Source: Streptomyces sp. CoH27 (GTDB lineage: Bacteria > Actinomycetota > Actinomycetes > Streptomycetales > Streptomycetaceae). Taken from it: a DNA stretch of 64,000 nt. Shown here piece by piece: positions 1-64,000 of the stretch; position 1 is the stretch's first letter, and each line of letters begins with the position of its first letter. Location of the stretch: positions 38,905 through 102,904 of the forward strand of contig NZ_JAIQYY010000006.1 in assembly GCF_020181035.1 (NCBI RefSeq), read 5' to 3'. A model generated the notes under the pieces. That model was given only the letters and a program-made list of their open reading frames with translations, did no database searches and had not been told where the DNA came from. Position numbers and translations under genes: made by a program.

Positions 1-1505
1 CGTCGCGACGGGGCGAACGTTGCCTGTTGCGGCACTAGGCCCCGCCAGGGGAAGGACTCACCCTCGGCGGCGGGGCGCCAGGCACGGGCGACCGTCTGGG
101 CGGCGGTGGCGAGTTCCTGCAGGGCGCCGGCGGTCAGGGTGCGGACGACCTTGGCGTTCTCCGTGCCCAGCGGCAGGCCGGGGGTGTCGGACTGCTCCAG
201 CAGCACCAGGCGGCCGAGGACGTCGTGCAGGCTGCGCCCCAGGGGTTCGCGGGTCTCGTTCATGGCGGCGGCGTACGCGGACAGGTCCGCGCGCAGCTTC
301 CGGGCGCGCGCCAGCTCGTGCTCGGCGGCTCCGGTGACCCGGGCCTCGGTGGTGAGCACCCGGGCGAGTTCGGCGGCCACCGCCTTCTTGCTCGTGTCAC
401 CGCTGTGCAGTGCCATGACGAAGTCACCGAGCCCGACCCCGCGCAGCCGGTTGCGTACGACGTCGAGGGCGGCGGCCTTCTCGCTGACGAACAGCACGCT
501 GCGGCCGGCATGCATGAGTGCGGCGATGAGGTTGGTGATGGTCTGGCTCTTGCCGGTGCCGGGCGGGCCGCTCATGACGAAGGACCGGTCGTCGAGGGCC
601 GCGGCGATGCACTGCCGCTGTGAGGCGTCGGCGTCGAGGACGAGCGGGGTCTGCTCGGGCAGCTGGATGTCGTCGATGCGGTCCGCGTCGGGGGGTTCGA
701 AGTCGATCAGGCCGTCGGGCAGGCCCGCATCGGGCCCGAGGGCGACGGCCCGCACCAGCGGATGGCCGAGGATCCGTTCCTCGTTCTGCTGGAGGTCCTG
801 GTACATCGCCTCGCGGTGGGAGGCGAACAGCCCGAGGACCACGCGCTCCTCGACCGCCCACCCCTGCGGCCCGGCCGCGACCGACCGGGCCGCCGCGAGG
901 ACGCCGGACAGGTCGGCGGCGTCGGTCGCGGTGACGGGTGTCCAGTCGACGCCGAGCCGGTCCAGTTTCACCGCGAGCGCGGGGTTGTGGATGCGCTCCT
1001 GGTCCTCCGCCGGGTGCAGGCGGTAGCGGCGGTTGCCGTCCCTGCGCAGTTCGACGGGTACCAGGAGCAGGGGCGCGGCGCTGCTCTCGTGGGCGTCGGC
1101 CTCGCGCCAGTGGAGCATGCCGACGCCCAGCCAGAGCACCCACAGGCCGTAGTCGTTGTACATCTGGCCGGACTTCTGGCGCAGTTGGTAGAGCGAGGAG
1201 TCCAGCGCCGCCTGGGTGGTCTTCTGGGTGACGAGTCCCGGGCGGTGCGGCCGGCCGGTGGTCCCCTCCGCCGTGTCGCCGGCCTTCTCCAGGCCCACGC
1301 CCGGCGTCTTCTCCGGGACCGGCGCGAACTCCCATCCCCTGGCCAGGTCCGCGAGCAGCGCGTCGGCGCCGGGCGAGTCGATCTCCAGCGTGGCCGTTCT
1401 GGTGTGCCGGAAGTTCAGCAGCCGGTTGCGCCCGCCCATGTCCAGCAGAGAGTTCCGCCATCCGTCGAGGACGGTCTTCATCATGGTCGTGGGCTGCTGG
1501 GCCAT
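1..1505 (-). CDS. DUF4011 / AAA (superfamily I helicase-like) protein, C-terminus cut by window edge
   Basis: The frame starts at ATG 1505, with AGGAGGT about 10 bases upstream, and runs off the left edge, so only about 501 residues are visible. The N-terminus (residues 10-35) has a WRNSLLDMGGRNRLLNF-like stretch typical of DUF4011 proteins. A P-loop, GPPGTGKS, lies at about residues 312-319 and is followed by a segment like the AAA_11 helicase fold. Members of this family are large multidomain proteins, often ending in helicase and nuclease modules, and some sit in defence islands. The end of this one cannot be seen. It follows the sugar operon on the same strand after a 161-bp gap, so it probably has its own promoter. 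The family call is good; the function is unknown. Confidence 0.8.
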   Translation of the reverse strand, partial: MAQQPTTMMKTVLDGWRNSLLDMGGRNRLLNFRHTRTATLEIDSPGADALLADLARGWEFAPVPEKTPGVGLEKAGDTAEGTTGRPHRPGLVTQKTTQAALDSSLYQLRQKSGQMYNDYGLWVLWLGVGMLHWREADAHESSAAPLLLVPVELRRDGNRRYRLHPAEDQERIHNPALAVKLDRLGVDWTPVTATDAADLSGVLAAARSVAAGPQGWAVEERVVLGLFASHREAMYQDLQQNEERILGHPLVRAVALGPDAGLPDGLIDFEPPDADRIDDIQLPEQTPLVLDADASQRQCIAAALDDRSFVMSGPPGTGKSQTITNLIAALMHAGRSVLFVSEKAAALDVVRNRLRGVGLGDFVMALHSGDTSKKAVAAELARVLTTEARVTGAAEHELARARKLRADLSAYAAAMNETREPLGRSLHDVLGRLVLLEQSDTPGLPLGTENAKVVRTLTAGALQELATAAQTVARAWRPAAEGESFPWRGLVPQQATFAPSR

Positions 1506-1666
1506 GCGGTGGATACCTCCTGAGCGGGCGCAGGGGTGACCACCCTCCCCGGCCCCCCTGGAGGTATCTCCCTATCAGCTCACGCCATCTGACACGCCGG
1601 TTGATCGCCCAATGGCATGAATCCGTTGTGCAGCAGGCGTGTGCATGATGTGTGGTTCCGCTGCGC
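1506..1666 (-). promoter_or_regulatory. intergenic region with possible promoter of the DUF4011 gene
   Basis: On the minus strand a GTGTCAGATGGC segment (1584-1595) is followed nine bases later by TAGGGA (1569-1574), a plausible -10. A start near 1562 would leave a leader of about 57 bases that includes the good Shine-Dalgarno. The upstream element resembles the DNA-damage promoter seen on the uvr genes, but it has an extra base and a longer spacer, so it is not called as one. Confidence 0.3.
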
Positions 1667-2506
1667 TCACTTGACGGATCCCGCCATCACGCCCTGTACG
1701 AAGTGCCGCTGGAAGGCGAAGAACACCACCACCGGCACGATCAGGGACAGAAACGCGCCCGGGGCCAGGACGTCGATGTTGCTGCCGAACTGGCGGATCT
1801 GGGACTGGAGTTCCACGGTCAGGGGCTGGGCGGAGCTGTCGGCGAAGAGCAGGGCGACCAGCATGTCGTTCCAGACCCAGAGGAACTGGAAGATCGCGAG
1901 GGAGGCGATCGCGGGGCGTCCCACCGGCAGGACCAGGCGGGTGAAGATGCGCCACTCGCTGCCGCCGTCCATCCGCGCCGCCTCCAGCATCTCCTTCGGC
2001 ATCTCCGCGAAGTAGTTGCGCAGCAGGAACACCGCGAACGGCAGGCCGTAGGCGACGTGGAAGAGGACGACACCGGGGATGGTGCCGAACAGGCCCAGCG
2101 CGCCGAAGAGTTTGGCCACCGGCAGCAGGCCGATCTGCACCGGCACCACCAACAGGGCCACCACCAGCAGGAAGAGCGGCTCCCTGAGCGGGAAGTCCAG
2201 CCAGGCGAAGGCGTATCCGGCGAGGGCCGCGAGACCCACGACGAGCGTGGTGGCCGGCACCGAGATCAGTACCGTGTTCCAGAAGGCCTGGGTCATGCCG
2301 GAGTTCTTCAGCAGGGCCGAGTAGTTGTCGAAGGACAGCTGCCCGGGGCTCGTCAGGGCCGTCCACCAGCCGCCCTTCGCGGTGTCCTGGGACGACCGCA
2401 GCGAGGACACGAACAGTCCCGCCAGCGGGGTCAGCCAGATCAGGCCGATCACCACCAGGAAGGCCTGGACCAGGCCGTTGCCGAGCCCTCTCCTGACCGC
2501 GTTCAT
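1667..2506 (-). CDS. carbohydrate ABC transporter permease (MalG/AglG-like)
   Basis: A 279-residue inner-membrane permease with about six hydrophobic segments. The EAA loop (LEAARMDGGSEWRIF, about two thirds along) contacts the ATPase in this family. ATG 2506 is chosen because AAGGAG precedes it and because its ATG overlaps the upstream permease stop (ATGA at 2503-2506), which indicates translational coupling. It would pair with the preceding MalF-like subunit to import the oligosaccharide delivered by the binding lipoprotein. No ATPase gene lies in the cluster; streptomycetes commonly use a shared MsiK-type ATPase encoded elsewhere. Confidence 0.9.
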   Translation of the reverse strand: MNAVRRGLGNGLVQAFLVVIGLIWLTPLAGLFVSSLRSSQDTAKGGWWTALTSPGQLSFDNYSALLKNSGMTQAFWNTVLISVPATTLVVGLAALAGYAFAWLDFPLREPLFLLVVALLVVPVQIGLLPVAKLFGALGLFGTIPGVVLFHVAYGLPFAVFLLRNYFAEMPKEMLEAARMDGGSEWRIFTRLVLPVGRPAIASLAIFQFLWVWNDMLVALLFADSSAQPLTVELQSQIRQFGSNIDVLAPGAFLSLIVPVVVFFAFQRHFVQGVMAGSVK

Positions 2507-3855
2507 CGCTGACTCCTTCTGAATCGGCGGACGTTGAAGACCATCGCGGGGATCACCAGAAGCAGGAGCAGGACGCCCAGGGCACTGCCGAGGCCCTGGT
2601 TGTTGCCGCCCCCGAAGGACACCAGCCACATCTGGGTCGCGAGGACGGTGGCGTCCTCCTGCACCGGTCCGGGCGCGATGATGTAGACGAGGTCGAAGAC
2701 CTTCATCACGTTGATCACGAGGGTCACGAAGACGACCGTCAGCACGGGGGCCAGCAGCGGCACGGTGATCCGGCGGAAGATCTGCCACTCGTTCGCGCCG
2801 TCCATCCGGGCCGCCTCCAGCGCGTCCCGGGGCAGGGTGGACAGCCCCGCGCCGATCAGCACCATCGCGAAGCCGGTCCAGATCCACAGGTACGCGCCGA
2901 TGATCGCCGGTGTGACGAGGGCCGGGCCGAGCCAGGAGACACCCTGGTAGGGCTGGGCGAAGTCGGACTTCGGCAGCTTCACCGTGTACGAGCCCGCACG
3001 CAGCCCGGACAGGCGGAAGGAGCCGTCGGCGGCGGTCGTGGCGCTCGCGACCGTCCGGCCGTCGCGCAGCGCCTGGACCGTCATCCCGGGCAGGCCGCTC
3101 TCCTTCGGGTCGACCTTGCCCGGCCGGCCGCCCCCGCCGGGAGTGAAGTCCAGGTAGACGACTCCGCGCAGCTCACCGGGGGTGGCCTGCCGCGCGGCCG
3201 CCGGGTACGCGGGCGCGGCGTTCTTCGGCAGGTCCTTGGGCAGGACGCCGACCATGGGGAGCGCCACGGACCGGCCGGTGGAGGCGGTCGTACGGTACGA
3301 GCCGTCCCGGTCCTGGGTCAGCAGTCCGGCGCGCCCGCGGGCCGTCGGGTAGGCCGGCGTGCCCCGGAAGGCGTCGTGGACGGAGACCACGGCCGCGTTG
3401 AGCACGCCCTTGTTCGGGTCCTCGTCGTAGGCGAGGCGGAAGATGATGCCGGCGGCGAGGAAGGACACCGCCATCGGCATGAAGAGCAGCAGCTTGAAGG
3501 CGGTGGCCCAGCGGACCTTCTCCACCAGCACGGCCAGGATCAGGCCCAGACCGGTCAGCAGGGCCGGGGCCACGACGACCCAGACGGCGGTGTTGCGGAT
3601 GGCCTTCAGGGTGGCCGGGTCGCGGAACATCTCGGTGTAGTTGCCGGCGCCGACGAACCGGGTGCCGGTGGCGTCGAAGAAGCTGCGGCCGACGGAGAAC
3701 AGCACCGGGTAGACGACGAGCGCGCCGAGCAGGAGCAGCGCCGGGAAGACGAAGAGCAGGGCGATCAGCCGGGCGCGCCGCCGGCCGCGGCGCCCGCGCG
3801 CCACGCCGGCGGCCCGCGGGCCCGCCTGCTGTTTCAGGTAAGTGGTGGCGGTCAT
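2503..3855 (-). CDS. carbohydrate ABC transporter permease (MalF-like) with an extracellular beta-sandwich insert
   Basis: A 450-residue permease, about 150 residues longer than ordinary MalF-type subunits. TM1 begins near residue 30, and TM2-TM3 are followed by DEDPNKGVLNA. About 165 extra residues come before the usual WLGPALVTP...TM4, so the insert falls in the extracellular TM3-TM4 loop. Its last third (YLDFTPGGG, GLPGMTVQALRDG, TTAADGSFRLSGL, AGSYTVKLP) looks like a carboxypeptidase-regulatory/SdrD_B-type beta-sandwich. The cytoplasmic EAA loop (EAARMDGANEWQIF) and TM5-TM6 are normal. ATG 3855 lies 11 bp after the binding-protein stop. No strong Shine-Dalgarno is seen, so an upstream start in the same frame is not excluded. 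Confidence 0.88.
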   Translation of the reverse strand: MTATTYLKQQAGPRAAGVARGRRGRRRARLIALLFVFPALLLLGALVVYPVLFSVGRSFFDATGTRFVGAGNYTEMFRDPATLKAIRNTAVWVVVAPALLTGLGLILAVLVEKVRWATAFKLLLFMPMAVSFLAAGIIFRLAYDEDPNKGVLNAAVVSVHDAFRGTPAYPTARGRAGLLTQDRDGSYRTTASTGRSVALPMVGVLPKDLPKNAAPAYPAAARQATPGELRGVVYLDFTPGGGGRPGKVDPKESGLPGMTVQALRDGRTVASATTAADGSFRLSGLRAGSYTVKLPKSDFAQPYQGVSWLGPALVTPAIIGAYLWIWTGFAMVLIGAGLSTLPRDALEAARMDGANEWQIFRRITVPLLAPVLTVVFVTLVINVMKVFDLVYIIAPGPVQEDATVLATQMWLVSFGGGNNQGLGSALGVLLLLLVIPAMVFNVRRFRRSQR

Positions 3856-3866
3856 GATGCTGCCGT

Positions 3867-5192
3867 TCAGCCCTGGTAGGCCTTGGCCGCCGCGGCTTCG
3901 AGCCGCTCCGCGGTGCCCTTCGGGTCCGACGGGTCGCGCAGGAAGTCCTGGAGCAGCTTCCACTCCCCCGCGCCCTTGGTGCCGCCGAAGGCGGCGGGCG
4001 CCTGGTCGGACATGTCGAAGCGGACCGAATCACCCGCGTTCACAAGGGACTTGGCGGTGGCCCGGGTGACGTCGTCGCCGTACGCCGAGAAGTCGAGCTT
4101 CTTGTTCGGGGACAGGAAGCCGCCCGCCTTCGCCCAGACGGCCGCCGCCTCGGGGGTGGCCAGGTACTCCAGGAGCTTCATGCCGGCCGTGGCGTTCTTG
4201 CCGTCCTTGAGGACGACGGCCGCGTCACCGCCGCTGACCACCGGTGCCGTGCCGCCGTCGACCGCCGGGAAGGGGAAGAAGTTCGCGTCCTTGCCGATGG
4301 TCTTCCCGAACTGGTCGTGGGCGACCCCGGCCACGAAGTCGCCCTCGTAGACCATGCCGGCCTCGGGCTTGGGGCCGAACACCTTCTCCACCGAGCCGGG
4401 GAAGTCGGTGTTCAGTGCCTCCTTCTGGCCGCCCGCGACGAGCTGCTTGTCCTTGAACAGCTTGCCGAGCGTTCCCAGCGCCCTGACCACGCTCGCGTCG
4501 GTCCACTTCAGCTTGTGCGCGGCGAGGGCGTCGTACTTCTCGGGTCCGGCCTGGGAGAGGTAGATGTTCTCGAACCAGTCGGTGAGGGTCCAGCCGTCCT
4601 CACCGGCGACGGAGAAGGCGGCGAGCCCGGAGTCGGAGACGGTGTGCCCGGCCTTCAGCATCTCGTCGTACGTCGTCGGCGGCTTGACCCCGGCCTGGGC
4701 GAGCGCGTCGGGGCTGTACCAGACGGTGGACTTGTGGGCGGCCTTGAAGTAAAGGCCGTACAGGGTGCCGTCGACGCTGCCGTACTTCCGCCACACGGGC
4801 GCGTAGTCGGCGTCGACGGTCTGCCGGGCGGTGCCGGACAGGGGCTTCAGCCAGCCTTTCTTCGCGAACTGCTGGAGGACGCCGACCTGCGGGACCATCA
4901 CGACGTCGGGGGCGTCGCCGCCCTCGATCTTGCTGCCGACGACGGTGGAGACGTTGTCGCCGGTGGACACGAACCGGGTCGTGGCGCCGGTCTTCGCGGT
5001 GAACGCGTCCAGCACCTTCTGGAAGTTCTTCTGCTCGGCTCCGGACCAGACGCCGGCCACGGTGACGGTCTGGCCGCTGAGCGCCTTGTCACCGCCGCCG
5101 GCCGAGACCGGCCCGCCGCCACAGGCGGTGGCGCCGAGCGCGAGGGCGAGGGCGGTGCAGCTGGTGAGCAGGGTGGTACGGCGTCGCATCAT
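3867..5192 (-). CDS. extracellular sugar-binding lipoprotein (alpha-glucoside ABC transporter)
   Basis: A 441-residue family-1 solute-binding protein. The N-terminus has arginines, a hydrophobic stretch and a lipobox-like GATAC, so it should be lipid-anchored outside the cell. The mature part has features of maltose/alpha-glucoside binders (GDAPDVVMVPQVG, a hinge region, WFENIYLSQAG). ATG 5192 is preceded by AAGGGA and immediately followed by a second ATG (5189), which could also serve. It sits 28 bp after the glucosidase gene and 11 bp before the MalF-like permease, so all are probably one transcript. The order glucosidase-binder-F-G suggests import and hydrolysis of alpha-glucosides. Confidence 0.9.
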   Translation of the reverse strand: MMRRRTTLLTSCTALALALGATACGGGPVSAGGGDKALSGQTVTVAGVWSGAEQKNFQKVLDAFTAKTGATTRFVSTGDNVSTVVGSKIEGGDAPDVVMVPQVGVLQQFAKKGWLKPLSGTARQTVDADYAPVWRKYGSVDGTLYGLYFKAAHKSTVWYSPDALAQAGVKPPTTYDEMLKAGHTVSDSGLAAFSVAGEDGWTLTDWFENIYLSQAGPEKYDALAAHKLKWTDASVVRALGTLGKLFKDKQLVAGGQKEALNTDFPGSVEKVFGPKPEAGMVYEGDFVAGVAHDQFGKTIGKDANFFPFPAVDGGTAPVVSGGDAAVVLKDGKNATAGMKLLEYLATPEAAAVWAKAGGFLSPNKKLDFSAYGDDVTRATAKSLVNAGDSVRFDMSDQAPAAFGGTKGAGEWKLLQDFLRDPSDPKGTAERLEAAAAKAYQG

Positions 5193-5220
5193 CGTCGATG
5201 TCCCTTCAAGAGGTGGTTGA

Positions 5221-6843
5221 TCAGAGGTCGCTGAGCCACCAGGCGGCCGTGGAGCCGGGCAGGACGCCGGGCGGGCAGGGGCCGCTGGACAGCAGGGGGG
5301 TGCCGGAGACCGGCGCGGGGGCGGGGGCCGTGGTGAAGTTGACGGCGCAGACCAGGTCGTCGCCGCGGGCGAAGGCGAGGACACCGGGTGGGGTGTCCAG
5401 CCAGCGCAGCGTTCCCTCGCCCAACTGCGGGAGAGACCGCCGTAGTTGCAGGCCCTCGCGGTACAGGTGCCAGAAGGACCGGGTGTCGGCGAGGGCGCGG
5501 TCGGTGGCGTGCTCGGCGAACCAGTCGGGCTGCGGCAGCCAGGGCTGCACGCCCTCCGCGCCGGAGGTGAAGCCGAACGGCGAGGCCTGCCCGGACCAGG
5601 GCAGCGGCACCCGGCAGCCGTCCCGGACGCGGGCACGGCTGCCGGTGCGCCGGAAGATCGGGTCGGTGAGGACGTCGTCGGGCAGGTCGACGACCTCGGG
5701 CAGGCCCAGTTCCTCGCCCTGGTAGATGTACGCGGCTCCGGGCAGCGCCAGCATCAGCAGCGCGGCGGCGCGGGCACGGGCGGCGCCCAGGACAGGCCCT
5801 GGTCCGCTGCCCTGCGGGGTGGGTTCGCCGTAGCGGGTGACGGTGCGGACCTGGTCGTGGTTGTTGAGGACCCAGGTGACCGTGGAGCCGGTGCCGGCGA
5901 TGTCCTGCATGGCCTCGGAGATGACCTTGCGGAAGGCGTCGGCGTCCCAGGGGGCGCCGAGCAGGTCGAAGAAGAAGGCCTGGTGGAGTTCGTCGGGGCG
6001 GACGTACAGGGCGTGTTCGCGGGCGGTGGGCACGGAGACCTCGCCGACGAGGAGGCGTTCACGGCCGTCGCGCTCCCGGTACTCCTCGCATGTCGCACGC
6101 CAGCGCCGCCATATGCCGTGCACCTCGGGCTGGTTCCAGGCGAGCGGGTTGACCGAGTCGCGGTTGCGGGCGTCGGCCTCGGGGTCGTCGGAGTCGGGCA
6201 GTTCGGGGTGCTTGAACAGGCCGGCGGCGACGTCGATGCGGAAGCCGTCCACGCCCCGGTCGAGCCAGAAGCGCAGGGTCCGGTCGAACTCGGCGGTGAT
6301 CTCGGGATTGCGCCAGTTCCAGTCGGGCTGTTCGGGCGTGAACATGTGCAGGTACCACTGGCCGTCGCCGACTCTCGTCCACGCCGGGCCGCCGAACATG
6401 GCGTGCCAGTTGTTGGGCGGCTCGCCGCCGTCCGGGCCGCGGCCGTCGGCGAAGTGGAAGCGGGCGCGGGCCGGGCTGCCGGGCGCACTGTCCAGCGCCT
6501 CGCGGAACCAGGGGTGCTCGCTGGAGCAGTGGTTGGGGACGATGTCCAGGAGCACCTTGATGCCGAGCCGGTGGGCGGCCGCCATCAGCAGGTCGAACTC
6601 GGCGAGGTCGCCGAAGAGCGGGTCGACCCCGCGGTAGTCGGCCACGTCGTAGCCGTGGTCGTGCTGCGGCGAAGGATAGAACGGGCTCAGCCAGATCCCG
6701 TCGACGCCCAGCTTCTTCAGGTACGGCAGCCCCGCACGGACCCCGGCGAGATCGCCGACGCCGTCACCGGTGCTGTCCAGGAAGCTGCGGACGTAGACCT
6801 GGTAGATCACCGCGTCACGCCACCAGTGGTACTTACTCAGCAT
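5221..6843 (-). CDS. GH13 alpha-glucosidase
   Basis: A 540-residue cytoplasmic glycoside hydrolase of family 13 with the conserved regions in order: LLDIVPNH (region I), GFRIDVA with the nucleophile Asp (region II), LLVGEVS with the acid/base Glu (region III) and VLNNHDQV (region IV). The WWRDAVIYQVYVRSF start and length fit oligo-alpha-glucosidases acting on maltose, trehalose-like or isomaltose-type sugars; the exact substrate cannot be read. An in-frame TAA lies four codons upstream of ATG 6843, so this start is secure. There is no Shine-Dalgarno, which fits a leaderless message. Likely first gene of the transport operon, under its own operator-like motif. Confidence 0.9.
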   Translation of the reverse strand: MLSKYHWWRDAVIYQVYVRSFLDSTGDGVGDLAGVRAGLPYLKKLGVDGIWLSPFYPSPQHDHGYDVADYRGVDPLFGDLAEFDLLMAAAHRLGIKVLLDIVPNHCSSEHPWFREALDSAPGSPARARFHFADGRGPDGGEPPNNWHAMFGGPAWTRVGDGQWYLHMFTPEQPDWNWRNPEITAEFDRTLRFWLDRGVDGFRIDVAAGLFKHPELPDSDDPEADARNRDSVNPLAWNQPEVHGIWRRWRATCEEYRERDGRERLLVGEVSVPTAREHALYVRPDELHQAFFFDLLGAPWDADAFRKVISEAMQDIAGTGSTVTWVLNNHDQVRTVTRYGEPTPQGSGPGPVLGAARARAAALLMLALPGAAYIYQGEELGLPEVVDLPDDVLTDPIFRRTGSRARVRDGCRVPLPWSGQASPFGFTSGAEGVQPWLPQPDWFAEHATDRALADTRSFWHLYREGLQLRRSLPQLGEGTLRWLDTPPGVLAFARGDDLVCAVNFTTAPAPAPVSGTPLLSSGPCPPGVLPGSTAAWWLSDL

Positions 6844-6845
6844 GC

Positions 6846-6880
6846 ATGCATGTTAGGTAGGCGTGTCGCGAGAGTGTCAA
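6846..6880 (-). promoter_or_regulatory. probable leaderless promoter and operator of the alpha-glucosidase gene
   Basis: On the minus strand TTGACA (6875-6880) is followed 19 bases later by TAACAT (6850-6855), so transcription would start at or next to the A of ATG 6843. The sequence ATGCATGTTAGGTAG (6846-6860, plus strand) overlaps this -10 and matches 12 of 15 bases of the palindrome at 8328-8342. It is therefore a candidate binding site for a shared repressor. Confidence 0.5.
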
Positions 6881-6962
6881 TGAAAAGAACGGAAGCTACT
6901 GGACAGTTGGGGGCGCAAATAGGGACTTATCCGTACATCCCAAGCAGAGATGAGATGTCCGC

Positions 6963-6979
6963 GTTACTTAACAAGTAAC
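6963..6979. promoter_or_regulatory. inverted repeat GTTACTT-AAC-AAGTAAC
   Basis: A perfect inverted repeat with 7-bp arms and a 3-bp spacer lies in the gap between the orphan binding protein and the glucosidase gene. It is far more AT-rich than its surroundings and has no following T-run, so an operator seems likelier than a terminator. The binding protein is not known. Confidence 0.4.
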
Positions 6980-6999
6980 TAGATGGAGGAGTCGAGAGA

Positions 7000-8271
7000 C
7001 TATCGACGGGCGATGGCGTCGAGCTCGCGCGCCAGCCGTCGCACGGCCTGCTCGGGCGTCTCGCGTCCGGTCAGAGCGCCGTGCACCACCGCCTGCACCA
7101 CCAGGCTGACCTGGTCGTAGTGCGCGCTCTTGGGGCGCGGCGCGGCGGTGAGCACGGCGGTGCGCAGGGTCGGCAGATAGGGGAACTGCCGGATCAGCGC
7201 GGGATCCTGGTACAGCGCGGCGCGTACGGGCGGCAGCGCGCCCCGGACGAGCACCTGGCGCTGCACCTGCGCGCTGGTCAGGTAGGCGATCAGGCGTGCG
7301 GCCGAATCGGGATGCCGGGCATGGGTGTTGACCGCGAGGTTGGAGCCGCCGAGGACGCTCGTCCCCGGTCCGCCGGGCCCGGGCAGCGGTACGGCACCGA
7401 TCTTCCCGGCGACCTTGGAGCCCTTGGCGGAGGCCACGGCATAGGCGTAGGGCCAGTTGCGCAGGAAGAGCAGCCTTCCGTCCTGGAAGGCCTGCTTGGA
7501 CTCCTCTTCCTTCCAGGTAAGCGCCTGTTTCGGGATCCAGCCCTCGCGGACGCCGCGGGCGAGGAAACCGATGCCCTCGCGGGCGGCGGCCGAGTCGACG
7601 GTGACGCGCGTGCCCTCGTCGCCGAGGATGCTGCCGCCCGCCGAGTACACGGCCTCGGCCGCGTTGACGGTGAGGCCCTCGTAGGGCAGGAACTGGCCCG
7701 CGTAGCCGTCGAGGTGGTACTTCGGCGCGACGCTCTTCGCATCGCGCTCCAGCTCGGTCCAGGTGCGCGGCGGCGGCACGCCCTCCTCGGCGAGGACATC
7801 TTTGCGGTAGAGGAGAAGTCCGGCGTTCGTGACGTACGGGACCGCGTACAGGCGCCCGTCGTAGGTCGCCGTGTCCACGACCGGGGGCAGGAAGCTCTTG
7901 AGGGGGAACCGGTCGCGGGGCAGCGTGCGGATCCAGCCGGCCGCCGCGAACTCCGAGGTCCAGTTGACGTCGATGTTGAGGACGTCGAAGCGGCTCCGGT
8001 CGCCGCCGCGCAGGTCGGTCGTCATCTGCGCATACGTTTCGTCGGCCGAGTCCGGCAGCTCGACGAGGGTGACCTTCTCGCCGGGGTGGGTGCGGTTCCA
8101 GCCCTGGAGCAGCGGGCCGAGGTAGCCGGTGAGGTCGCCGGCGGTGGCCAGGGTGAGCGGGCCGCGTCCACCGCCCGCGCCCTCGCCGGCGCCGATGCCG
8201 GAGGTGACGTACCCGGTCGTGATCACGACGAGGACGAGGAGGCCCCTACCGGCGGCGCGTATCCACCGCAT
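7000..8271 (-). CDS. orphan extracellular sugar-binding protein without a lipobox
   Basis: A 423-residue family-1 solute-binding protein (GDLTGYLGPLLQGWNRTHPGEKV near the start, then the usual two-lobe pattern). The N-terminus is basic then hydrophobic (residues 1-28) but has no cysteine, so it is either secreted or held by an uncleaved membrane segment rather than lipid-anchored. ATG 8271 has AAGGAGG at good spacing. It lies 156 bp upstream of the glucosidase on the same strand, with no permease of its own. It may be a second binder for the same transporter or a sensor. The ligand is unknown. Confidence 0.85.
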   Translation of the reverse strand: MRWIRAAGRGLLVLVVITTGYVTSGIGAGEGAGGGRGPLTLATAGDLTGYLGPLLQGWNRTHPGEKVTLVELPDSADETYAQMTTDLRGGDRSRFDVLNIDVNWTSEFAAAGWIRTLPRDRFPLKSFLPPVVDTATYDGRLYAVPYVTNAGLLLYRKDVLAEEGVPPPRTWTELERDAKSVAPKYHLDGYAGQFLPYEGLTVNAAEAVYSAGGSILGDEGTRVTVDSAAAREGIGFLARGVREGWIPKQALTWKEEESKQAFQDGRLLFLRNWPYAYAVASAKGSKVAGKIGAVPLPGPGGPGTSVLGGSNLAVNTHARHPDSAARLIAYLTSAQVQRQVLVRGALPPVRAALYQDPALIRQFPYLPTLRTAVLTAAPRPKSAHYDQVSLVVQAVVHGALTGRETPEQAVRRLARELDAIARR

Positions 8272-8327
8272 AGGTTCCTCCTTGCACACCGGCTCCGGGC
8301 ACCCTCGCCCGGGGTCAGAGGCCATGT

Positions 8328-8342
8328 ATACCTGTTAGGTAT
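8328..8342. promoter_or_regulatory. palindromic operator candidate ATACCTGTTAGGTAT
   Basis: A perfect palindrome with 6-bp arms and a 3-bp centre sits between the divergent orphan binding-protein gene and the padR gene. A 12/15 match overlaps the promoter of the glucosidase gene. The site could serve a sugar-responsive repressor, or the neighbouring PadR protein acting on its own promoter; the sequence cannot decide. Confidence 0.5.
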
Positions 8343-8394
8343 GCGGGATACTAGGGCCTGGAGCACATGGTGACAGGACAGGAGGACAGCTCGC

Positions 8395-8901
8395 GTGCGC
8401 CTTGCCCTCCTGGCACTCCTCGCCCGCGGCCCGGCCCACGGCTATGAGCTGAAGCAGGACCTTGAGCAACTGCTGGGCTCCGCGTACCCTCAGCCGAACG
8501 TCGGCCAGATCTACGTCACCCTCGGCCGCCTGGAGAAGTCCGGGCTCATCGAGGGCGAGGACGTCGAGCAGTCCAGCCGGCCCAACAAGAAGGTCTACCA
8601 CCTCACCGACGCCGGGCGGGAGGCGCTGCACGCCTGGTTCGAGGAAACCGAGGACGAGCCGCGGGTGCGGGACGAGTTCTTCATGAAGCTCGCCCTCGCC
8701 TCGCAGACAGGTCTCGCCGACCAGATCGCCCTCATCAACAAGCAGCGGCGTCAGTACCTCAACACCATGCGCACCCTGTCGAAACTGGCCGCGGCCGAGA
8801 ACCGGGACAACCGAATCGCCCATCTGCTGATCGAGGGCGCGATGCTGCATCTCCAGGCCGACCTCGACTGGCTGGAACGGTGCCAGGAGGAACTGGAATG
8901 A
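8395..8901 (+). CDS. PadR-family transcriptional regulator
   Basis: A 168-residue cytoplasmic repressor-type protein. Residues 1-90 form the PadR winged helix (LALLARGPAHGYELKQDLE, then QPNVGQIYVTLGRLEKSGLIEG), and the rest is the helical dimerisation part. GTG 8395 is chosen because GGAGGACAGCTCGC precedes it. Its stop overlaps the start of the ABC ATPase gene (ATGA at 8898-8901), so regulator, ATPase and permease form one operon. PadR proteins in this arrangement usually repress the adjacent exporter and are released by its substrate; that role is inferred here. Confidence 0.9.
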   Translation: MRLALLALLARGPAHGYELKQDLEQLLGSAYPQPNVGQIYVTLGRLEKSGLIEGEDVEQSSRPNKKVYHLTDAGREALHAWFEETEDEPRVRDEFFMKLALASQTGLADQIALINKQRRQYLNTMRTLSKLAAAENRDNRIAHLLIEGAMLHLQADLDWLERCQEELE

Positions 8902-9647
8902 GCGAGGACACCGTCCCGGTCCTTCGGGCCGCGGGCCTGGTCAAGACCCACCACGGCGAGGGCGCGCCCGCGCACGCCGTCCGCGGCGTCGACCTGAGCG
9001 TGGCCCGGGGCGAGTTCGTTGCGATCACCGGCCCGTCCGGCGCCGGGAAGTCGACGCTGCTGCACCTGCTGGGCGGGCTCCAGCGGCCGGACGAGGGCAG
9101 TATCTGGCTGGACGGCCGGTGCACGGACTCCTTCAGCGAGGCTCGCTGGGCGGTGGAGCGACGGAAGGCCATCGGTTTCGTCTTCCAGTTCTTCAACCTG
9201 GTGTCGAACCTGTCCGTCGCCGACAACGTCGAACTGCCCGCCCTGCTGGCCGGGGTCCCGCCCAAGCGGGCCCGTGCCGAGCGCGAGACGCTCCTGGCCG
9301 AGCTGGGGCTGGAGGGCAAGGAGCGCAGCATGCCGGGCGAGCTGTCCGGCGGTGAGCAGCAGCGGGTCGCCCTCGCCCGGGCGCTGGTCAACCATCCGCC
9401 GCTGCTGCTGGCCGACGAGCCCGCGGGCAGCCTCGACAGCAAGGGCACGCGCGAGGTGATGCGGCTGCTGTCCCGCTTCCATGGGCGCGGCCAGACGATC
9501 GTGCTGGTCACGCATGACGCCCGGCTGGCGAGCGCCGCCGACCGGGTGATCAGCTTCTTCGACGGCCGGATAGCCGACGACGCCACCCTGGACGACACGC
9601 CGGCCCGCCCGAGCGGCATCTCCGGTGTGCTGGAGCTGAAGGACTGA
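8898..9647 (+). CDS. ABC transporter ATP-binding protein (MacB/LolD type)
   Basis: A 249-residue ATPase with Walker A GPSGAGKST, Q-loop FVFQFFNLV, signature LSGGEQQRVALARAL, Walker B LLLADEPAGSLDS and an H-loop histidine (VTHDARL). The pattern is that of ATPases partnering FtsX-type permeases, which use ATP for mechanotransmission or lipid and drug export rather than uptake. ATG 8898 overlaps the padR stop and has GGAGGAACTGGA upstream. The partner permease begins two bases after this gene's stop. Confidence 0.93.
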   Translation: MSEDTVPVLRAAGLVKTHHGEGAPAHAVRGVDLSVARGEFVAITGPSGAGKSTLLHLLGGLQRPDEGSIWLDGRCTDSFSEARWAVERRKAIGFVFQFFNLVSNLSVADNVELPALLAGVPPKRARAERETLLAELGLEGKERSMPGELSGGEQQRVALARALVNHPPLLLADEPAGSLDSKGTREVMRLLSRFHGRGQTIVLVTHDARLASAADRVISFFDGRIADDATLDDTPARPSGISGVLELKD

Positions 9648-9649
9648 CC

Positions 9650-11950
9650 GTGCTGGATCTCAGGGACGTGCGGGCCACCCTGCGCTGGGCACACTCCGAT
9701 CTGCGCACGCACCGCGGCGAGGCGCTGTTCCTCGTGCTGGCCACCGCCGGCATCATCGCCTCGCTGCTGCTGGCCGCCGCCCTGTTCGGCTACGCCACCA
9801 ACCCCTGGCAGCGGACCTTCGCCGAGGCGCGCGGGGCACATGTGTGGATCCACACCGCGTCGTCCGCGGACACCGGCGCACTCGCCCGGCTGGACGGCGT
9901 CACGTCCGTCGCCGGTCCCTATCGCACCGAGTCCGTCACCGTCGCCTCGCGCGGCACCCGCGCCTCCGTGGAGCTGCGCGGCACCCCGAAGCTGCCCTCC
10001 GTCGGACGGCCGCTGCTCACCGCCGGGCACTGGCTGGATCCGGCCGAGCCGGACGGCGTGGTGCTGGAGAGCGGCCTGGCCCGCGCCCTGCTGGCCGAGC
10101 CCGGAGACACCCTGGCGCTGCCCGGCACCGCCCGCACGCTGACCGTCGAGGGCATCGCCGACAGCGCCGAGCCCGGCTACAGCCCCGGTGAGCAGCCCGG
10201 TCTGGTCTGGGCCCTGCCGTCGGCGGTCCGGGCGCCCGGCGGCCAGGTCATCGGGCTGCGGCTCGGCGATCCGGCCGACACGGACTACGCGGTGCAGCGT
10301 GCCGTCACCGTGCTCGGCGCGGGCGCGATCGGCCAGGTCTCCACCTGGCAGCAGGCGCGCGCCGCGGCACAGGGCGACAACCGGCTGCTCGGGCAGGTGC
10401 TCGGCCTGTTCGGGCTCGGCGCACTGATCGCCGCCGGACTCGCCGTGCACGGGGCGATCGCCACCCGGATCCGCGGTCATCTGCGGGACCTGTCGGTGCT
10501 GAAGGCGATCGGCTTCACCCCTGGCCAGGTCGTACGGATCTTCCTGCTCCAGCACCTCGCCTACGCCCTGCTCGGTGCCGTGGCCGCCGCCGCGCTCACC
10601 GAGACGCTGGGCAGCCGGATCCCCGGGCGGCTCGGCGATGCCGTGGGCGTGTGGCAGGGGCTGCCGGGGCACGCCGTGGCGCTGCTGGTGGTGCCCGTGG
10701 GCGCGGTGCTGTTCATCGGTCTGACCACGGGCCTCGCGGCCTGGCGGGCCGGCCGGGTGCCGCCGGTTCCGGTGCCGCGCCCGGCCGTGGCAGCGGGCGG
10801 CCGGTTCACCGGCCCGGCCCGGCGGGCGCTCGGGCTGCGGCTGCCGGCCGCGCTGGTCCTCGGCTGCCACAAGGTCGTCACCGGGCGCGGACGGTCGCTG
10901 GCCACCGTGGCCCGGCTGGCCCTGCCGATGCTGCTGATCGTGGTGGCGCTCAGCGCGTGGACCACGATCGACCGCTTCCACACCAGCCCGGCCCGCGTCG
11001 GTCTGCCCACCTCGCTCACCGTCCGCACGGACGGGGTGCCGGCCCCGGCGCAGCTGCGGTCCCTGCTGGCCGGCGACCCCCGCGTGGCCGCCGCCTATCC
11101 CGGGGTCGAGCTGGCCGCGCTGGTGCCCGGGCAGACCGGGACCATCGCCCTGCGCGGCCTCGGCACCGACACTCGGCCCTACCCCTGCGCCCTCGCCGAG
11201 GGCCGGGCCGCGCACGGACCGGACGAGGCGGTGGCCGGGCAGGGGCTGCTGGACCTGCTGCACGCGCGGGTCGGCGACTGGGTGCGGATGATGGTCGGCG
11301 ACCGGCCGCAGATCCTGCACATCGTCGGCCGCAGCATCGAACCGCAGAACACCGGCCGGGTCGTGACGGCCTCCCTGGACACCCTCCGCGAGAACGACCC
11401 GGGACTCGCCCCGGCCTTCTACGAGCTGCGGCTGCGCCCCGGCGCCGACCCGCACCGCGTGGCCGCCGCGCTCGCCGCGGCCGGCCGGGGCCACCTGGAC
11501 GTGCACGCCGTGCCGAACCCGGCCGACGGGCTGTCCCCGCTGCGCGGTGTCGTCGCCGGCCTGATCGCCGTGCTCGCCCTCATCGGGCTGGTCGAACTGC
11601 TGACCGCGATCGGCGGCAGCGTCCGCGAGGGCGAGCGGGACGTGCTCGCCCTGAAGGCGATCGGCATGTCCCCACGGCAGATCACCGCCATCACCGTGAC
11701 GGCGACGAGCTGTACGGCCCTGGCCTCGACGCTCGCCGCCACGGCCCTCGGCCTGCCGCTGGCCCGCCGGCTCATCGACGCCCAGGGCGCCTCCAGCGGC
11801 ATCGGCGCGGGGATCGCCCGGTCCCCGTCGCCCGGGCTGCTGCTCGCGCTGGGCTCGGCCGCCGTGCTGGGTGCGGCCGCGCTCGCCGCGCTCCCCGCCG
11901 CCCGCGCGGCACGCGGACGGCTCGCGGACACGCTGAGCGCGGTGGCCTGA
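9650..11950 (+). CDS. FtsX-type ABC transporter permease
   Basis: A 766-residue membrane protein with the duplicated FtsX-like layout: an N-terminal TM (LFLVLATAGIIASLLLAAALF), a large extracellular domain, a TM block (about residues 250-370), another TM near 425, a second extracellular domain, and a final TM block (about 645-755). The paired LKAIGFTPGQVVRI and LKAIGMSPRQITAI segments are the usual cytoplasmic coupling regions, one per half. GTG 9650 lies 2 bp after the ATPase stop. It probably exports a hydrophobic compound or acts on the envelope; the substrate is unknown. Confidence 0.9.
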   Translation: MLDLRDVRATLRWAHSDLRTHRGEALFLVLATAGIIASLLLAAALFGYATNPWQRTFAEARGAHVWIHTASSADTGALARLDGVTSVAGPYRTESVTVASRGTRASVELRGTPKLPSVGRPLLTAGHWLDPAEPDGVVLESGLARALLAEPGDTLALPGTARTLTVEGIADSAEPGYSPGEQPGLVWALPSAVRAPGGQVIGLRLGDPADTDYAVQRAVTVLGAGAIGQVSTWQQARAAAQGDNRLLGQVLGLFGLGALIAAGLAVHGAIATRIRGHLRDLSVLKAIGFTPGQVVRIFLLQHLAYALLGAVAAAALTETLGSRIPGRLGDAVGVWQGLPGHAVALLVVPVGAVLFIGLTTGLAAWRAGRVPPVPVPRPAVAAGGRFTGPARRALGLRLPAALVLGCHKVVTGRGRSLATVARLALPMLLIVVALSAWTTIDRFHTSPARVGLPTSLTVRTDGVPAPAQLRSLLAGDPRVAAAYPGVELAALVPGQTGTIALRGLGTDTRPYPCALAEGRAAHGPDEAVAGQGLLDLLHARVGDWVRMMVGDRPQILHIVGRSIEPQNTGRVVTASLDTLRENDPGLAPAFYELRLRPGADPHRVAAALAAAGRGHLDVHAVPNPADGLSPLRGVVAGLIAVLALIGLVELLTAIGGSVREGERDVLALKAIGMSPRQITAITVTATSCTALASTLAATALGLPLARRLIDAQGASSGIGAGIARSPSPGLLLALGSAAVLGAAALAALPAARAARGRLADTLSAVA

Positions 11951-12025
11951 GCGGGGCCCGGCCGTGCGCGGACCCCGCGGTCGACGGCCGTCGGAGTTCC
12001 GGCCGTCCCAGGGCTTGCGTGCCGG

Positions 12026-13678
12026 TCAGCTACGGCCGCGCAGCTCGCGGTACTTGGCGACCAGTTCCCTGGTCGACGCGTCCAGGCCGGGCACCTCCGC
12101 GCCTTCCGTCAGCGCCGGTTCCACCCGCTTGGCGAGGACCTTGCCGAGCTCGACGCCCCACTGGTCGAAGGAGTCGATGTTCCACACGGCGCCCTGGACG
12201 AACACCTTGTGCTCGTAGAGGGCGACGAGCTGGCCGAGGACGGACGGGGTGAGTTCCCGGGCCAGGATGGTCGTGGTCGGCCGGTTGCCCTGGAAGGTCT
12301 TGTGCGGGACCAGTTCCTCGGCGACGCCCTCAGCGCGGACCTCCTCGGCGGTCTTGCCGAAGGCGAGGGCCTGGGTCTGGGCGAAGAAGTTCGCCATCAG
12401 CAGGTCGTGCTGCGCCTTGAGCCGGCCGCTCAGCTCGGCCACCGGCTCGGCGAAGCCGATGAAGTCCGCCGGGATCAGCTTGGTGCCCTGGTGGATCAAC
12501 TGGTAGTACGCGTGCTGCCCGTTGGTGCCGGGCGTGCCCCACACCACCGGCCCGGTCTGCCAGTCGACCTGCTTGCCGTCCCGCGCCACGTACTTGCCGT
12601 TGGACTCCATGTCCAGCTGCTGGAGATAGGCGGTGAAGCGGGAGAGATAGTGGCTGTACGGCAGGACCGCGTGCGACTGGGCGTCGTGGAAGTTGTCGTA
12701 CCAGATGCCCAACAGGCCCAGCAGCAGCGGGACGTTGGTCTCGGCGGGGGCGGTGCGGAAGTGGTCGTCGACCAGCCGGAAGCCGTCCAGCATCTCGCGG
12801 AAGCGGTCCGGGCCGACGGCGATCATCAGGGAGAGGCCGATCGCGGAGTCGTACGAGTAGCGCCCGCCGACCCAGTCCCAGAACTCGAACATGTTGGCCG
12901 TGTCGATGCCGAACTCGGCCACCTTCTCGGCATTCGTGGACAGCGCCACGAAGTGCTTGGCCACCGCCGAGTCGGCACCGAGCGCGTCCAGCACCCACTG
13001 CCGGGCGGAGGTGGCGTTGGTGATCGTCTCGATGGTGGTGAAGGTCTTGGAGGCGATGATGAACAGCGTCTCGGCCGGGTCGAGGTCGCGGGTGGCCTCG
13101 TGCAGGTCGGCGCCGTCGACGTTGGAGACGAAGCGGACCGTGAGGGCGCGGTCGGTGAAGGCGCGCAGCACCTCGTAGGCCATCGCGGGGCCGAGGTCGG
13201 AGCCGCCGATGCCGACGTTGACAACGTTCTTGATGCGCTTGCCGGTGTGGCCGGTCCAGGCGCCGGAGCGGACGCGGTCGGCGAAGTCGCTCATCTTGTC
13301 GAGGACGGCGTGCACCTTGGGCACGACGTTCTCGCCGTCGACCTCGATCACCGCGTCCCGCGGGGCGCGCAACGCGGTGTGGAGTACGGCGCGGTCCTCG
13401 GTGACGTTGATCTTCTCGCCGCGGAACATGGCGTCCCGCAGACCGAACACGTCCGTGGCGGCGGCCAGCTCGCGCAAGAGCCGCAGCGTCTCGTCGGTGA
13501 CCAGGTGCTTCGAGTAGTCGATGTAGAGGTCACCGACCTGGAGCGTGTACCCCGCGCCGCGCCCGGGATCGGCGGCGAACAGCTCCTTGAGATGGGTGTC
13601 GGCCAGCTCTTCGCGGTGCTTGGCGAGAGCGGCCCACTCGGGCGTCTGGTTGAGCCTGGTCCGGCCGTCTGCGTTCAT
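12026..13678 (-). CDS. pgi: glucose-6-phosphate isomerase
   Basis: A 550-residue cytoplasmic enzyme interconverting glucose 6-phosphate and fructose 6-phosphate. It contains [20 protein letters not shown] around residue 150 (sugar-phosphate binding), the [20 protein letters not shown] segment, the catalytic-region [17 protein letters not shown], and the C-terminal [10 protein letters not shown] signature. ATG 13678 has GAGGT seven bases upstream, and the length is standard. It is last in the minus-strand run gap-pgk-tpiA-secG-rbpA-like-pgi, separated from its neighbour by 179 bp, so it probably has its own promoter. It converges on the FtsX permease gene across 75 bp in which no clear terminator was seen. 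Confidence 0.97.
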
Positions 13679-13857
13679 GTGCGACCTCAGCCTTCCTTCG
13701 TGCACCTGTCCTGCTGCGTTCCTTGTCCCGCTGCCGGTCCCAACCTAGTTGATCAGGGCAGAGGAGGAGCGGACGCGACGCTGTCCACAGGGACAACAAC
13801 AGGTGCACCCGGACGGCTCCGGCCAGGCACCCTGGGGCACCTGGCCGGCCGTAACTC

Positions 13858-14193
13858 CTAGATCTCGCCCCGCAGTTTGGCGAGCGCCTCGGCGAGGATC
13901 GCCTCGCCGTCCGCGTCGCTGCGCCGCTCCCGCACATAGGCGAGGTGCGTCTTGTAGGGCTCGGTGCGCGGCGGGTCCGGCGGGTTGTCCCGGTCCTGGC
14001 CGGCGGGGAAGCCGCAGCGCGGGCAGTCCCACGTGTCGGGCACCTGTGCGTCGCTGGCGAAGCTGGGCTGCGTCTCGTGCCCGTTGGAGCACCAGAAGGA
14101 GATGCGCAGACGCGGCGCGGACTCGCCACGCTCGGCCTCGCCCATCGGCCCCGCCCCGACCCGGCTTCCTCGGATCGCGTTGCCACTTGCCAC
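13858..14193 (-). CDS. RbpA-like RNA polymerase-binding protein (paralogue)
   Basis: A 111-residue protein. RbpA binds the RNA polymerase/sigma complex in actinobacteria and stabilises the open promoter complex. The N-terminal NAIRGSRVG resembles the RbpA tail. A zinc-site pattern is visible as CSNGH (C35, H39) and CPRC (C57, C60). The C-terminal KTHLAYVRERRSDADGEAILAEAL matches the helical sigma-interaction part. The canonical streptomycete RbpA differs in sequence, so this is best called a second, divergent copy. ATG 14193 is used. It stands alone between secG and pgi. Confidence 0.85.
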   Translation of the reverse strand: MASGNAIRGSRVGAGPMGEAERGESAPRLRISFWCSNGHETQPSFASDAQVPDTWDCPRCGFPAGQDRDNPPDPPRTEPYKTHLAYVRERRSDADGEAILAEALAKLRGEI

Positions 14194-14220
14194 GGTCGTA
14201 ACTCCCTGCGTGATGGTGCC

Positions 14221-14247
14221 GCGAAGCGAGTCGGCGTTTCGCTTCGC
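14221..14247. terminator. hairpin between secG and the rbpA-like gene
   Basis: Perfect 9-bp arms, GCGAAGCGA (14221-14229) and TCGCTTCGC (14239-14247), enclose a 9-base loop. It lies downstream of secG on the minus strand but has no T-run, so it may be a factor-assisted terminator or a leader structure of the rbpA-like gene. Confidence 0.4.
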
Positions 14248-14263
14248 TGCGAGCGCCTCAGTC

Positions 14264-14375
14264 TACGTAAGGCCCAACGCGCGTCCAGTCATTGGAGTTA
14301 CAAGCCCCACACCCAGACGCAAGCCCCATGATAGGCCGCGCTCAGGAGCGCGTACCGAACATGGGGCCTTACGTA
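14264..14375. repeat. long-range inverted repeat with TACGTAAGGCCC arms
   Basis: Arms TACGTAAGGCCC (14264-14275) and GGGCCTTACGTA (14364-14375) are perfect 12-bp inverted copies separated by 88 bases. Each arm includes a TACGTA palindrome. Between them, CAAGCCCCA occurs twice. The element lies wholly in the secG/rbpA-like gap. Confidence 0.5.
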
Positions 14376-14410
14376 CCGAATATGCGTGATGTGTGCGCTG
14401 TGCGGAAGTG

Positions 14411-14647
14411 TCAGCCGTTCGACTTCATCAGGATGCCGAGGACGATGATGCACGCGAACCACAGCAGGCCGATCACGATGGTGATCCGGTCGAGGTTGCG
14501 CTCGGCGACCGAGGAGCCGCCGACGGACGACTGCATGCCGCCACCGAACATGTCGGAGAGGCCGCCGCCCTTTCCCTTGTGCATCAGCACCAGCAGCATC
14601 AGCAGCAGGCTGAAGACGATCAGGGCGATCGAGAACCCCAAAACCAC
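14411..14647 (-). CDS. secG: preprotein translocase subunit SecG
   Basis: A 78-residue membrane protein with two transmembrane helices (residues 2-22 and about 55-75) and the short conserved loop HKGKGGGLSDMFGGG that identifies SecG. It joins SecY and SecE in the Sec channel. GTG 14647 is preferred over an upstream start because GAGGAAG lies about 12 bases upstream and the first TM then begins at once, as in other SecG proteins. It follows tpiA after a strong hairpin, so it may be transcribed partly independently. Confidence 0.93.
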   Translation of the reverse strand: MVLGFSIALIVFSLLLMLLVLMHKGKGGGLSDMFGGGMQSSVGGSSVAERNLDRITIVIGLLWFACIIVLGILMKSNG

Positions 14648-14681
14648 GGCTGGACCAACTTCCTCGGATTCGGATGGACGA

Positions 14682-14711
14682 CGGGGGCACAGCACCTCGG
14701 CTGTGCCCCCG
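14682..14711 (-). terminator. strong hairpin downstream of tpiA
   Basis: Perfect 11-bp arms, CGGGGGCACAG (14682-14692) and CTGTGCCCCCG (14701-14711), surround an 8-base loop just after the tpiA stop and before secG. It lacks a long T-run, as is usual for streptomycete terminators. It could attenuate read-through into secG. Confidence 0.65.
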
Positions 14712-14755
14712 CAAGAGTACGACGTATCGCCGCTACCGCCTACTCACCGCGGGCG

Positions 14756-15532
14756 TCACTGATCGCGGAAGCGCACGATCTTGACGAACTCGTCGGCGTC
14801 CAGCGAGGCACCGCCGACCAGGGCGCCGTCGATGTCGGCCTGCGCCATGATCTCCGCGACGTTGCCCGCCTTGACGGAGCCGCCGTACTGGATGCGGATC
14901 TTGTCGGCCACGTCCTGCGAGTACAGCTCGGCGAGCTTGGCGCGGATGGCGGCGCAGACCTCCTGCGCGTCCTCGGCGCCGCAGACCTTGCCGGTGCCGA
15001 TGGCCCACACGGGCTCGTAGGCGATCACGATGGTCTCGGCCTGCTCGGCCGGGAGGTCCTTCAGACCGCCCTCGACCTGGGCGAGGGTGTGGCCGACGTG
15101 GTTGCCCGCCTCGCGGACGTCCAGCTCCTCACCGACGCACAGGATCGGGGTGATGCCGTGCTTGTAGGCGGCCTTGACCTTGGCGTTCACGAGCTCGTCG
15201 GTCTCGTGGTGGTACTGACGGCGCTCGGAGTGGCCGATGGCCACGAACGTGCACTTCAGCTTGGCGAGCATGGCACCGGAGATCTCCCCGGTGTAGGCGC
15301 CGGACTCGTGCTGCGAGATGTCCTGGGCGCCGTACTTGATCTTGTACTTGTCGCCCTCGACCACGGTCTGCACGGAGCGCAGGTCGGTGAAGGGCGGCAG
15401 GACGGCGACCTCGACGGCCTCGTAGTCCTTGTCGGACAGGGCGAAGGCGAGCTTCTGGACGTGTGCGATGGCCTCAAGGTGGTTGAGGTTCATCTTCCAG
15501 TTGCCCGCCATCAGCGGCGTGCGAGTGGTCAT
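14756..15532 (-). CDS. tpiA: triosephosphate isomerase
   Basis: A 258-residue cytoplasmic enzyme converting dihydroxyacetone phosphate to glyceraldehyde 3-phosphate. The catalytic pattern is complete: AGNWKMN near the start (Asn and Lys), GHSERR (electrophilic His), [11 protein letters not shown] (base Glu), and the phosphate-binding IQYGGSV and VGGASL loops. It follows pgk by six bases on the same strand, so the two are probably co-transcribed. Confidence 0.97.
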
Positions 15533-15538
15533 GCGGGG

Positions 15539-16750
15539 TCAGTCCTCCAGTGCGGCGAGGCCGGGGAGCGTCTTGCCCTCAAGGTATTCGAGGGAGGCGC
15601 CGCCACCGGTCGAGATGTGTCCGAACGCCTTCTCGTCGAAGCCGAGCGTACGCACGGCCGCGGCCGAGTCGCCGCCGCCGACGACGGTGAAGCCGTCCGA
15701 GTCGAGGAGGGCCTGGGCCACGGCCCGGGTGCCTCCGGCGTAGTCGGGGTGTTCGAAGACGCCCATGGGACCGTTCCAGAAGACGGTCGCGGCGTCGGTG
15801 AGCTTCGAGGCGTACAGCTCTCGGGTCTTCGGGCCGATGTCCAGGCCCTCCTGGTCGGCGGGGATCTTGTCCGCGTCGACCACGGTGTAGTCGGCCGGCG
15901 CCTTGGTCTTCAGGTCCGGGAACTCCCGGGCGACCAGGACGTCGACAGGGAGCACCAGCTCGACGCCCTGCTTCTCGGCGCGCTCCATGTACTCCGTGAC
16001 GGCCGGGATCTGGTCCTCCTGCAGGAGGGAGATGCCGACCTCGTAGCCCTTGGCCCTGAGGAAGGTGTAGGCCATGCCGCCGCCGATGAGGAGACGGTCG
16101 GCCTTGCCGAGCAGCTGGTCGATGACGGCGAGCTTGTCGGAGACCTTGGCACCGCCGAGCGCGACGACGTAGGGGCGCTGGACGTCCTCGGTGAGCTTCT
16201 TCAGGACGCCGACCTCGGTGGCGATGAGGTGGCCGGCGTAGTGCGGCAGCCTCTTCGGCAGGTCGAAGACGGAGGCGTGCTTGCGGTGCACGGCACCGAA
16301 TCCGTCACCGACGTAGACGTCGGCGAGGGCGGCGAGCCGGTCGGCGAACTCGCCGCGCTCGGTGTCGTCCTTGGACGTCTCGCCGGCGTTGAAGCGCAGG
16401 TTCTCGATGACCGCGACCTGGCCGGGCTGGAGGCCGTCGACGGCGTCGTGGGCGGCGGGGCCGACGGTGTCCTGGGCGAAGGCGACCGGGGCGCCGAGCA
16501 GTTCACCGAGGCGTTCGGCGGCGGGCAGCAGCGAGAACGCGGGGTCCGGGGCACCCTTCGGGCGGCCCAGGTGCGAGGCGACGACCACCTTGGCGCCGGC
16601 GTCCGCCAGGGCCTTGACGGTGGGCAGGACGGCGCGGATACGGCCGTCGTCGGTGATGGTGGTGCCGTCCAGCGGCACGTTGAGGTCGGCGCGGACGAAA
16701 ACCCGCTTACCGCTCACGCCGTCGGCGAGAAGTTCGTCGATCGTCTTCAT
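15539..16750 (-). CDS. pgk: phosphoglycerate kinase
   Basis: A 403-residue kinase that transfers phosphate from 1,3-bisphosphoglycerate to ADP. The N-terminal VFVRADLNVPLDG, the substrate-binding SHLGRPKG, ALGGAKVSDK in the middle, and the C-terminal nucleotide-site FWNGPMGVFE and VVGGGDSAAA are all present. ATG 16750 is chosen because AGGAG precedes it, and the N-terminus then matches the family length. It lies between gap and tpiA. Confidence 0.97.
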   Translation of the reverse strand: MKTIDELLADGVSGKRVFVRADLNVPLDGTTITDDGRIRAVLPTVKALADAGAKVVVASHLGRPKGAPDPAFSLLPAAERLGELLGAPVAFAQDTVGPAAHDAVDGLQPGQVAVIENLRFNAGETSKDDTERGEFADRLAALADVYVGDGFGAVHRKHASVFDLPKRLPHYAGHLIATEVGVLKKLTEDVQRPYVVALGGAKVSDKLAVIDQLLGKADRLLIGGGMAYTFLRAKGYEVGISLLQEDQIPAVTEYMERAEKQGVELVLPVDVLVAREFPDLKTKAPADYTVVDADKIPADQEGLDIGPKTRELYASKLTDAATVFWNGPMGVFEHPDYAGGTRAVAQALLDSDGFTVVGGGDSAAAVRTLGFDEKAFGHISTGGGASLEYLEGKTLPGLAALED

Positions 16751-16802
16751 TGAGTGGACTCCTGAGGAGGGCTCGTGGTGCACCTGATCGTAAAAGGACG
16801 TG

Positions 16803-16828
16803 GTCCGGGCGCAGGACAGGGCCCGGAC
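16803..16828 (-). terminator. hairpin between gap and pgk
   Basis: Arms GTCCGGGC (16803-16810) and GCCCGGAC (16821-16828) pair perfectly around a 10-base loop in the 134-bp gap between the two genes. It may be a partial terminator or an mRNA processing/stability element that sets the gap:pgk ratio. Confidence 0.45.
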
Positions 16829-16884
16829 AGCGCGGCGGTGCGCTGCCCGAGCCCTGCTCTCACTTCAAGACCTTGCTGCGACGA

Positions 16885-18245
<1,361 letters not shown>

Positions 18246-18700
18246 TCACGCGCCCAGCGCGGCGAACGCCGTCCGCAGCAGGGCCGTCCGGCCGGCCGCC
18301 GACGGCACCTGCTCCGGACCGAACCGAGCAGCACGGTGTCGTCCGTGGTCACCGCCCTCAGGTCCGGTGCAGCGCCCCGGTACGTGTCCAGTCCTTCAGT
18401 GCGGCCGGGCTGCCCGGGGGCGGTCCGGGCATGCGCCAGGCGCCCAGGGAGGTCTCGAAGCCCTCGCCCTGCTTCGCCGTGCCGCCGGTCATGAGCGCGA
18501 CGTCGTCGCCGGGCTCGGTGCCCCACATCAGCCGGGTGCTCAGGGCCGGCTCGTCGGCCGCGTCGACCCCGGTGAGGTCGACGGAGCGGGTGAGCCGCTG
18601 GTAGGCGTGGTCGGTGTGCACGGCGGCGGCCGCACCGGCGCCCCGCCGCTCACGGCCGGGGCTCTCGGCGTCGTCGTACATCCGTGGGCGCCCAGGGAGT
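18246..18700 (-). pseudogene. remnant of an extracellular M14-type zinc carboxypeptidase (C-terminal part)
   Basis: The minus strand encodes DHAYQRLTRSVDLTGVDAADEPALS, then TEPGDDVALM, then TAKQGEGFETSLGAWRMPGPPPGSPA, which resemble the C-terminal non-catalytic region of secreted streptomycete zinc carboxypeptidases. The frame then breaks. TTDDTVLLG continues in a second frame, and GPEQVPSAAGRTALLRTAFAALGA followed by TGA (18246-18248) in a third. At least two frameshifts and loss of the whole catalytic N-terminus make it non-functional. The family assignment rests on motif memory, not a search. Confidence 0.65.
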
Positions 18701-19250
18701 AGTGGGTCCACCGTTCCGTCACCGGAGTGACGGAACGTGCGCTACGGACACCGCCGGCTGCGCTGCGTCGTACGCCTCCAACTGCCGAGGACGTACGCCT
18801 CCAACTGCCGAGGAAGCAGAGGCGGTGGCGGTGCGTGCAGGTACCGTGCACCGGCACGCCCCGAACGGTCTTGGGCACACCGGTCATCCGCTTTCGCGTC
18901 CCGGGCGGCGACCAGGATCGCGCCCGTGGTCCGAGCCGGGCGGGCGAAGTCCCCCACGACCTGACCACGTGGGCGCGGCCAGAGGCGGCGAAGAGGCCCT
19001 GACCCATCTCGCCGACGCAACAGGGACCCGCTCGCCGGCGCCGAACCCAACGTGCCAGACCGCTCAGCGATGCTGTCCCGGCCCAGTCAAAGCCCCGCAA
19101 GCTTCTGATGCAGGCCATCACACGATCGAGCTCACGCGGCCTCGCACACGCACGTGTGCCTCATGGACGCGCCACCGGAGCCTGGGCAGGTGTGAAGAAG
19201 CCGGCGCCGAAGCCCCAACTGGGCCTCCGCACCGGCCTGTTCACACGGCG
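18701..19250. other. gene-free stretch between the carboxypeptidase remnant and whiA
   Basis: No reading frame here looks like a known protein or shows convincing codon bias. It contains a 23-bp tandem duplication (18769-18814). It may be further decayed remains of the carboxypeptidase gene or its neighbour, but nothing recognisable was found. Confidence 0.5.
18769..18814. repeat. 23-bp perfect tandem duplication
   Basis: Two identical adjacent copies of a 23-bp unit containing TACGCCTCCAACTGCCGAGG lie at 18769-18791 and 18792-18814, in apparently non-coding DNA. This fits a recent slippage or duplication event. Confidence 0.85.
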
Positions 19251-20240
19251 TCAGCCGGCCAGGTTGTCCGCCAGCTCCTCGGTGAGGTTGGCCTCCGTGC
19301 CCGGGATGCCCAGGTCGGTGGCGCGCTTGTCGGCCATCGCCAGCAGGCGGCGGATCCGGCCCGCCACCGCGTCCTTGGTCAGCGGCGGGTCGGCGAGCGC
19401 GCCCAGCTCCTCCAGCGAGGCCTGCTTGTGCTCCATGCGCAGGCGCCCCGCGGCCGCGAGGTGCTCGGGCACCTCCTCGCCGAGGATCTCCAGCGCCCGC
19501 TGCACCCGGGCACCGGCGGCCACGGCGGCGCGGGCCGAACGGCGCAGGTTGGCGTCGTCGAAGTTGGCGAGCCGGTTGGCCGTGGCCCGCACCTCGCGGC
19601 GCATCCGGCGCTCCTCCCAGGCCAGCACCGACTCGTGCGCCCCGAGCCGGGTCAGCAGCGCGCCGATCGCGTCGCCGTCGCGCACGACCACCCGGTCCAC
19701 ACCCCGCACCTCACGGGCCTTCGCAGCGATCGACAGCCGACGGGCGGCGCCGACCAGCGCGAGCGCGGCCTCCGGACCCGGGCAGGTCACCTCCAGGGAG
19801 GAGGAACGGCCGGGCTCGGTCAGCGAGCCGTGCGCCAGGAAGGCCCCGCGCCAGGCCGCCTCCGCGTCACAGGTGGCCCCGGAGACCACCTGCGGGGGCA
19901 GCCCGCGGATCGGGCGACCCCGGCCGTCGACCAGACCCGTCTGGCGGGCCAGCTGGTCACCGCCCGCCACGACCCGGACGACGTACCGCGAGCCGCGACG
20001 CAGCCCGCCGGGCGCCATCACGATCAGCTCGGAGCTGTGGCCGAAGATCTCCAGGATGTCCCGCTTGAGGCGACGGGCCGCCATCGCGGTGTCCAGCTCC
20101 GCCTCGATCACGATGCGCCCGCTCACCAGGTGAAGGCCGCCGGCGAACCGCAGAATGGCGGAGACCTCCGCCTTCCTGCAGCAGGTCCGGGTGACGGGGA
20201 GCCGGGAGATCTCGTCCTTCACCGCTGCCGTCATCGCCAT
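19251..20240 (-). CDS. whiA: sporulation regulator WhiA
   Basis: A 329-residue DNA-binding regulator: an N-terminal LAGLIDADG-like fold degenerate for cleavage ([23 protein letters not shown] and [15 protein letters not shown]) followed by a C-terminal helix-turn-helix ([25 protein letters not shown]). In streptomycetes WhiA acts with WhiB to switch aerial hyphae to sporulation septation. ATG 20240 overlaps yvcK by 10 bp. The in-frame ATG 20234 gives a 4-bp ATGA overlap and may be the true start (327 residues). Confidence 0.96.
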
Positions 20241-21298
20241 GGGCCGATCCTTCCATGCATCCGAAAAATACGGTCGTACGCGGCGGCCAACAGCTCCGGG
20301 TCGTGCCGGGGAGTGCCGTCGGTCCGGGCCACCGGCGCCAGCTCGACCGCGGCTCCCAGCCGCTCGGCGGCCTCGGTGAGCGAGTCGCGGTCGGGCACGG
20401 CGGCCTCGTCGGCCAGCACCACGTCCAGGGCGAGTTTAGGGGCGTGTCGCCCCAAAACCTCCAAATGACGCTGCGGTGAGAAGCCCTCTGTTTCTCCGGG
20501 CTGCGGGGCGAGGTTCAAGGACAGCACCTTGCGTGCCTTGGTCTCGGTGAGGGCGTCCAGCAGCTCGGGGACGAGCAGGTGCGGGATCACCGAGGAGAAC
20601 CAGGAACCGGGGCCGAGCACCACCCAGTCCGCGTCCAGTACCGCGGCGACGGCCTCCGGGACGGCCGGCGGGTCGTTCGGCACCAGGTGCACGGACTGCA
20701 CCTCACCCGGCGTGAGCGCGACCGTCGCCTGTCCGCGCACCGTGTCCACGTCGTCCGGGCGCTCCGGGTCGTGCCCCTTGACCAGGGCCTGCAGCTCCAG
20801 CGGCACGGCCGACATGGGCAGCACGCGGCCGTGCGCGCCGAGCAGCTTGCCGACCAGGTCCAGGGCCTGCACATGGTCGCCGAGCTGCTCCCACAGGGCG
20901 ACGATCAGCAGATTGCCGACCGCGTGCTCGTGCAGGTCACCCTGCGACTGGAAGCGGTGCTGGATGACCCGGGCCCAGGTCTGGCCCCAGTCGTCGTCCC
21001 CGCACAGCGCGGCCAGCGCCTTGCGCAGATCGCCGGGCGGCAGCACGCCCAGCTCGTCCCGGAGCCGGCCGCTGGAACCGCCGTCGTCGGCCACGGTGAC
21101 CACGGCGGTGAGGTCGCCGGTGATCCGGCGCAGTGCGGCGAGCGAGGCGGACAGGCCCATGCCGCCGCCGAGCGCGACGACCTTGGGCTGGGCTCCCCGG
21201 CGGCGGGGCCGGCCGCCGCGGGGTTCGGCCGGGCGGCCGGCGCGCGACTCGGGCACCATCCGGCGCAGCCTGCTCAGCCGCGGTGTACGTTCCGTCAT
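20231..21298 (-). CDS. yvcK: gluconeogenesis factor YvcK/CofD-like
   Basis: A 355-residue protein of the YvcK/CofD fold, which binds UDP-sugars in Bacillus and is needed for growth on gluconeogenic carbon and for cell-shape control. After a basic tail of about 38 residues it shows [38 protein letters not shown] and PPGDLRKAL, the family signatures. It is coupled to rapZ (ATGA, 21295-21298) upstream and to whiA downstream, the conserved actinobacterial and Firmicute order. Its biochemical role in Streptomyces is not certain. Confidence 0.93.
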
Positions 21299-22314
21299 TC
21301 CCGTCCCATGTCCCGGTGTACGACCACCGTCTCCACGCCCTCGGCCGCGAGACGCGCGGCGAGCTTCTCCGACATCGCCACCGAGCGGTGCTTACCGCCC
21401 GTACAGCCGATGGCGATGGTCACATACCGCTTGCCCTCGCGCCGGTAGCCGGCCGCGATCAGGCGCAGCAGCTCGGCGTAGCGGTCGAGGAACTCCTTCG
21501 CGCCGGGCTGGTTGAAGACGTAGGCGGCGACTTCCTCGTTGAGCCCGGAGTACGGGCGCAGCTCCGGGACCCAGTGCGGGTTGGGCAGGAACCGCATGTC
21601 CGCGACCAGGTCGGCGTCGACCGGCAGGCCGTACTTGAAGCCGAACGACATGACGGTGGCCCGCAGCTCGGGCTCCTCCTCGCCGGCGAACTGGGCGTCC
21701 ATCTTGGCGCGCAGCTCGTGCACGTTGAGGCTGGAGGTGTCGATCACCAGGTCGGCGTCCCCGCGCAGCTCGCGCAACAGCTCACGCTCGGCGACGATGC
21801 CGTCCACGATGCGGCCGTCGCCCTGGAGCGGGTGCGGGCGGCGCACCGACTCGAAGCGGCGCACCAGGGCCTCGTCGGAGGACTCCAGGAAGACGATCCG
21901 CCGGGTGACGCCCCGGGTGTCCAGGTCGGCGAGGGACTCGCGCAGGTTGTCGAAGAAGCGCCGCCCGCGCACGTCCACGACGACGGCGATCCGCGCCACG
22001 TTGCCCTGCGAGCGGGCGCCCAGCTCCACCATGGTGGGGATGAGGGCGGGCGGGAGGTTGTCCACGACGAACCAGCCGAGGTCCTCCAGACACTTCGCCG
22101 CCGTCGACCGGCCCGCTCCGGACATGCCGGAGATGATCACCAGTTCGGGGATGGCCGCTTCGGGGGCCGCGGCCGCCGTGACGTCCGTACTCACCTGTGC
22201 TCCGTTTTCCTGGACCGCGTGCTGATCGCCGGCCGCCGTCTGGGGCCGGTCCTGGCCCGCTTCCTTAGGCGCCGTATCTCGCTCTGTCGTGGGCTGTGCG
22301 TCGTGCTCGGTCAT
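21295..22314 (-). CDS. rapZ: RapZ-family nucleotide-binding protein (YvcJ)
   Basis: A 339-residue P-loop protein. Residues 1-55 are a low-complexity Ala/Gln/Thr-rich extension. The P-loop GMSGAGRST follows at about residue 63, with Arg where Lys is usual, then [12 protein letters not shown]. The C-terminal RNA- or ligand-binding domain ends with [18 protein letters not shown]. In E. coli RapZ guides RNase E to the sRNA GlmZ; in Gram-positives the role is less clear. It is coupled to uvrC by a 4-bp overlap and to yvcK likewise. Confidence 0.93.
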
Positions 22315-24398
22315 GTCTCCTGCCCCCGTCGTTCGTCCGGGAGACCCGCGGATACGGGCTCCCCCGAGGAACCGCCCGCCGTGTCGGGTTCCTCGTCTTC
22401 AATGATCTCTCCGGTCGCCGTGTTCACGGCGGGTGCGGCCGGGGCCGCCTGGGCGAGGGCCGCGGCGATGGTCTCGGCCGTCTTCCGGCCTATCCCGGGC
22501 ACCTCCTGGATCTGTTCGATTGTGGCGGCCCGGAGCTTCTTCACCGAGCCGAAATGCTTGATGAGCGCCTGTTTGCGGGTCTCGCCCAGGCCGGGGACGT
22601 CGTCCAGGGGGCCGGCGCGGAAGCGTTTGGCCCGCTTGGTGCGCTGGTAGGTGATCGCGAAGCGGTGAGCCTCGTCCCGCACGCGCTGGAGCAGATAGAG
22701 GCCCTCGCTGGTGCGCGGCAGGACCACCGGGTCGTCCTCGCCGGGCACCCAGACCTCCTCCAGGCGCTTGGCGAGGCCGCACACGGCGATGTCGTCGATG
22801 CCCAGCTCGTCCAGGGCGCGCCGGGCCGCCACGACCTGCGGCTGGCCGCCGTCGACCACGACGAGCTGCGGCGGGTAGGCGAACTTCCTGGGGCGGCCGT
22901 CGTCGTCCTTGAGGGAGTTCGTGATCTCGTCCGTGCCGGTCAGCACGGACTCGCCACCGGCCATGTCCTCCTCGCCGTCGGCCCACTCCCCCGTCCGCTC
23001 CTTCTCGGCGAGGTAGCGCCGGAAGCGGCGGCTGATCACCTCGTGCATGGAGCGGACGTCGTCCTGCCCGGCGAAACTCTTGATCTGGAAGCGGCGATAC
23101 TCACTCTTGCGCTGCAGGCCGTCCTCGAAGACGACCATGGAGGCGACCACGTCGTCCCCCTGGAGATGCGAGATGTCGTAGCACTCGATCCGGAGCGGGG
23201 CGCTGTCCAGGTCGAGGGCCTCGGCGATCTCCTCCAGGGCACGCGAGCGCGTGGTCAGGTCGGAGGCGCGCTTGGTCTTGTGCAGCGCGAGGGCCTGCTG
23301 GGCGTTGCGCTGCACGGTCTCCATGAGCGCCTTCTTGTCGCCGCGCTGCGGGATGCGCAGCGATACGTTCGCCCCACGTCGGCCGGTCAGCCACTCCTGG
23401 ACCGGCTCGACCGGCTCAGGCAGGGCCGGGACCAGCACCTCCTTCGGCACGGCGTCCCCGGTCTCCTCGCCGTACAGCTGCTGCAGAGCGTGCTCGACCA
23501 GTGCGCCGGTGGTGACGTCCTCGACCTTGTCGGTCACCCAGCCGCGCTGGCCACGCACCCGGCCACCGCGCACGTGGAAGATCTGGACGGCCGCCTCCAG
23601 TTCGTCCTCGGCGACGGCGATGAGGTCGGCGTCGGTCGCGTCGGCGAGCACGACCGCGTTCTTCTCCATAGCCTTCTTCAGGGCCTCGATGTCGTCGCGC
23701 AGCCGGGCGGCTCGCTCGTACTCCATCTCCTCGGCCGCCGCCATCATCTGCTTTTCCAGCCGGCGCAGGTAGGTACCGGTGCGTCCGGCCATGAAGTCGC
23801 AGAACTCCTCGGCCAGGTCCTGGTGGTCCTCGGGGCTGATCCGGCCGACACAGGGGGCCGAGCACTTGCCGATGTAGCCGAGCAGGCAGGGCCGGCCGGT
23901 GCGGGCGGCGTTCTTGAACACGCCGGCCGAGCAGGTACGCACCGGGAAGACGCGCAGGAGCAGGTCGACGGTGTCCCGGATGGCCCAGGCGTGCGCGTAC
24001 GGCCCGAAGTACCGCACGCCCTTCTTCTTGTGACCGCGCATCACCTGCACGCGCGGGAACTCCTCGTTCATCGTCACCGCGAGGTACGGGTAGCTCTTGT
24101 CGTCGCGGTACTTGACGTTGAACCGGGGGTCGTACTCCTTGATCCAGGAGTACTCCAGCTGGAGCGCCTCGACCTCCGTGGACACCACGGTCCACTCCAC
24201 GGACGCGGCGGTAGTCACCATCGTCCGGGTGCGCGGGTGCAGGTTCGCCAGGTCCTGGAAGTAGTTCGCCAGGCGGTGGCGCAGGCTTTTCGCCTTTCCG
24301 ACGTAGATCACCCGGCGGTGCTCGTCACGGAACCTGTACACCCCCGGAGAGTCCGGGATCTCACCCGGCCTGGGGCGGTAGCTGGAGGGGTCGGCCAT
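22311..24398 (-). CDS. uvrC: excinuclease ABC subunit C
   Basis: A 695-residue nuclease that makes both incisions in nucleotide excision repair. It has an N-terminal GIY-YIG domain ([21 protein letters not shown]), a Cys cluster (CPCVGR-type region near residue 175), a UVR motif ([23 protein letters not shown]), the RNase H-like half ([20 protein letters not shown]), and helix-hairpin-helix motifs near residues 590-650 ([28 protein letters not shown]). ATG 24398 follows a damage-type promoter almost directly. It heads the uvrC-rapZ-yvcK-whiA operon. Confidence 0.97.
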
Positions 24399-24405
24399 GT
24401 CTCAC

Positions 24406-24428
24406 ACCCTACTGGCGAGCACCGACAC
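24406..24428 (-). promoter_or_regulatory. weak DNA-damage-type promoter of uvrC
   Basis: On the minus strand GTGTCGGTGCT (24418-24428) is followed after six bases by a perfect TAGGGT (24406-24411). The -10 and spacing match the RecA-NDp/PafBC promoter, while the upstream box differs at several positions. The predicted start is within one or two bases of ATG 24398. Confidence 0.5.
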
Positions 24429-24465
24429 CGCGTCGGGCCTGTGGACAACGCCCGCCTCGCGCCGC

Positions 24466-24873
<408 letters not shown>

Positions 24874-25197
24874 GGCGGCTGTGTCACCCGCGAATGCCCA
24901 GGTCTCCGTCCCCCGTCGATCCTCGCATGCGGCGGGCGGACGCCGACGCGGCTCCGCTGAGCGACGGTTCCGGCGGCGCGCCATGCCCCGGCCGGGTGGG
25001 GTCATGGCGGGTTCGGGGTGTTGTCGGGGTCTGGTCAACACGCTTCAATGCGGGGGAACTCGGGGCCGAGCACGTCCGTACAACGGGACGCGGCTTGTGC
25101 AGCCACGGGCGTCCACAGCGCCCACGAGGGTGACCCCGCACACCAGCGCAGACGGTCTGACCAGCCGTAGCGACACCACACAGAAAGGCGCCTCGGC
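24874..25197. other. divergent intergenic region, 324 bp
   Basis: It separates the Imm1-like gene (minus) from the XRE-like gene (plus) and must carry both promoters. AAAGG (about 10 bases before ATG 25198) is the Shine-Dalgarno of the right-hand gene. No further gene, repeat or clear promoter was identified. Confidence 0.5.
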
Positions 25198-26145
25198 ATG
25201 CGGCATGCCACCGAGCACGCGGACGTCCCCACCGCGGAACTGGACACGGCCCTGCGGGGCGGCCCCTTCCACGTGGCGCTGCGCGCCGCGATCGCCGCTC
25301 GCGGACTGCCGCTCCAGCGCGTCCAGCATCATCTGTCCCGGCACGGGGTCAAGGTCGGGGTGACCAGCCTGAGTTACTGGCAGCAGGGCGCCCGCCGCCC
25401 CCAGCGCCCCGAGTCGCTGCGGGCCGTACGAGCACTGGAGGAGATCCTCCAGCTGCCGGACGAGTCACTGATCCGGCTGCTCACCGACGCCCATGAACGC
25501 ACGGCCGCCGGCCACCCGGGGACCCGTTCCTACCGCGCCCTCATCGAGGCATCCGACGTCCTGAACCGGCTCCGGGCCGACCTCGGCAGGCCCTGCGACG
25601 ACGGACTGCACACCCTCGGCCATCACGAACACGTCCGGATCGGCGCCCGGCGCGAGCTGGCGGGCCGCGAGGCTCACCACATCGTGCGGGCCCACCGTGA
25701 CGGCGTCGACCGGTTCCTCGCCGTGCACCACGGCGACCCCGGCTGCCGGCCGCAGGACATCAGGGTGCGGGCCCTGGAGAACTGCCGCACAGGACGCGTC
25801 CGCTGGGACCAGCACACCGGCGTACTGGTCGCCGAGCTGCTCTTCGGCACCCGACTGCGCTCCGGCGACACCTTCCTCTTCCGGTACGGCATCGAGGACG
25901 GCACGGCCGGGCCCTCCCGCGAGCATCTGCACCGCTTCTGCGCGCCCGGCGGCCAGTACGCGCTCCAGGTCCGCTTCAACCCGGCCGCGCTCCCGGCACA
26001 CTGCCACCGCTTCACCCAGCCCTCGCCGGCGGCCCCTCGCAGCGGCCGCCAGGAACTGCCGCTCACCGGACCCCACCACTGCGTCCACGTGGTCGAGCCC
26101 CGCATCCGGCCGGGCATCGTCGGCATCGCCTGGGCCTGGGAGTGA
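25198..26145 (+). CDS. XRE-like conserved actinobacterial protein
   Basis: A 315-residue protein. Residues 20-85 (FHVALRAAIAARGLPLQRVQHHLSRHGVKVGVTSLSYWQQGARRPQRPESL) look like a helix-turn-helix of the XRE type, with a longer middle than usual. The rest (for example DRFLAVHHGDPGCRPQDIRVRALENCRTGRVRWD) has no domain that I recognise and may be a ligand-binding or all-beta region. AAAGG lies upstream of ATG 25198. Monocistronic, converging on the Rieske gene across a hairpin. Probably a transcriptional regulator; target unknown. Confidence 0.65.
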   Translation: MRHATEHADVPTAELDTALRGGPFHVALRAAIAARGLPLQRVQHHLSRHGVKVGVTSLSYWQQGARRPQRPESLRAVRALEEILQLPDESLIRLLTDAHERTAAGHPGTRSYRALIEASDVLNRLRADLGRPCDDGLHTLGHHEHVRIGARRELAGREAHHIVRAHRDGVDRFLAVHHGDPGCRPQDIRVRALENCRTGRVRWDQHTGVLVAELLFGTRLRSGDTFLFRYGIEDGTAGPSREHLHRFCAPGGQYALQVRFNPAALPAHCHRFTQPSPAAPRSGRQELPLTGPHHCVHVVEPRIRPGIVGIAWAWE

Positions 26146-26156
26146 AGCCCCGCGCG

Positions 26157-26190
26157 CCGCAGGCCGGTTGACGGCAGGCGGGGCCTGCGG
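26157..26190. terminator. bidirectional terminator-like hairpin
   Basis: Perfect 9-bp arms, CCGCAGGCC (26157-26165) and GGCCTGCGG (26182-26190), lie between the convergent XRE-like and Rieske genes. The loop is 16 bases and there is no T-run. Confidence 0.55.
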
Positions 26191-26209
26191 GGGCCGCGTC
26201 GGTCTTCGG

Positions 26210-26635
26210 TCAGGCGCCCGGCCCGGCGATGATCCTGCCGCCCGCCGCCTTCACCGGCAGCTCGGCGAGGGGCTCGGTGGCCGGCTGCTGGACCACCTTG
26301 CCCGTCGTGGCGTCGAACTGGCTGTCGTGGCAGGGGCAGATCAGGGTCGTCCCCTGCAGCTTGTTGATGGCGCACCCCGCGTGCGTGCAGATGGTGCTGT
26401 ACGCCTTCAGGGCACCGCTCTTGTCACGGCTGACGACCACGTTGTGATCCCGGTACAGCTTGGCGCCGCCCTCCGCGATCTCGCTCGCGGCACCGAGATC
26501 GACCGGCGCGGTCGGGGTGGCCGAGGCCAAGGCACCGCCCGGCCCTGAGCACGCGGCCAGGCCGAGCCCGGCGACCGGGGCCACGGCGGCCCCACGAAGG
26601 ACGGTACGACGGCTCGCGGACGGTCGGGCGGGCAT
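26210..26635 (-). CDS. Rieske [2Fe-2S] lipoprotein with Tat-like signal
   Basis: A 141-residue exported protein. The N-terminus has SRRTVLRG followed by a hydrophobic stretch and a lipobox-like LAAC, so it should be exported folded by Tat and lipid-anchored. The cluster ligands are clear: CTHAGC (Cys and His) and CPCHDSQFD (Cys and His), plus the disulphide cysteines. It resembles small stand-alone Rieske proteins of actinobacteria rather than the QcrA subunit, so it is probably an extracytoplasmic electron carrier whose partner is not encoded nearby. Confidence 0.9.
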   Translation of the reverse strand: MPARPSASRRTVLRGAAVAPVAGLGLAACSGPGGALASATPTAPVDLGAASEIAEGGAKLYRDHNVVVSRDKSGALKAYSTICTHAGCAINKLQGTTLICPCHDSQFDATTGKVVQQPATEPLAELPVKAAGGRIIAGPGA

Positions 26636-27012
26636 CTGGAACTCCAGTGGTCAAGGACTGTGCAGGGCGACCATACCCGGGCAGAAGGGCCGGTCCTGCG
26701 GCGGGGGCGGGGAGCTGGACGGACAGGGGCGGGGAGGGGCGGGGAGGCGGGCGTGTGAACGATGAGGAGCGCGGAGGGCGCGGAGGCAGGGGTGCTGTGG
26801 CGGGGCGCGGTGGGGGGAGGCGTCACGTGCGCGCTGGGGGCAAAAGTGCGGTGCGGTGCGGGCCCGGACGATGGGCCGGAAGCTGTCCGGGCAGAGGACG
26901 TAAACGCTTGCGCAAGCGTTTACGCGGGGGTGCTCGATGGGATATGTTCCGGGCCGGAGCCCCCGCAGGGGCCGGTGATGCCCAGCCTCGACGGTTCAGA
27001 GAGGGGAACGCG
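26636..27012. other. region upstream of the LacI gene, 377 bp
   Basis: No convincing gene is seen. It contains a G-rich stretch (about 26700-26830) and, nearer the LacI gene, the 26-bp palindrome. The Rieske promoter would lie at its left end. Confidence 0.5.
26899..26924. promoter_or_regulatory. 26-bp perfect palindrome, LacI-type operator
   Basis: The arms CGTAAACGCTTGC (26899-26911) and GCAAGCGTTTACG (26912-26924) meet without a spacer, with TTGCGCAA at the centre. This is the classic shape of LacI/GalR operators in actinobacteria. It lies 88 bp upstream of the LacI gene, so autoregulation of the regulator-kinase pair is likely. Confidence 0.85.
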
Positions 27013-28143
27013 ATGGCCACCATGGCGGACGTCGCTCGCCGTGCCGGTGTCTCCGTGGCGACCGTCTCCCACGTCCTCAACGACACGCGCCCGGTGCTGC
27101 CCCACACCCGCCAGGCCGTGCTGGACGCCATCGACACCCTGGGCTACACCCCCAACACCCTGGCCCGCTCCCTGGTGACCTCCCGCACCCGCTCCATCGG
27201 GCTCGCGGTGTCGGCGATCAGCAATCCCTACTTCACGGAGATCCTGCAGGGCGTCGAGGCCGCCGCCCTGGACGCGGGATACAGCCTGCTCATCGCGGAC
27301 CCGCACGACGACCCCGGACATGAACGCAAGGTCGCTCAGCTCCTCCATGAGCGCCGGGTGGACGGCATGATCGTCGCCCCCTCCGCGCGTCCGCACGCCC
27401 TCGTCGGCTACCTCCGCCGCCACACCGTCCCCACCGTGTTCCTGGACCGGGTGATCGACACCCAGGTGCCGGGCGCCGTCCCGGCCGGTGGTGAGGAGGG
27501 CGCCGCTCCCGGCCAGGACGTGCCGTGGTGCGACCAGGTCTGCGCGGACGGCGCTGGACCGACCGCCCGCCTCGTCACCCATCTCGCCGGAATGGGACAC
27601 CGGCGGATCGGGATGGTCGCGGGCCTGCCCGGGCTGAGCACCACCGAAGAACGCGTCGCCGGTTATCTGGACGGCCTCACCGCCGCCGGTCTGGCGCACG
27701 ACGAACAGCTTCTCGTGTCCGGCGACTCCGAGTCCGCCGGTGCCGAGCGGGCCACGGCGGCCCTGCTCGCGCTGCCCGATCCGCCCACGGCCCTGGTCAC
27801 CGCAAACAACGCGATGACCATCGGCGCGCTGCGCACTCTGCGCCGGCACGGACTGTCCGTCCCGGACGACATCGCCCTGTGCTGCTTCGACGACTTCGCC
27901 TGGGCGGACCTGTTCTCGCCCCGGCTCACCGCCATCGCCCAGCCCAGCAGGGAGCTGGGCGCCCAGGCCGTGCGGGTGCTGCTGGACCGGCTGGGCGAGC
28001 CGGGCCGGCCGGCCCGGACGCTCCGTCTGTCGTGTGCGTTCGTGCACCGCACGTCCTGCGGCTGCCCGGAAGAGCCGGTCGGGGCCGGGAGAACCGAGCA
28101 CACCGACCCATCCACGCTGTCCGAGAGGGGAGCCGTCTCGTGA
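27013..28143 (+). CDS. LacI-family transcriptional regulator
   Basis: A 376-residue repressor. Residues 1-50 form the helix-turn-helix and hinge (TMADVARRAGVSVATVSHVLN, then TPNTLARSLVTSRTRSIGL). The remainder is the periplasmic-binding-type sensor domain, ending in a Cys-containing HRTSCGCPEE tail. ATG 27013 has GAGGGGA upstream. The stop overlaps the kinase start (GTGA at 28140-28143). The palindrome upstream is the likely binding site. The inducer is probably a sugar handled by the kinase; this is inferred from context. Confidence 0.93.
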   Translation: MATMADVARRAGVSVATVSHVLNDTRPVLPHTRQAVLDAIDTLGYTPNTLARSLVTSRTRSIGLAVSAISNPYFTEILQGVEAAALDAGYSLLIADPHDDPGHERKVAQLLHERRVDGMIVAPSARPHALVGYLRRHTVPTVFLDRVIDTQVPGAVPAGGEEGAAPGQDVPWCDQVCADGAGPTARLVTHLAGMGHRRIGMVAGLPGLSTTEERVAGYLDGLTAAGLAHDEQLLVSGDSESAGAERATAALLALPDPPTALVTANNAMTIGALRTLRRHGLSVPDDIALCCFDDFAWADLFSPRLTAIAQPSRELGAQAVRVLLDRLGEPGRPARTLRLSCAFVHRTSCGCPEEPVGAGRTEHTDPSTLSERGAVS

Positions 28144-29051
28144 TCGTCGTCGCCGGTGAGGCACTGATCGACCTGGTACCGCAGGGCCCCGGTGCCCTCG
28201 CGGACCTCAAGCCGGCGCTCGGCGGTGGCCCGTACAACACCGCCGTCGCCCTGGGCCGGCTCGGCTCACCCACGGCGTTCTGCTCGCGGACCTCGCGCGA
28301 CGCCTTCGGTGAGGCCCTGCTCGACGGGCTGCGGCGGGCAGGCGTCGAGGTGTCGGGTGTCCAGCGCGGGCCGGAGCCGACGACCCTCGCGGTGGCCACG
28401 CTCGACGCCGGCGGCTCCGCCGCCTACTCCTTCTACGTCGACGGCACGGCCGACCGGCTGTTCACCGCACCCGCCGTGCTGCCCGCCGGCACGCGCGCGG
28501 TGTCCTTCGGCACCTGCTCGCTCGTCCTGGAACCGGGGGCGAGCGCCTATGAGGAGCTGATGCACGCGGCGGCCGGGCAGGGGCTGTTCACCGCGCTCGA
28601 CCCCAACATCCGGGCGGGACTGATTCCGGACGCGGACGCCTACCGGGCGCGTTTCAAGAGCTGGCTGCCCTCGGTCACGCTGCTGAAGCTCTCCGCGGAG
28701 GACGCGGAGTGGCTGGGTGGCACTCCGCGCGAGTGGCTGGCCTCCGGGCCGTCGGCGGTCGTGGTGACCCGGGGTGGAGACGGTCTGACGGTGTTCACGC
28801 GGGACGGCGGGGAGTACTCCGTGCCGGGTGAGCAGGTCGCCGTGGTGGACACCATCGGCGCCGGTGACACGGTGAACGCGGCCTTGCTGCACGGGCTGCA
28901 CGCCCAGGACGCGCTGTCCGCGGAAGCGCTGGCCACCCTCGGGACGGAGGGCTGGAGGCGGCTGCTGCGCTTCGCAACCAGGGCGGCGGCGATCACCTGC
29001 TCGCGGGCGGGGGCCGAGCCGCCGTACGCGGCCGAGCTGGGTGAGTGGTGA
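28140..29051 (+). CDS. PfkB-family sugar kinase (fructokinase-like)
   Basis: A 303-residue kinase of the ribokinase/PfkB family: VAGEALIDLVPQ at the N-terminus, GGGPYNTAVALGRLG (sugar-binding loop), VVVTRGGDGL, and DTIGAGDTVNAALLHG with the catalytic Asp and anion hole. The sequence is closest in feel to bacterial fructokinases, but sugar specificity cannot be read. GTG 28140 overlaps the LacI stop and has GGGGAG upstream. A strong bidirectional hairpin follows the gene. Confidence 0.9.
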   Translation: MIVVAGEALIDLVPQGPGALADLKPALGGGPYNTAVALGRLGSPTAFCSRTSRDAFGEALLDGLRRAGVEVSGVQRGPEPTTLAVATLDAGGSAAYSFYVDGTADRLFTAPAVLPAGTRAVSFGTCSLVLEPGASAYEELMHAAAGQGLFTALDPNIRAGLIPDADAYRARFKSWLPSVTLLKLSAEDAEWLGGTPREWLASGPSAVVVTRGGDGLTVFTRDGGEYSVPGEQVAVVDTIGAGDTVNAALLHGLHAQDALSAEALATLGTEGWRRLLRFATRAAAITCSRAGAEPPYAAELGEW

Positions 29052-29151
29052 ACCGGCTGTCTTCCCTGTGCTGTTGACAAGGTGCGGCCGGACCCGCAGT
29101 GTGCGTAGGTCTGTCGCACCGCGGAGCCGGGCTGGCTGATGGATGAACGAA

Positions 29152-29184
29152 CGGCGCCCCGTGGGCAGTTCCCACGGGGCGCCG
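29152..29184. terminator. strong bidirectional terminator between the kinase and uvrA
   Basis: Perfect 14-bp arms, CGGCGCCCCGTGGG (29152-29165) and CCCACGGGGCGCCG (29171-29184), with a 5-base loop, are followed on the plus strand by ATTTCTT. The position between convergent genes supports termination from both sides. Confidence 0.9.
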
Positions 29185-29221
29185 ATTTCTTGATGTCGCG
29201 GCAGATCTTTTCGATGTGGTG

Positions 29222-32248
<3,027 letters not shown>

Positions 32249-32304
32249 GCCGGTCCGCACCTTTCTTGAGAGAAGTGACAGGGGCGGGGCCCCCGTGCTT
32301 CTTC

Positions 32305-32327
32305 AGACTAGGGGGAGCCACTGACAA
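32305..32327 (-). promoter_or_regulatory. DNA-damage promoter (RecA-NDp/PafBC type) of uvrA
   Basis: On the minus strand a perfect TTGTCAGTGGC (32317-32327) is followed after six bases by TAGTCT (32305-32310). This matches the known LexA-independent damage promoter, with two mismatches in the -10. A start near 32298 gives a 50-base leader containing the Shine-Dalgarno. Confidence 0.85.
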
Positions 32328-32472
32328 CGTCGGTCGGATTGCCCGGTTGCATAACAACCCCCGGCCATCCAGCATGCCCGACGCCACCACCGACGATATA
32401 GCACGTGCTTTCGATTTGCGGACGAGCTTCACCACCTTCACCCAAAGGTGTGGCGGGGCTAGGGTCAGGCCC

Positions 32473-33156
32473 ATGACTGATCACGCTCATGACCTGGCAT
32501 GTGTACGTGAAGCGACCGGACGACTCCTCGACGCGGTCACCGGACTGGACAACGCCTCGCTCGCCGAGCCGTCACGGCTTCCGGGCTGGAGCCGCGGGCA
32601 CGTCCTCGCCCACCTCGCCCGCAACGCCGACGCACTCGCGAACGTTCTTGAGGGCCGGCCCATGTACGCGAGCTCCGAGGTGCGCGACACCGACATCGAA
32701 CGCGACGCCCCGCGCCCCCTCGACGCGCAGCTCGCCGACCTGCGGGAAAGCGCGGCCCGCTTCCAGGCTGCGGGCGACGCGCCGGCGGACTGGTCGCGCA
32801 TCGTCGAGCTGCGCAACGGGGTCACCGACTCCGCGTCCCGGGTGCCGTTCCGCCGGTGGGCCGAGGTGGAGCTGCACCACGTGGACCTCGGGATCGGGTA
32901 CGAGCTGGAGGATCTTCCGGCGGAGTTCACCGAGCGGGAGATCGGCTTCCTGGCGCGGCGCTTCGCCGGGCACGCGGAGGTGCCCTCGACCAACCTGTCC
33001 GCCCATGGCCGGAACTGGACCACGGGCGGTGGTGCGCGGGGTGAGGCGGTCGCCGCCGAGGGGACGCCCGCCGACCTCCTGGGCTGGCTCGCCGGGCGGC
33101 GCGACGGCTCCGGCCTGACCGTGAAGGGCGCGCTGCCGAAGCTGCCTCCGCTGTAA
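32473..33156 (+). CDS. DinB-fold maleylpyruvate isomerase-type (mycothiol-dependent) enzyme
   Basis: A 227-residue protein of the MDMPI family. The N-terminal DLACVREATGRLLDAVTGLDNASLAEPSRLPGWSRGHVLAHLARNADALAN has the metal-binding His pattern, with a further His in VELHHVDLG, and a C-terminal MDMPI-C part follows. Such enzymes use mycothiol, the actinobacterial thiol, for isomerisation or S-transfer. ATG 32473 follows TAGGGT (32460-32465) by seven bases and lacks a Shine-Dalgarno, so the message may be leaderless. Substrate unknown. Confidence 0.87.
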   Translation: MTDHAHDLACVREATGRLLDAVTGLDNASLAEPSRLPGWSRGHVLAHLARNADALANVLEGRPMYASSEVRDTDIERDAPRPLDAQLADLRESAARFQAAGDAPADWSRIVELRNGVTDSASRVPFRRWAEVELHHVDLGIGYELEDLPAEFTEREIGFLARRFAGHAEVPSTNLSAHGRNWTTGGGARGEAVAAEGTPADLLGWLAGRRDGSGLTVKGALPKLPPL

Positions 33157-33196
33157 GCCGTCGGCGGTCCGCAGGACCTCTCCCCGCTATAGGCTG

Positions 33197-33859
33197 ATGA
33201 CCATGACGTACACCGGAGAGGTCAAGGTCGGTGGAGCGGCGCAGGTGCACGAGCTCAAGGACCTGATGATCACGAAGATCGCGGTCGGCTCGATGGACAA
33301 CAACGCCTATCTGCTGCGCTGCCGCGCCACCGACGAGCAGCTCCTGATCGATGCCGCGAGCGAGCCGAGGACACTGCTCAACATGATCGGTGACGACGGC
33401 ATCGCGTCCGTCGTCACCACGCATCAGCACGGTGATCACTGGCAGGCGCTCGCGGAGGTCGTCGCGGCCACGGGCGCGCGTACGTACGCGGGCCGCGAGG
33501 ACGCTTCGGGTATCCCGGTGCCCACCGACGTGCTCGTGGACGACGGCGACGTCATCAGGGTGGGCAACGTGGAGCTCATCGCGCGGCATCTGGTGGGGCA
33601 TACCCCGGGTTCGATCGCGCTGGTCTACGACGACCCGCACGGCCACCCGCACGTCTTCACCGGCGACTGCCTCTTCCCGGGCGGCGTCGGCAACACGCAC
33701 CGCGATCCGGCGGCATTCGCCACCCTGATCCACGACGTGGAGACGAAGATCTTCGACGTGCTGCCCGACGAGACCTGGGTCTATCCCGGGCACGGCAACG
33801 ACACCACGCTGGGCGCGGAGCGCCCGCAGCTGCCGGAGTGGCACGCGCGCGGGTGGTGA
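33197..33859 (+). CDS. MBL-fold metallo-hydrolase (glyoxalase II-like)
   Basis: A 220-residue enzyme with THQHGDHW (the HxHxDH zinc motif), LVGHTPGSIALVYDD, FTGDCLFPGGVGN and YPGHGNDTT, the order of metal ligands seen in glyoxalase II-like hydrolases. In actinobacteria such proteins may act on mycothiol thioesters, which would suit the upstream mycothiol-type enzyme 40 bp away. ATG 33197 and ATG 33203 are both possible. TATAGG (33188-33193) just upstream, with no Shine-Dalgarno, hints at a leaderless transcript. Exact substrate unknown. Confidence 0.87.
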   Translation: MTMTYTGEVKVGGAAQVHELKDLMITKIAVGSMDNNAYLLRCRATDEQLLIDAASEPRTLLNMIGDDGIASVVTTHQHGDHWQALAEVVAATGARTYAGREDASGIPVPTDVLVDDGDVIRVGNVELIARHLVGHTPGSIALVYDDPHGHPHVFTGDCLFPGGVGNTHRDPAAFATLIHDVETKIFDVLPDETWVYPGHGNDTTLGAERPQLPEWHARGW

Positions 33860-33877
33860 GGGCGGCTCGGATCACGC

Positions 33878-33912
33878 GCGCCGGGCGTACGTCTCGCGCG
33901 TGCGCCCGGCGC
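33878..33912 (+). terminator. terminator hairpin after the MBL-fold gene
   Basis: Perfect 10-bp arms, GCGCCGGGCG (33878-33887) and CGCCCGGCGC (33903-33912), with a 15-base loop are followed by TTCTTCGCTT. They begin 18 bp past the stop codon. Confidence 0.7.
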
Positions 33913-33932
33913 TTCTTCGCTTGTGCGCGCCC

Positions 33933-33951
33933 CGTGTGAACGCTTCACACG
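33933..33951. promoter_or_regulatory. palindrome CGTGTGAA-CGC-TTCACACG
   Basis: Perfect 8-bp arms with a 3-base spacer lie about 255 bp upstream of the amino acid-binding protein gene. The AT content and spacing suit a dimeric regulator site. The regulator is unknown. Confidence 0.5.
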
Positions 33952-34206
33952 CACCGGACTCCCGTGCGCGCTCCCGGACTTGGGCGTTACGCAGTCAACT
34001 GGTGGCAGCCCCGCACGGGATGACGGCTCCTGTGCGGAGGGGCCGCCGGTCCTCCCACCCCGCCCTCGACCGGCGGCCCAGGCCGGCGGCCGACGCGTGG
34101 CAAGGTGCACGAGGGATGTTCACACAGCCGCAACACCCGTTCCCACCATGCGGACAGTTACCGCTGTGACCTGGACAAACAAGGGCTCCGCTGCCAATCT
34201 CCCGCC

Positions 34207-35091
34207 ATGTACCCTGCCCCGCGCACCCTGCGCCGCGCGATGACCGCCGCCACCGTAGCCCTGCTCGCCACCGCCGTCGGCTGTGCTCCGCAGCCCGACG
34301 AGAAGGCCTCGGCCGCTCCGTCCGGCTCGGCCGCAAAGAGCTGCGTCCCGGGCAAGTTGGCCACCAAGACGTCCGGGAAGCTCACGATCGCGACGGACGA
34401 ACCGGCGTACGAGCCCTGGTTCAAGGACGACAAGCCCGCCAACGGCAAGGGCTTCGAGTCGGCGGTCGCCTATGCGGTCGCCCAGCAGCTGGGATACGGC
34501 AAGAACGCGGTCGTGTGGCAGAGCGTGCCGTTCAACAAGGCGTTCGCGCCCGGTGTGAAGACCTTCGACTTCGACATCAACCAGGTGTCGATCAGCGACG
34601 AGCGCAAGAAGGCCGTGGACTTCTCCTCCGGCTACTACGACGTGCGCCAGGCCGTGATCGCGCTGAAGGGCAGCAAGGCGGCGAACGCGCGGAGCATCGC
34701 CGACCTCAAGAAGCTGAAGCTGGGCGCCCAGGTGGGCACCACGAGCCTCAACTACATCACCGATGTGGTGAAGCCGTCGCAGGACCCCGCCGTGTACGGC
34801 AAGAACGACCAGGCCAAGTCCGCGCTGAAGAACGGTCAGGTGGACGCCATCGTCACCGACCTGCCGACCGCGTTCTACATCACCGCGGCCGAGGTGACGG
34901 ACGCGAAGATCGTCGGCCAGTTCGAGAACCAGGGCGGCACGCCCGAGCAGTTCGGGCTGGTGCTGGACAAGGGCAGCGCGCTGACGTCGTGCGTGAGCGG
35001 CGCCGTGGACGCCCTGCGCAAGGACGGCACGCTTGCCGGGCTGGAGAAGCAGTGGCTCTCGGACGCCGTCGGCGCCCCGGTGCTCAAGTGA
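34207..35091 (+). CDS. polar amino acid ABC transporter, substrate-binding lipoprotein
   Basis: A 294-residue family-3 binding protein with an N-terminal signal ending in the lipobox-like TAVGC. The body contains LTIATDEPAYEPWF, FDFDINQVSISDERKKAVDFSSGYY and LKLGAQVGTTSLNYI, as in glutamate/glutamine/aspartate-type binders. ATG 34207 is the natural start since the signal peptide begins there; no Shine-Dalgarno precedes it. The stop overlaps the permease start (GTGA). With the next two genes it makes a complete importer; ligand specificity cannot be read. Confidence 0.92.
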   Translation: MYPAPRTLRRAMTAATVALLATAVGCAPQPDEKASAAPSGSAAKSCVPGKLATKTSGKLTIATDEPAYEPWFKDDKPANGKGFESAVAYAVAQQLGYGKNAVVWQSVPFNKAFAPGVKTFDFDINQVSISDERKKAVDFSSGYYDVRQAVIALKGSKAANARSIADLKKLKLGAQVGTTSLNYITDVVKPSQDPAVYGKNDQAKSALKNGQVDAIVTDLPTAFYITAAEVTDAKIVGQFENQGGTPEQFGLVLDKGSALTSCVSGAVDALRKDGTLAGLEKQWLSDAVGAPVLK

Positions 35092-36005
35092 CGGTCGCCA
35101 AGGGCGAGTCGGCCCGGGAGGGGGCCGACGACAAGGGAGACATGACCGGCGCCGGTGACGGCTACGTGCCCTCCGCGCGGCGGCTGGAGCGCGAGCGCTA
35201 CAAACGCGCGCGTGCCCGCCGCGCCACGGCCGTCGCGGCGCTCTCGACGCTCGTCACGGCCGCCGTGCTCTATCTGATCGTGGTCGACGCGCCGGGCTGG
35301 CCGCGCACCAAGGAGACGTTCTTCAGCGCGCAGTACGCGCGCGAGGCACTGCCGAAGGTCCTCGAAGGGCTGTGGCTGAACGTCCGCCTGCTGGTGATCT
35401 GCGGCGCCGCCGTCCTGGTCCTCGGCATGCTGATCGCCATCGCGCGCACCCTGCGCGGCCCGGTGTTCTTCCCGCTGCGCGTGCTCGCGGCGGCGTACAC
35501 GGACTTCTTCCGCGGGCTTCCGCTGATCATCAACCTGATGATCGTGGTCCTGGGTGTGCCGGCGCTGCGCCTGCAGGGCGTGACGGTCGATCCGGTGCTG
35601 CTCGGCGGGACGGCGCTGACGCTGACGTACTCGGCGTACGTGGCCGAGGTGTTCCGCGCTGGCATCGAGTCCGTCCACCCCTCGCAGCGGGCCGCGGCCC
35701 GCTCGCTGGGCCTGACCAACCGGCAGGCGCTGCGCTACGTGGTGCTGCCGCAGGCGGTGCGCCGTCAGGTGCCGCCGCTGCTCAACGACCTGGTGTCGCT
35801 GCAGAAGGACACCGGTCTGGTGTCGATCGGCGGCGCGGTGGACGCCGTACGCGCGGCCGACATCATCGTGGGCCGCAGTCTGAACTACACGCCGTACATC
35901 GTCGCCGGGCTGGTGTTCGTGGCGCTGACCATTCCGATGACCCGCTTCACGGACTGGGTGACGGCCCGGATGGACCGGCAGCGGGCGCAGGGAGGATCCC
36001 TATGA
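35088..36005 (+). CDS. polar amino acid ABC transporter permease
   Basis: A 305-residue membrane protein. About 50 hydrophilic, arginine-rich residues precede TM1 (VAALSTLVTAAVLYLIVVD). Then come further TMs and the HisM/GlnP-type coupling segment EVFRAGIESVHPSQRAAARSLGLTNRQALRYVVLPQA. GTG 35088 overlaps the binding-protein stop. ATG 35142 inside the hydrophilic tail is an alternative start. A single permease gene suggests a homodimeric channel. Confidence 0.92.
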   Translation: MTVAKGESAREGADDKGDMTGAGDGYVPSARRLERERYKRARARRATAVAALSTLVTAAVLYLIVVDAPGWPRTKETFFSAQYAREALPKVLEGLWLNVRLLVICGAAVLVLGMLIAIARTLRGPVFFPLRVLAAAYTDFFRGLPLIINLMIVVLGVPALRLQGVTVDPVLLGGTALTLTYSAYVAEVFRAGIESVHPSQRAAARSLGLTNRQALRYVVLPQAVRRQVPPLLNDLVSLQKDTGLVSIGGAVDAVRAADIIVGRSLNYTPYIVAGLVFVALTIPMTRFTDWVTARMDRQRAQGGSL

Positions 36006-36754
36006 GCGACGCGCCCGTGCTGCGCATGGAGTCCGTCCGCAAGACCTTCGCCGGCTCCGTCGTCCTGCGCGACGTCGACCTGGAGGTCGCCCCGCACACG
36101 GTGACCGCGCTGATCGGCGCCTCCGGTTCGGGCAAGTCGACGCTGCTGCGCTGCGCCAACCTGCTGGAGGAGATCGACGACGGCGCGATCTGGCTGGACG
36201 GCGAGCAGATCACCGATCCCCGTGCCGACCAGGACGCGGTACGGCGCCGGATCGGCGTCGTCTTCCAGGCGTACAACCTCTTCCCGCACATGACCGTGCT
36301 GGACAACGTCACGCTGGCGCCGCGACGGGTGCACGGCGTCTCCCGCGAGGAGGCCGAGGAAAACGCCAGGGGGCTGCTGGAGCGCCTCGGACTGGGTGAC
36401 AAGGCGAATGCCTATCCGGACCGGCTCAGCGGCGGGCAGCAGCAGCGTGTGGCGATCGTACGGGCCCTCGCCGTGCGGCCCCGGCTGTTGCTGCTGGACG
36501 AGATCACGGCGGCGCTCGACCCGGAACTCGTCGGCGAGGTGCTGGAGGTGGTGCGCGGCCTCAAGGGCGACGGCATGACCATGGTTCTGGCGACGCACGA
36601 GATGGGCTTCGCGCGGGACGTCGCCGACCAGGTCTGTTTTCTGGACGGCGGCGTGGTGCTGGAGCGCGGCACCGCCGAACAGGTCTTCGGCGATCCGCAG
36701 CAGGAGCGCACCCGGCGCTTCCTGCGGCGGATCGTGGAGGCGGGCCGGCTGTAG
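36002..36754 (+). CDS. polar amino acid ABC transporter ATP-binding protein
   Basis: A 250-residue ATPase of the GlnQ/HisP class: Walker A GASGSGKST, Q-loop VVFQAYNLFPHMTVLDN, signature LSGGQQQRVAIVRAL, Walker B LLLLDEITAALDP (Ile replaces the commoner Pro/Val residue after Glu), and ATHEMGFARDVAD at the H-loop. ATG 36002 overlaps the permease stop. Its own stop TAG (36752-36754) directly abuts the stop codon of the convergent aroQ, leaving no intergenic base. Confidence 0.94.
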   Translation: MSDAPVLRMESVRKTFAGSVVLRDVDLEVAPHTVTALIGASGSGKSTLLRCANLLEEIDDGAIWLDGEQITDPRADQDAVRRRIGVVFQAYNLFPHMTVLDNVTLAPRRVHGVSREEAEENARGLLERLGLGDKANAYPDRLSGGQQQRVAIVRALAVRPRLLLLDEITAALDPELVGEVLEVVRGLKGDGMTMVLATHEMGFARDVADQVCFLDGGVVLERGTAEQVFGDPQQERTRRFLRRIVEAGRL

Positions 36755-37228
36755 CTACGCTTCGGCCTGGACCGCGCCGGCCAGGGCGGCCACACGCTCC
36801 ACGCCGAACGCGTATCCCTGCACTCCGCATCCGGCGATCACGCCGTCGGCGCGCAGCGAGACGTAGGAGTGGTGCCGGAACGACTCGCGCTGGTGGATGT
36901 TGGAGATGTGGACCTCCAGCACGGGCATGCCGTCGCAGGTGTTGAGCGCGTCCAGAATCGCGACCGAGGTGTGCGAGTAGGCACCGGGGTTGATGACGAT
37001 CCCGCAGTGGCTCAGGCGCGCCTCGTGGATCCAGTCGACCAGTTCGCCCTCATGGTTGGACTGCCGGAAGTCCACCGTGCCGCCGTGCGCGGCCGCCGCC
37101 TTGGCGCACAGCGCCTCCACATCGGCCAGCGTGTCCTTGCCGTAGATCTCGGGCTGGCGCTGGCCGAGCAGGTTCAGGTTGGGCCCGTTGAGGATCATGA
37201 TCGGGGCGTTGGCCAGGGTGCGGGGCAC
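36755..37228 (-). CDS. aroQ: type II 3-dehydroquinate dehydratase
   Basis: A 157-residue enzyme of the shikimate pathway, dehydrating 3-dehydroquinate; type II enzymes form dodecamers. [17 protein letters not shown] near the start includes the catalytic Arg and Tyr. [33 protein letters not shown] and [17 protein letters not shown] complete the family pattern. A single copy on its own, divergent from the MHS transporter gene across 177 bp. MHS carriers include shikimate transporters, but a link is speculative. Confidence 0.96.
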
Positions 37229-37405
37229 GGTTCCTCCGGTCCGTTCGGGGCGGTGCGTCGACGACCGCCGCTCGCACCCGGTCTATCACGGTGGCCGGAG
37301 CGGGCGGCGAGGCGTGCGCTCCGTCGCGTGGGCGCACACTCCGGTGGCTTGATCACCTCCATGCGCTCCCCGTAACCCTTGATCACGATGGGTAGTTGAC
37401 GCGGT

Positions 37406-38710
37406 ATGGAGCCTGTACGCACCGTAAGCACACCCTCGATGCCCCGGCTCGCCGCGGCCTCGCTGGCGGGGACCGCGATCGAGTTCTACGACTTCTTCGT
37501 CTACGGGACGGCGGCGGCCCTGGTCCTGGGGCCGCTGTTCTTCCCGACGTTCTCGCCGCTCGCGGGGACGCTGGCGGCGTTCGGGACGTTCGGGGTGGGG
37601 TTCGTGGCGCGGCCGCTGGGCTCGGTGCTGTTCGGCCACCTCGGCGACCGGCGCGGACGGCGGCCGGTGCTGGTTCTGTCGCTGCTGCTCACGGGCGCCT
37701 CGACGGTCGCGGTCGGCTGCGTGCCGTCGTACGGGTCGATCGGCGTCGCCGCGCCGGTCCTGCTGCTCCTTCTGCGCTTTCTGCAGGGTCTGGGGCTCGG
37801 CGGAGAGTGGGGCGGGGCGGTGCTGCTGACCGCCGAGCACGCGCCGCCCGGCCGACGCGCCCTGTGGTCGAGCTTTCCGCAGGTGGGGCCGGCGATCGGG
37901 TTCGTGCTCGCCAACGGGGTGGTGCTGGCGCTGTCGGCGACGCTGTCCGACGCGGAGTTCGCGCGCTGGGGGTGGCGGGTGCCGTTCTGGGCGGCCGGCG
38001 CGCTGGCGCTGGGCGGGCTGTGGCTGCGCTCGTCGCTCGCCGAGAGCCCCCGGTTCCTGGAGATCGACGACCACGCGCGCGTGCCGTTCGTCGAGGTCGT
38101 GCGGCATCACGGACGGCTGGTGCTGCTGACGGCCGGGGCGCTGGCCGCCGGGTACGCGGTCTTCTACGCCGTGACGACCTGGTCGCTGGCGTACGCGACG
38201 GAGCGGCTCGGGGTGAGCCGGACGGTGATGCTGACCTGTGTCATGGCCGCGGTGGTGGTGAAGGCGGCCCTCACGCCGTGCATGGCGCTGCTCGGTGACC
38301 GCTACGGGCGCCGGCCGATGTGCCTGACCGGGTGCGCGGCCTGCAGTCTGTGGATGCTCCCGATGGTCGCCCTGCTGGCCACCGGCCAGCCGCTGCTGAT
38401 GTTCCTCGGCATCCTGGGCGCCCTGGTCTCCTTCATCACCATGTTCGCGGTGATCGCCGCCTATCTGCCGGAGCTGTACGCGGCACGAGTGCGCTGCACG
38501 GGCGCAGCTGTCGGCTACAACCTCGGCGGTGTCCTGGGCGGCGCCCTCACCCCGATCGTGGCCACGGCGCTCGCGGAGCACAGCGGGCGGGTCCCCTGGA
38601 GCGTGGGCGTCTATCTCACGAGTGTCGCGCTGCTCAGCCTCGTGTGCTTCGCCCTGCTGCCCGAGACCCGCCCGGTGCCCGTACCGGTGGTGGAGCCCGT
38701 CACGGGTTGA
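37406..38710 (+). CDS. MHS-family MFS transporter (metabolite:H+ symporter)
   Basis: A 434-residue protein with 12 predicted TM helices. The N-terminal AGTAIEFYDFFVYGTAAALVLGPLFFP and LFGHLGDRRGRRPVL are hallmarks of the metabolite:H+ symporter family (ProP, ShiA and citrate/ketoglutarate carriers). Relatives take up dicarboxylates, shikimate or compatible solutes; this substrate is unknown. ATG 37406 follows GTTGAC (37395-37400) closely, so the leader would be very short. Its 3' end overlaps the convergent CaCA gene by 11 bp. Confidence 0.92.
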   Translation: MEPVRTVSTPSMPRLAAASLAGTAIEFYDFFVYGTAAALVLGPLFFPTFSPLAGTLAAFGTFGVGFVARPLGSVLFGHLGDRRGRRPVLVLSLLLTGASTVAVGCVPSYGSIGVAAPVLLLLLRFLQGLGLGGEWGGAVLLTAEHAPPGRRALWSSFPQVGPAIGFVLANGVVLALSATLSDAEFARWGWRVPFWAAGALALGGLWLRSSLAESPRFLEIDDHARVPFVEVVRHHGRLVLLTAGALAAGYAVFYAVTTWSLAYATERLGVSRTVMLTCVMAAVVVKAALTPCMALLGDRYGRRPMCLTGCAACSLWMLPMVALLATGQPLLMFLGILGALVSFITMFAVIAAYLPELYAARVRCTGAAVGYNLGGVLGGALTPIVATALAEHSGRVPWSVGVYLTSVALLSLVCFALLPETRPVPVPVVEPVTG

Positions 38711-39797
38711 TCGCCAGCTCCAGGTAGGCCGCGAAGACAACCAGATGGACGCCGCCCTGCAAGGGGGTGGCCCGGCCCGGCACCACAGTCAGGGAGCTGA
38801 CCACCACGGTCAGCGCGAGCAGCAGCATGTGGGTCGACCCGAGGCCGAGGACGAGCGGGCCGGACAGCCAGACGGAGGCCAGGGCGACGGCGGGGATGGT
38901 CAGGCCGATGCTGGCCATGGCGGAGCCGAGCGCCAGGTTGAGACTGGTCTGGACCCGGTCGCGGCGGGCGGAGCGCAGCGCGGCGATCGTCTCGGGCAGC
39001 AGCACCAGCAGGGCGATGATCACACCGACGACCGCCTGCGGCAGACCGGCCGCCTCCACGCCCGACTCGATGGTGGGCGACACGCCCTTGGCCAGACCCA
39101 CCACACCGATCAGGGCCAGGCCGAGCAGGCCGAGGCTGAACCGGGCGGTTCGCGCGGACGGCGGCTGGGCGTGGGTGTCGGCGATGACCTCGCCCTGCCG
39201 GGTGATCGGCAGGAAGTAGTCGCGGTGGCGCACGGTCTGTGTGGCCACGAACAGGCCGTACAGGATCAGTGAGGACAGCGCGGCGAACGTCAGCTGCACC
39301 GGGGAGAACTCGGGTCCGGGCTTGCTCGTGGTGAAGGTGGGCAGCACCAGGCTGAGCGTGGCCAGCGTCGCCACGGTCGCCAGGGCGGCGCCGGTGCCCT
39401 CGGGGTTGAAGACTGCGGTGCCGTGCCGCAGGGAGGCGACGAGCAGGCAGAGCCCGACGATGCCGTTGCAGGTGATCATCACGGCGGCGAAGACGGTGTC
39501 CCGCGCCAGGGTGGAGCTCTTGTCGCCGCCGTCGGCCATCAGGGTCACGATCAGGGCCACCTCGATGACCGTGACGGCGATGGCCAGAACGAGGGAGCCG
39601 AAGGGCTCGCCGACACGATGGGCGACCACCTCGGCGTGGTGCACGGCCGCAAGGACGGAACCGGCGAGCACGACGGTGACCAGGCCCACGACCACGCCGG
39701 GCAGGTCACGGCCCCAGGTGAAGACCAGGAGGACGACCGCGAGCACCGGCACGAGTGTCGTCCATGGGCGGATGAGCGGTCGGAGCCCAGTGATCAT
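38700..39797 (-). CDS. calcium/cation:proton antiporter (CaCA family, ChaA-like)
   Basis: A 365-residue membrane protein with about 11 TM segments. The two alpha-repeat motifs are visible as GEPFGSLVLAIAVTVIEVALIV and VVGVIIALLVLLPETIAALRSARRDRVQTSLNLALGSAMAS, each with the acidic residue that binds the cation. Family members export Ca2+ or Na+/K+ in exchange for protons. ATG 39797 gives a compact N-terminus (MITGLRPLIRPW). The next gene upstream, TerC-like, also concerns metal or stress resistance. Confidence 0.9.
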   Translation of the reverse strand: MITGLRPLIRPWTTLVPVLAVVLLVFTWGRDLPGVVVGLVTVVLAGSVLAAVHHAEVVAHRVGEPFGSLVLAIAVTVIEVALIVTLMADGGDKSSTLARDTVFAAVMITCNGIVGLCLLVASLRHGTAVFNPEGTGAALATVATLATLSLVLPTFTTSKPGPEFSPVQLTFAALSSLILYGLFVATQTVRHRDYFLPITRQGEVIADTHAQPPSARTARFSLGLLGLALIGVVGLAKGVSPTIESGVEAAGLPQAVVGVIIALLVLLPETIAALRSARRDRVQTSLNLALGSAMASIGLTIPAVALASVWLSGPLVLGLGSTHMLLLALTVVVSSLTVVPGRATPLQGGVHLVVFAAYLELAINP

Positions 39798-39932
39798 GCG
39801 GCGATCGTCGCAGAGACCTACGGGATTCGCATTCTGCTCTTTTCGGATACCTCGCGTCCTTTCTGTTCCGTCCATACCGCCGGCGGGAGGGGGACCTGCT
39901 CCGCGCGGTACCGCTCCCGCCGGGGGACGCTG

Positions 39933-40949
39933 TCACCGCCGGCCGGGTCGGGCATCGACGCCGTCCCTCGCGGCGCCTTCACCCTCGACGCCCGCCGCCT
40001 CGGGGGCCGCCTGCCTTCTGCTCGCCATCAAGCTGGTAATGGTGGTGACGATCAGGACGGCGCAGATCACGCCGAGCGAGACCGGAATGCTGATCTCGGG
40101 GACGTGGACACCGGACTCGTGCAGTGCGTGCAGCACCAGCTTGACGCCGATGAAGCCGAGGATCACCGACAGGCCGTACGAGAGGTGAACCAGCTTCTTC
40201 AACAGGCCGCCGATGAGGAAGTACAGCTGGCGCAGGCCCATCAGGGCGAAGGCGTTGGCGGTGAAGACGATGTACGGGTCCTGGGTCAGGCCGAAGATCG
40301 CGGGGATGGAGTCCAGGGCGAACAGGACGTCCGTGGTGCCGATGGCGAGCATCACGACCAGCATCGGGGTCATGACCCGCTTACCGTTCTCCTGGATCCA
40401 CAGCTTCGTGCCGTGGTAACGGTCGGCCACGCCGAACCTGCGCTCCGCGGCCTTCAGAAGCTTGTTCTCCTCGAACTCCTCGTCCTCCTCGTCCGCGCGG
40501 GCCTCCTGGATGAGCTTCCAGGCGGTCCAGATCAGGAAGGCGCCGAAGAGGTAGAACACCCAGGAGAAGCTGGCGAGGATCGCGGCTCCCGCGGCGATGA
40601 AGGCCGCCCGCAGCACCAGGGCTATGAGCACGCCGACGAGCAGGACGCGCTGCTGGTACTGCGTGGGCACCGCGAACTTCGCCATGATCAGGACGAAGAC
40701 GAAGAGGTTGTCGACGCTGAGCGACTTCTCGGTGATGAATCCGGCGAAGAACTCACCGGCCGGCTGACCGCCACCGAAGACGAAGAGACCGACGCCGAAG
40801 AGTCCGGCCAGGGCGATCCAGACGACGGTCCAGACACCGGCTTCCTTGATCGACACCTCATGCGGCTTGCGGCCGATGAAGAAGTCGACCGCGATCAGGG
40901 CGGCCAGGCCCACGATGGTCAGGACCCACAGGGTCACGGAAACGTACAC
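39933..40949 (-). CDS. TerC-family membrane protein
   Basis: A 338-residue integral membrane protein with seven to nine TM helices. FITEKSLSVDNLFVFVLIM and IGTTDVLFALDSIPAIFGLTQDPYIVFTANAFALMGLRQLYFLI are the TerC signatures, with conserved Asp residues inside the membrane. TerC relatives protect against tellurite and envelope metal stress, probably by exporting or handling divalent metals such as manganese during secretion. GTG 40949 has GGAGGT just upstream. It forms a stress neighbourhood with the TerD genes 200 bp away. Confidence 0.93.
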   Translation of the reverse strand: MYVSVTLWVLTIVGLAALIAVDFFIGRKPHEVSIKEAGVWTVVWIALAGLFGVGLFVFGGGQPAGEFFAGFITEKSLSVDNLFVFVLIMAKFAVPTQYQQRVLLVGVLIALVLRAAFIAAGAAILASFSWVFYLFGAFLIWTAWKLIQEARADEEDEEFEENKLLKAAERRFGVADRYHGTKLWIQENGKRVMTPMLVVMLAIGTTDVLFALDSIPAIFGLTQDPYIVFTANAFALMGLRQLYFLIGGLLKKLVHLSYGLSVILGFIGVKLVLHALHESGVHVPEISIPVSLGVICAVLIVTTITSLMASRRQAAPEAAGVEGEGAARDGVDARPGRR

Positions 40950-41122
40950 TGCACCTCCGGCATGACGTAACGGCAAACACTTTCAGCGTTGTCGCTGCCG
41001 GAGGTCTCTTCCACCCGCGCGGGGCCGGCGCCCCGGGACCGGACCGGTCCGTACTGACGGGTGCGCCGCAGTCAGGGAGTACTCCCCTCCGTACGGAAGA
41101 CCATACCCCAATCACCAAGGAA

Positions 41123-41177
41123 AGGTAAAGCTGAAAGCAAAAGAAAGGTCAAATGGCCTGATGGAAGCACTTTACCT
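41123..41177 (-). repeat. inverted repeat flanking an AT-rich pocket downstream of the TerD fusion gene
   Basis: AGGTAAAG (41123-41130) and CTTTACCT (41170-41177) pair across 39 bases and overlap the TAA stop of the gene. The stretch 41100-41180 is strikingly AT-rich for this genome. It may form a terminator-like stem. Confidence 0.4.
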
Positions 41178-43061
41178 GTGCTTGACCCGGGCCCTGGTCA
41201 CCTCGGTGAGCACCTGCTGCACGATCTGGCTCCCGGTCGGCACCAGCGCCGGTTCATACGTCCAGGCGTGCCCGACCCAGGGATCGGCAAGATGGTCGTC
41301 GGGCACGGGTGTGAGTCGCATCAGCGAACGCCACAGCGGGTCGAGCAAGGGGCCATAGGCGGCGGCATCCTCACGGTCCGCCACCAGCAGCAGATGCACG
41401 CCCACCGCGGGGCCCTCGTCGGCGAGGTAGCGCAGTCGGGTCACCGCGCGGTCGTCGAAGCCGTGCGGGAAGTCGTTGACGATCAGCAGCTGCCGCGCGG
41501 TGTCGACATCGGCCGGAAGCGACTCGGGCGTGCCGCCGCGCAGCGCCATCTGCACCAGGTCGACCCGCCGGGTGAGCCTCTCCAGCACCTCCGCCACGCC
41601 CGCCGCCCCGGCTGCGGGAGGCGTGGTGAGCACACCGGTCCGCGTCAGCACCCCGAGCGCCGCGGCCCCGGCCCCGGCCGGGTCGATGGCCTGCACGGCG
41701 AAGTCCCCCGGCGGATGCACGGCGAGCAGCCGCGCCGCCAGCGCGACCGCCGCCTCCATGGCCAGCTGCCGCAGCTCGGCGGCGTCCGGGAAGCCGTCGG
41801 GCGCCACCGGGCCGCTGTCCAGCCACAGGCCCCGCTCCAGCGGCAGCCTGACCAGCAGGGGGACGCGCAGCGGCACACTCTCCGGAAGATGCAGATCGCC
41901 CAGCCGCAGGGCCATCGGCGGCTCGGCCGGCACCCGGTAGGCGTGCCAGACAGGGTTGTCCCAGCGGGCGTAGGCGGGCGGGAGTGCGGGCTCGACCACG
42001 TCGGACTCCGCGGCGAGCTGGGCGAGGTCGCGATCGAGGGCCGCGCGGGCTTGGTCGACCAGCTGCGTCCGGCGGGCGTGGGCCGCCTCGCGCGCGGTGT
42101 CGCCCGCCGTGCCGAGCCGGCCGCGGGGGTCGGCCAGCGCCTGGTCGAGCTCCTTCTCCAGACGGGAGTCGGCGAATTCGACGGCGCTGCGGTACGCGGC
42201 CGTGGTGCGGGCCAGGTCCTCGAACATGCCCCAGACCTGGTTGTACAGGCGCTCCTCCATCGACCAGCCGACGGCGTCCCCCGCGACCGGTTGCGCGGGC
42301 TGCTCCTCGGTGGCCGGAGAGGCTGAGGGCGTCGGTTCGGTGCCGTGCGGGCGGCGGCGGGGGTGGGTGTAGTCCACCGGGGTGCCTGGGGCGCGCGGGG
42401 CGGCGTCGGGGGCCTGGGTGTCGTACGGGTTCTGGGCGTCGTAGGAGGGTGCGGGCGCCGGTGTGTGCGGGCGCGCCGGCGCCGCCGTGCCATGAGCGGC
42501 TGTGGAGGCCGGGGCGGGGGCCGCCGAGTGCTGGACGGCGGCCGCGAGGTCGGCGGCCGCGGGCAGTCCCTGGTCGGCCAGGAGTGCGGGCAGACCGGCC
42601 GCGTAGCCCTGGCCCATCGCGCGGACCTTCCAGGCGCCCTGTCTGCGGTACAGCTCCAGAGCGATCACCGCCGTCTCGGTGTCCAGGCCGGTCAGGGTGT
42701 AGCTGACCAGTTCGCTGCCGTCGGGGCCGTCGACCGCGGTGTGCGGGGCTGCGACGGCACCGAACCGGAGCGGCCCGGCGGACCCTGTGGGCAGCGCGAG
42801 GAACACGGCGACGCGGTGCACGGTCTCGGGCAGGGCGCCCAGGTCGGCGGTCAGCCGGTGCTCGGCGGCGGCCTGCCGGGGCACCTCGACGCCGAGCAGG
42901 GCGGGGGTGCCGGGATGGGCCACCCACTGGGGGCCGTGCACCGTGCCGTTCTCGTCGCCGAGCGTGGCTCCGGCGAGGACCGGGGCCCCCGCCGAGATCC
43001 GGATCGTCAGCAGGACCTCGGACAGCGGGTGGTTCTGCCCCCGCACCAGCTCGGCCGTCAT
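41172..43061 (-). CDS. TerD-domain protein fused to a degenerate FtsK/SpoIIIE-like domain
   Basis: A 629-residue protein. Residues 1-165 are a TerD-like calcium-binding domain (ELVRGQNHPLS, ALPETVHRVAVFLAL, ELVSYTLTGLDTETAVIALELYRRQGAWKVRAMGQGY). An Ala/Pro-rich linker (about 170-265) follows, then a coiled helical part (about 275-370). The C-terminal 250 residues resemble FtsK/SpoIIIE-type ATPases, with a Walker B-like QLLIVNDFPHGF and LADEGPAVGVHLLLVADRED. No GxxxxGKS/T is present where Walker A should be. It is 54 bp downstream of the stand-alone terD gene. Probably a cytoplasmic scaffold in a tellurite/stress-response complex; function not established. Confidence 0.85.
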   Translation of the reverse strand: MTAELVRGQNHPLSEVLLTIRISAGAPVLAGATLGDENGTVHGPQWVAHPGTPALLGVEVPRQAAAEHRLTADLGALPETVHRVAVFLALPTGSAGPLRFGAVAAPHTAVDGPDGSELVSYTLTGLDTETAVIALELYRRQGAWKVRAMGQGYAAGLPALLADQGLPAAADLAAAVQHSAAPAPASTAAHGTAAPARPHTPAPAPSYDAQNPYDTQAPDAAPRAPGTPVDYTHPRRRPHGTEPTPSASPATEEQPAQPVAGDAVGWSMEERLYNQVWGMFEDLARTTAAYRSAVEFADSRLEKELDQALADPRGRLGTAGDTAREAAHARRTQLVDQARAALDRDLAQLAAESDVVEPALPPAYARWDNPVWHAYRVPAEPPMALRLGDLHLPESVPLRVPLLVRLPLERGLWLDSGPVAPDGFPDAAELRQLAMEAAVALAARLLAVHPPGDFAVQAIDPAGAGAAALGVLTRTGVLTTPPAAGAAGVAEVLERLTRRVDLVQMALRGGTPESLPADVDTARQLLIVNDFPHGFDDRAVTRLRYLADEGPAVGVHLLLVADREDAAAYGPLLDPLWRSLMRLTPVPDDHLADPWVGHAWTYEPALVPTGSQIVQQVLTEVTRARVKHR

Positions 43062-43115
43062 CGCCGTGCCCCCCGTGTCGTTGTGTCGTACGCGCTGCCG
43101 GTCGGGCGGGCGGTC

Positions 43116-43694
43116 CTACAGGTGCGGCAGGATCGCCGGCATCAGGTCCTGGAAGGTGCGGCCGTTGGCCGGAGTCCCCAGGGCGGTCATCGTCCAGCCC
43201 GAGCCCGCGCGGTGCACCTTCGCCATGATCTGGGCGGTGTAGTCGCCGCCGCCGTCCAGCGTGTAGCGGGCCAGTTCCTGGCCGTTGGTCTCGTCCACGA
43301 GGCGGCAGAACGCGTTCTGCACCTCCTGGAAGGTCTGGCCCGTGAAGGAGTTCACGGTGAAGACGATCTGGTCGATGTGGACGGGGACGCGCTGCAGATC
43401 CACCAGGATCGATTCGTCGTCCCCGCCCTGGCCGGCGCCGCCGACCAGATTGTCGCCGGTGTGGCGCACGGAACCGTCGTCGCTCACCAGGTGGCGGAAG
43501 AAGACGACGTCGACCGGCTGCTTCTCGGCGAAGAGCACCGCCGAGGCGTCCAGGTCGATCTCCTTGGTGCGCGAACCGAACAGGCCGCGCCGCTTCGCCG
43601 CCTGCCAGCCGAGCCCCATACGGACCGCGGTCAGGGTGCCTCCGTCCTTCTTCTCCAGGCTGATGGCCTGACCCTTGCTCAAGTTGACGGACAC
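43116..43694 (-). CDS. TerD-family stress protein
   Basis: A 192-residue cytoplasmic TerD/TerZ-type protein. SVNLSKGQAISLEKKDGG at the N-terminus, DLDASAVLFAE, and the paired acidic loops around GGDDESILVDLQRVP and FCRLVDETNGQELARYTL match calcium-binding TerD proteins. In Streptomyces TerD-domain proteins affect differentiation and calcium responses. The spacing to the TerD/FtsK-like gene (54 bp) suggests a two-gene operon. Confidence 0.95.
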   Translation of the reverse strand: MSVNLSKGQAISLEKKDGGTLTAVRMGLGWQAAKRRGLFGSRTKEIDLDASAVLFAEKQPVDVVFFRHLVSDDGSVRHTGDNLVGGAGQGGDDESILVDLQRVPVHIDQIVFTVNSFTGQTFQEVQNAFCRLVDETNGQELARYTLDGGGDYTAQIMAKVHRAGSGWTMTALGTPANGRTFQDLMPAILPHL

Positions 43695-43849
43695 CCTGAA
43701 TCCCCTCTCGATGGTCCCCTGTTGCCGCGCAGTGCGCGGTTGTCCAAAACCCTACGCAGGCGCGCCGACAGTGCCGAACCCCGGCCCGCGCTTTGTGTCG
43801 GTCTTGCAACACTTGGCGCGTATTCCGAGGTCCGGCAGAGGTCGGCAGC

Positions 43850-45988
43850 TCAGGCGAGGCCCGCCTCCCGCATCTGGCGCAGCTCCTTCTTCATCTCCGA
43901 GACCTCGTCGCGCAGCCGGGCCGCGATCTCGAACTGCAGCTCTGCGGCGGCGGCGCGCATCCGCTCGGTCATCTCCTCGATCTGCTCGGCGAGTTCGGCC
44001 GCCGGACGGTCCGTGGGCACCGCCTGGCCCTTGGCTGCCTTGCCGGCCTTCGCGCCCTTGGCCGCCTTGTCGCCGAGCGCCGGGACGGGTGCCTTGGCGC
44101 CCTTGCCGTCCTTGGACTTGCGGTAGCCGCTGCCGAGGAGCTGCTCGGTGTCGACCTCCTCGCGGGCGATCTGCGCGACGATGTCGTTGATCTTCTTGCG
44201 CAGCGGCTGCGGGTCGATGCCGTTCGCCTTGTTGTAGGCGACCTGCTTCTCCCGGCGGCGGTTGGTCTCCTCGATGGCCTTCTCCATCGCCGGGGTGATC
44301 TTGTCGGCGTACATGTGGACCTGGCCGGAGACGTTGCGCGCCGCGCGGCCGATGGTCTGGATCAGCGACGTGCCGGAGCGCAGGAAGCCCTCCTTGTCGG
44401 CGTCCAGGATCGCCACCAGGGACACCTCGGGCAGGTCGAGGCCCTCGCGCAGCAGGTTGATGCCGACCAGGACGTCGAACTCGCCGCTGCGCAGTTCGCG
44501 CAGCAGCTCGACGCGGCGCAGGGTGTCGACGTCGCTGTGCAGATAGCGCACCTGGATGCCCAGTTCCAGGAAATAGTCGGTGAGGTCCTCGGCCATCTTC
44601 TTTGTGAGTGTGGTGACGAGGACGCGCTCGTCCTTCTCGGTGCGCTTGCGGATCTCGTGCACCAGGTCGTCGATCTGGCCCTCGGTGGGCTTGACGACGA
44701 CCTCGGGATCGACGAGGCCGGTGGGGCGGATGATCTGCTCGACCGCGCCGTCGGAGCGCGACAGCTCGTACGGTCCCGGAGTGGCCGACAGGTAGACGCT
44801 CTGGCCGATGCGCTCCTGGAACTCCTCCCACTTCAGGGGGCGGTTGTCCAGGGCGGACGGCAGGCGGAAACCGTGTTCCACGAGGGTGCGCTTGCGGGAG
44901 GCGTCACCCTCGTACATGGCGCCGATCTGCGGGACCGTGACGTGTGACTCGTCGATGACGAGCAGGAAGTCGTCCGGGAAGTAGTCGAGCAGAGTGTTCG
45001 GCGGGGAGCCGGGCGAGCGGCCGTCGAAGTGCATCGAGTAGTTCTCCACGCCGGAGCAGGTGCCGATCTGGCGGAGCATCTCGATGTCGTACGTGGTGCG
45101 CATCCGCAGCCGCTGGGCCTCCAGCAGCTTGCCCTGCTTCTCCAGCTCGGCGAGGCGCTCCCCCAGCTCCTTCTCGATGTCGTTGACGGCCCGCTCCATG
45201 CGCTCCGGGCCGGCGACGTAGTGGGAGGCGGGGAAGACGTACAGCTGCTGGTCGTCGCTGATGATCTCGCCGGTGAGCGGGTGCAGCGTGGACAGCGCCT
45301 CGATCTCGTCGCCGAACATCTCGATACGGACGGCCAGCTCCTCGTAGACCGGGAAGATCTCGATGGTGTCGCCGCGGACCCGGAAGGTGCCGCGGGTGAA
45401 GGCCAAGTCGTTGCGGGTGTACTGGATGTCGACGAAGCGGCGCAGCAGCTCGTCCCGGTCGATCTCGTCGCCGACCCTCAGGGGGACCATCCGGTCCACG
45501 TACTCCTGCGGGGTGCCGAGGCCGTAGATGCAGGAGACCGAGGCGACCACGACGACGTCGCGGCGGGTGAGCAGCGAGTTCGTCGCCGAGTGGCGCAGGC
45601 GCTCGACCTCCTCGTTGATCGAGGAGTCCTTCTCGATGTAGGTGTCCGACTGCGGGACATAGGCCTCGGGCTGGTAGTAGTCGTAGTACGAGACGAAGTA
45701 CTCGACCGCGTTGTTCGGCAACAGCTCGCGGAATTCGTTGGCCAGCTGAGCGGCCAGCGTCTTGTTCGGCGCCATCACGAGCGTGGGGCGCTGAAGCTTC
45801 TCGATCATCCACGCTGTGGTGGCGGACTTGCCGGTGCCGGTCGCGCCCAGCAGGACGACGTCCTTCTCACCGGCCTCGATGCGCTTGGCCAGCTCGGCGA
45901 TGGCCGCCGGCTGGTCTCCGCTGGGCTGGTAGGGGCTGACGACCTCGAAGGGCGCCACCGTGCGTTCGATGTGGGAAACGGGCCGCAT
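43850..45988 (-). CDS. uvrB: excinuclease ABC subunit B
   Basis: A 712-residue helicase-fold protein that verifies damage and loads UvrC. It has Walker A GATGTGKS, the strand-insertion beta-hairpin ([21 protein letters not shown]), LLVIDESHV-type motif [21 protein letters not shown], and QTIGRAARN (motif VI). A C-terminal UVR motif ([30 protein letters not shown]) follows a Lys/Ala-rich linker. ATG 45988 is used; an upstream GTG (46018) would lie inside the promoter. The damage-type promoter places the transcript start at this ATG, so the message is probably leaderless. Confidence 0.97.
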
Positions 45989-45995
45989 GCCATCC

Positions 45996-46018
45996 ACCGT
46001 ACGACCCCCCACTGACAA
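45996..46018 (-). promoter_or_regulatory. DNA-damage promoter (RecA-NDp/PafBC type) of uvrB
   Basis: On the minus strand TTGTCAGTGGG (46008-46018) is followed after six bases by TACGGT (45996-46001). Ten of eleven upstream positions match the consensus. A start six to eight bases past the -10 coincides with ATG 45988. Confidence 0.85.
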
Positions 46019-46037
46019 CGGGCCCCGATCAGGTGTT

Positions 46038-46892
46038 TTACCTGGTCCGGGAGCCGTGGTGCTCGGGTTGGCGCTCGTTGTGGAGCGCGGGCCGGCGGTC
46101 CAGGTGGGAGGCGACGGCGGCGGGGACGCCCGGTTTGTGCTCGGCGATCCTGCGGACGGGCCGGCCCATCACCATCAGCGGGTCGAAGACCACGACGACC
46201 GCCGCGAGGAGCAGGAAGGCGAGCGGGCCGATCAGCATGGGTGCGAGCACGGACGGCTCCGGCGCGCCGCCGGTGGCATGAGAGGGGCCGTCGAGGTGGA
46301 CGCGCAGGGCTGCCATGCCCATGTAGTGCATGCCGCTCACCGCGAACCCCATGACGAGGCTCGCCCCCACGCTCCAGAGGAAGCCGCGCACGCGTCCGGC
46401 GGCCCACAGGGCGGCGGTCGCGGCCACCACCGCTATGACGACGGAGGCGGCGACGGTGAGGGTGTTGTAGGTGAACCGCCCGTGGAAGTGGACGCCGGCC
46501 ATGCCGAGGTAGTGCATCGAGGCGACGCCCAGACCGGTGATCGTGCCGCCGGTGAAGAGCGCGGTGCCGGTGGCGCCCCGGTAGCCGACGATGAAGATGC
46601 CGACGCCGACCATGACGATCGCGAGGCCGAGGCTCGCGTAGGTGATCGGCTTGTCGTAGTGGATCGGTGTCTCCTTGATGGCAAAGCCCATCATGGCGAC
46701 GAAGTGCATGGTCCATATGCCGGAGCCGATCGCGGCGGCGCCGAGGGCCAGCCAGGCGGGCCGCCAGGAGTGCGTGACCAGCAGCGCCCGGGTGGTGCAG
46801 CGCAGGCCGAGGGCACCGCCCAGGCAGGCCATCAGATAGGCCACCAACGGGGTGACGGCCCCGTAGCTGAATCCGTCGACCGTGCCTTGCAT
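46038..46892 (-). CDS. MHYT-domain integral membrane sensor
   Basis: A 284-residue membrane protein with seven TM helices. The repeated MHYT motif occurs three times at membrane boundaries: [18 protein letters not shown] and MHYMGMAAL. The conserved Met/His residues are thought to bind copper and sense O2, CO or NO. Unlike many relatives, no GGDEF, EAL or kinase domain follows; the C-terminus is a short cytoplasmic tail, so output would require a partner. ATG 46892 is chosen because the first TM follows directly. Confidence 0.9.
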
Positions 46893-47034
46893 CCGTGGCT
46901 GCCCTTCCGCCCTCTTGCGTCCCGGAATACCTGAAATGTTCCCCCGGCCCAGGACCGCGCGGGCGGTCAGGGTTGTCGCAGAGAGTATGACTCCCACCGG
47001 AATGGTCGAACGATTTTCCGGCAAAGAAACACGG

Positions 47035-47058
47035 CGTTGCCGCACTTGTGCGGCAACG
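47035..47058. promoter_or_regulatory. 11-bp-arm inverted repeat between the MHYT and GDPD genes
   Basis: Arms CGTTGCCGCAC (47035-47045) and GTGCGGCAACG (47048-47058) pair perfectly across TT. It lies between divergent start codons (143 bp from one, 115 bp from the other) and has no T-run, so it is more likely an operator than a terminator. Confidence 0.6.
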
Positions 47059-47172
47059 GTGAGCGCACGTCGACATCTGCCTGCGATGTGTGACCGTCAT
47101 GCGCGCGCGTACCACTGACGATCTGCTGTCACTCTTGTTGCATTCGGTATTCGCTGGACGCGAGGAGTCTGC

Positions 47173-48048
47173 ATGCACGCGCGCGTAGTGGGGGCCGTCA
47201 CGGCCGTCGCGGCCCTGGGGGTCGCGGCGGTCCTGTTGATCCCGTCTTCCGACGCCCGGGCCGGCGGTTCCGGCGCGCCTACGGTGATCGCACACCGCGG
47301 CGCCTCCGCCTACGCTCCCGAGAACACGCTGGCCTCGATCGACAAGGCCGCGCAGCTGGGCTTCACCTGGGTCGAGAACGACGTCCAGCGCACCAAGGAC
47401 GGCGAGCTGGTCGTCATCCACGACGACAGCCTCAACCGCACCACGAACGTCGAGCAGGTCTTCCCCGGCCGGGCGCCGTGGAAGGTGAAGGACTTCACCG
47501 CGGCCGAGATCGCCCGGCTGGACGCGGGCAGCTGGTACTCCCCCGCGTACGCGGGCACGCGCGTGCCGACCCTCACGCAGTACATGCGCCGGATCGAGCA
47601 CAACCACGAGAAGCTGCTCCTGGAGGTCAAGAACCCCGAGCTGTACCCGGGTATGGAGCAGCAGATCCTGAAGCTCCTCGGCAACGAGGGCTGGCTCGAT
47701 CAGAGCCATCTGGGGCGGCTGATCGTGCAGAGTTTCAGCGCCGACAGCATCCGGACCGTGCACGAGCTGAAGCCGGCCGTCACCACGGCCCTTCTCGGCT
47801 CGCCCAAGGTGGCGCAGCTGCACCAGTACGCGCGCTTCACCGATCTGGTCAATCCCTCGACCGGGTCGCTCTCCCTGGGCTACGTCGCGGCCGTGCACGC
47901 CTTCAAGGGGGCGCACGGCAGGCGGCTCGGCGTGTTCGCCTGGACGGTGAACGACGCGGCCGCCGCCCGCAGGGTCGCGGGTTACGGCGTCGACGGAATC
48001 ATCACCAACAAGCCTGACGTGGTGCGGGGGGCGCTGGGCTCGGGCTGA
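47173..48048 (+). CDS. secreted glycerophosphodiester phosphodiesterase
   Basis: A 291-residue enzyme with an N-terminal signal peptide (residues 1-30, ending near SDARA). It hydrolyses glycerophosphodiesters from lipids or teichoic acid to glycerol 3-phosphate. The catalytic and metal residues are in VIAHRGASAYAPENT (His, Arg, Glu, Asn), VENDVQRTKDGELVVIHDD and LLEVKNPE. ATG 47173 has GAGGAG eight bases upstream. No transporter for the product is adjacent. Phosphate control is possible, but no pho box was read. Confidence 0.94.
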   Translation: MHARVVGAVTAVAALGVAAVLLIPSSDARAGGSGAPTVIAHRGASAYAPENTLASIDKAAQLGFTWVENDVQRTKDGELVVIHDDSLNRTTNVEQVFPGRAPWKVKDFTAAEIARLDAGSWYSPAYAGTRVPTLTQYMRRIEHNHEKLLLEVKNPELYPGMEQQILKLLGNEGWLDQSHLGRLIVQSFSADSIRTVHELKPAVTTALLGSPKVAQLHQYARFTDLVNPSTGSLSLGYVAAVHAFKGAHGRRLGVFAWTVNDAAAARRVAGYGVDGIITNKPDVVRGALGSG

Positions 48049-48060
48049 GCCGGGCGGGCG

Positions 48061-48083
48061 TTGTCAGTGGCGGGCCGTACCGT
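48061..48083 (+). promoter_or_regulatory. DNA-damage promoter (RecA-NDp/PafBC type) of the alkylguanine methyltransferase gene
   Basis: A perfect TTGTCAGTGGC (48061-48071) is followed after six bases by TACCGT (48078-48083). The expected transcript start falls on the A of ATG 48090, and no Shine-Dalgarno is present, so translation should be leaderless. Confidence 0.88.
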
Positions 48084-48089
48084 GGTCGC

Positions 48090-48644
48090 ATGGACAGCCA
48101 AGGGCAGGATGAGCAACGGGTCGTGTGGGCCGTCGTCGGCAGCGACATCGGTCCGCTGATGCTGGCCGCGAGCCGCGACGGCCTGGTCAACGTCGTCTTC
48201 AACGCCACGGACGCGGTGCGCGACCGGGCCTTGGAGCGGCTGGCGTCCCGGCTCGGCGTCACCCCGGTCGAGGATCCGGACTCGCCGCTGCTGGCCGAGG
48301 CGATACGCCAGCTGCGCGCGTACTTCGCGGGCGAGCGGCACGGCTTCGATCTGCCGCTGGACTGGTCGCTCATCTCCGGCTTCAACCGGCAGGTGCTGCG
48401 CGAGCTGGCCTCCGGGGTGCCGTACGGCACGGTGGTGGGGTACGGCGATCTCGCGGGCCGGGTCGGGCAGCCCGGCGGGGCGCAGGCGGTCGGCGCGGCG
48501 ATGGGCGCCAATCCTCTGCCGGTGGTGGTGCCGTGTCACCGCGTGGTGGAGAGCGATGGCGGTATCGGGGGTTTCGGGGGCGGGCTGGAGACCAAGCGGA
48601 AGCTGCTCGCGCTGGAGGGCGTGCTGCCCGAGCCGCTGTTCTGA
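48090..48644 (+). CDS. ogt: methylated-DNA--[protein]-cysteine S-methyltransferase
   Basis: A 184-residue suicide repair protein that moves an alkyl group from O6-alkylguanine to its own cysteine. The active site VVVPCHRVV is present, preceded by VPYGTVVGYGDLAGRVGQPGGAQAVGAAMGANPLP (helix-turn-helix and arginine finger region) and followed by GIGGFGGGLETKRKLLALEG. The N-terminal ribonuclease-like part is standard. It stands alone with a damage-type promoter and a leaderless start, and converges on the VOC gene. Confidence 0.95.
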   Translation: MDSQGQDEQRVVWAVVGSDIGPLMLAASRDGLVNVVFNATDAVRDRALERLASRLGVTPVEDPDSPLLAEAIRQLRAYFAGERHGFDLPLDWSLISGFNRQVLRELASGVPYGTVVGYGDLAGRVGQPGGAQAVGAAMGANPLPVVVPCHRVVESDGGIGGFGGGLETKRKLLALEGVLPEPLF

Positions 48645-48678
48645 CCGCTGACTTGTGGCCCTCTGATCCGGTCAGGGT

Positions 48679-49110
48679 TCAGTCGTCGTAGTGCCGGGCC
48701 TCGAAGACGTTGCCGTCGGGGTCCTGAAAGTAGAACGTGCGCGGGGCGTTGCCGCGGGCTCCGAACGAGTCGTGGCCGATGTCGGACAACGGCACGCCGT
48801 GGTGCTCCAGCCGGGCGCGCAGAGCGTCGAAGGCCTCGGCCGGCAGGGACAGACAGACGTGGTTGACCGGGTGGCCGGCGCTGTCGGCGGCACCGGGCAG
48901 CATTTTCATTTGGTCCACAAAGGTGCGCGGCGCGAGGTCCAGGAGGGTCTCCTCGTTGACGCGCATGGAAGGGAACGGCACCTTCCCCTCGATGAACTCG
49001 GTGAGTCTCACGGGCTCCAGACCGACGGCGTCCGCGTGGAAGCGGGCTGCGGCCACCGGGTCGGTCACCCACAGGACGACGTGGTCGAGACGCATGCTGT
49101 TCTTCGTCAT
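48679..49110 (-). CDS. VOC-superfamily (glyoxalase/dioxygenase fold) protein
   Basis: A 143-residue vicinal-oxygen-chelate protein. The first module starts MRLDHVVLWVTDPVAAARFHADAVGLEPVR, and the second has NHVCLSLPAEAFDALRARLEHHGV and ends FYFQDPDGNVFEARHYDD. The His and Glu metal positions (DHVVL, NHVCL, FEARH) are consistent with a mononuclear metal site. Activity could be glyoxalase, dioxygenase or resistance-type binding; it cannot be told from sequence. ATG 49110 adds five residues; ATG 49095 is an alternative. Confidence 0.85.
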   Translation of the reverse strand: MTKNSMRLDHVVLWVTDPVAAARFHADAVGLEPVRLTEFIEGKVPFPSMRVNEETLLDLAPRTFVDQMKMLPGAADSAGHPVNHVCLSLPAEAFDALRARLEHHGVPLSDIGHDSFGARGNAPRTFYFQDPDGNVFEARHYDD

Positions 49111-49212
49111 GCCGCCCAGGCTGGTGGCGTCCCCCACAGGCCGCAAGCGTTTAGCCGTGGCCGGCACCCGCCAGAGATCCAGAGACAAGGCAAGGCCGAC
49201 GGACAGGAGGCG

Positions 49213-50127
49213 ATGCGCGTGGTGCTCGTGGTGTCGGAAGAGGTCCGGGAAGCGATCGACGCACGGCGGCCGGTGGTGGCCCTGGAGTCCACGATCATCG
49301 CGCACGGCCTGCCCCGCCCGCGCAATCTCCAGGTGGCGCTGGAGCTGGAGGACGCGGTGCGGCGAGAGGGCGCCGTACCCGCGACCATCGCCGTCCTGGA
49401 CGGCCGCCCCCGGGTCGGGCTGGACAAGGAGCAGCTGGAGCGGGTCGCGAACGAGGACGGCATCCGCAAGCTGGGCCACCGCGATCTGCCGCTCGCCGTG
49501 GCCGGGGGCGTGAGCGGGGCGACCACGGTGTCGGCGACGGCGCGGCTGGCGGCGCTCGCGGGCATCCGGGTGTTCGCCACGGGCGGGCTGGGCGGTGTGC
49601 ACCGCGAGTGGACGGTGACGCAGGACGAGTCGGCCGACCTGGGGCTGCTGGCGCGTACGCGGATCACCGTGGTCTGCGCGGGCGTGAAGTCGATCCTGGA
49701 CGTGCCGGCGACGCTGCAGCGGCTGGAGACGCTGGGCGTGGCCGTCGCCGGGTACGGCACGGACCGCTTCCCCGGCTTCTACCTGTCCGACTCGGGGCAT
49801 CCGGTCGACTGGACGCTGGACAGTCCGGAGCAGGTCGCCGAGGTCATGCGGGCCCAGGACGCGCTCGACGCGCCCGCATCGGCGCTGATCGTCGCCCATC
49901 CCGTCCCCGAGGCTGAACAGCTCGATCCCGAGGTGCACGCGCGCGTGCTCGCCGACGCGCTGCACGCATGCGCGGAGCAGGGGATCAGCGGGCAGGCGGT
50001 CACGCCGTTCCTGCTGGACTACCTGGTCCGGCACACGGAGGGCGCCTCCCTGAGCGCCAATCTGGCGGCCGTACGCGGCAACGTACGGCTGGCGGCGCGG
50101 ATCGCCACCGCCTGGACCAGGGGGTGA
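49213..50127 (+). CDS. psuG: pseudouridine-5'-phosphate glycosidase
   Basis: A 304-residue enzyme that splits pseudouridine 5'-phosphate into uracil and ribose 5-phosphate. VVALESTIIAHGLPRPRN, GATTVSATARLAALAGIRVFATGGLGGVHR and VVCAGVKSILDVPATLQRLETLGVAVAGYGTDRFPGFY are the family signatures, including the catalytic Lys. ATG 49213 has AGGAGG at good spacing. Its stop overlaps the start of the kinase gene (GTGA at 50124-50127). The pair fits salvage of pseudouridine from RNA turnover. Confidence 0.95.
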   Translation: MRVVLVVSEEVREAIDARRPVVALESTIIAHGLPRPRNLQVALELEDAVRREGAVPATIAVLDGRPRVGLDKEQLERVANEDGIRKLGHRDLPLAVAGGVSGATTVSATARLAALAGIRVFATGGLGGVHREWTVTQDESADLGLLARTRITVVCAGVKSILDVPATLQRLETLGVAVAGYGTDRFPGFYLSDSGHPVDWTLDSPEQVAEVMRAQDALDAPASALIVAHPVPEAEQLDPEVHARVLADALHACAEQGISGQAVTPFLLDYLVRHTEGASLSANLAAVRGNVRLAARIATAWTRG

Positions 50128-51047
50128 CCACGGGCCGGACCGGGGCTCTGCTGGTCGTCGGGGACGTGGTCACGGACGTCGTCGCCCGGCACCGAGGACC
50201 GCTCGCGGCCGGCACGGACACGGCCGCCGCGATCCGGACGCTGCCCGGCGGCGCGGGCGCGAACGTGGCCTGCTGGGCAGCCCACGCGGGCTGCGCGGAC
50301 GTACGGCTGCTCGGGCGGGTCGGCACGGACACGGCCGCGTGGCACGAGCGGGAGCTGGTCGCGGCCGGGGTGCGGCCCCGGCTGGTGGTCGACCCGGAGG
50401 CGGCGACCGGGACGGTGATCTGTCTCGTCGACACCGGGGCGGCGGCCGAGCGCACGTTCCTCACGGACAGCGGGGCGTCCCTGCGGCTCGAACCCGCCGA
50501 CTGGTCCGACGCGCTCCTCGACGGGGTCGCCCGGCTGCATCTGTCGGGCTATCTGCTGTTCACCGAGCCGAGCCGGGCACTGGCGGCCACGGCACTCACG
50601 GCGGCACGCGCGCGTGGTGTGCCGGTCAGCCTGGATCCGGCGTCGGCGGGCTTCCTGGAAAGACTGGGGGTGGACCGGTTCCTCGCGTTCGCGGAAGGGC
50701 TGGACGTGCTGCTGCCCAGCCGGGACGAGGCATGCCTGCTGACGGGCCTGTCGGACCCGGCGGACGCCGCGGTCAAGCTGAGCCGTCTCGTGCCACTGGT
50801 GGTGACCAAGGCGGGCGCCGACGGGGCACTGGTGGCCCGGACCGGCGCCCCGCCGGCCAGGATCCCCGCGACACCGGCGGTCCCGCAGGACACCACGGGC
50901 GCCGGCGACGCCTTCACCGGCGCGTTCCTCGCCGCACTGCTCGCGGGCGCGGATCCCCGGGAGGCGGCAGCCTCGGGCTGCCGGGCGGGGGCGGAGGCGG
51001 TGGGTCGAGTGGGGGCCAGACCGGCGGTTCCGGGCAGGGAGAGCTAG
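50124..51047 (+). CDS. PfkB-family kinase, probable pseudouridine kinase
   Basis: A 307-residue ribokinase-fold enzyme. LLVVGDVVTDVVARH near the start, TLPGGAGANVACWAAHAG (substrate loop), VVTKAGADGALV and DTTGAGDAFTGAFLAALLAG with the catalytic Asp are clear. Coupling to psuG by a GTGA overlap suggests that it phosphorylates pseudouridine to supply PsuG, as PsuK does in other bacteria. The role is inferred from context. The last 40 bases of the gene belong to a direct repeat copied downstream. Confidence 0.88.
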   Translation: MTTGRTGALLVVGDVVTDVVARHRGPLAAGTDTAAAIRTLPGGAGANVACWAAHAGCADVRLLGRVGTDTAAWHERELVAAGVRPRLVVDPEAATGTVICLVDTGAAAERTFLTDSGASLRLEPADWSDALLDGVARLHLSGYLLFTEPSRALAATALTAARARGVPVSLDPASAGFLERLGVDRFLAFAEGLDVLLPSRDEACLLTGLSDPADAAVKLSRLVPLVVTKAGADGALVARTGAPPARIPATPAVPQDTTGAGDAFTGAFLAALLAGADPREAAASGCRAGAEAVGRVGARPAVPGRES

Positions 51048-51114
51048 ACGGAGAACTGGGCAGGCGGTCGGTGGTGGGTCGGGTGGGGGCCGGACCGCCG
51101 GTTCCGGGCAGGGA
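51000..51114. repeat. 41-bp direct repeat (38/41) spanning the kinase 3' end
   Basis: Copies at 51000-51040 and 51074-51114 differ at three positions and are offset by 74 bp. The first encodes the kinase C-terminus and the second lies just after its stop codon. This suggests a partial tail duplication. Confidence 0.75.
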
Positions 51115-51251
51115 CGGCTGGACCGAGGGCGGGGTCGGCGGTCGGCGGTGACCGCGGGAGGCGGGCGGACGCCCGGCACGGTCGGAGCGGCTGAGCCCCC
51201 TGCGTGCGTCCGCCGAGCCCTCCTCTCCGTACGCCCGGCCCGGCCCGGTCC

Positions 51252-52046
51252 TTACGCCTTCTTCCCCCACGCCGAGAACATCGGTGCGGTGGCCAGGTCC
51301 ATCGAACCGGCCTCGACATTGGCCAGGTGCTGGTCGATCTCCTCGTCGGTGGCGAGGTCGGCGGCGACGAGGCGGGCACGGATCTGACGGACCGTCGCCG
51401 CCTCCAGCGCGGTGCAGGCGGGCGAGGTCACCGGGAAGTAGGCGTCGGCCTCCACTTCGCTCAGCCCGGCCTCGCGCAGCAGGCGCGGAAGCTTGCGGCC
51501 GTAGGACAGATCGGCGCCTCGTTCGGCCAGGAGCTTGCGGAAGCCCTGGCGCAGCCGGTTGGCCAGCCGCTGCTCGGGGCCGTACTCGTCGGGGCAGGTC
51601 AGGGGCTGGAGGGCGGGGTCGGCGTCCTCCAGCAGCAGCCGTCCGCCGGGCCGCAGTGCCTGGATCAGGGAGCGCAACGCCCTTTCCCGGTCCGGGACAT
51701 GGACGAGGACGAGCCGGGCGTGGACCAGGTCGAAGCCCTCGCCTGGGGGCTCCTCGGTGCCCACGTCGTGGACGCGGACCTCCACCGGCGGGTGGGCCAC
51801 GGCAGTGAGCAGCGAGGTGTCGATGTCGGTCGCGACGACCTTGCCGGTGGGGCCGACCTTCTTGGCGAGCCAGGACACCACGGACGTGCCGCCCGCCCCG
51901 ACTTCCCAGCAGCGCCAGCCGGGTCCGACGCCGCATCCCTCAAGGTGCCGGAAGGTCGTGGGGTCGAAGAGCGCGGCGAAGGCGTCGAAGCGCTGTGCCG
52001 CCTCGTTCTGCCGGTTGTCCAGGAGGTACCCCTCGGATCGCGTCAT
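51252..52046 (-). CDS. class I SAM-dependent methyltransferase
   Basis: A 264-residue methyltransferase. The SAM-binding motif I is CWEVGAGGTSVVSWLAKK, with the motif II-like VVATDIDTSLL and the post-motif LVLVHVPDRERALRSLIQALRPGGRLLLED. The N-terminus MTRSEGYLLDNRQNEAAQRFDAFAALFD is typical of a streptomycete small-molecule methyltransferase group. ATG 52046 is chosen because upstream extensions run through the repeat array. The substrate is unknown and no biosynthetic neighbours are present. Confidence 0.87.
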   Translation of the reverse strand: MTRSEGYLLDNRQNEAAQRFDAFAALFDPTTFRHLEGCGVGPGWRCWEVGAGGTSVVSWLAKKVGPTGKVVATDIDTSLLTAVAHPPVEVRVHDVGTEEPPGEGFDLVHARLVLVHVPDRERALRSLIQALRPGGRLLLEDADPALQPLTCPDEYGPEQRLANRLRQGFRKLLAERGADLSYGRKLPRLLREAGLSEVEADAYFPVTSPACTALEAATVRQIRARLVAADLATDEEIDQHLANVEAGSMDLATAPMFSAWGKKA

Positions 52047-52108
52047 GTGAGGATCATCCCAGCCACCGGCTCGTCCGGATCTGCCGACGCTCCGGACACG
52101 GGAGAGGC

Positions 52109-52200
52109 CAGGCCGGGGCCGGGCCGGCGACCGGGCCGGGGCCGGGCCGGCGACCGGGCCGGGGCCGGGCCGGCGACCGGGCCGGGGCCGGGCCGGCGAC
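52109..52200. repeat. 23-bp tandem repeat, four copies
   Basis: Four adjacent 23-bp units (52109-52131, 52132-52154, 52155-52177, 52178-52200) end in GGCGACC. The last three are identical and the first differs at one base. The array lies in the 297-bp divergent gap between the methyltransferase and corA genes. Confidence 0.95.
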
Positions 52201-52343
52201 CCGGCACGGCGCTCTGTCCACAGGCGGGAACCAAGCGGAACATCCTGTTCCCACAGGCTTACCCGCGTTTTGCTCTCGGCTGGCACACTGCTCGGACGAG
52301 GCGCGAAAAGCGTTACGCGGGGGATCCATGCGAGGAGATCCAG

Positions 52344-53471
52344 ATGTCCATGGCGGGGAATCTGCGACGGGTCACGGGACTGGGCAAGGCCGCCGGCCTG
52401 CGCAAGGTGGCACGGCTGGCCAGGCGGCGGCCGCGCGTGGACCTGAGCCATCCCGCCAGGTCACCGCTGGGCTCCTCGGTGGTCAACTGCGTGACGTATC
52501 AGGATGGTGTGCGGGTGCCGACCTGCACCGACCTCGTGGACGCCGTGCGGATGGTGCGCAAGACCGGCGAGGGATTCGTCTGGCTGGGGCTGCACGAGCC
52601 GACGGACCGTGAGTTCGCGGGGATCGCGGAGCTGTTCGACCTGCATCCCCTGGCCGTGGAGGACGCGGTCGAGGCCCACCAGCGCCCGAAGCTGGAGCAC
52701 TACGGCAACACGCTCTTCGCGGTCTTCAAGACCGTCTGCTACGTGGAGCACGAACGGCTGACGGCGACCAGCGAGGTGGTGAACACCGGTGAGATCATGG
52801 TGTTCGTCGGCGAGGACTTCGTCATCACGGTGCGGCACGGCCGGCACGGCTCGCTGGGCCCGCTGCGCGAGGAGCTGGAGTCGCATCCGCACCAGTTGTC
52901 GAAGGGGCCCGCAGCGGTGCTGCACGCGATCGCCGACCATGTCGTGGACGACTATCTGAGCGTCACGGACGCGGTGCAGGCCGACATCGACCAGGTCGAG
53001 ACAGAGGTGTTCGCCGAGGACGGCGCACGGCTCGACCCCGGCCGGATCTACCAGATGAAGCGTGAGCTGCTGGAGCTGAAGCGGGCGGTGGTGCCGCTGA
53101 GCCGCCCGGTGGAGGACCTGGCCACCCGGCCCATACGGGTCGTCCCTCCGGAGATACAGGCCTACTTCCGCGATGTGCTCGACCATCTGATCCGGGCCAA
53201 GGACCAGATCGCGGCGTTCGACGAGCTGCTCAACTCCATCCTCCAGGCCCATCTCGCGCAGGTGACCGTCGCGCAGAACGAGGACATGCGCAAGATCACC
53301 GCGTGGGCCGCGATCATCGCCGTACCGACGATGGTGTGCGGTGTGTACGGCATGAACTTCGACCACATGCCGGAGCTGCACTGGCAGTTCGGATATCCGT
53401 TGGCCATGGTCGTCATGGCGGGCGCGTGCGTGGCTCTGTACCGGGGCTTCCGGCGCAACGGCTGGCTCTGA
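52344..53471 (+). CDS. corA: CorA-family magnesium/cobalt transporter
   Basis: A 375-residue channel protein. A long cytoplasmic domain with helices (DAVQADIDQVETEVFAEDGARLDPGRIYQMKRELLELKRAV) leads to two C-terminal TMs. The selectivity motif YGMNF is followed by the loop sequence MPELHW. The N-terminus is basic (residues 1-35). ATG 52344 has GAGGAG upstream; ATG 52350 is a close alternative. Pentameric Mg2+ channel by family. It converges on the uridine kinase-like gene with three bases between stops. Confidence 0.94.
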   Translation: MSMAGNLRRVTGLGKAAGLRKVARLARRRPRVDLSHPARSPLGSSVVNCVTYQDGVRVPTCTDLVDAVRMVRKTGEGFVWLGLHEPTDREFAGIAELFDLHPLAVEDAVEAHQRPKLEHYGNTLFAVFKTVCYVEHERLTATSEVVNTGEIMVFVGEDFVITVRHGRHGSLGPLREELESHPHQLSKGPAAVLHAIADHVVDDYLSVTDAVQADIDQVETEVFAEDGARLDPGRIYQMKRELLELKRAVVPLSRPVEDLATRPIRVVPPEIQAYFRDVLDHLIRAKDQIAAFDELLNSILQAHLAQVTVAQNEDMRKITAWAAIIAVPTMVCGVYGMNFDHMPELHWQFGYPLAMVVMAGACVALYRGFRRNGWL

Positions 53472-53474
53472 GCG

Positions 53475-54116
53475 TCAGCCGCTCCAGGCGGGGTGGCGTG
53501 GGTCGTCGGCGCGCACCAGGACGTCCGCCGTGCCGGCCGGATCGGCCTCGGACGCGTAGCGCTCGAAGGCGGGCAGCGTCCAGTGCTCGGCCTCGGGGGT
53601 ACGGCGGCGCAGGGCGGCCGGGGAGAGGAGGAGGTGCACGGTCAGGTCGAACGGGAACCAGTGGCGCAGCAGGAGGGGGCCATGGAGCAACAGGATCCCG
53701 CCGGGCGGGAGTTGGACGTAGGGGTTGCGGGTGGCGCGGTCGGTGGCCGGGTCCCACAGGTCGGGCAGGACGCGCCCGCTGCCTCCGGGATCGAGCGGGC
53801 CGAAGACCTCACGCCAGAGGGCGCCGGTGTCGAACCATCCGCCGTAGTACGACTCCGCGTCGCGTCGCCCGTGTTCGAGGCGCAGCGAGGCGGGGCGCAG
53901 GAAACCTTCGGCGCCGACCACGAGCGAGGGCCGGCCGCGCACGCGCAGCGCCTCGCCGACCCGCTCGGCGAGGTCTCCTGGACGCGCGGCCGGGGCCCCG
54001 TCGAAGCCGACGCGCGGCCAGGCGCCCCCGTCGGCCGGCTCCAGTCCGGTGAGCCGGTCGGCCAGCTGCTCGGCGAGCCGGTCCCAGGTGATCGCTTCGA
54101 GTCGCACAGGGCCCAT
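53475..54116 (-). CDS. uridine kinase-like protein
   Basis: A 213-residue protein similar to the streptomycete uridine kinase-like family: an N-terminal WDRLAEQLADRLTGLEPADGGAWPRVGFDGAPAARPGDLAERV stands where a P-loop would be, then DAESYYGGWFDTGALWREVFGPL, and LPPGGILLLHGPLLLRHWFPFDLTVHLLLSPAALRRRTP. The phosphate-binding loop GFDGAPAARPGDLA lacks the GKS/T lysine, so kinase activity is doubtful. It is alone on its strand, with a 95-bp gap to the HxlR gene. Confidence 0.75.
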   Translation of the reverse strand: MGPVRLEAITWDRLAEQLADRLTGLEPADGGAWPRVGFDGAPAARPGDLAERVGEALRVRGRPSLVVGAEGFLRPASLRLEHGRRDAESYYGGWFDTGALWREVFGPLDPGGSGRVLPDLWDPATDRATRNPYVQLPPGGILLLHGPLLLRHWFPFDLTVHLLLSPAALRRRTPEAEHWTLPAFERYASEADPAGTADVLVRADDPRHPAWSG

Positions 54117-54211
54117 GATGCCGGGTGGCGGAGAAGGAGGCGGCGCCGCCTGCCGGAGGGCGGGGGTGCGCTCCGGCAGGGGACGGTCCCGGGCGGCACG
54201 GGGCGGGCGGC

Positions 54212-54646
54212 TCAGCCTCGGTCCGCCGCTGTCCGCCGGGCTGCCAGCAGAGCGGGGAGATGGGTCTCGCTCCAGGCGCGGGCCGCGTCGAGAAGGGGGA
54301 TCAGCGTGCGGCCGAGGGGGGTGAGGGCGTACTCGACCCGGGGCGGGTTCTCGTCGTAGGCGGTGCGTGTGACCAGTCCGTCGCGCTCCATGGCGCGCAG
54401 GGTCTCGCTGAGGACCTTGGGCGTGACGGCCCTGAGCGGGACACGCAGTTCACCGAAGCGGCGCGGGCCGTCCTGGAGACAGCGGATCACCATGCCCGCC
54501 CACTTGTCGCCCACGCGGACGGGCATCACGGAGGACGGACAGAGGGGGTGGAACATGTCGGGATCGAGAGGTGCGGGCCGGCCGGCATCCATGGCGCCGG
54601 CGGTGGACCGCGACAGGTCGGCCATTCTGTGCGGCGCGTCGGTCAT
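54212..54646 (-). CDS. HxlR-family transcriptional regulator
   Basis: A 144-residue winged-helix protein. After about 30 non-conserved residues, the HxlR pattern follows: HPLCPSSVMPVRVGDKWAGMVIRCLQDGPRRFGELR, then VTPKVLSETLRAMERDGLVTRTAYDENPPRVEYALTPLG. The cysteine in CPSS is at the redox- or ligand-sensing position. ATG 54646 is used, though ATG 54625 would also fit. It is divergent from an NmrA-like reductase gene, with a perfect palindrome between them, the usual arrangement for HxlR control of a stress reductase. Confidence 0.92.
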   Translation of the reverse strand: MTDAPHRMADLSRSTAGAMDAGRPAPLDPDMFHPLCPSSVMPVRVGDKWAGMVIRCLQDGPRRFGELRVPLRAVTPKVLSETLRAMERDGLVTRTAYDENPPRVEYALTPLGRTLIPLLDAARAWSETHLPALLAARRTAADRG

Positions 54647-54654
54647 GAGCCGAG

Positions 54655-54669
54655 GGTATCGCCGATACC
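54655..54669. promoter_or_regulatory. palindrome GGTATCG-C-CGATACC, HxlR operator candidate
   Basis: Perfect 7-bp arms around one base lie 9 bp upstream of the hxlR start and 76 bp from the divergent reductase gene. It is the only obvious dyad in the gap. Confidence 0.7.
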
Positions 54670-54744
54670 GTTGAAGTAACCGGGGGTCCGCTCCCTAACG
54701 TCCTGGCCGAGCGCGAACAGCCGCTCAGGACAGGGAGGTTGGGG

Positions 54745-55503
54745 ATGACAGGGATCGTGGTCCTCGGTGCCGGAGGCCGGGCCGGGCGGGCGGTGACGGC
54801 CGAGGCACTGGCGCGGGGCCGCACGGTGACTGCGGTGGTGCGGGATCCGGCGCGGTATCCGGATCTCGGTGCCGAAGGCGTCACGGTGGTACAGGGCGAT
54901 GTCCTGGACGCCGGGACGGTCGCCCGGGTCGCCGCCGGGCACGCCGGTGCCGTGCACGCCGTCTCGCCGTTCAGCGGGCCCGAGGAGGCGGTCGGCTCGG
55001 TCGACCCGCGGTTCTTCGTGCGGGCCGCCGACGCGCTGCTCGACGGGCTCGGCGCGGCCGGGGTGTCACGGCTGGTCGCGGTGGGGCTGGGGGCCAATCT
55101 GCTCGGCGCGGACGGGCGGATGGTGCTGGACGACCCGGTGGCCTTCCCACCACCGCTGCGGCCCTTCGCGCTGGCGCACACCGCCGGGCTGCACCGGCTG
55201 CGGGAACGCGCGGACGGTCCCGTCGACTGGGTGATGCTGACGCCCGCCGGGTTCCTGGAGCACGACGGGCCACGGACGGGGCGGTACCGGGTCGGCGGGG
55301 AGCGGCTGCCCGGCGTCGGCGGTGCCGGGAGCGACGGCAGAGGTGAGCCGTGGCTGTCGTACGCCGATCTCGCGGTGGCGGTGGTGGACGAGATCGAGAC
55401 TCCCGCGTGGCACCGTACGCGGGTGTCGGTGTTCAACGTGCGGGGCAGGGAGGAGGACGACAGGCAGGAACACGGAGTCAGTGGGCGGCGGCGGGGAAAG
55501 TAG
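54745..55503 (+). CDS. NAD(P)-binding NmrA/atypical SDR protein
   Basis: A 252-residue protein with an N-terminal Rossmann motif IVVLGAGGRAGRAVTAEALARGRTVTAVVRDPARY (GxxGxxG) and no visible YxxxK catalytic pair, as in atypical short-chain reductases and NmrA-like redox sensors. ATG 54745 has GGGAGG six bases upstream. It is divergent from hxlR and probably induced by electrophile or quinone stress through it. The DUF2293 gene starts 5 bp after its stop, so the two may be co-transcribed. Confidence 0.87.
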   Translation: MTGIVVLGAGGRAGRAVTAEALARGRTVTAVVRDPARYPDLGAEGVTVVQGDVLDAGTVARVAAGHAGAVHAVSPFSGPEEAVGSVDPRFFVRAADALLDGLGAAGVSRLVAVGLGANLLGADGRMVLDDPVAFPPPLRPFALAHTAGLHRLRERADGPVDWVMLTPAGFLEHDGPRTGRYRVGGERLPGVGGAGSDGRGEPWLSYADLAVAVVDEIETPAWHRTRVSVFNVRGREEDDRQEHGVSGRRRGK

Positions 55504-55508
55504 CGCGT

Positions 55509-56210
55509 ATGGGCCTTTCCTCGACATCAACTCCCCACTCCCCCGGGCGGCTTGTCGTCGTCCAGAGCGCCAAGCGCAAGCGGTGTGCCACGTGCCGGGG
55601 CGGGCCGCTGTCGCTGCTGATGCTGGAGGACGGGGCGCCGCGCTGTCTGGACTGTGCCGACCTCGGGCACCTGGTGTTCCTGCCGCGCGGTGACACGGCG
55701 CTGACCCGCAGAGCGCGGGAGGAGAGCACGCTGTCGGCGGTGGTGGTGCGGTTCAACCGGCGCAGGAGCCGGTACGAGCGGCAGGGCGTGCTCGTGGAGG
55801 AGGCCGCGCTGGCCCGGGCCGAGGCCCGCTGTCTGGCGGACGCGGAGGCGCGGCGCCGGCGGCGGGCACGGGACGCGCGGCGCAGGGCGGCGGAGGACGA
55901 GCGGTTCGTGGCGGCGTTCGCGGCCGAGATACTCCGGTTGCTGCCCGGCTGCCCGGCCGAGCGAGCCCGGGCCGTCGCGGCGCACGCGTCCGTGCGGGGC
56001 AGCGGGCGGGTCGGGCGCAGCGCGGCCGGGCGGGCGCTGACGGAGGGGGCGGTGCTCTCGGCAGTCGTCGCGGCCGTACGGCATGTGGACACGCCGTACG
56101 ACCAGCTGCTGATGAGCGGGGTGCCGCGGTACGAGGCACGGCGCCGGATCGCCCCGGCCGTGGCGGGCGTGCTGCGGGCGTGGCAGGGCACCGGGGCGGA
56201 CGTCGGCTGA
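55509..56210 (+). CDS. DUF2293-domain protein
   Basis: A 233-residue protein. A zinc-ribbon-like CATC...CLDC pair (residues 27-50) is followed by an arginine-rich helical middle. The DUF2293 region then has LPGCPAERARAVAAHASVRGSGRVGRSAAGRAL and VRHVDTPYDQLLMSGVPRYEARRRI. The function of DUF2293 is unknown; the basic composition suggests nucleic-acid contact. ATG 55509 is preceded by no strong Shine-Dalgarno, consistent with coupling to the gene before it. Confidence 0.8.
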   Translation: MGLSSTSTPHSPGRLVVVQSAKRKRCATCRGGPLSLLMLEDGAPRCLDCADLGHLVFLPRGDTALTRRAREESTLSAVVVRFNRRRSRYERQGVLVEEAALARAEARCLADAEARRRRRARDARRRAAEDERFVAAFAAEILRLLPGCPAERARAVAAHASVRGSGRVGRSAAGRALTEGAVLSAVVAAVRHVDTPYDQLLMSGVPRYEARRRIAPAVAGVLRAWQGTGADVG

Positions 56211-56300
56211 GGAACAGGAGGGCAGGAGGGCAGGAGGGCAGGAGGAAGGAGGAAGGAGAGCAGGGAGGGAAGAGGGCAGGGAGGGAGGGGCGGGAAGAGA
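56211..56300 (+). repeat. polypurine tract with GGCAGGA repeats
   Basis: About 85 bases are almost entirely A and G on the plus strand, with GGCAGGA-like units repeated. It lies between the DUF2293 and DUF1772 genes. Such tracts can form triplex or quadruplex structures. No gene is present here. Confidence 0.7.
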
Positions 56301-56394
56301 CGGGGTCGGCATGTGGTCCGGCCTGGGCATGGACTGGGGGACGGTGCTGCCGGGCCCCGGCCCGGGTGGGACGAGACGAGATGAGGGCGTGGAG

Positions 56395-56874
56395 ATGATC
56401 GAGGGGCCGTTCTTCGTGCTGGTCGTGGCGGGGATCCTGGGCAGCGGGCTGGTCGCCGGGGTGTTCTGCGCCTTCTCGGCGTTCGTGATGCGGGGGCTAT
56501 CGGCGCTGCCGCCCGCGCAGGGTGTGGCGGCGATGAACGCGATCAACGTCGCGGCGGTACGGCCCGCCTTCATGACCGTGTTCGGCGGTGCCGCGATGCT
56601 GAACGCGATGATCGCCGTGGTGACGTTCGTGGTGTGGCCGGAGGACGGGACGGTCGAACTGCTGCTGGGCAGCGCGCTGTATCTGCTCGGTGCGTTCGGG
56701 CTGACGGCGGTGGCGAACGTCCCCCGCAACGACAGGCTGGCCCGGCTGGCGGCGGGCGCGCCGGAGGCCGCCGTGTACTGGCCGGTGTATGTGCGCGAGT
56801 GGACGTTCTGGAACCACGTCCGCACCGTCGCCTCGGCCGCGGCCGCCCTGGTCTACGTCCTGGCGCTCACCTGA
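56395..56874 (+). CDS. DUF1772-domain membrane protein
   Basis: A 159-residue protein with four predicted TM helices. FVLVVAGILGSGLVAGVFCAFSAFVMRGL at the N-terminus and AMNAINVAAVRPAFMTVFGGAAMLNAMIAV, then NVPRNDRLA and VREWTFWNHVRTVASAAAAL fit DUF1772. ATG 56395 is chosen because the first TM follows at once. GGAG lies only two bases upstream, so a start further up (GTG 56388, or ATG 56329) cannot be excluded. Function unknown; some relatives accompany anthrone oxygenases. Confidence 0.8.
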   Translation: MIEGPFFVLVVAGILGSGLVAGVFCAFSAFVMRGLSALPPAQGVAAMNAINVAAVRPAFMTVFGGAAMLNAMIAVVTFVVWPEDGTVELLLGSALYLLGAFGLTAVANVPRNDRLARLAAGAPEAAVYWPVYVREWTFWNHVRTVASAAAALVYVLALT

Positions 56875-57011
56875 CCGTGCCCGGCCCGCCCACCGCCTCA
56901 CCCGGACCGTCCCGGCCGCCGCCCGCTACTCTGCGCGATCCGCGGTGCGGACGTATCGTGGCCGGAAGAGTGCCGGAAGTGCCGGAAGAGTGCCGAAAAG
57001 TGGCGACGATC

Positions 57012-58499
57012 ATGGCCGATCCCAAGGGTTTCATGACCACGCCGCGCCAGGAGTGGCCGCGGCGGCCCGTCGAGGAGCGGGTGCGGGACTGGGACGAGGT
57101 GTACGTCCCGGGAGCGCTGCTGCCCATCATCAGCAAGCAGGCCGACCGCTGCATGGACTGTGGCGTCCCGTTCTGCCACGACGCCTGCCCGCTGGGCAAT
57201 CTGATCCCCGAGTGGAACGACCTGGTCTCGCGGGAGGACTGGCGGGCGGCGAGCGACCGGTTGCACGCGACGAACAACTTCCCCGAGTTCACGGGGCGGT
57301 TGTGTCCGGCTCCCTGCGAGGCGGGGTGCGTGCTGGCGATCAACCAGCCGGCCGTGACCATCAAGAACGTCGAGTGCGCGATCGCCGACCGGGCCTGGGA
57401 GGAGGGTTTCGTCCCGCCGCGGCCGCCCGAGCGGCTGTCGGACAAGACGGTCGCGGTCATCGGTTCCGGGCCCACCGGGCTCGCCGCGGCGCAACAGCTG
57501 ACCCGGGCCGGGCACACGGTCGCCGTGTACGAGAAGGACGACCGGCTGGGCGGGCTGATGCGGTACGGCATCCCCGGGTTCAAGATGGAGAAGCACCATC
57601 TGGAGCGGCGGATCGGGCAGATGCGGGCCGAGGGCACGAAGTTCCGTACGTCGACGGCGGTCGGGCGGGACGTCGGGGCGGTGGAGCTGCGCGGGCGGTA
57701 CGACGCTGTCGTCGTCGCCACGGGTGCGACGGCGTGGCGGGAACTTCCGGTGCCGGGCCGGTCGTTGGACGGGATACACCAGGCGATGGAGTATCTGCCG
57801 CTGGCCAATCGAGTGTGTGAGGGGGATCTGGAGGTTTCGCCGCTGTCGGCGGCCGCCCGGCATGTGGTGATCGTGGGTGGCGGGGACACCGGTGCGGACT
57901 GTCTGGGGACCGCAGTGCGCCAGGGGGCCGCATCCGTGACCCAGCTGGACATCTACGCGCAGCCGGGTGCCGAGCGGGACGAGGACACCGAGCCGTGGCC
58001 GACGTACCCGAAGGTCTACCGGCTGTCGGCGGCGCACGAGGAGGCGCGGGATCTGCGGACGGCGCCGGCGGCGGACGCGGACGCCCGGCTGTTCGCCGCG
58101 TCCACGCTCCGCTTCACCGGGGACGACAGCGGGCATGTGCGGTCGCTGCATCTGGTGGAGGTCGACGAGCTGCGCCGCCCGCTGCCGGGCACCGCGCGGA
58201 CGCTCCCCGCCGACCTCGTGCTGCTCGCCCTCGGGTTCTCCGGGCCGGACCAGGAGGACGGGCTGATCGGGCAGTTGGGCCTGGCGCTCACTCCGCGCGG
58301 CACGATCGCCCGGGACGACGGCTTCGCGACCAACGTCCCCGGGGTGTTCGCCGCCGGGGACGCGGCGCGCGGACAGTCGCTCATCGTCTGGGCGATCGCG
58401 GAGGGGCGGGCGGTGGCGGCGGCCGTCGACCGCTATCTGACGGGCAGTTCACGGCTGCCCGCCCCGGTGTCACCGCGGGACCGGCCGATGCGGGTGTAG
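57012..58499 (+). CDS. GltD-like NAD(P)H oxidoreductase (orphan glutamate synthase small subunit)
   Basis: A 495-residue flavoprotein. The N-terminal Cys cluster CMDCGVPFCHDACPLGNLIPEWN and CPAPCEAGC form [4Fe-4S] sites. The FAD-binding motif VIGSGPTGLAAAQQL is near residue 150, and the NAD(P) motif VIVGGGDTGADCLG near residue 285. The C-terminal VFAAGDAARGQSLIVWAIAEGR completes the fold. No gltB (large subunit) is adjacent, so it may partner a distant GltB or pass electrons to another acceptor. ATG 57012 follows a short direct-repeat region (GTGCCGGAA units at 56970-56995). Confidence 0.92.
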   Translation: MADPKGFMTTPRQEWPRRPVEERVRDWDEVYVPGALLPIISKQADRCMDCGVPFCHDACPLGNLIPEWNDLVSREDWRAASDRLHATNNFPEFTGRLCPAPCEAGCVLAINQPAVTIKNVECAIADRAWEEGFVPPRPPERLSDKTVAVIGSGPTGLAAAQQLTRAGHTVAVYEKDDRLGGLMRYGIPGFKMEKHHLERRIGQMRAEGTKFRTSTAVGRDVGAVELRGRYDAVVVATGATAWRELPVPGRSLDGIHQAMEYLPLANRVCEGDLEVSPLSAAARHVVIVGGGDTGADCLGTAVRQGAASVTQLDIYAQPGAERDEDTEPWPTYPKVYRLSAAHEEARDLRTAPAADADARLFAASTLRFTGDDSGHVRSLHLVEVDELRRPLPGTARTLPADLVLLALGFSGPDQEDGLIGQLGLALTPRGTIARDDGFATNVPGVFAAGDAARGQSLIVWAIAEGRAVAAAVDRYLTGSSRLPAPVSPRDRPMRV

Positions 58500-58556
58500 G
58501 CAAGACGTCATAACCGTGACGACGGGGATGACTGGGATGACGGGGATCGGTCACCG

Positions 58557-59141
58557 CTACCGCTCGTCCGTGCCCGCCACCTTGCCCGTCGACAGGGCCA
58601 CCCGGTTCCAGGTGTTGATCGTGAGGATGAGGGCGAGGACGTGGGCCAGTTCCTCCTCCTCGAAATGGGCGGCGGCCTCGGCATAGACGGTGTCGGGGAC
58701 ACCTCCGTCGGCGACCAGGGTCACGGCCTCCGTCAGGGCGAGCGCGGCCTGCTCCCTCGGCGTGAAGAAGTGCCGGGCCTCGCGCCAGACAGCGACCATG
58801 TGGAGCCGGTCCTCGCTCTCGCCGGCCTTGCGGGCGTCGTTGGTGTGCATGTGCAGGCAGTAAGCGCAGTGGTTGAGGTGCGAGGCGCGGATCTGGATCA
58901 GCTCGACCAGCGCGGGGTCGAGGCCCTGACGAGCGGCGGCGTCGAAGCCGATGATCGCGCGGAAGACCTTCGGCGCGGCCTTCGCGAAGTCGAGTCGGGT
59001 GCGGCCGGCCTCGGCGGCGGCGATCGCGGCGGTGACGTCGGGTGCGGCGGTGACGTCGGGTGCGATGGTGACGTCGGGTGCGATGGTGGTGTCGGGTGCG
59101 GTGGTGGTGTCGGGCGCGGTGGTGATCGTGTTCGTCGTCAT
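58557..59141 (-). CDS. AhpD-like carboxymuconolactone decarboxylase-family protein
   Basis: A 194-residue protein. After an N-terminal repeat tail it shows LVELIQIRASHLNHCAYCLHMHTNDARKAGESEDRL, the CxxC-x3-H redox or peroxidase centre of AhpD-like proteins, then REQAALALTEAVTLV and a helical end. These proteins reduce peroxides with thiol partners. Residues 9-38 are five copies of a six-residue APD(T/V)T(T/I/A) unit, unlike any domain. It is divergent from the MocR-type gene across 46 bp. Confidence 0.9.
   Translation of the reverse strand: MTTNTITTAPDTTTAPDTTIAPDVTIAPDVTAAPDVTAAIAAAEAGRTRLDFAKAAPKVFRAIIGFDAAARQGLDPALVELIQIRASHLNHCAYCLHMHTNDARKAGESEDRLHMVAVWREARHFFTPREQAALALTEAVTLVADGGVPDTVYAEAAAHFEEEELAHVLALILTINTWNRVALSTGKVAGTDER
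59032..59121 (-). repeat. 18-bp tandem repeat encoding APD-T units
   Basis: Five imperfect 18-bp units near the 5' end of the AhpD-like gene encode APDTTT, APDTTI, APDVTI, APDVTA and APDVTA. The period is a multiple of three, so copy number could vary without breaking the frame. Confidence 0.85.
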
Positions 59142-59187
59142 GGCTTCAACCTACGGGCCGAAAAGACCGGCAGTAGGGTGCATTTCC

Positions 59188-60628
59188 ATGACGGAATCAT
59201 GGGTCAATTCCGCGGAGCGGATCGGTGCCGACCTGCACCTTGAACTGTCGGGTCCGGGCGGGCGGCGGGCCGCGCTGATCAGGGCGCTGCGGGAGGCCGT
59301 ACGCAGCGGACGGCTGGCTCCGGGCACGCGCCTGCCGCCGTACCGTTCGCTCGCCGCCGACCTGGGTGTGGCCCGCAACACGGTGGCCGACGCGTACGCG
59401 GAGCTGGTCGCGGAGGGCTGGCTGACCGCCCGTCAGGGTTCCGGGACCCGGGTCGCCGAGCGGGCGGAGCCGCTGCGCGGCGCCGTACGGACCCCGGTGA
59501 AAGCACCTCCCCGCGCGCGTGGGCCGCGGCACGATCTGCGGCAGGGCGCGCCCGACGCCTCCGCGTTCCCGCGGGCCGCCTGGGCGGCCGCGTACCGCCG
59601 GGCGCTGCAGGCCGCGCCGAGTGAGGCGTTCGGGCCCGGGGATCCGGCCGGGCGGCGGGAGCTGCGGGAGGCGTTGGCGGAATATCTGGCACGCGCGCGT
59701 GGCGTGCGGACCGAGCCGGACCGGATCGTCGTCTGCTCGGGCTTCGCGCACGCCCTGCGGCTGCTGTTCGGCCAGGGCGGCCACGGCGGCCAGGGCGCGG
59801 GCAGGGTGCTGCGCGGTCCACTGGGCGTGGAGGCGTACGGGCTGGGCTTCCACCGGGAGCTGCTCGCGACGGCCGGGGTGCGGACGGTGCCGCTGCCGCT
59901 GGACGGGGACGGCGCGCGCGTGGACGTACTCCGGCGGGAGCGGGCCGTACTGCTCACGCCCGCGCACCAGTTTCCGACCGGCGGCCCGCTGCATCCGGAG
60001 CGGCGGGCGGCCGTGATCGACTGGGCACGCGCGCGGGGGGGCGGTGGTGCTGGAGGACGACTACGACGGCGAGTTCCGCTACGACCGCAGACCCGTCGGC
60101 GCGCTCCAGGGCCTCGACCCGGAGCGGGTGATCCACATCGGGTCGGTCAGCAAGAGCCTGTCGCCGGCACTGCGGCTGGGCTGGATGGTGCTGCCGGAGC
60201 CGTATGTCGGGCGCGTGCTCGCGGCGAAGGGTGAGCGGGAGGGCTGGGCGAGCGTCCTGGACCAGCTGGCGCTCGCGGAGTTCATCGTCTCCGGGTCGTA
60301 CGACCGTCATGTGCGGCGCATGCGGCAGCGCTACCGACACCGGCGTGACCGGCTCGTCGCGGCGCTCGCCGCGCACGCGCCGCATGTCGAGGTGACGGGT
60401 CTCGCGGCCGGTCTGCACGCGGTGCTGCGGCTGCCGCAGGGCACCGAACGGTCCACGGTCAAGGCGGCCGCATGGCAGGGCGTCGCCCTGGACGGCCTCG
60501 CCGCGTTCCGGCATCCGCAGGCCGAGCCGACGGCGGGTGACGGATTGGTGGTGGGGTACGCGGCCAGCGCCGAACACGCCTACGGCGCGGCACTGGAGGC
60601 CTTGTGCACGGTCCTGCCACCCGGGTGA
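59188..60628 (+). pseudogene. MocR/PdxR-type regulator (GntR domain + aminotransferase domain), split by a frameshift
   Basis: Read through one frameshift, this is a full-length MocR-type regulator of about 480 residues. The N-terminal GntR winged helix ([44 protein letters not shown]) is followed by a fold-type I aminotransferase domain. That domain contains LEDDYDGEFRYDRRP (PLP Asp) and HIGSVSKSLSPALRLGWMV (PLP Lys). The frame breaks at a G7 run (60035-60041); six Gs would restore it. TAGGGT (59174-59179) close to ATG 59188 suggests a near-leaderless start. It could be a sequencing error, a real mutation or phase variation. MocR proteins often control vitamin B6 or amine metabolism. Confidence 0.85.
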
Positions 60629-60695
60629 GGGAGCGGACGAGACTCCCCTGACTCCGAGAGCCCCCCAGCCCCGAGAGGGCCCCGGCCCCTGCCGC

Positions 60696-61527
60696 CTACC
60701 CCTTCCGGGCCACCGCCCCGTACTCCGGAATCACCCCGACGTCCTGCCCCGGGACCGGTTCGCCCAGTTCCGGGTGCCACTTGCGGACGATCTCCACGTC
60801 CGGCTCGATCAGTTCGAGGCCGGAGAAGAAGCGGGCGAACTCCTCTCGGGAGCGCAGGGCCAGGATGACGCCGGCCGCCTTCAGCTTCGCCACGGCGGCC
60901 GCCGACTCCTCGGGGGTGACGTCGGCCGTCGCGTGGGTCATCATCAGGTAGCTGCCGGCGGGCAGTTCGGACAGCAGGCGGGTGACCGGTTCGTGCGCGC
61001 CGTCCTCGTCGGGGCGAAGTGCAGCAGGGCGACGAGGAAGACGCCACCGGGCGGTCGAGGTCCAGGATCCGGCGCACGCCCGCGCCGATCGCGTCCGGAT
61101 CGCGGACGTCGGCCTGGAGGTACTCGGTCGCGCCCTCCGGTGTGCTGCGCAGCAGGGCCGCCGCGTGGGCCGCCGCGTGGGCCAGCACGATCGGTTCGTT
61201 GTCGCAGTAGACGACGCGGGCGTCGGGCACGACCCTCCCCCACTGCCCGGAAGGCGTGGGAGGTACCCCCAGGCGACCTGGTGCAGATTCGGCTCGGTGG
61301 GTATGCCGGTGCCGATGTCCAGGAACTGCCGTACACCCTGCTGGGCCGGCCAGCGGGTGGCACGGTGCATAAGCGCCCGGTTGACGCGGGCCATCACCGG
61401 CACCCGGGGGTCGAGGGCCGGCATCTGCCGGCCCATCGCCTCGTCGACGGGGTCAGTTGTCCTTGCCGCCGAGATACCAGTCGTACGTCCGCGCGGGATG
61501 CGGCTTGCCGGTGTCGATCTCACCCAT
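60696..61527 (-). pseudogene. degraded SAM-dependent methyltransferase (DUF574 family)
   Basis: The pieces of a DUF574 methyltransferase are all present but in different frames. MGEIDTGKPHPARTYDWYLGGKDN starts at ATG 61527 and stops at once. DEAMGRQMPALDPRVPVMARVNRA...TEPNLHQVA follows in a second frame. PDARVVYCDNEPIVLAHAAAH is in a third. VFLVALLHFAP and then EDGAHEPVTRLLSELPAGSYLMMTHATADVTPEESA...VARKG close the gene after further shifts. A palindromic insert (61231-61272) interrupts it. At least four frame changes mean it cannot make the full protein. Confidence 0.88.
61231..61272. repeat. palindromic short element inserted in the methyltransferase pseudogene
   Basis: Between the codons for HQVA and PDAR an extra block of about 40 bases contains CCTCCCCCAC and GTGGGAGG as near-perfect inverted arms, plus GGTACCCCCAG. 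It looks like a small interspersed palindromic repeat of a type common in streptomycete intergenic DNA. That family assignment is from memory. Confidence 0.55.
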
Positions 61528-61598
61528 TGATCAAGCACCCGTCAATTCAGCGTCAGACAGAGGAACAGAGGAGTTGAGGGAACGGTCACACAAGGAGG

Positions 61599-61853
61599 TC
61601 ACGACAGCAGGAAGTCGGCCTCCCCCGCCTTGGCGCCCTCGATGAAGGCGGTCATCTCGTCCGTGGTGTAGATCAGCGCCGGTCCGTCCGGGTCGGTGGA
61701 CTGGCGCACGGCGATCCGGCCGTCGGCCAGCTTCATCGCCTCCAGGCAGTTTCCCCCGTTGCCGCCGCTCCAGGGCTTGTGCCACCCCTCGCTGCCCAGC
61801 TCCCGCGCCGGCATGCCGTTGTAGACGTGTCCGCGGGGCTTGATGCGATCCAT
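61599..61853 (-). CDS. DUF397-domain protein (Scr2-like)
   Basis: An 84-residue protein. WHKPWSGGNGGNCLEAMKLADGRIAVRQSTDPDGPALIYTTDEMTAFIEGAKAGEADFLL is a DUF397 domain, with the usual aromatic-rich start, VAVRDS-like centre (here IAVRQST) and W/F...GAKAGEFD-like end. Proteins of this type sit next to Scr1-type XRE regulators in streptomycetes and are proposed to act as a toxin/antitoxin-like pair affecting development. Its ATG (61853) directly abuts the stop of the upstream regulator. Confidence 0.93.
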   Translation of the reverse strand: MDRIKPRGHVYNGMPARELGSEGWHKPWSGGNGGNCLEAMKLADGRIAVRQSTDPDGPALIYTTDEMTAFIEGAKAGEADFLLS

Positions 61854-62714
61854 TCACAGCTCCTTGCGGAGATCCTGGAGGATCTCCTTCGTGCGTTGTG
61901 CCGTAGCGGCCTGCGCCGCCATGCGGTCCATGACCTCCAGGTGGGTCGCCACCTCGGTGCGCGCGTCCAGATAGACCGCGCCGGTCAGGTACTCGCTGTA
62001 GACCATGTCCGGCAGTTCTGACATGGCAAATCGGAACAGCACGAAGGGCCCGTACGTCCCCGGGTGCGGCCCGCTCGCGAACGGGGCCACCTGGAGCGTC
62101 ACATGGGGCAGCTTCGCGGCCTCCAGCAATCTGTCGATCTGCGCGCGCATCACCTCCGGGCCACCGACCTGGCGGCGCAGGGCGGTTTCGTCCATCACTG
62201 CCCAGAAGCGGGGGGCGTCGGGACGGGTGAGCAACTCCTGGCGTTGCATGCGCAGTGCGACGTGCCGCTCGATGTCGTCCGGGCTGGTCTGGCCGATGGC
62301 ACCGGACGTGAGCACACCGCGCGCGTAGTCCTCGGTCTGGAGCAGGCCCGGGACGAAGTGCGGCTCGTACGAGCGGATCAGGCTCGCCGCGCCCTCCAGG
62401 CTGACGTACATCGAGAACCAGCCCGGCAGGATGTCGTGGAACCGCTGCCACCAGCCGGGCTTGTTGGCGTCCTCGGCGAGTTGGACGAAGAGGTCGGCCT
62501 CGTCGTCGGGAACGCCGTAGGCCTTCAGCAGCAGTTGCAGGTACGGGATCTTGAGGGCGACCTCGGCCGTCTCCATACGGCGGATGGTGGCGGGCGCGAC
62601 ACGCAGGACGCGGGCGGCCTCCTCGCGCTTCAGCCCGGCGCGTTCCCGCAGGTCCAACAGGCGCCGGCCGAGGACCACCTGGCCCACCGTCGGCGCGGAC
62701 CGCGGCTCGCTCAC
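61854..62714 (-). CDS. Scr1-type XRE regulator (HTH + DUF5753)
   Basis: A 286-residue protein. Residues 12-70 are an XRE helix-turn-helix (GRRLLDLRERAGLKREEAARVLRVAPATIRRMETAE). Residues of about 95-280 are DUF5753, with RSYEPHFVPGLLQTEDYARGVL, RMQRQELLTRPDAPRFWAVMDETALRR and the PFVLFRFAMSELPDMVYSEYLTG segment. GTG 62714 is chosen because GGAGGT lies six bases upstream. It is adjacent to DUF397 downstream and divergent from the HATPase gene, the classic triad. Regulates its own locus by inference. Confidence 0.94.
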   Translation of the reverse strand: MSEPRSAPTVGQVVLGRRLLDLRERAGLKREEAARVLRVAPATIRRMETAEVALKIPYLQLLLKAYGVPDDEADLFVQLAEDANKPGWWQRFHDILPGWFSMYVSLEGAASLIRSYEPHFVPGLLQTEDYARGVLTSGAIGQTSPDDIERHVALRMQRQELLTRPDAPRFWAVMDETALRRQVGGPEVMRAQIDRLLEAAKLPHVTLQVAPFASGPHPGTYGPFVLFRFAMSELPDMVYSEYLTGAVYLDARTEVATHLEVMDRMAAQAATAQRTKEILQDLRKEL

Positions 62715-62894
62715 GCTGACACCTCCACCGAAAGCCTCACTCCACCGAGAGCCGCACAGCCATGTTTCCCGACAGTCCTGCGGCGCCGTTCGAAGATTCA
62801 TTCGAAGACCGGGCGGGCCTTCGATGACCCCAATTGGCGCCGCTCGACGTGCTGTTGCGAGCAGTGTGCCACGGCCCCTGACCAAGTCACACAG

Positions 62895-62934
62895 CACTCT
62901 GCAATTTTCAGAGTGACACTTGCCAAGTGTTCAC
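62895..62934. promoter_or_regulatory. two overlapping inverted repeats in the Scr1/HATPase divergent region
   Basis: CACTCTG (62895-62901) and CAGAGTG (62909-62915) form a perfect dyad. Overlapping it, GTGACACTTG (62913-62922) faces CAAGTGTTCAC (62924-62934) as a near-perfect dyad. The pair sits just upstream of the HATPase start and is the best candidate operator for the XRE protein. Confidence 0.6.
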
Positions 62935-62946
62935 GGCGGGGAGATA

Positions 62947-63546
62947 GTGGCAAGCGTGATTCCGTCCGCGCCCTTAGGAACAGACGCCGCCGCAGACCGT
63001 TCCGGTCTCGGTGCCGCGTCGGGAGCAGCCCCTCAACGGGACGCTGCCGAGCGCCGGTTCCGCTTCGAGCTGGCCGCACATCCGGGTTCCGTCGCTCAGG
63101 CGAGACGCCTGGCGCAGGCCCGGCTCACCGGCTGGTCGGTATGCGCGGACACCTGCGAGAGCGCGGCCCTGGTCATATCCGAGCTGGTCACCAACGCGAT
63201 CGTGCACACCGCGAGCAGCCGTGTCGTGTGCGAGCTGCACGATCACGACGACATCGTGCGTATTTCCGTCAGTGACGAGGGCTGTGCTCCCGGCGAACCC
63301 CACCCGTCCCCGCAGCGACCGGACGAGGAGCACGGGAGGGGATTGTTCCTCGTCGACGCGCTGTGCCGGGCCTGGGGTGCCCAGGAACACGGCCCCGGCC
63401 TGCTCGTCTGGGCCGACCTGCCGCGGCAGACCGACGCCGCCCCCGGCATCGCCGACCCGTGCAACGACCTCGGCTGGGGCGCCCGCCCCAAGCCGGACCG
63501 TCCGGCACGACTCCCGCGAGGACGAACCGACGGGGACCGGCCATGA
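62947..63546 (+). CDS. ATP-binding protein, anti-sigma/RsbW-like HATPase_c
   Basis: A 199-residue protein with a GHKL ATPase fold: RFELAAHPGSVAQARRLAQARLTGW, LVISELVTNAIVHTASSRVV (N box), ISVSDEGCAPGEPHP (G1) and EEHGRGLFLVDALCRAWGAQ (G2). Such proteins act as serine-kinase anti-sigma factors or partners of XRE/DUF397 proteins. GTG 62947 has GGGGAG close upstream; it is preferred over an upstream in-frame ATG at 62920 that lies in the dyad region. The last 40 residues are low-complexity and not part of the fold. Confidence 0.9.
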   Translation: MASVIPSAPLGTDAAADRSGLGAASGAAPQRDAAERRFRFELAAHPGSVAQARRLAQARLTGWSVCADTCESAALVISELVTNAIVHTASSRVVCELHDHDDIVRISVSDEGCAPGEPHPSPQRPDEEHGRGLFLVDALCRAWGAQEHGPGLLVWADLPRQTDAAPGIADPCNDLGWGARPKPDRPARLPRGRTDGDRP

Positions 63547-63970
63547 GGACGCGGAACAGGCCGTCCCGGGCGGGCACGCGGTCGCGCAGCCGCGCGGACG
63601 CGGGACGTACGGCACACACGGGGTTGCGGAGCCGCTCGGGCACGAGGCACACCGCACGCACGGGACCGGGGCGCAACTCGGGCATGACGCACACCCCACA
63701 CACGGGACCGGGGAACAACTCGCCCACGAGGCACACCCCACACACGGAGCGAAGGAGCCTTCGCTGTCCCAGGCGCCCGAGCGGCAGCATCGCCACATGC
63801 CGCCGGAGCAGCGGATGGATCAGGCAGCCGAGCAGTACCGCTACGGGATACCCGAACCGCACCGGCACGGCGGCCTGCCGGAGCCGCACCGACACCGGCC
63901 CCCGGACCGCCCCTGGCACCAGCCGCTGCACCGGGCTCCCGAACAGCACCGCGCCGGGGAACGGCCGTGA
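63545..63970 (+). CDS. His/Pro/Glu-rich repeat reading frame, start uncertain
   Basis: Downstream of the HATPase stop, a frame shifted by one shows good third-position GC and encodes a His-rich protein with three 14-residue repeats (QLGHDAHPTHGTGE type), then HRHMPPEQRMDQAAEQYRYG. Its TGA (63968-63970) overlaps a following GTG, which supports a genuine gene end. No start codon is seen in this frame between 63545 and ATG 63797. It may therefore be a short gene starting there, or the true C-terminus of the HATPase displaced by a frameshift. Confidence 0.4.
   Translation, partial: EDAEQAVPGGHAVAQPRGRGTYGTHGVAEPLGHEAHRTHGTGAQLGHDAHPTHGTGEQLAHEAHPTHGAKEPSLSQAPERQHRHMPPEQRMDQAAEQYRYGIPEPHRHGGLPEPHRHRPPDRPWHQPLHRAPEQHRAGERP
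63632..63757 (+). repeat. 42-bp tandem repeat, three copies
   Basis: Three successive 42-bp units (63632-63673, 63674-63715, 63716-63757) encode similar 14-residue histidine-rich blocks. A weaker, degenerate unit precedes them. Confidence 0.85.
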
Positions 63971-64000
63971 CCGGCGGACCCGACATCACCGGCGCGGACC
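63967..64000 (+). CDS. start of a further gene, cut by the window edge
   Basis: GTG 63967 overlaps the preceding TGA (GTGA) and opens a frame encoding TGGPDITGAD before the window ends. Only 11 codons are visible, so neither reality nor function can be judged. Confidence 0.25.
   Translation, partial: MTGGPDITGAD

Follow-up and report, generated by a model that had tools for sequence, protein, structure and literature searches.

Which kind of promoter serves the alkylation repair gene ogt in this Streptomyces genome, and where does the ogt message begin? A sequence-only reading of the window (the whole stretch of 64,000 nucleotides that was analysed) had placed a damage promoter of the LexA-independent type directly before ogt and had predicted a leaderless message from it. 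The features at this locus are as follows.

47173..48048, + strand: gene for GDPD (glycerophosphodiester phosphodiesterase), upstream neighbour of ogt
48061..48069, + strand: TTGTCAGTG, PafBC-type upstream (-26/-35 region) element of the ogt promoter, 9/9 to consensus
48078..48083, + strand: TACCGT, -10 element (TAnnnT) of ogt, 8 nt past TTGTCAGTG
48090..48090, + strand: predicted ogt transcription start at the A of ATG (leaderless), from spacing and conservation
48090..48644, + strand: ogt, O6-alkylguanine-DNA (methylated-DNA--protein-cysteine) methyltransferase, 184 aa, from Pfam and NCBIfam

The bases, read directly, agree with the motif as first described, TTGTCAGTG-N8-TACCGT at 48061-48083, and its upstream part matches TTGTC(A/G)GTG (or TGTCRGTG), which we take to be the RecA-NDp/PafBC promoter consensus. 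The complete order is TTGTCAGTGGC (48061-48071), GGGCCG (48072-48077), TACCGT (48078-48083), GGTCGC (48084-48089) and ATG (48090), which leaves 6 nt between the -10 element and the ATG, with C at -1, A at +1 and T at +2. The stop codon of the GDPD gene lies 12 nt 5' of the motif and 41 nt 5' of the ogt ATG. The ogt product matches the Pfam families DNA_binding_1 (E 3.6e-29) and Methyltransf_1N (E 2.1e-12), scores above the cut-off of the NCBIfam family ogt (TIGR00589) and contains the PCHRV active-site motif; as expected of an MGMT, it joins a DNA-binding domain with the PCHR active site to a ribonuclease-like N-domain.

Two other elements were looked for. An ordinary E. coli-type sigma-70 promoter was rejected, a scan of 46900-48800 having found none. 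For CGAAC-N4-GTTCG, presumably the LexA box, the best match in 47700-48150 had at least 3 mismatches of 10 (none had two or fewer), and such weak matches are common in the window. A GGAGG-like Shine-Dalgarno (SD) core is absent before ATG 48090.

It is most likely, with a probability of roughly 0.84, that 48061-48083 is a LexA-independent PafBC-type (RecA-NDp) promoter that makes a leaderless ogt mRNA. ogt would then be induced in the following way. DNA damage would give rise to single-stranded DNA, to which the WYL regulators PafB and PafC would bind, and PafBC would let the housekeeping RNA polymerase use TGTC(A/G)GTG instead of a normal -35 element. Transcription would start 6-7 nt past the TAnnnT -10 element; at ogt, the predicted 5' end is exactly the A of the ATG, so the ogt mRNA would carry no leader and would be translated without an SD sequence.

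To count the motif, a strict pattern was defined as TTGTCAGTG-N8-TAnnnT, and the same pattern read backwards served as control. With up to two mismatches, the window contains four matches (three exact and one with two mismatches), whereas shuffled versions had a mean of 0.56 and none of 100 reached four. The source genome (9.75 Mb) has the strict motif 33 times versus 0 for the reversed control, and 204 versus 65 matches when up to two mismatches are permitted. Across 61 Streptomyces genomes, 1215 strict sites were found versus 4 reversed ones, with at least three in every genome, although orthologous sites recur across genomes and these totals are therefore not independent. The genus of the compared genomes was taken as Streptomyces from the best named ogt loci (80/80). 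Among named species, S. violaceoruber, S. viridochromogenes, S. coeruleorubidus and S. pseudovenezuelae have 26-30 strict sites each, with a control count of 0.

The strict motif is abundant in Streptomyces, unlike in the rest of a phylum sample of 296 genomes. It was present in all 12 genomes of the same genus (6-37 each) but in only 24 of 284 from other genera, with 32 matches versus 14 in the control and a single copy in 18 of the 24; the strict pattern does not allow the A/G choice at position 6, so mycobacteria are underrated in this count. Fourteen of the 32 matches (versus one in the control) sit in seven genomes of the same class, and the remaining 18 compare with 13. Outside the class, the strict motif is thus at control level.

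We then compared ogt itself across the genus. From 121 genomes, 114 aligned ogt loci were obtained (own locus included), while seven were dropped, six of them with distant matches and one (G116) being partial with a stop. For each locus, the highest-scoring site between -300 and +60 relative to the aligned start was taken, with ties favouring the expected place. Conservation at the scored positions (including T, A and the final T of the -10 element) is therefore in part a product of this selection, whereas the in-frame start 6 or 7 nt on does not enter the score. In 110 of the 114 orthologues, the best motif match was followed by an in-frame ATG (85) or GTG (25), at a distance from the -10 element of 6 nt in 60 cases and 7 nt in 50. 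Both parts of the initial proposal, the RecA-NDp/PafBC-type promoter and the leaderless message without SD, are supported by this comparison. A 4-nt SD core at -15 to -5 occurred in 0 of the 110. Motif scores were at least 10/12 in 105 of these 110 loci, 9 in three and 8 in two. TGTC has a single exception among the 110 sites (C at the first T), and GTC, TA and the last T are invariant; variation is found mainly at the first T of TTG and at position 6 (A/G). The flank upstream of the motif is poorly conserved at -15 to -5 (0.16-0.62 bits) and reaches 0.8-1.4 bits in the four bases beside the motif. The reversed consensus scored at most 8/12 in all 194 stretches (the 114 and 80 named loci). All 80 named Streptomyces ogt loci score 11-12 and have a start at 6 or 7 nt; they come from the nearest relatives (84-94% identity), and some of them may also be among the 114.

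Several observations count against the PafBC reading, among them the control-level count outside the class and the reports on M. tuberculosis, S. lividans, S. venezuelae and ClgR described below. Four of the 114 orthologues (L102, L140, L143 and L149) have no motif, five more score only 8-9 of 12, two of these low-scoring loci equal the best controls at most, and eleven distant MGMT homologues outside the genus score 6-9. In favour of that reading, nine Streptomyces MGMT paralogues score 6-7/12, which is background; the idea that the motif is a general property of MGMT genes was rejected on this ground. The scores of the paralogues and distant homologues indicate that, as far as tested, the link between motif and gene is specific to the orthologue and to the genus.

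With regard to the regulator, the source genome contains ten WYL-domain matches. Two adjacent genes, of 357 and 334 aa, match the solved PafB/PafC chains and a fused PafBC (best E 5.2e-54 and 1.4e-51), structure entries that we take to be those of M. smegmatis and Arthrobacter. NCBIfam gave no family name for either PafB or PafC of this genome. The pair is located downstream of pafA and upstream of a DEAD helicase gene whose ATG is itself preceded by the motif at a distance of 10 nt. A PafC was present in all 61 genomes of the genus. Mycobacterial PafBC is described as being activated by single-stranded DNA and as adapting the housekeeping holoenzyme to such promoters, and it is the regulator for which an initiation complex on them has been solved, according to the available text (PMC11804915).

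The ogt promoter had also been proposed to share its control with uvrA and uvrB. This proposal is right at the level of sequence, both genes carrying the exact motif, and the link extends to uvrC through a variant of it:

45996..46018, - strand: exact motif of uvrB, with an in-frame ATG at 45988, 7 nt past the -10 element
43850..45988, - strand: uvrB from the leaderless ATG, 712 aa, from the UvrB Pfam match
32305..32327, - strand: exact motif of uvrA (UvrA domains), the first candidate start being about 44 nt or more downstream
24406..24428, - strand: variant motif GTGTCGGTG-N8-TAGGGT of uvrC (UvrC domains), with an ATG at 24398, 7 nt past the -10 element

Because of the distance to its first candidate start, uvrA would be leadered. 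The uvrB and ogt promoters point apart over about 2 kb (window 45996-48083), and similar pairs on opposite strands occur in several other genomes. Just 5' of the uvrC promoter variant lies TTGTCCACA (window 24440-24448, - strand), which resembles a DnaA box.

The genome scan that had been suggested as a check gave the 33 strict sites mentioned above, and in at least 12 of them the nearest downstream gene is a replication or repair gene by Pfam, a raw count over these sites alone. These are recA, uvrA, uvrB, ogt, ruvC, MgsA/RarA and dnaX, together with genes for a UvrD-type helicase, a RecD2 HHH-domain protein, an AlkZ-like glycosylase, a uracil-DNA glycosylase and a DNA polymerase III beta paralogue. 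The number would rise to 14 with a RadA-like ATPase and the DEAD helicase next to pafBC, whose assignment is based partly on domains and place. The remaining sites include those of an ECF sigma factor, MazG-like, WGR and SWIM proteins, an ABC transporter, an oxidoreductase and genes without a Pfam family. Genes were assigned to the 33 sites with a GC3 filter and a start chosen by the analyst. An independent sign of repair-gene enrichment comes from S. lividans, where a class of mapped promoters with TGTC, a 12-nt spacer and TANNNT, published in 2019, was enriched for COG L in the portions of the paper available (PMC6742748).

Sites with one mismatch in the source genome (L261-L280) showed a pattern of their own. 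In many of them TTGTCAGTG is intact and the -10 element lacks its first T (or its A), often with TG just 5', giving an extended -10 look. Of 20 such sites picked by eye, eight have ATG or GTG at 6-7 nt with a frame open to the end of the stretch retrieved, including genes for a DEAD helicase and DNA polymerase III delta. Sites of this kind are probably a second sub-class. At one of them (L266, C14:133139-133220), two motif copies, one exact and one with a mismatch, are divergent within about 80 bp, and the exact copy adjoins the ATG of a SWIM-domain protein.

Four other explanations of the ogt site have to be weighed. The leading one, unlikely as it is, accepts the site but holds that the main ogt message starts upstream by read-through from GDPD, or that translation begins at a later codon, and that ogt is not leaderless. 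The GDPD gene is on the same strand, its stop is only 41 nt before the ogt ATG, and a GDPD match is present in 101 of the 114 orthologous loci. What argues against this explanation is that an in-frame start is kept 6 or 7 nt past the -10 element in 110 of 114 loci even as the codon itself varies (ATG 85, GTG 25), and that the SD core is found in none of these 110. At the other extreme, we give practically no credence to a chance resemblance in GC-rich DNA: no point in its favour was found, and it is refuted by the shuffle, reversed-pattern, paralogue and offset controls. The motif before ogt is not there by chance.

The other two explanations concern the factor that reads the promoter. TAnnnT is a -10 element of the sigma-70 type, and this counts against a dedicated ECF-type sigma factor (of the SCO4895/SLIV_13900 type) as the reader, a proposal that follows the S. 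lividans authors and that we place second among the rivals and consider improbable. In the accessible text of that study, the class with the 12-nt spacer was ascribed to an unknown sigma factor, no peak for it was seen in the HrdB regulon of S. coelicolor, and promoters of the TGTC/12-nt-spacer class precede two sigma genes (PMC6742748); an ECF sigma gene of the source genome (L014), a candidate SCO4895 orthologue, also bears the motif. On the other side, 7 of 61 genomes yielded no close orthologue of this motif-bearing sigma gene (35 of 40-74 candidates scored in each of the seven); five of them (G017, G030, G034, G049 and G058) had no match at E 1e-60 and two (G035 and G047) only matches of 45-46% identity. 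These seven genomes nevertheless retain 16-34 strict motifs, 8-15 of them with the leaderless spacing, and control by the ECF sigma factor alone was rejected for this reason. In our reading, the motif-bearing ECF sigma gene would be a target of the motif rather than its reader. It is also conceivable, with a still slighter chance, that the RecA-NDp promoter is read mainly with another regulator, either ClgR, which has been proposed to recognise the motif in mycobacteria (cited in the available text of PMC5656591), or one of the other WYL proteins suggested by the ten WYL-domain matches. The solved initiation complex on such promoters is that of PafBC, as far as the source text extends (PMC11804915), and both the presence of the PafB/PafC pair in the source genome and that of PafC in 61/61 genomes favour PafBC over another regulator.

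Returning to a PafBC-type promoter with a leaderless product, we asked how common the layout seen at ogt is. In the source genome, ATG or GTG follows the -10 element at 6 nt (5 sites) or 7 nt (14 sites) in 19 of the 33 strict sites, versus a background of 0.88 per offset at offsets 9-60 (binomial P about 3e-16 against this background and 2e-6 against a leaderless rate of 20%). Not every ATG or GTG at this spacing begins a gene; of the 19, 18 open a reading frame of at least 45 aa and 17 one of at least 98 aa. The genus gave a similar picture, with ATG or GTG at 6-7 nt in 566 of 1215 strict sites (47%), 0 in the reversed control and a background of about 5%. For comparison, about 20% of genes are leaderless in S. 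lividans and S. coelicolor, and more than 90% of the leaderless genes of S. lividans have a 0-nt leader, by the available account (PMC6742748). Set against both this share and the background, the 47% suggests that leaderlessness looks like a habit of the promoter class. The same account describes a preference of S. lividans starts for a pyrimidine, chiefly C, at -1, a purine at +1 and T at +2, into which the C, A and T at the predicted ogt start fit.

The promoter kind is already known, and the ogt site is a real and conserved member of it. It resembles the mycobacterial RecA-NDp/PafBC-dependent (P1) promoters in its TGTCRGTG element, in the 8 nt to TAnnnT, in its position before damage genes and in the presence of pafBC in the genome, and a review also states, in the part available, that the RecA-NDp motif extends beyond mycobacteria (PMC8223512). 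It differs from the mycobacterial P1 promoters in that about half of the Streptomyces sites have a start codon 6-7 nt on. Within the genus, RecA-NDp promoters of the same type were described for recA and for SCO6735 of S. coelicolor, the latter being UV-inducible (PMC5087735); in contrast to the present analysis, the accessible portion of that paper mentions neither ogt, uvrB or uvrC nor a leaderless layout as a regulon feature. Whereas ogt is a predicted target in Streptomyces, the alkA-ogt operon of M. tuberculosis, according to the text available, kept its induction when recA was deleted and pafBC was knocked down (PMC8151990), and PafBC control of ogt could therefore not simply be transferred from mycobacteria.

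Two earlier studies of Streptomyces can be joined by these counts. The S. lividans class, with TGTC and 12 nt to TANNNT, has exactly the geometry of the ogt motif and a similar enrichment of replication and repair genes; the word PafBC is absent from the main text of that report, and a link to leaderless genes was not found in the portions available (PMC6742748). A 2022 study of LexA in S. venezuelae stated, in the passages accessible, that an initial search had pointed to a lack of conservation of the M. smegmatis PafBC motif in that species and that a LexA-independent damage response in Streptomyces remains to be shown (PMC9380542). The presence of the motif in 61/61 genomes of the same genus and in the four named species speaks indirectly against such non-conservation, S. 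venezuelae itself being absent from the 80 named loci, and the analysis names candidate targets, including direct alkylation reversal. In the open-access literature searched, mostly by title and abstract, we found no report of a Streptomyces PafBC regulon, of its leaderless layout or of PafBC control of ogt; to that extent, what appears to be new is ogt as a target, the size of the Streptomyces regulon and how tightly the promoter is coupled to the start codon.

We consider it slightly better than an even bet that there is a genus-wide Streptomyces PafBC regulon in which promoter geometry is coupled to translation. In about half of the strict sites, an activator-dependent promoter would put +1 on the start codon, so that much of the damage response would consist of leaderless mRNA. 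Sites covered by such a regulon would be those of ogt, uvrB, recA, the radA-like gene, rarA, dnaX and others, with uvrC joining through its variant motif. If this is true, the orphan class of S. lividans with the 12-nt spacer would be identified, the report of non-conservation in S. venezuelae would be overturned and RecA would gain a longer N-terminus from a leaderless GTG. This also raises the question of whether the damage response of these antibiotic producers is translated largely from leaderless messages, and whether this might be helpful under stress on ribosomes or initiation.

Two minor observations concern the same spacing. At recA (L023, C23:130690-130712; L241-L260), a GTG lies 7 nt past the -10 element in the RecA frame in the source genome and 20 others, the 20 loci having been drawn from lists preselected for ATG or GTG at that spacing, which makes the presence of the GTG itself uninformative. 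Starting from this GTG would add 12 residues (VKRSTQANRVEP or nearly so) before MAGTDREKAL, and the added stretch is open, in frame and nearly invariant in 21/21; this may reflect a longer RecA made from a leaderless message, or an overlapping element. Outside the genus, six MGMT homologues from another family of the order (L286-L291) are preceded by YTGTCGGYCCCGSTYGGCACAAT, six bases and then ATG. This regular element differs from the motif and may be a damage promoter that has diverged in sequence while keeping the leaderless spacing.
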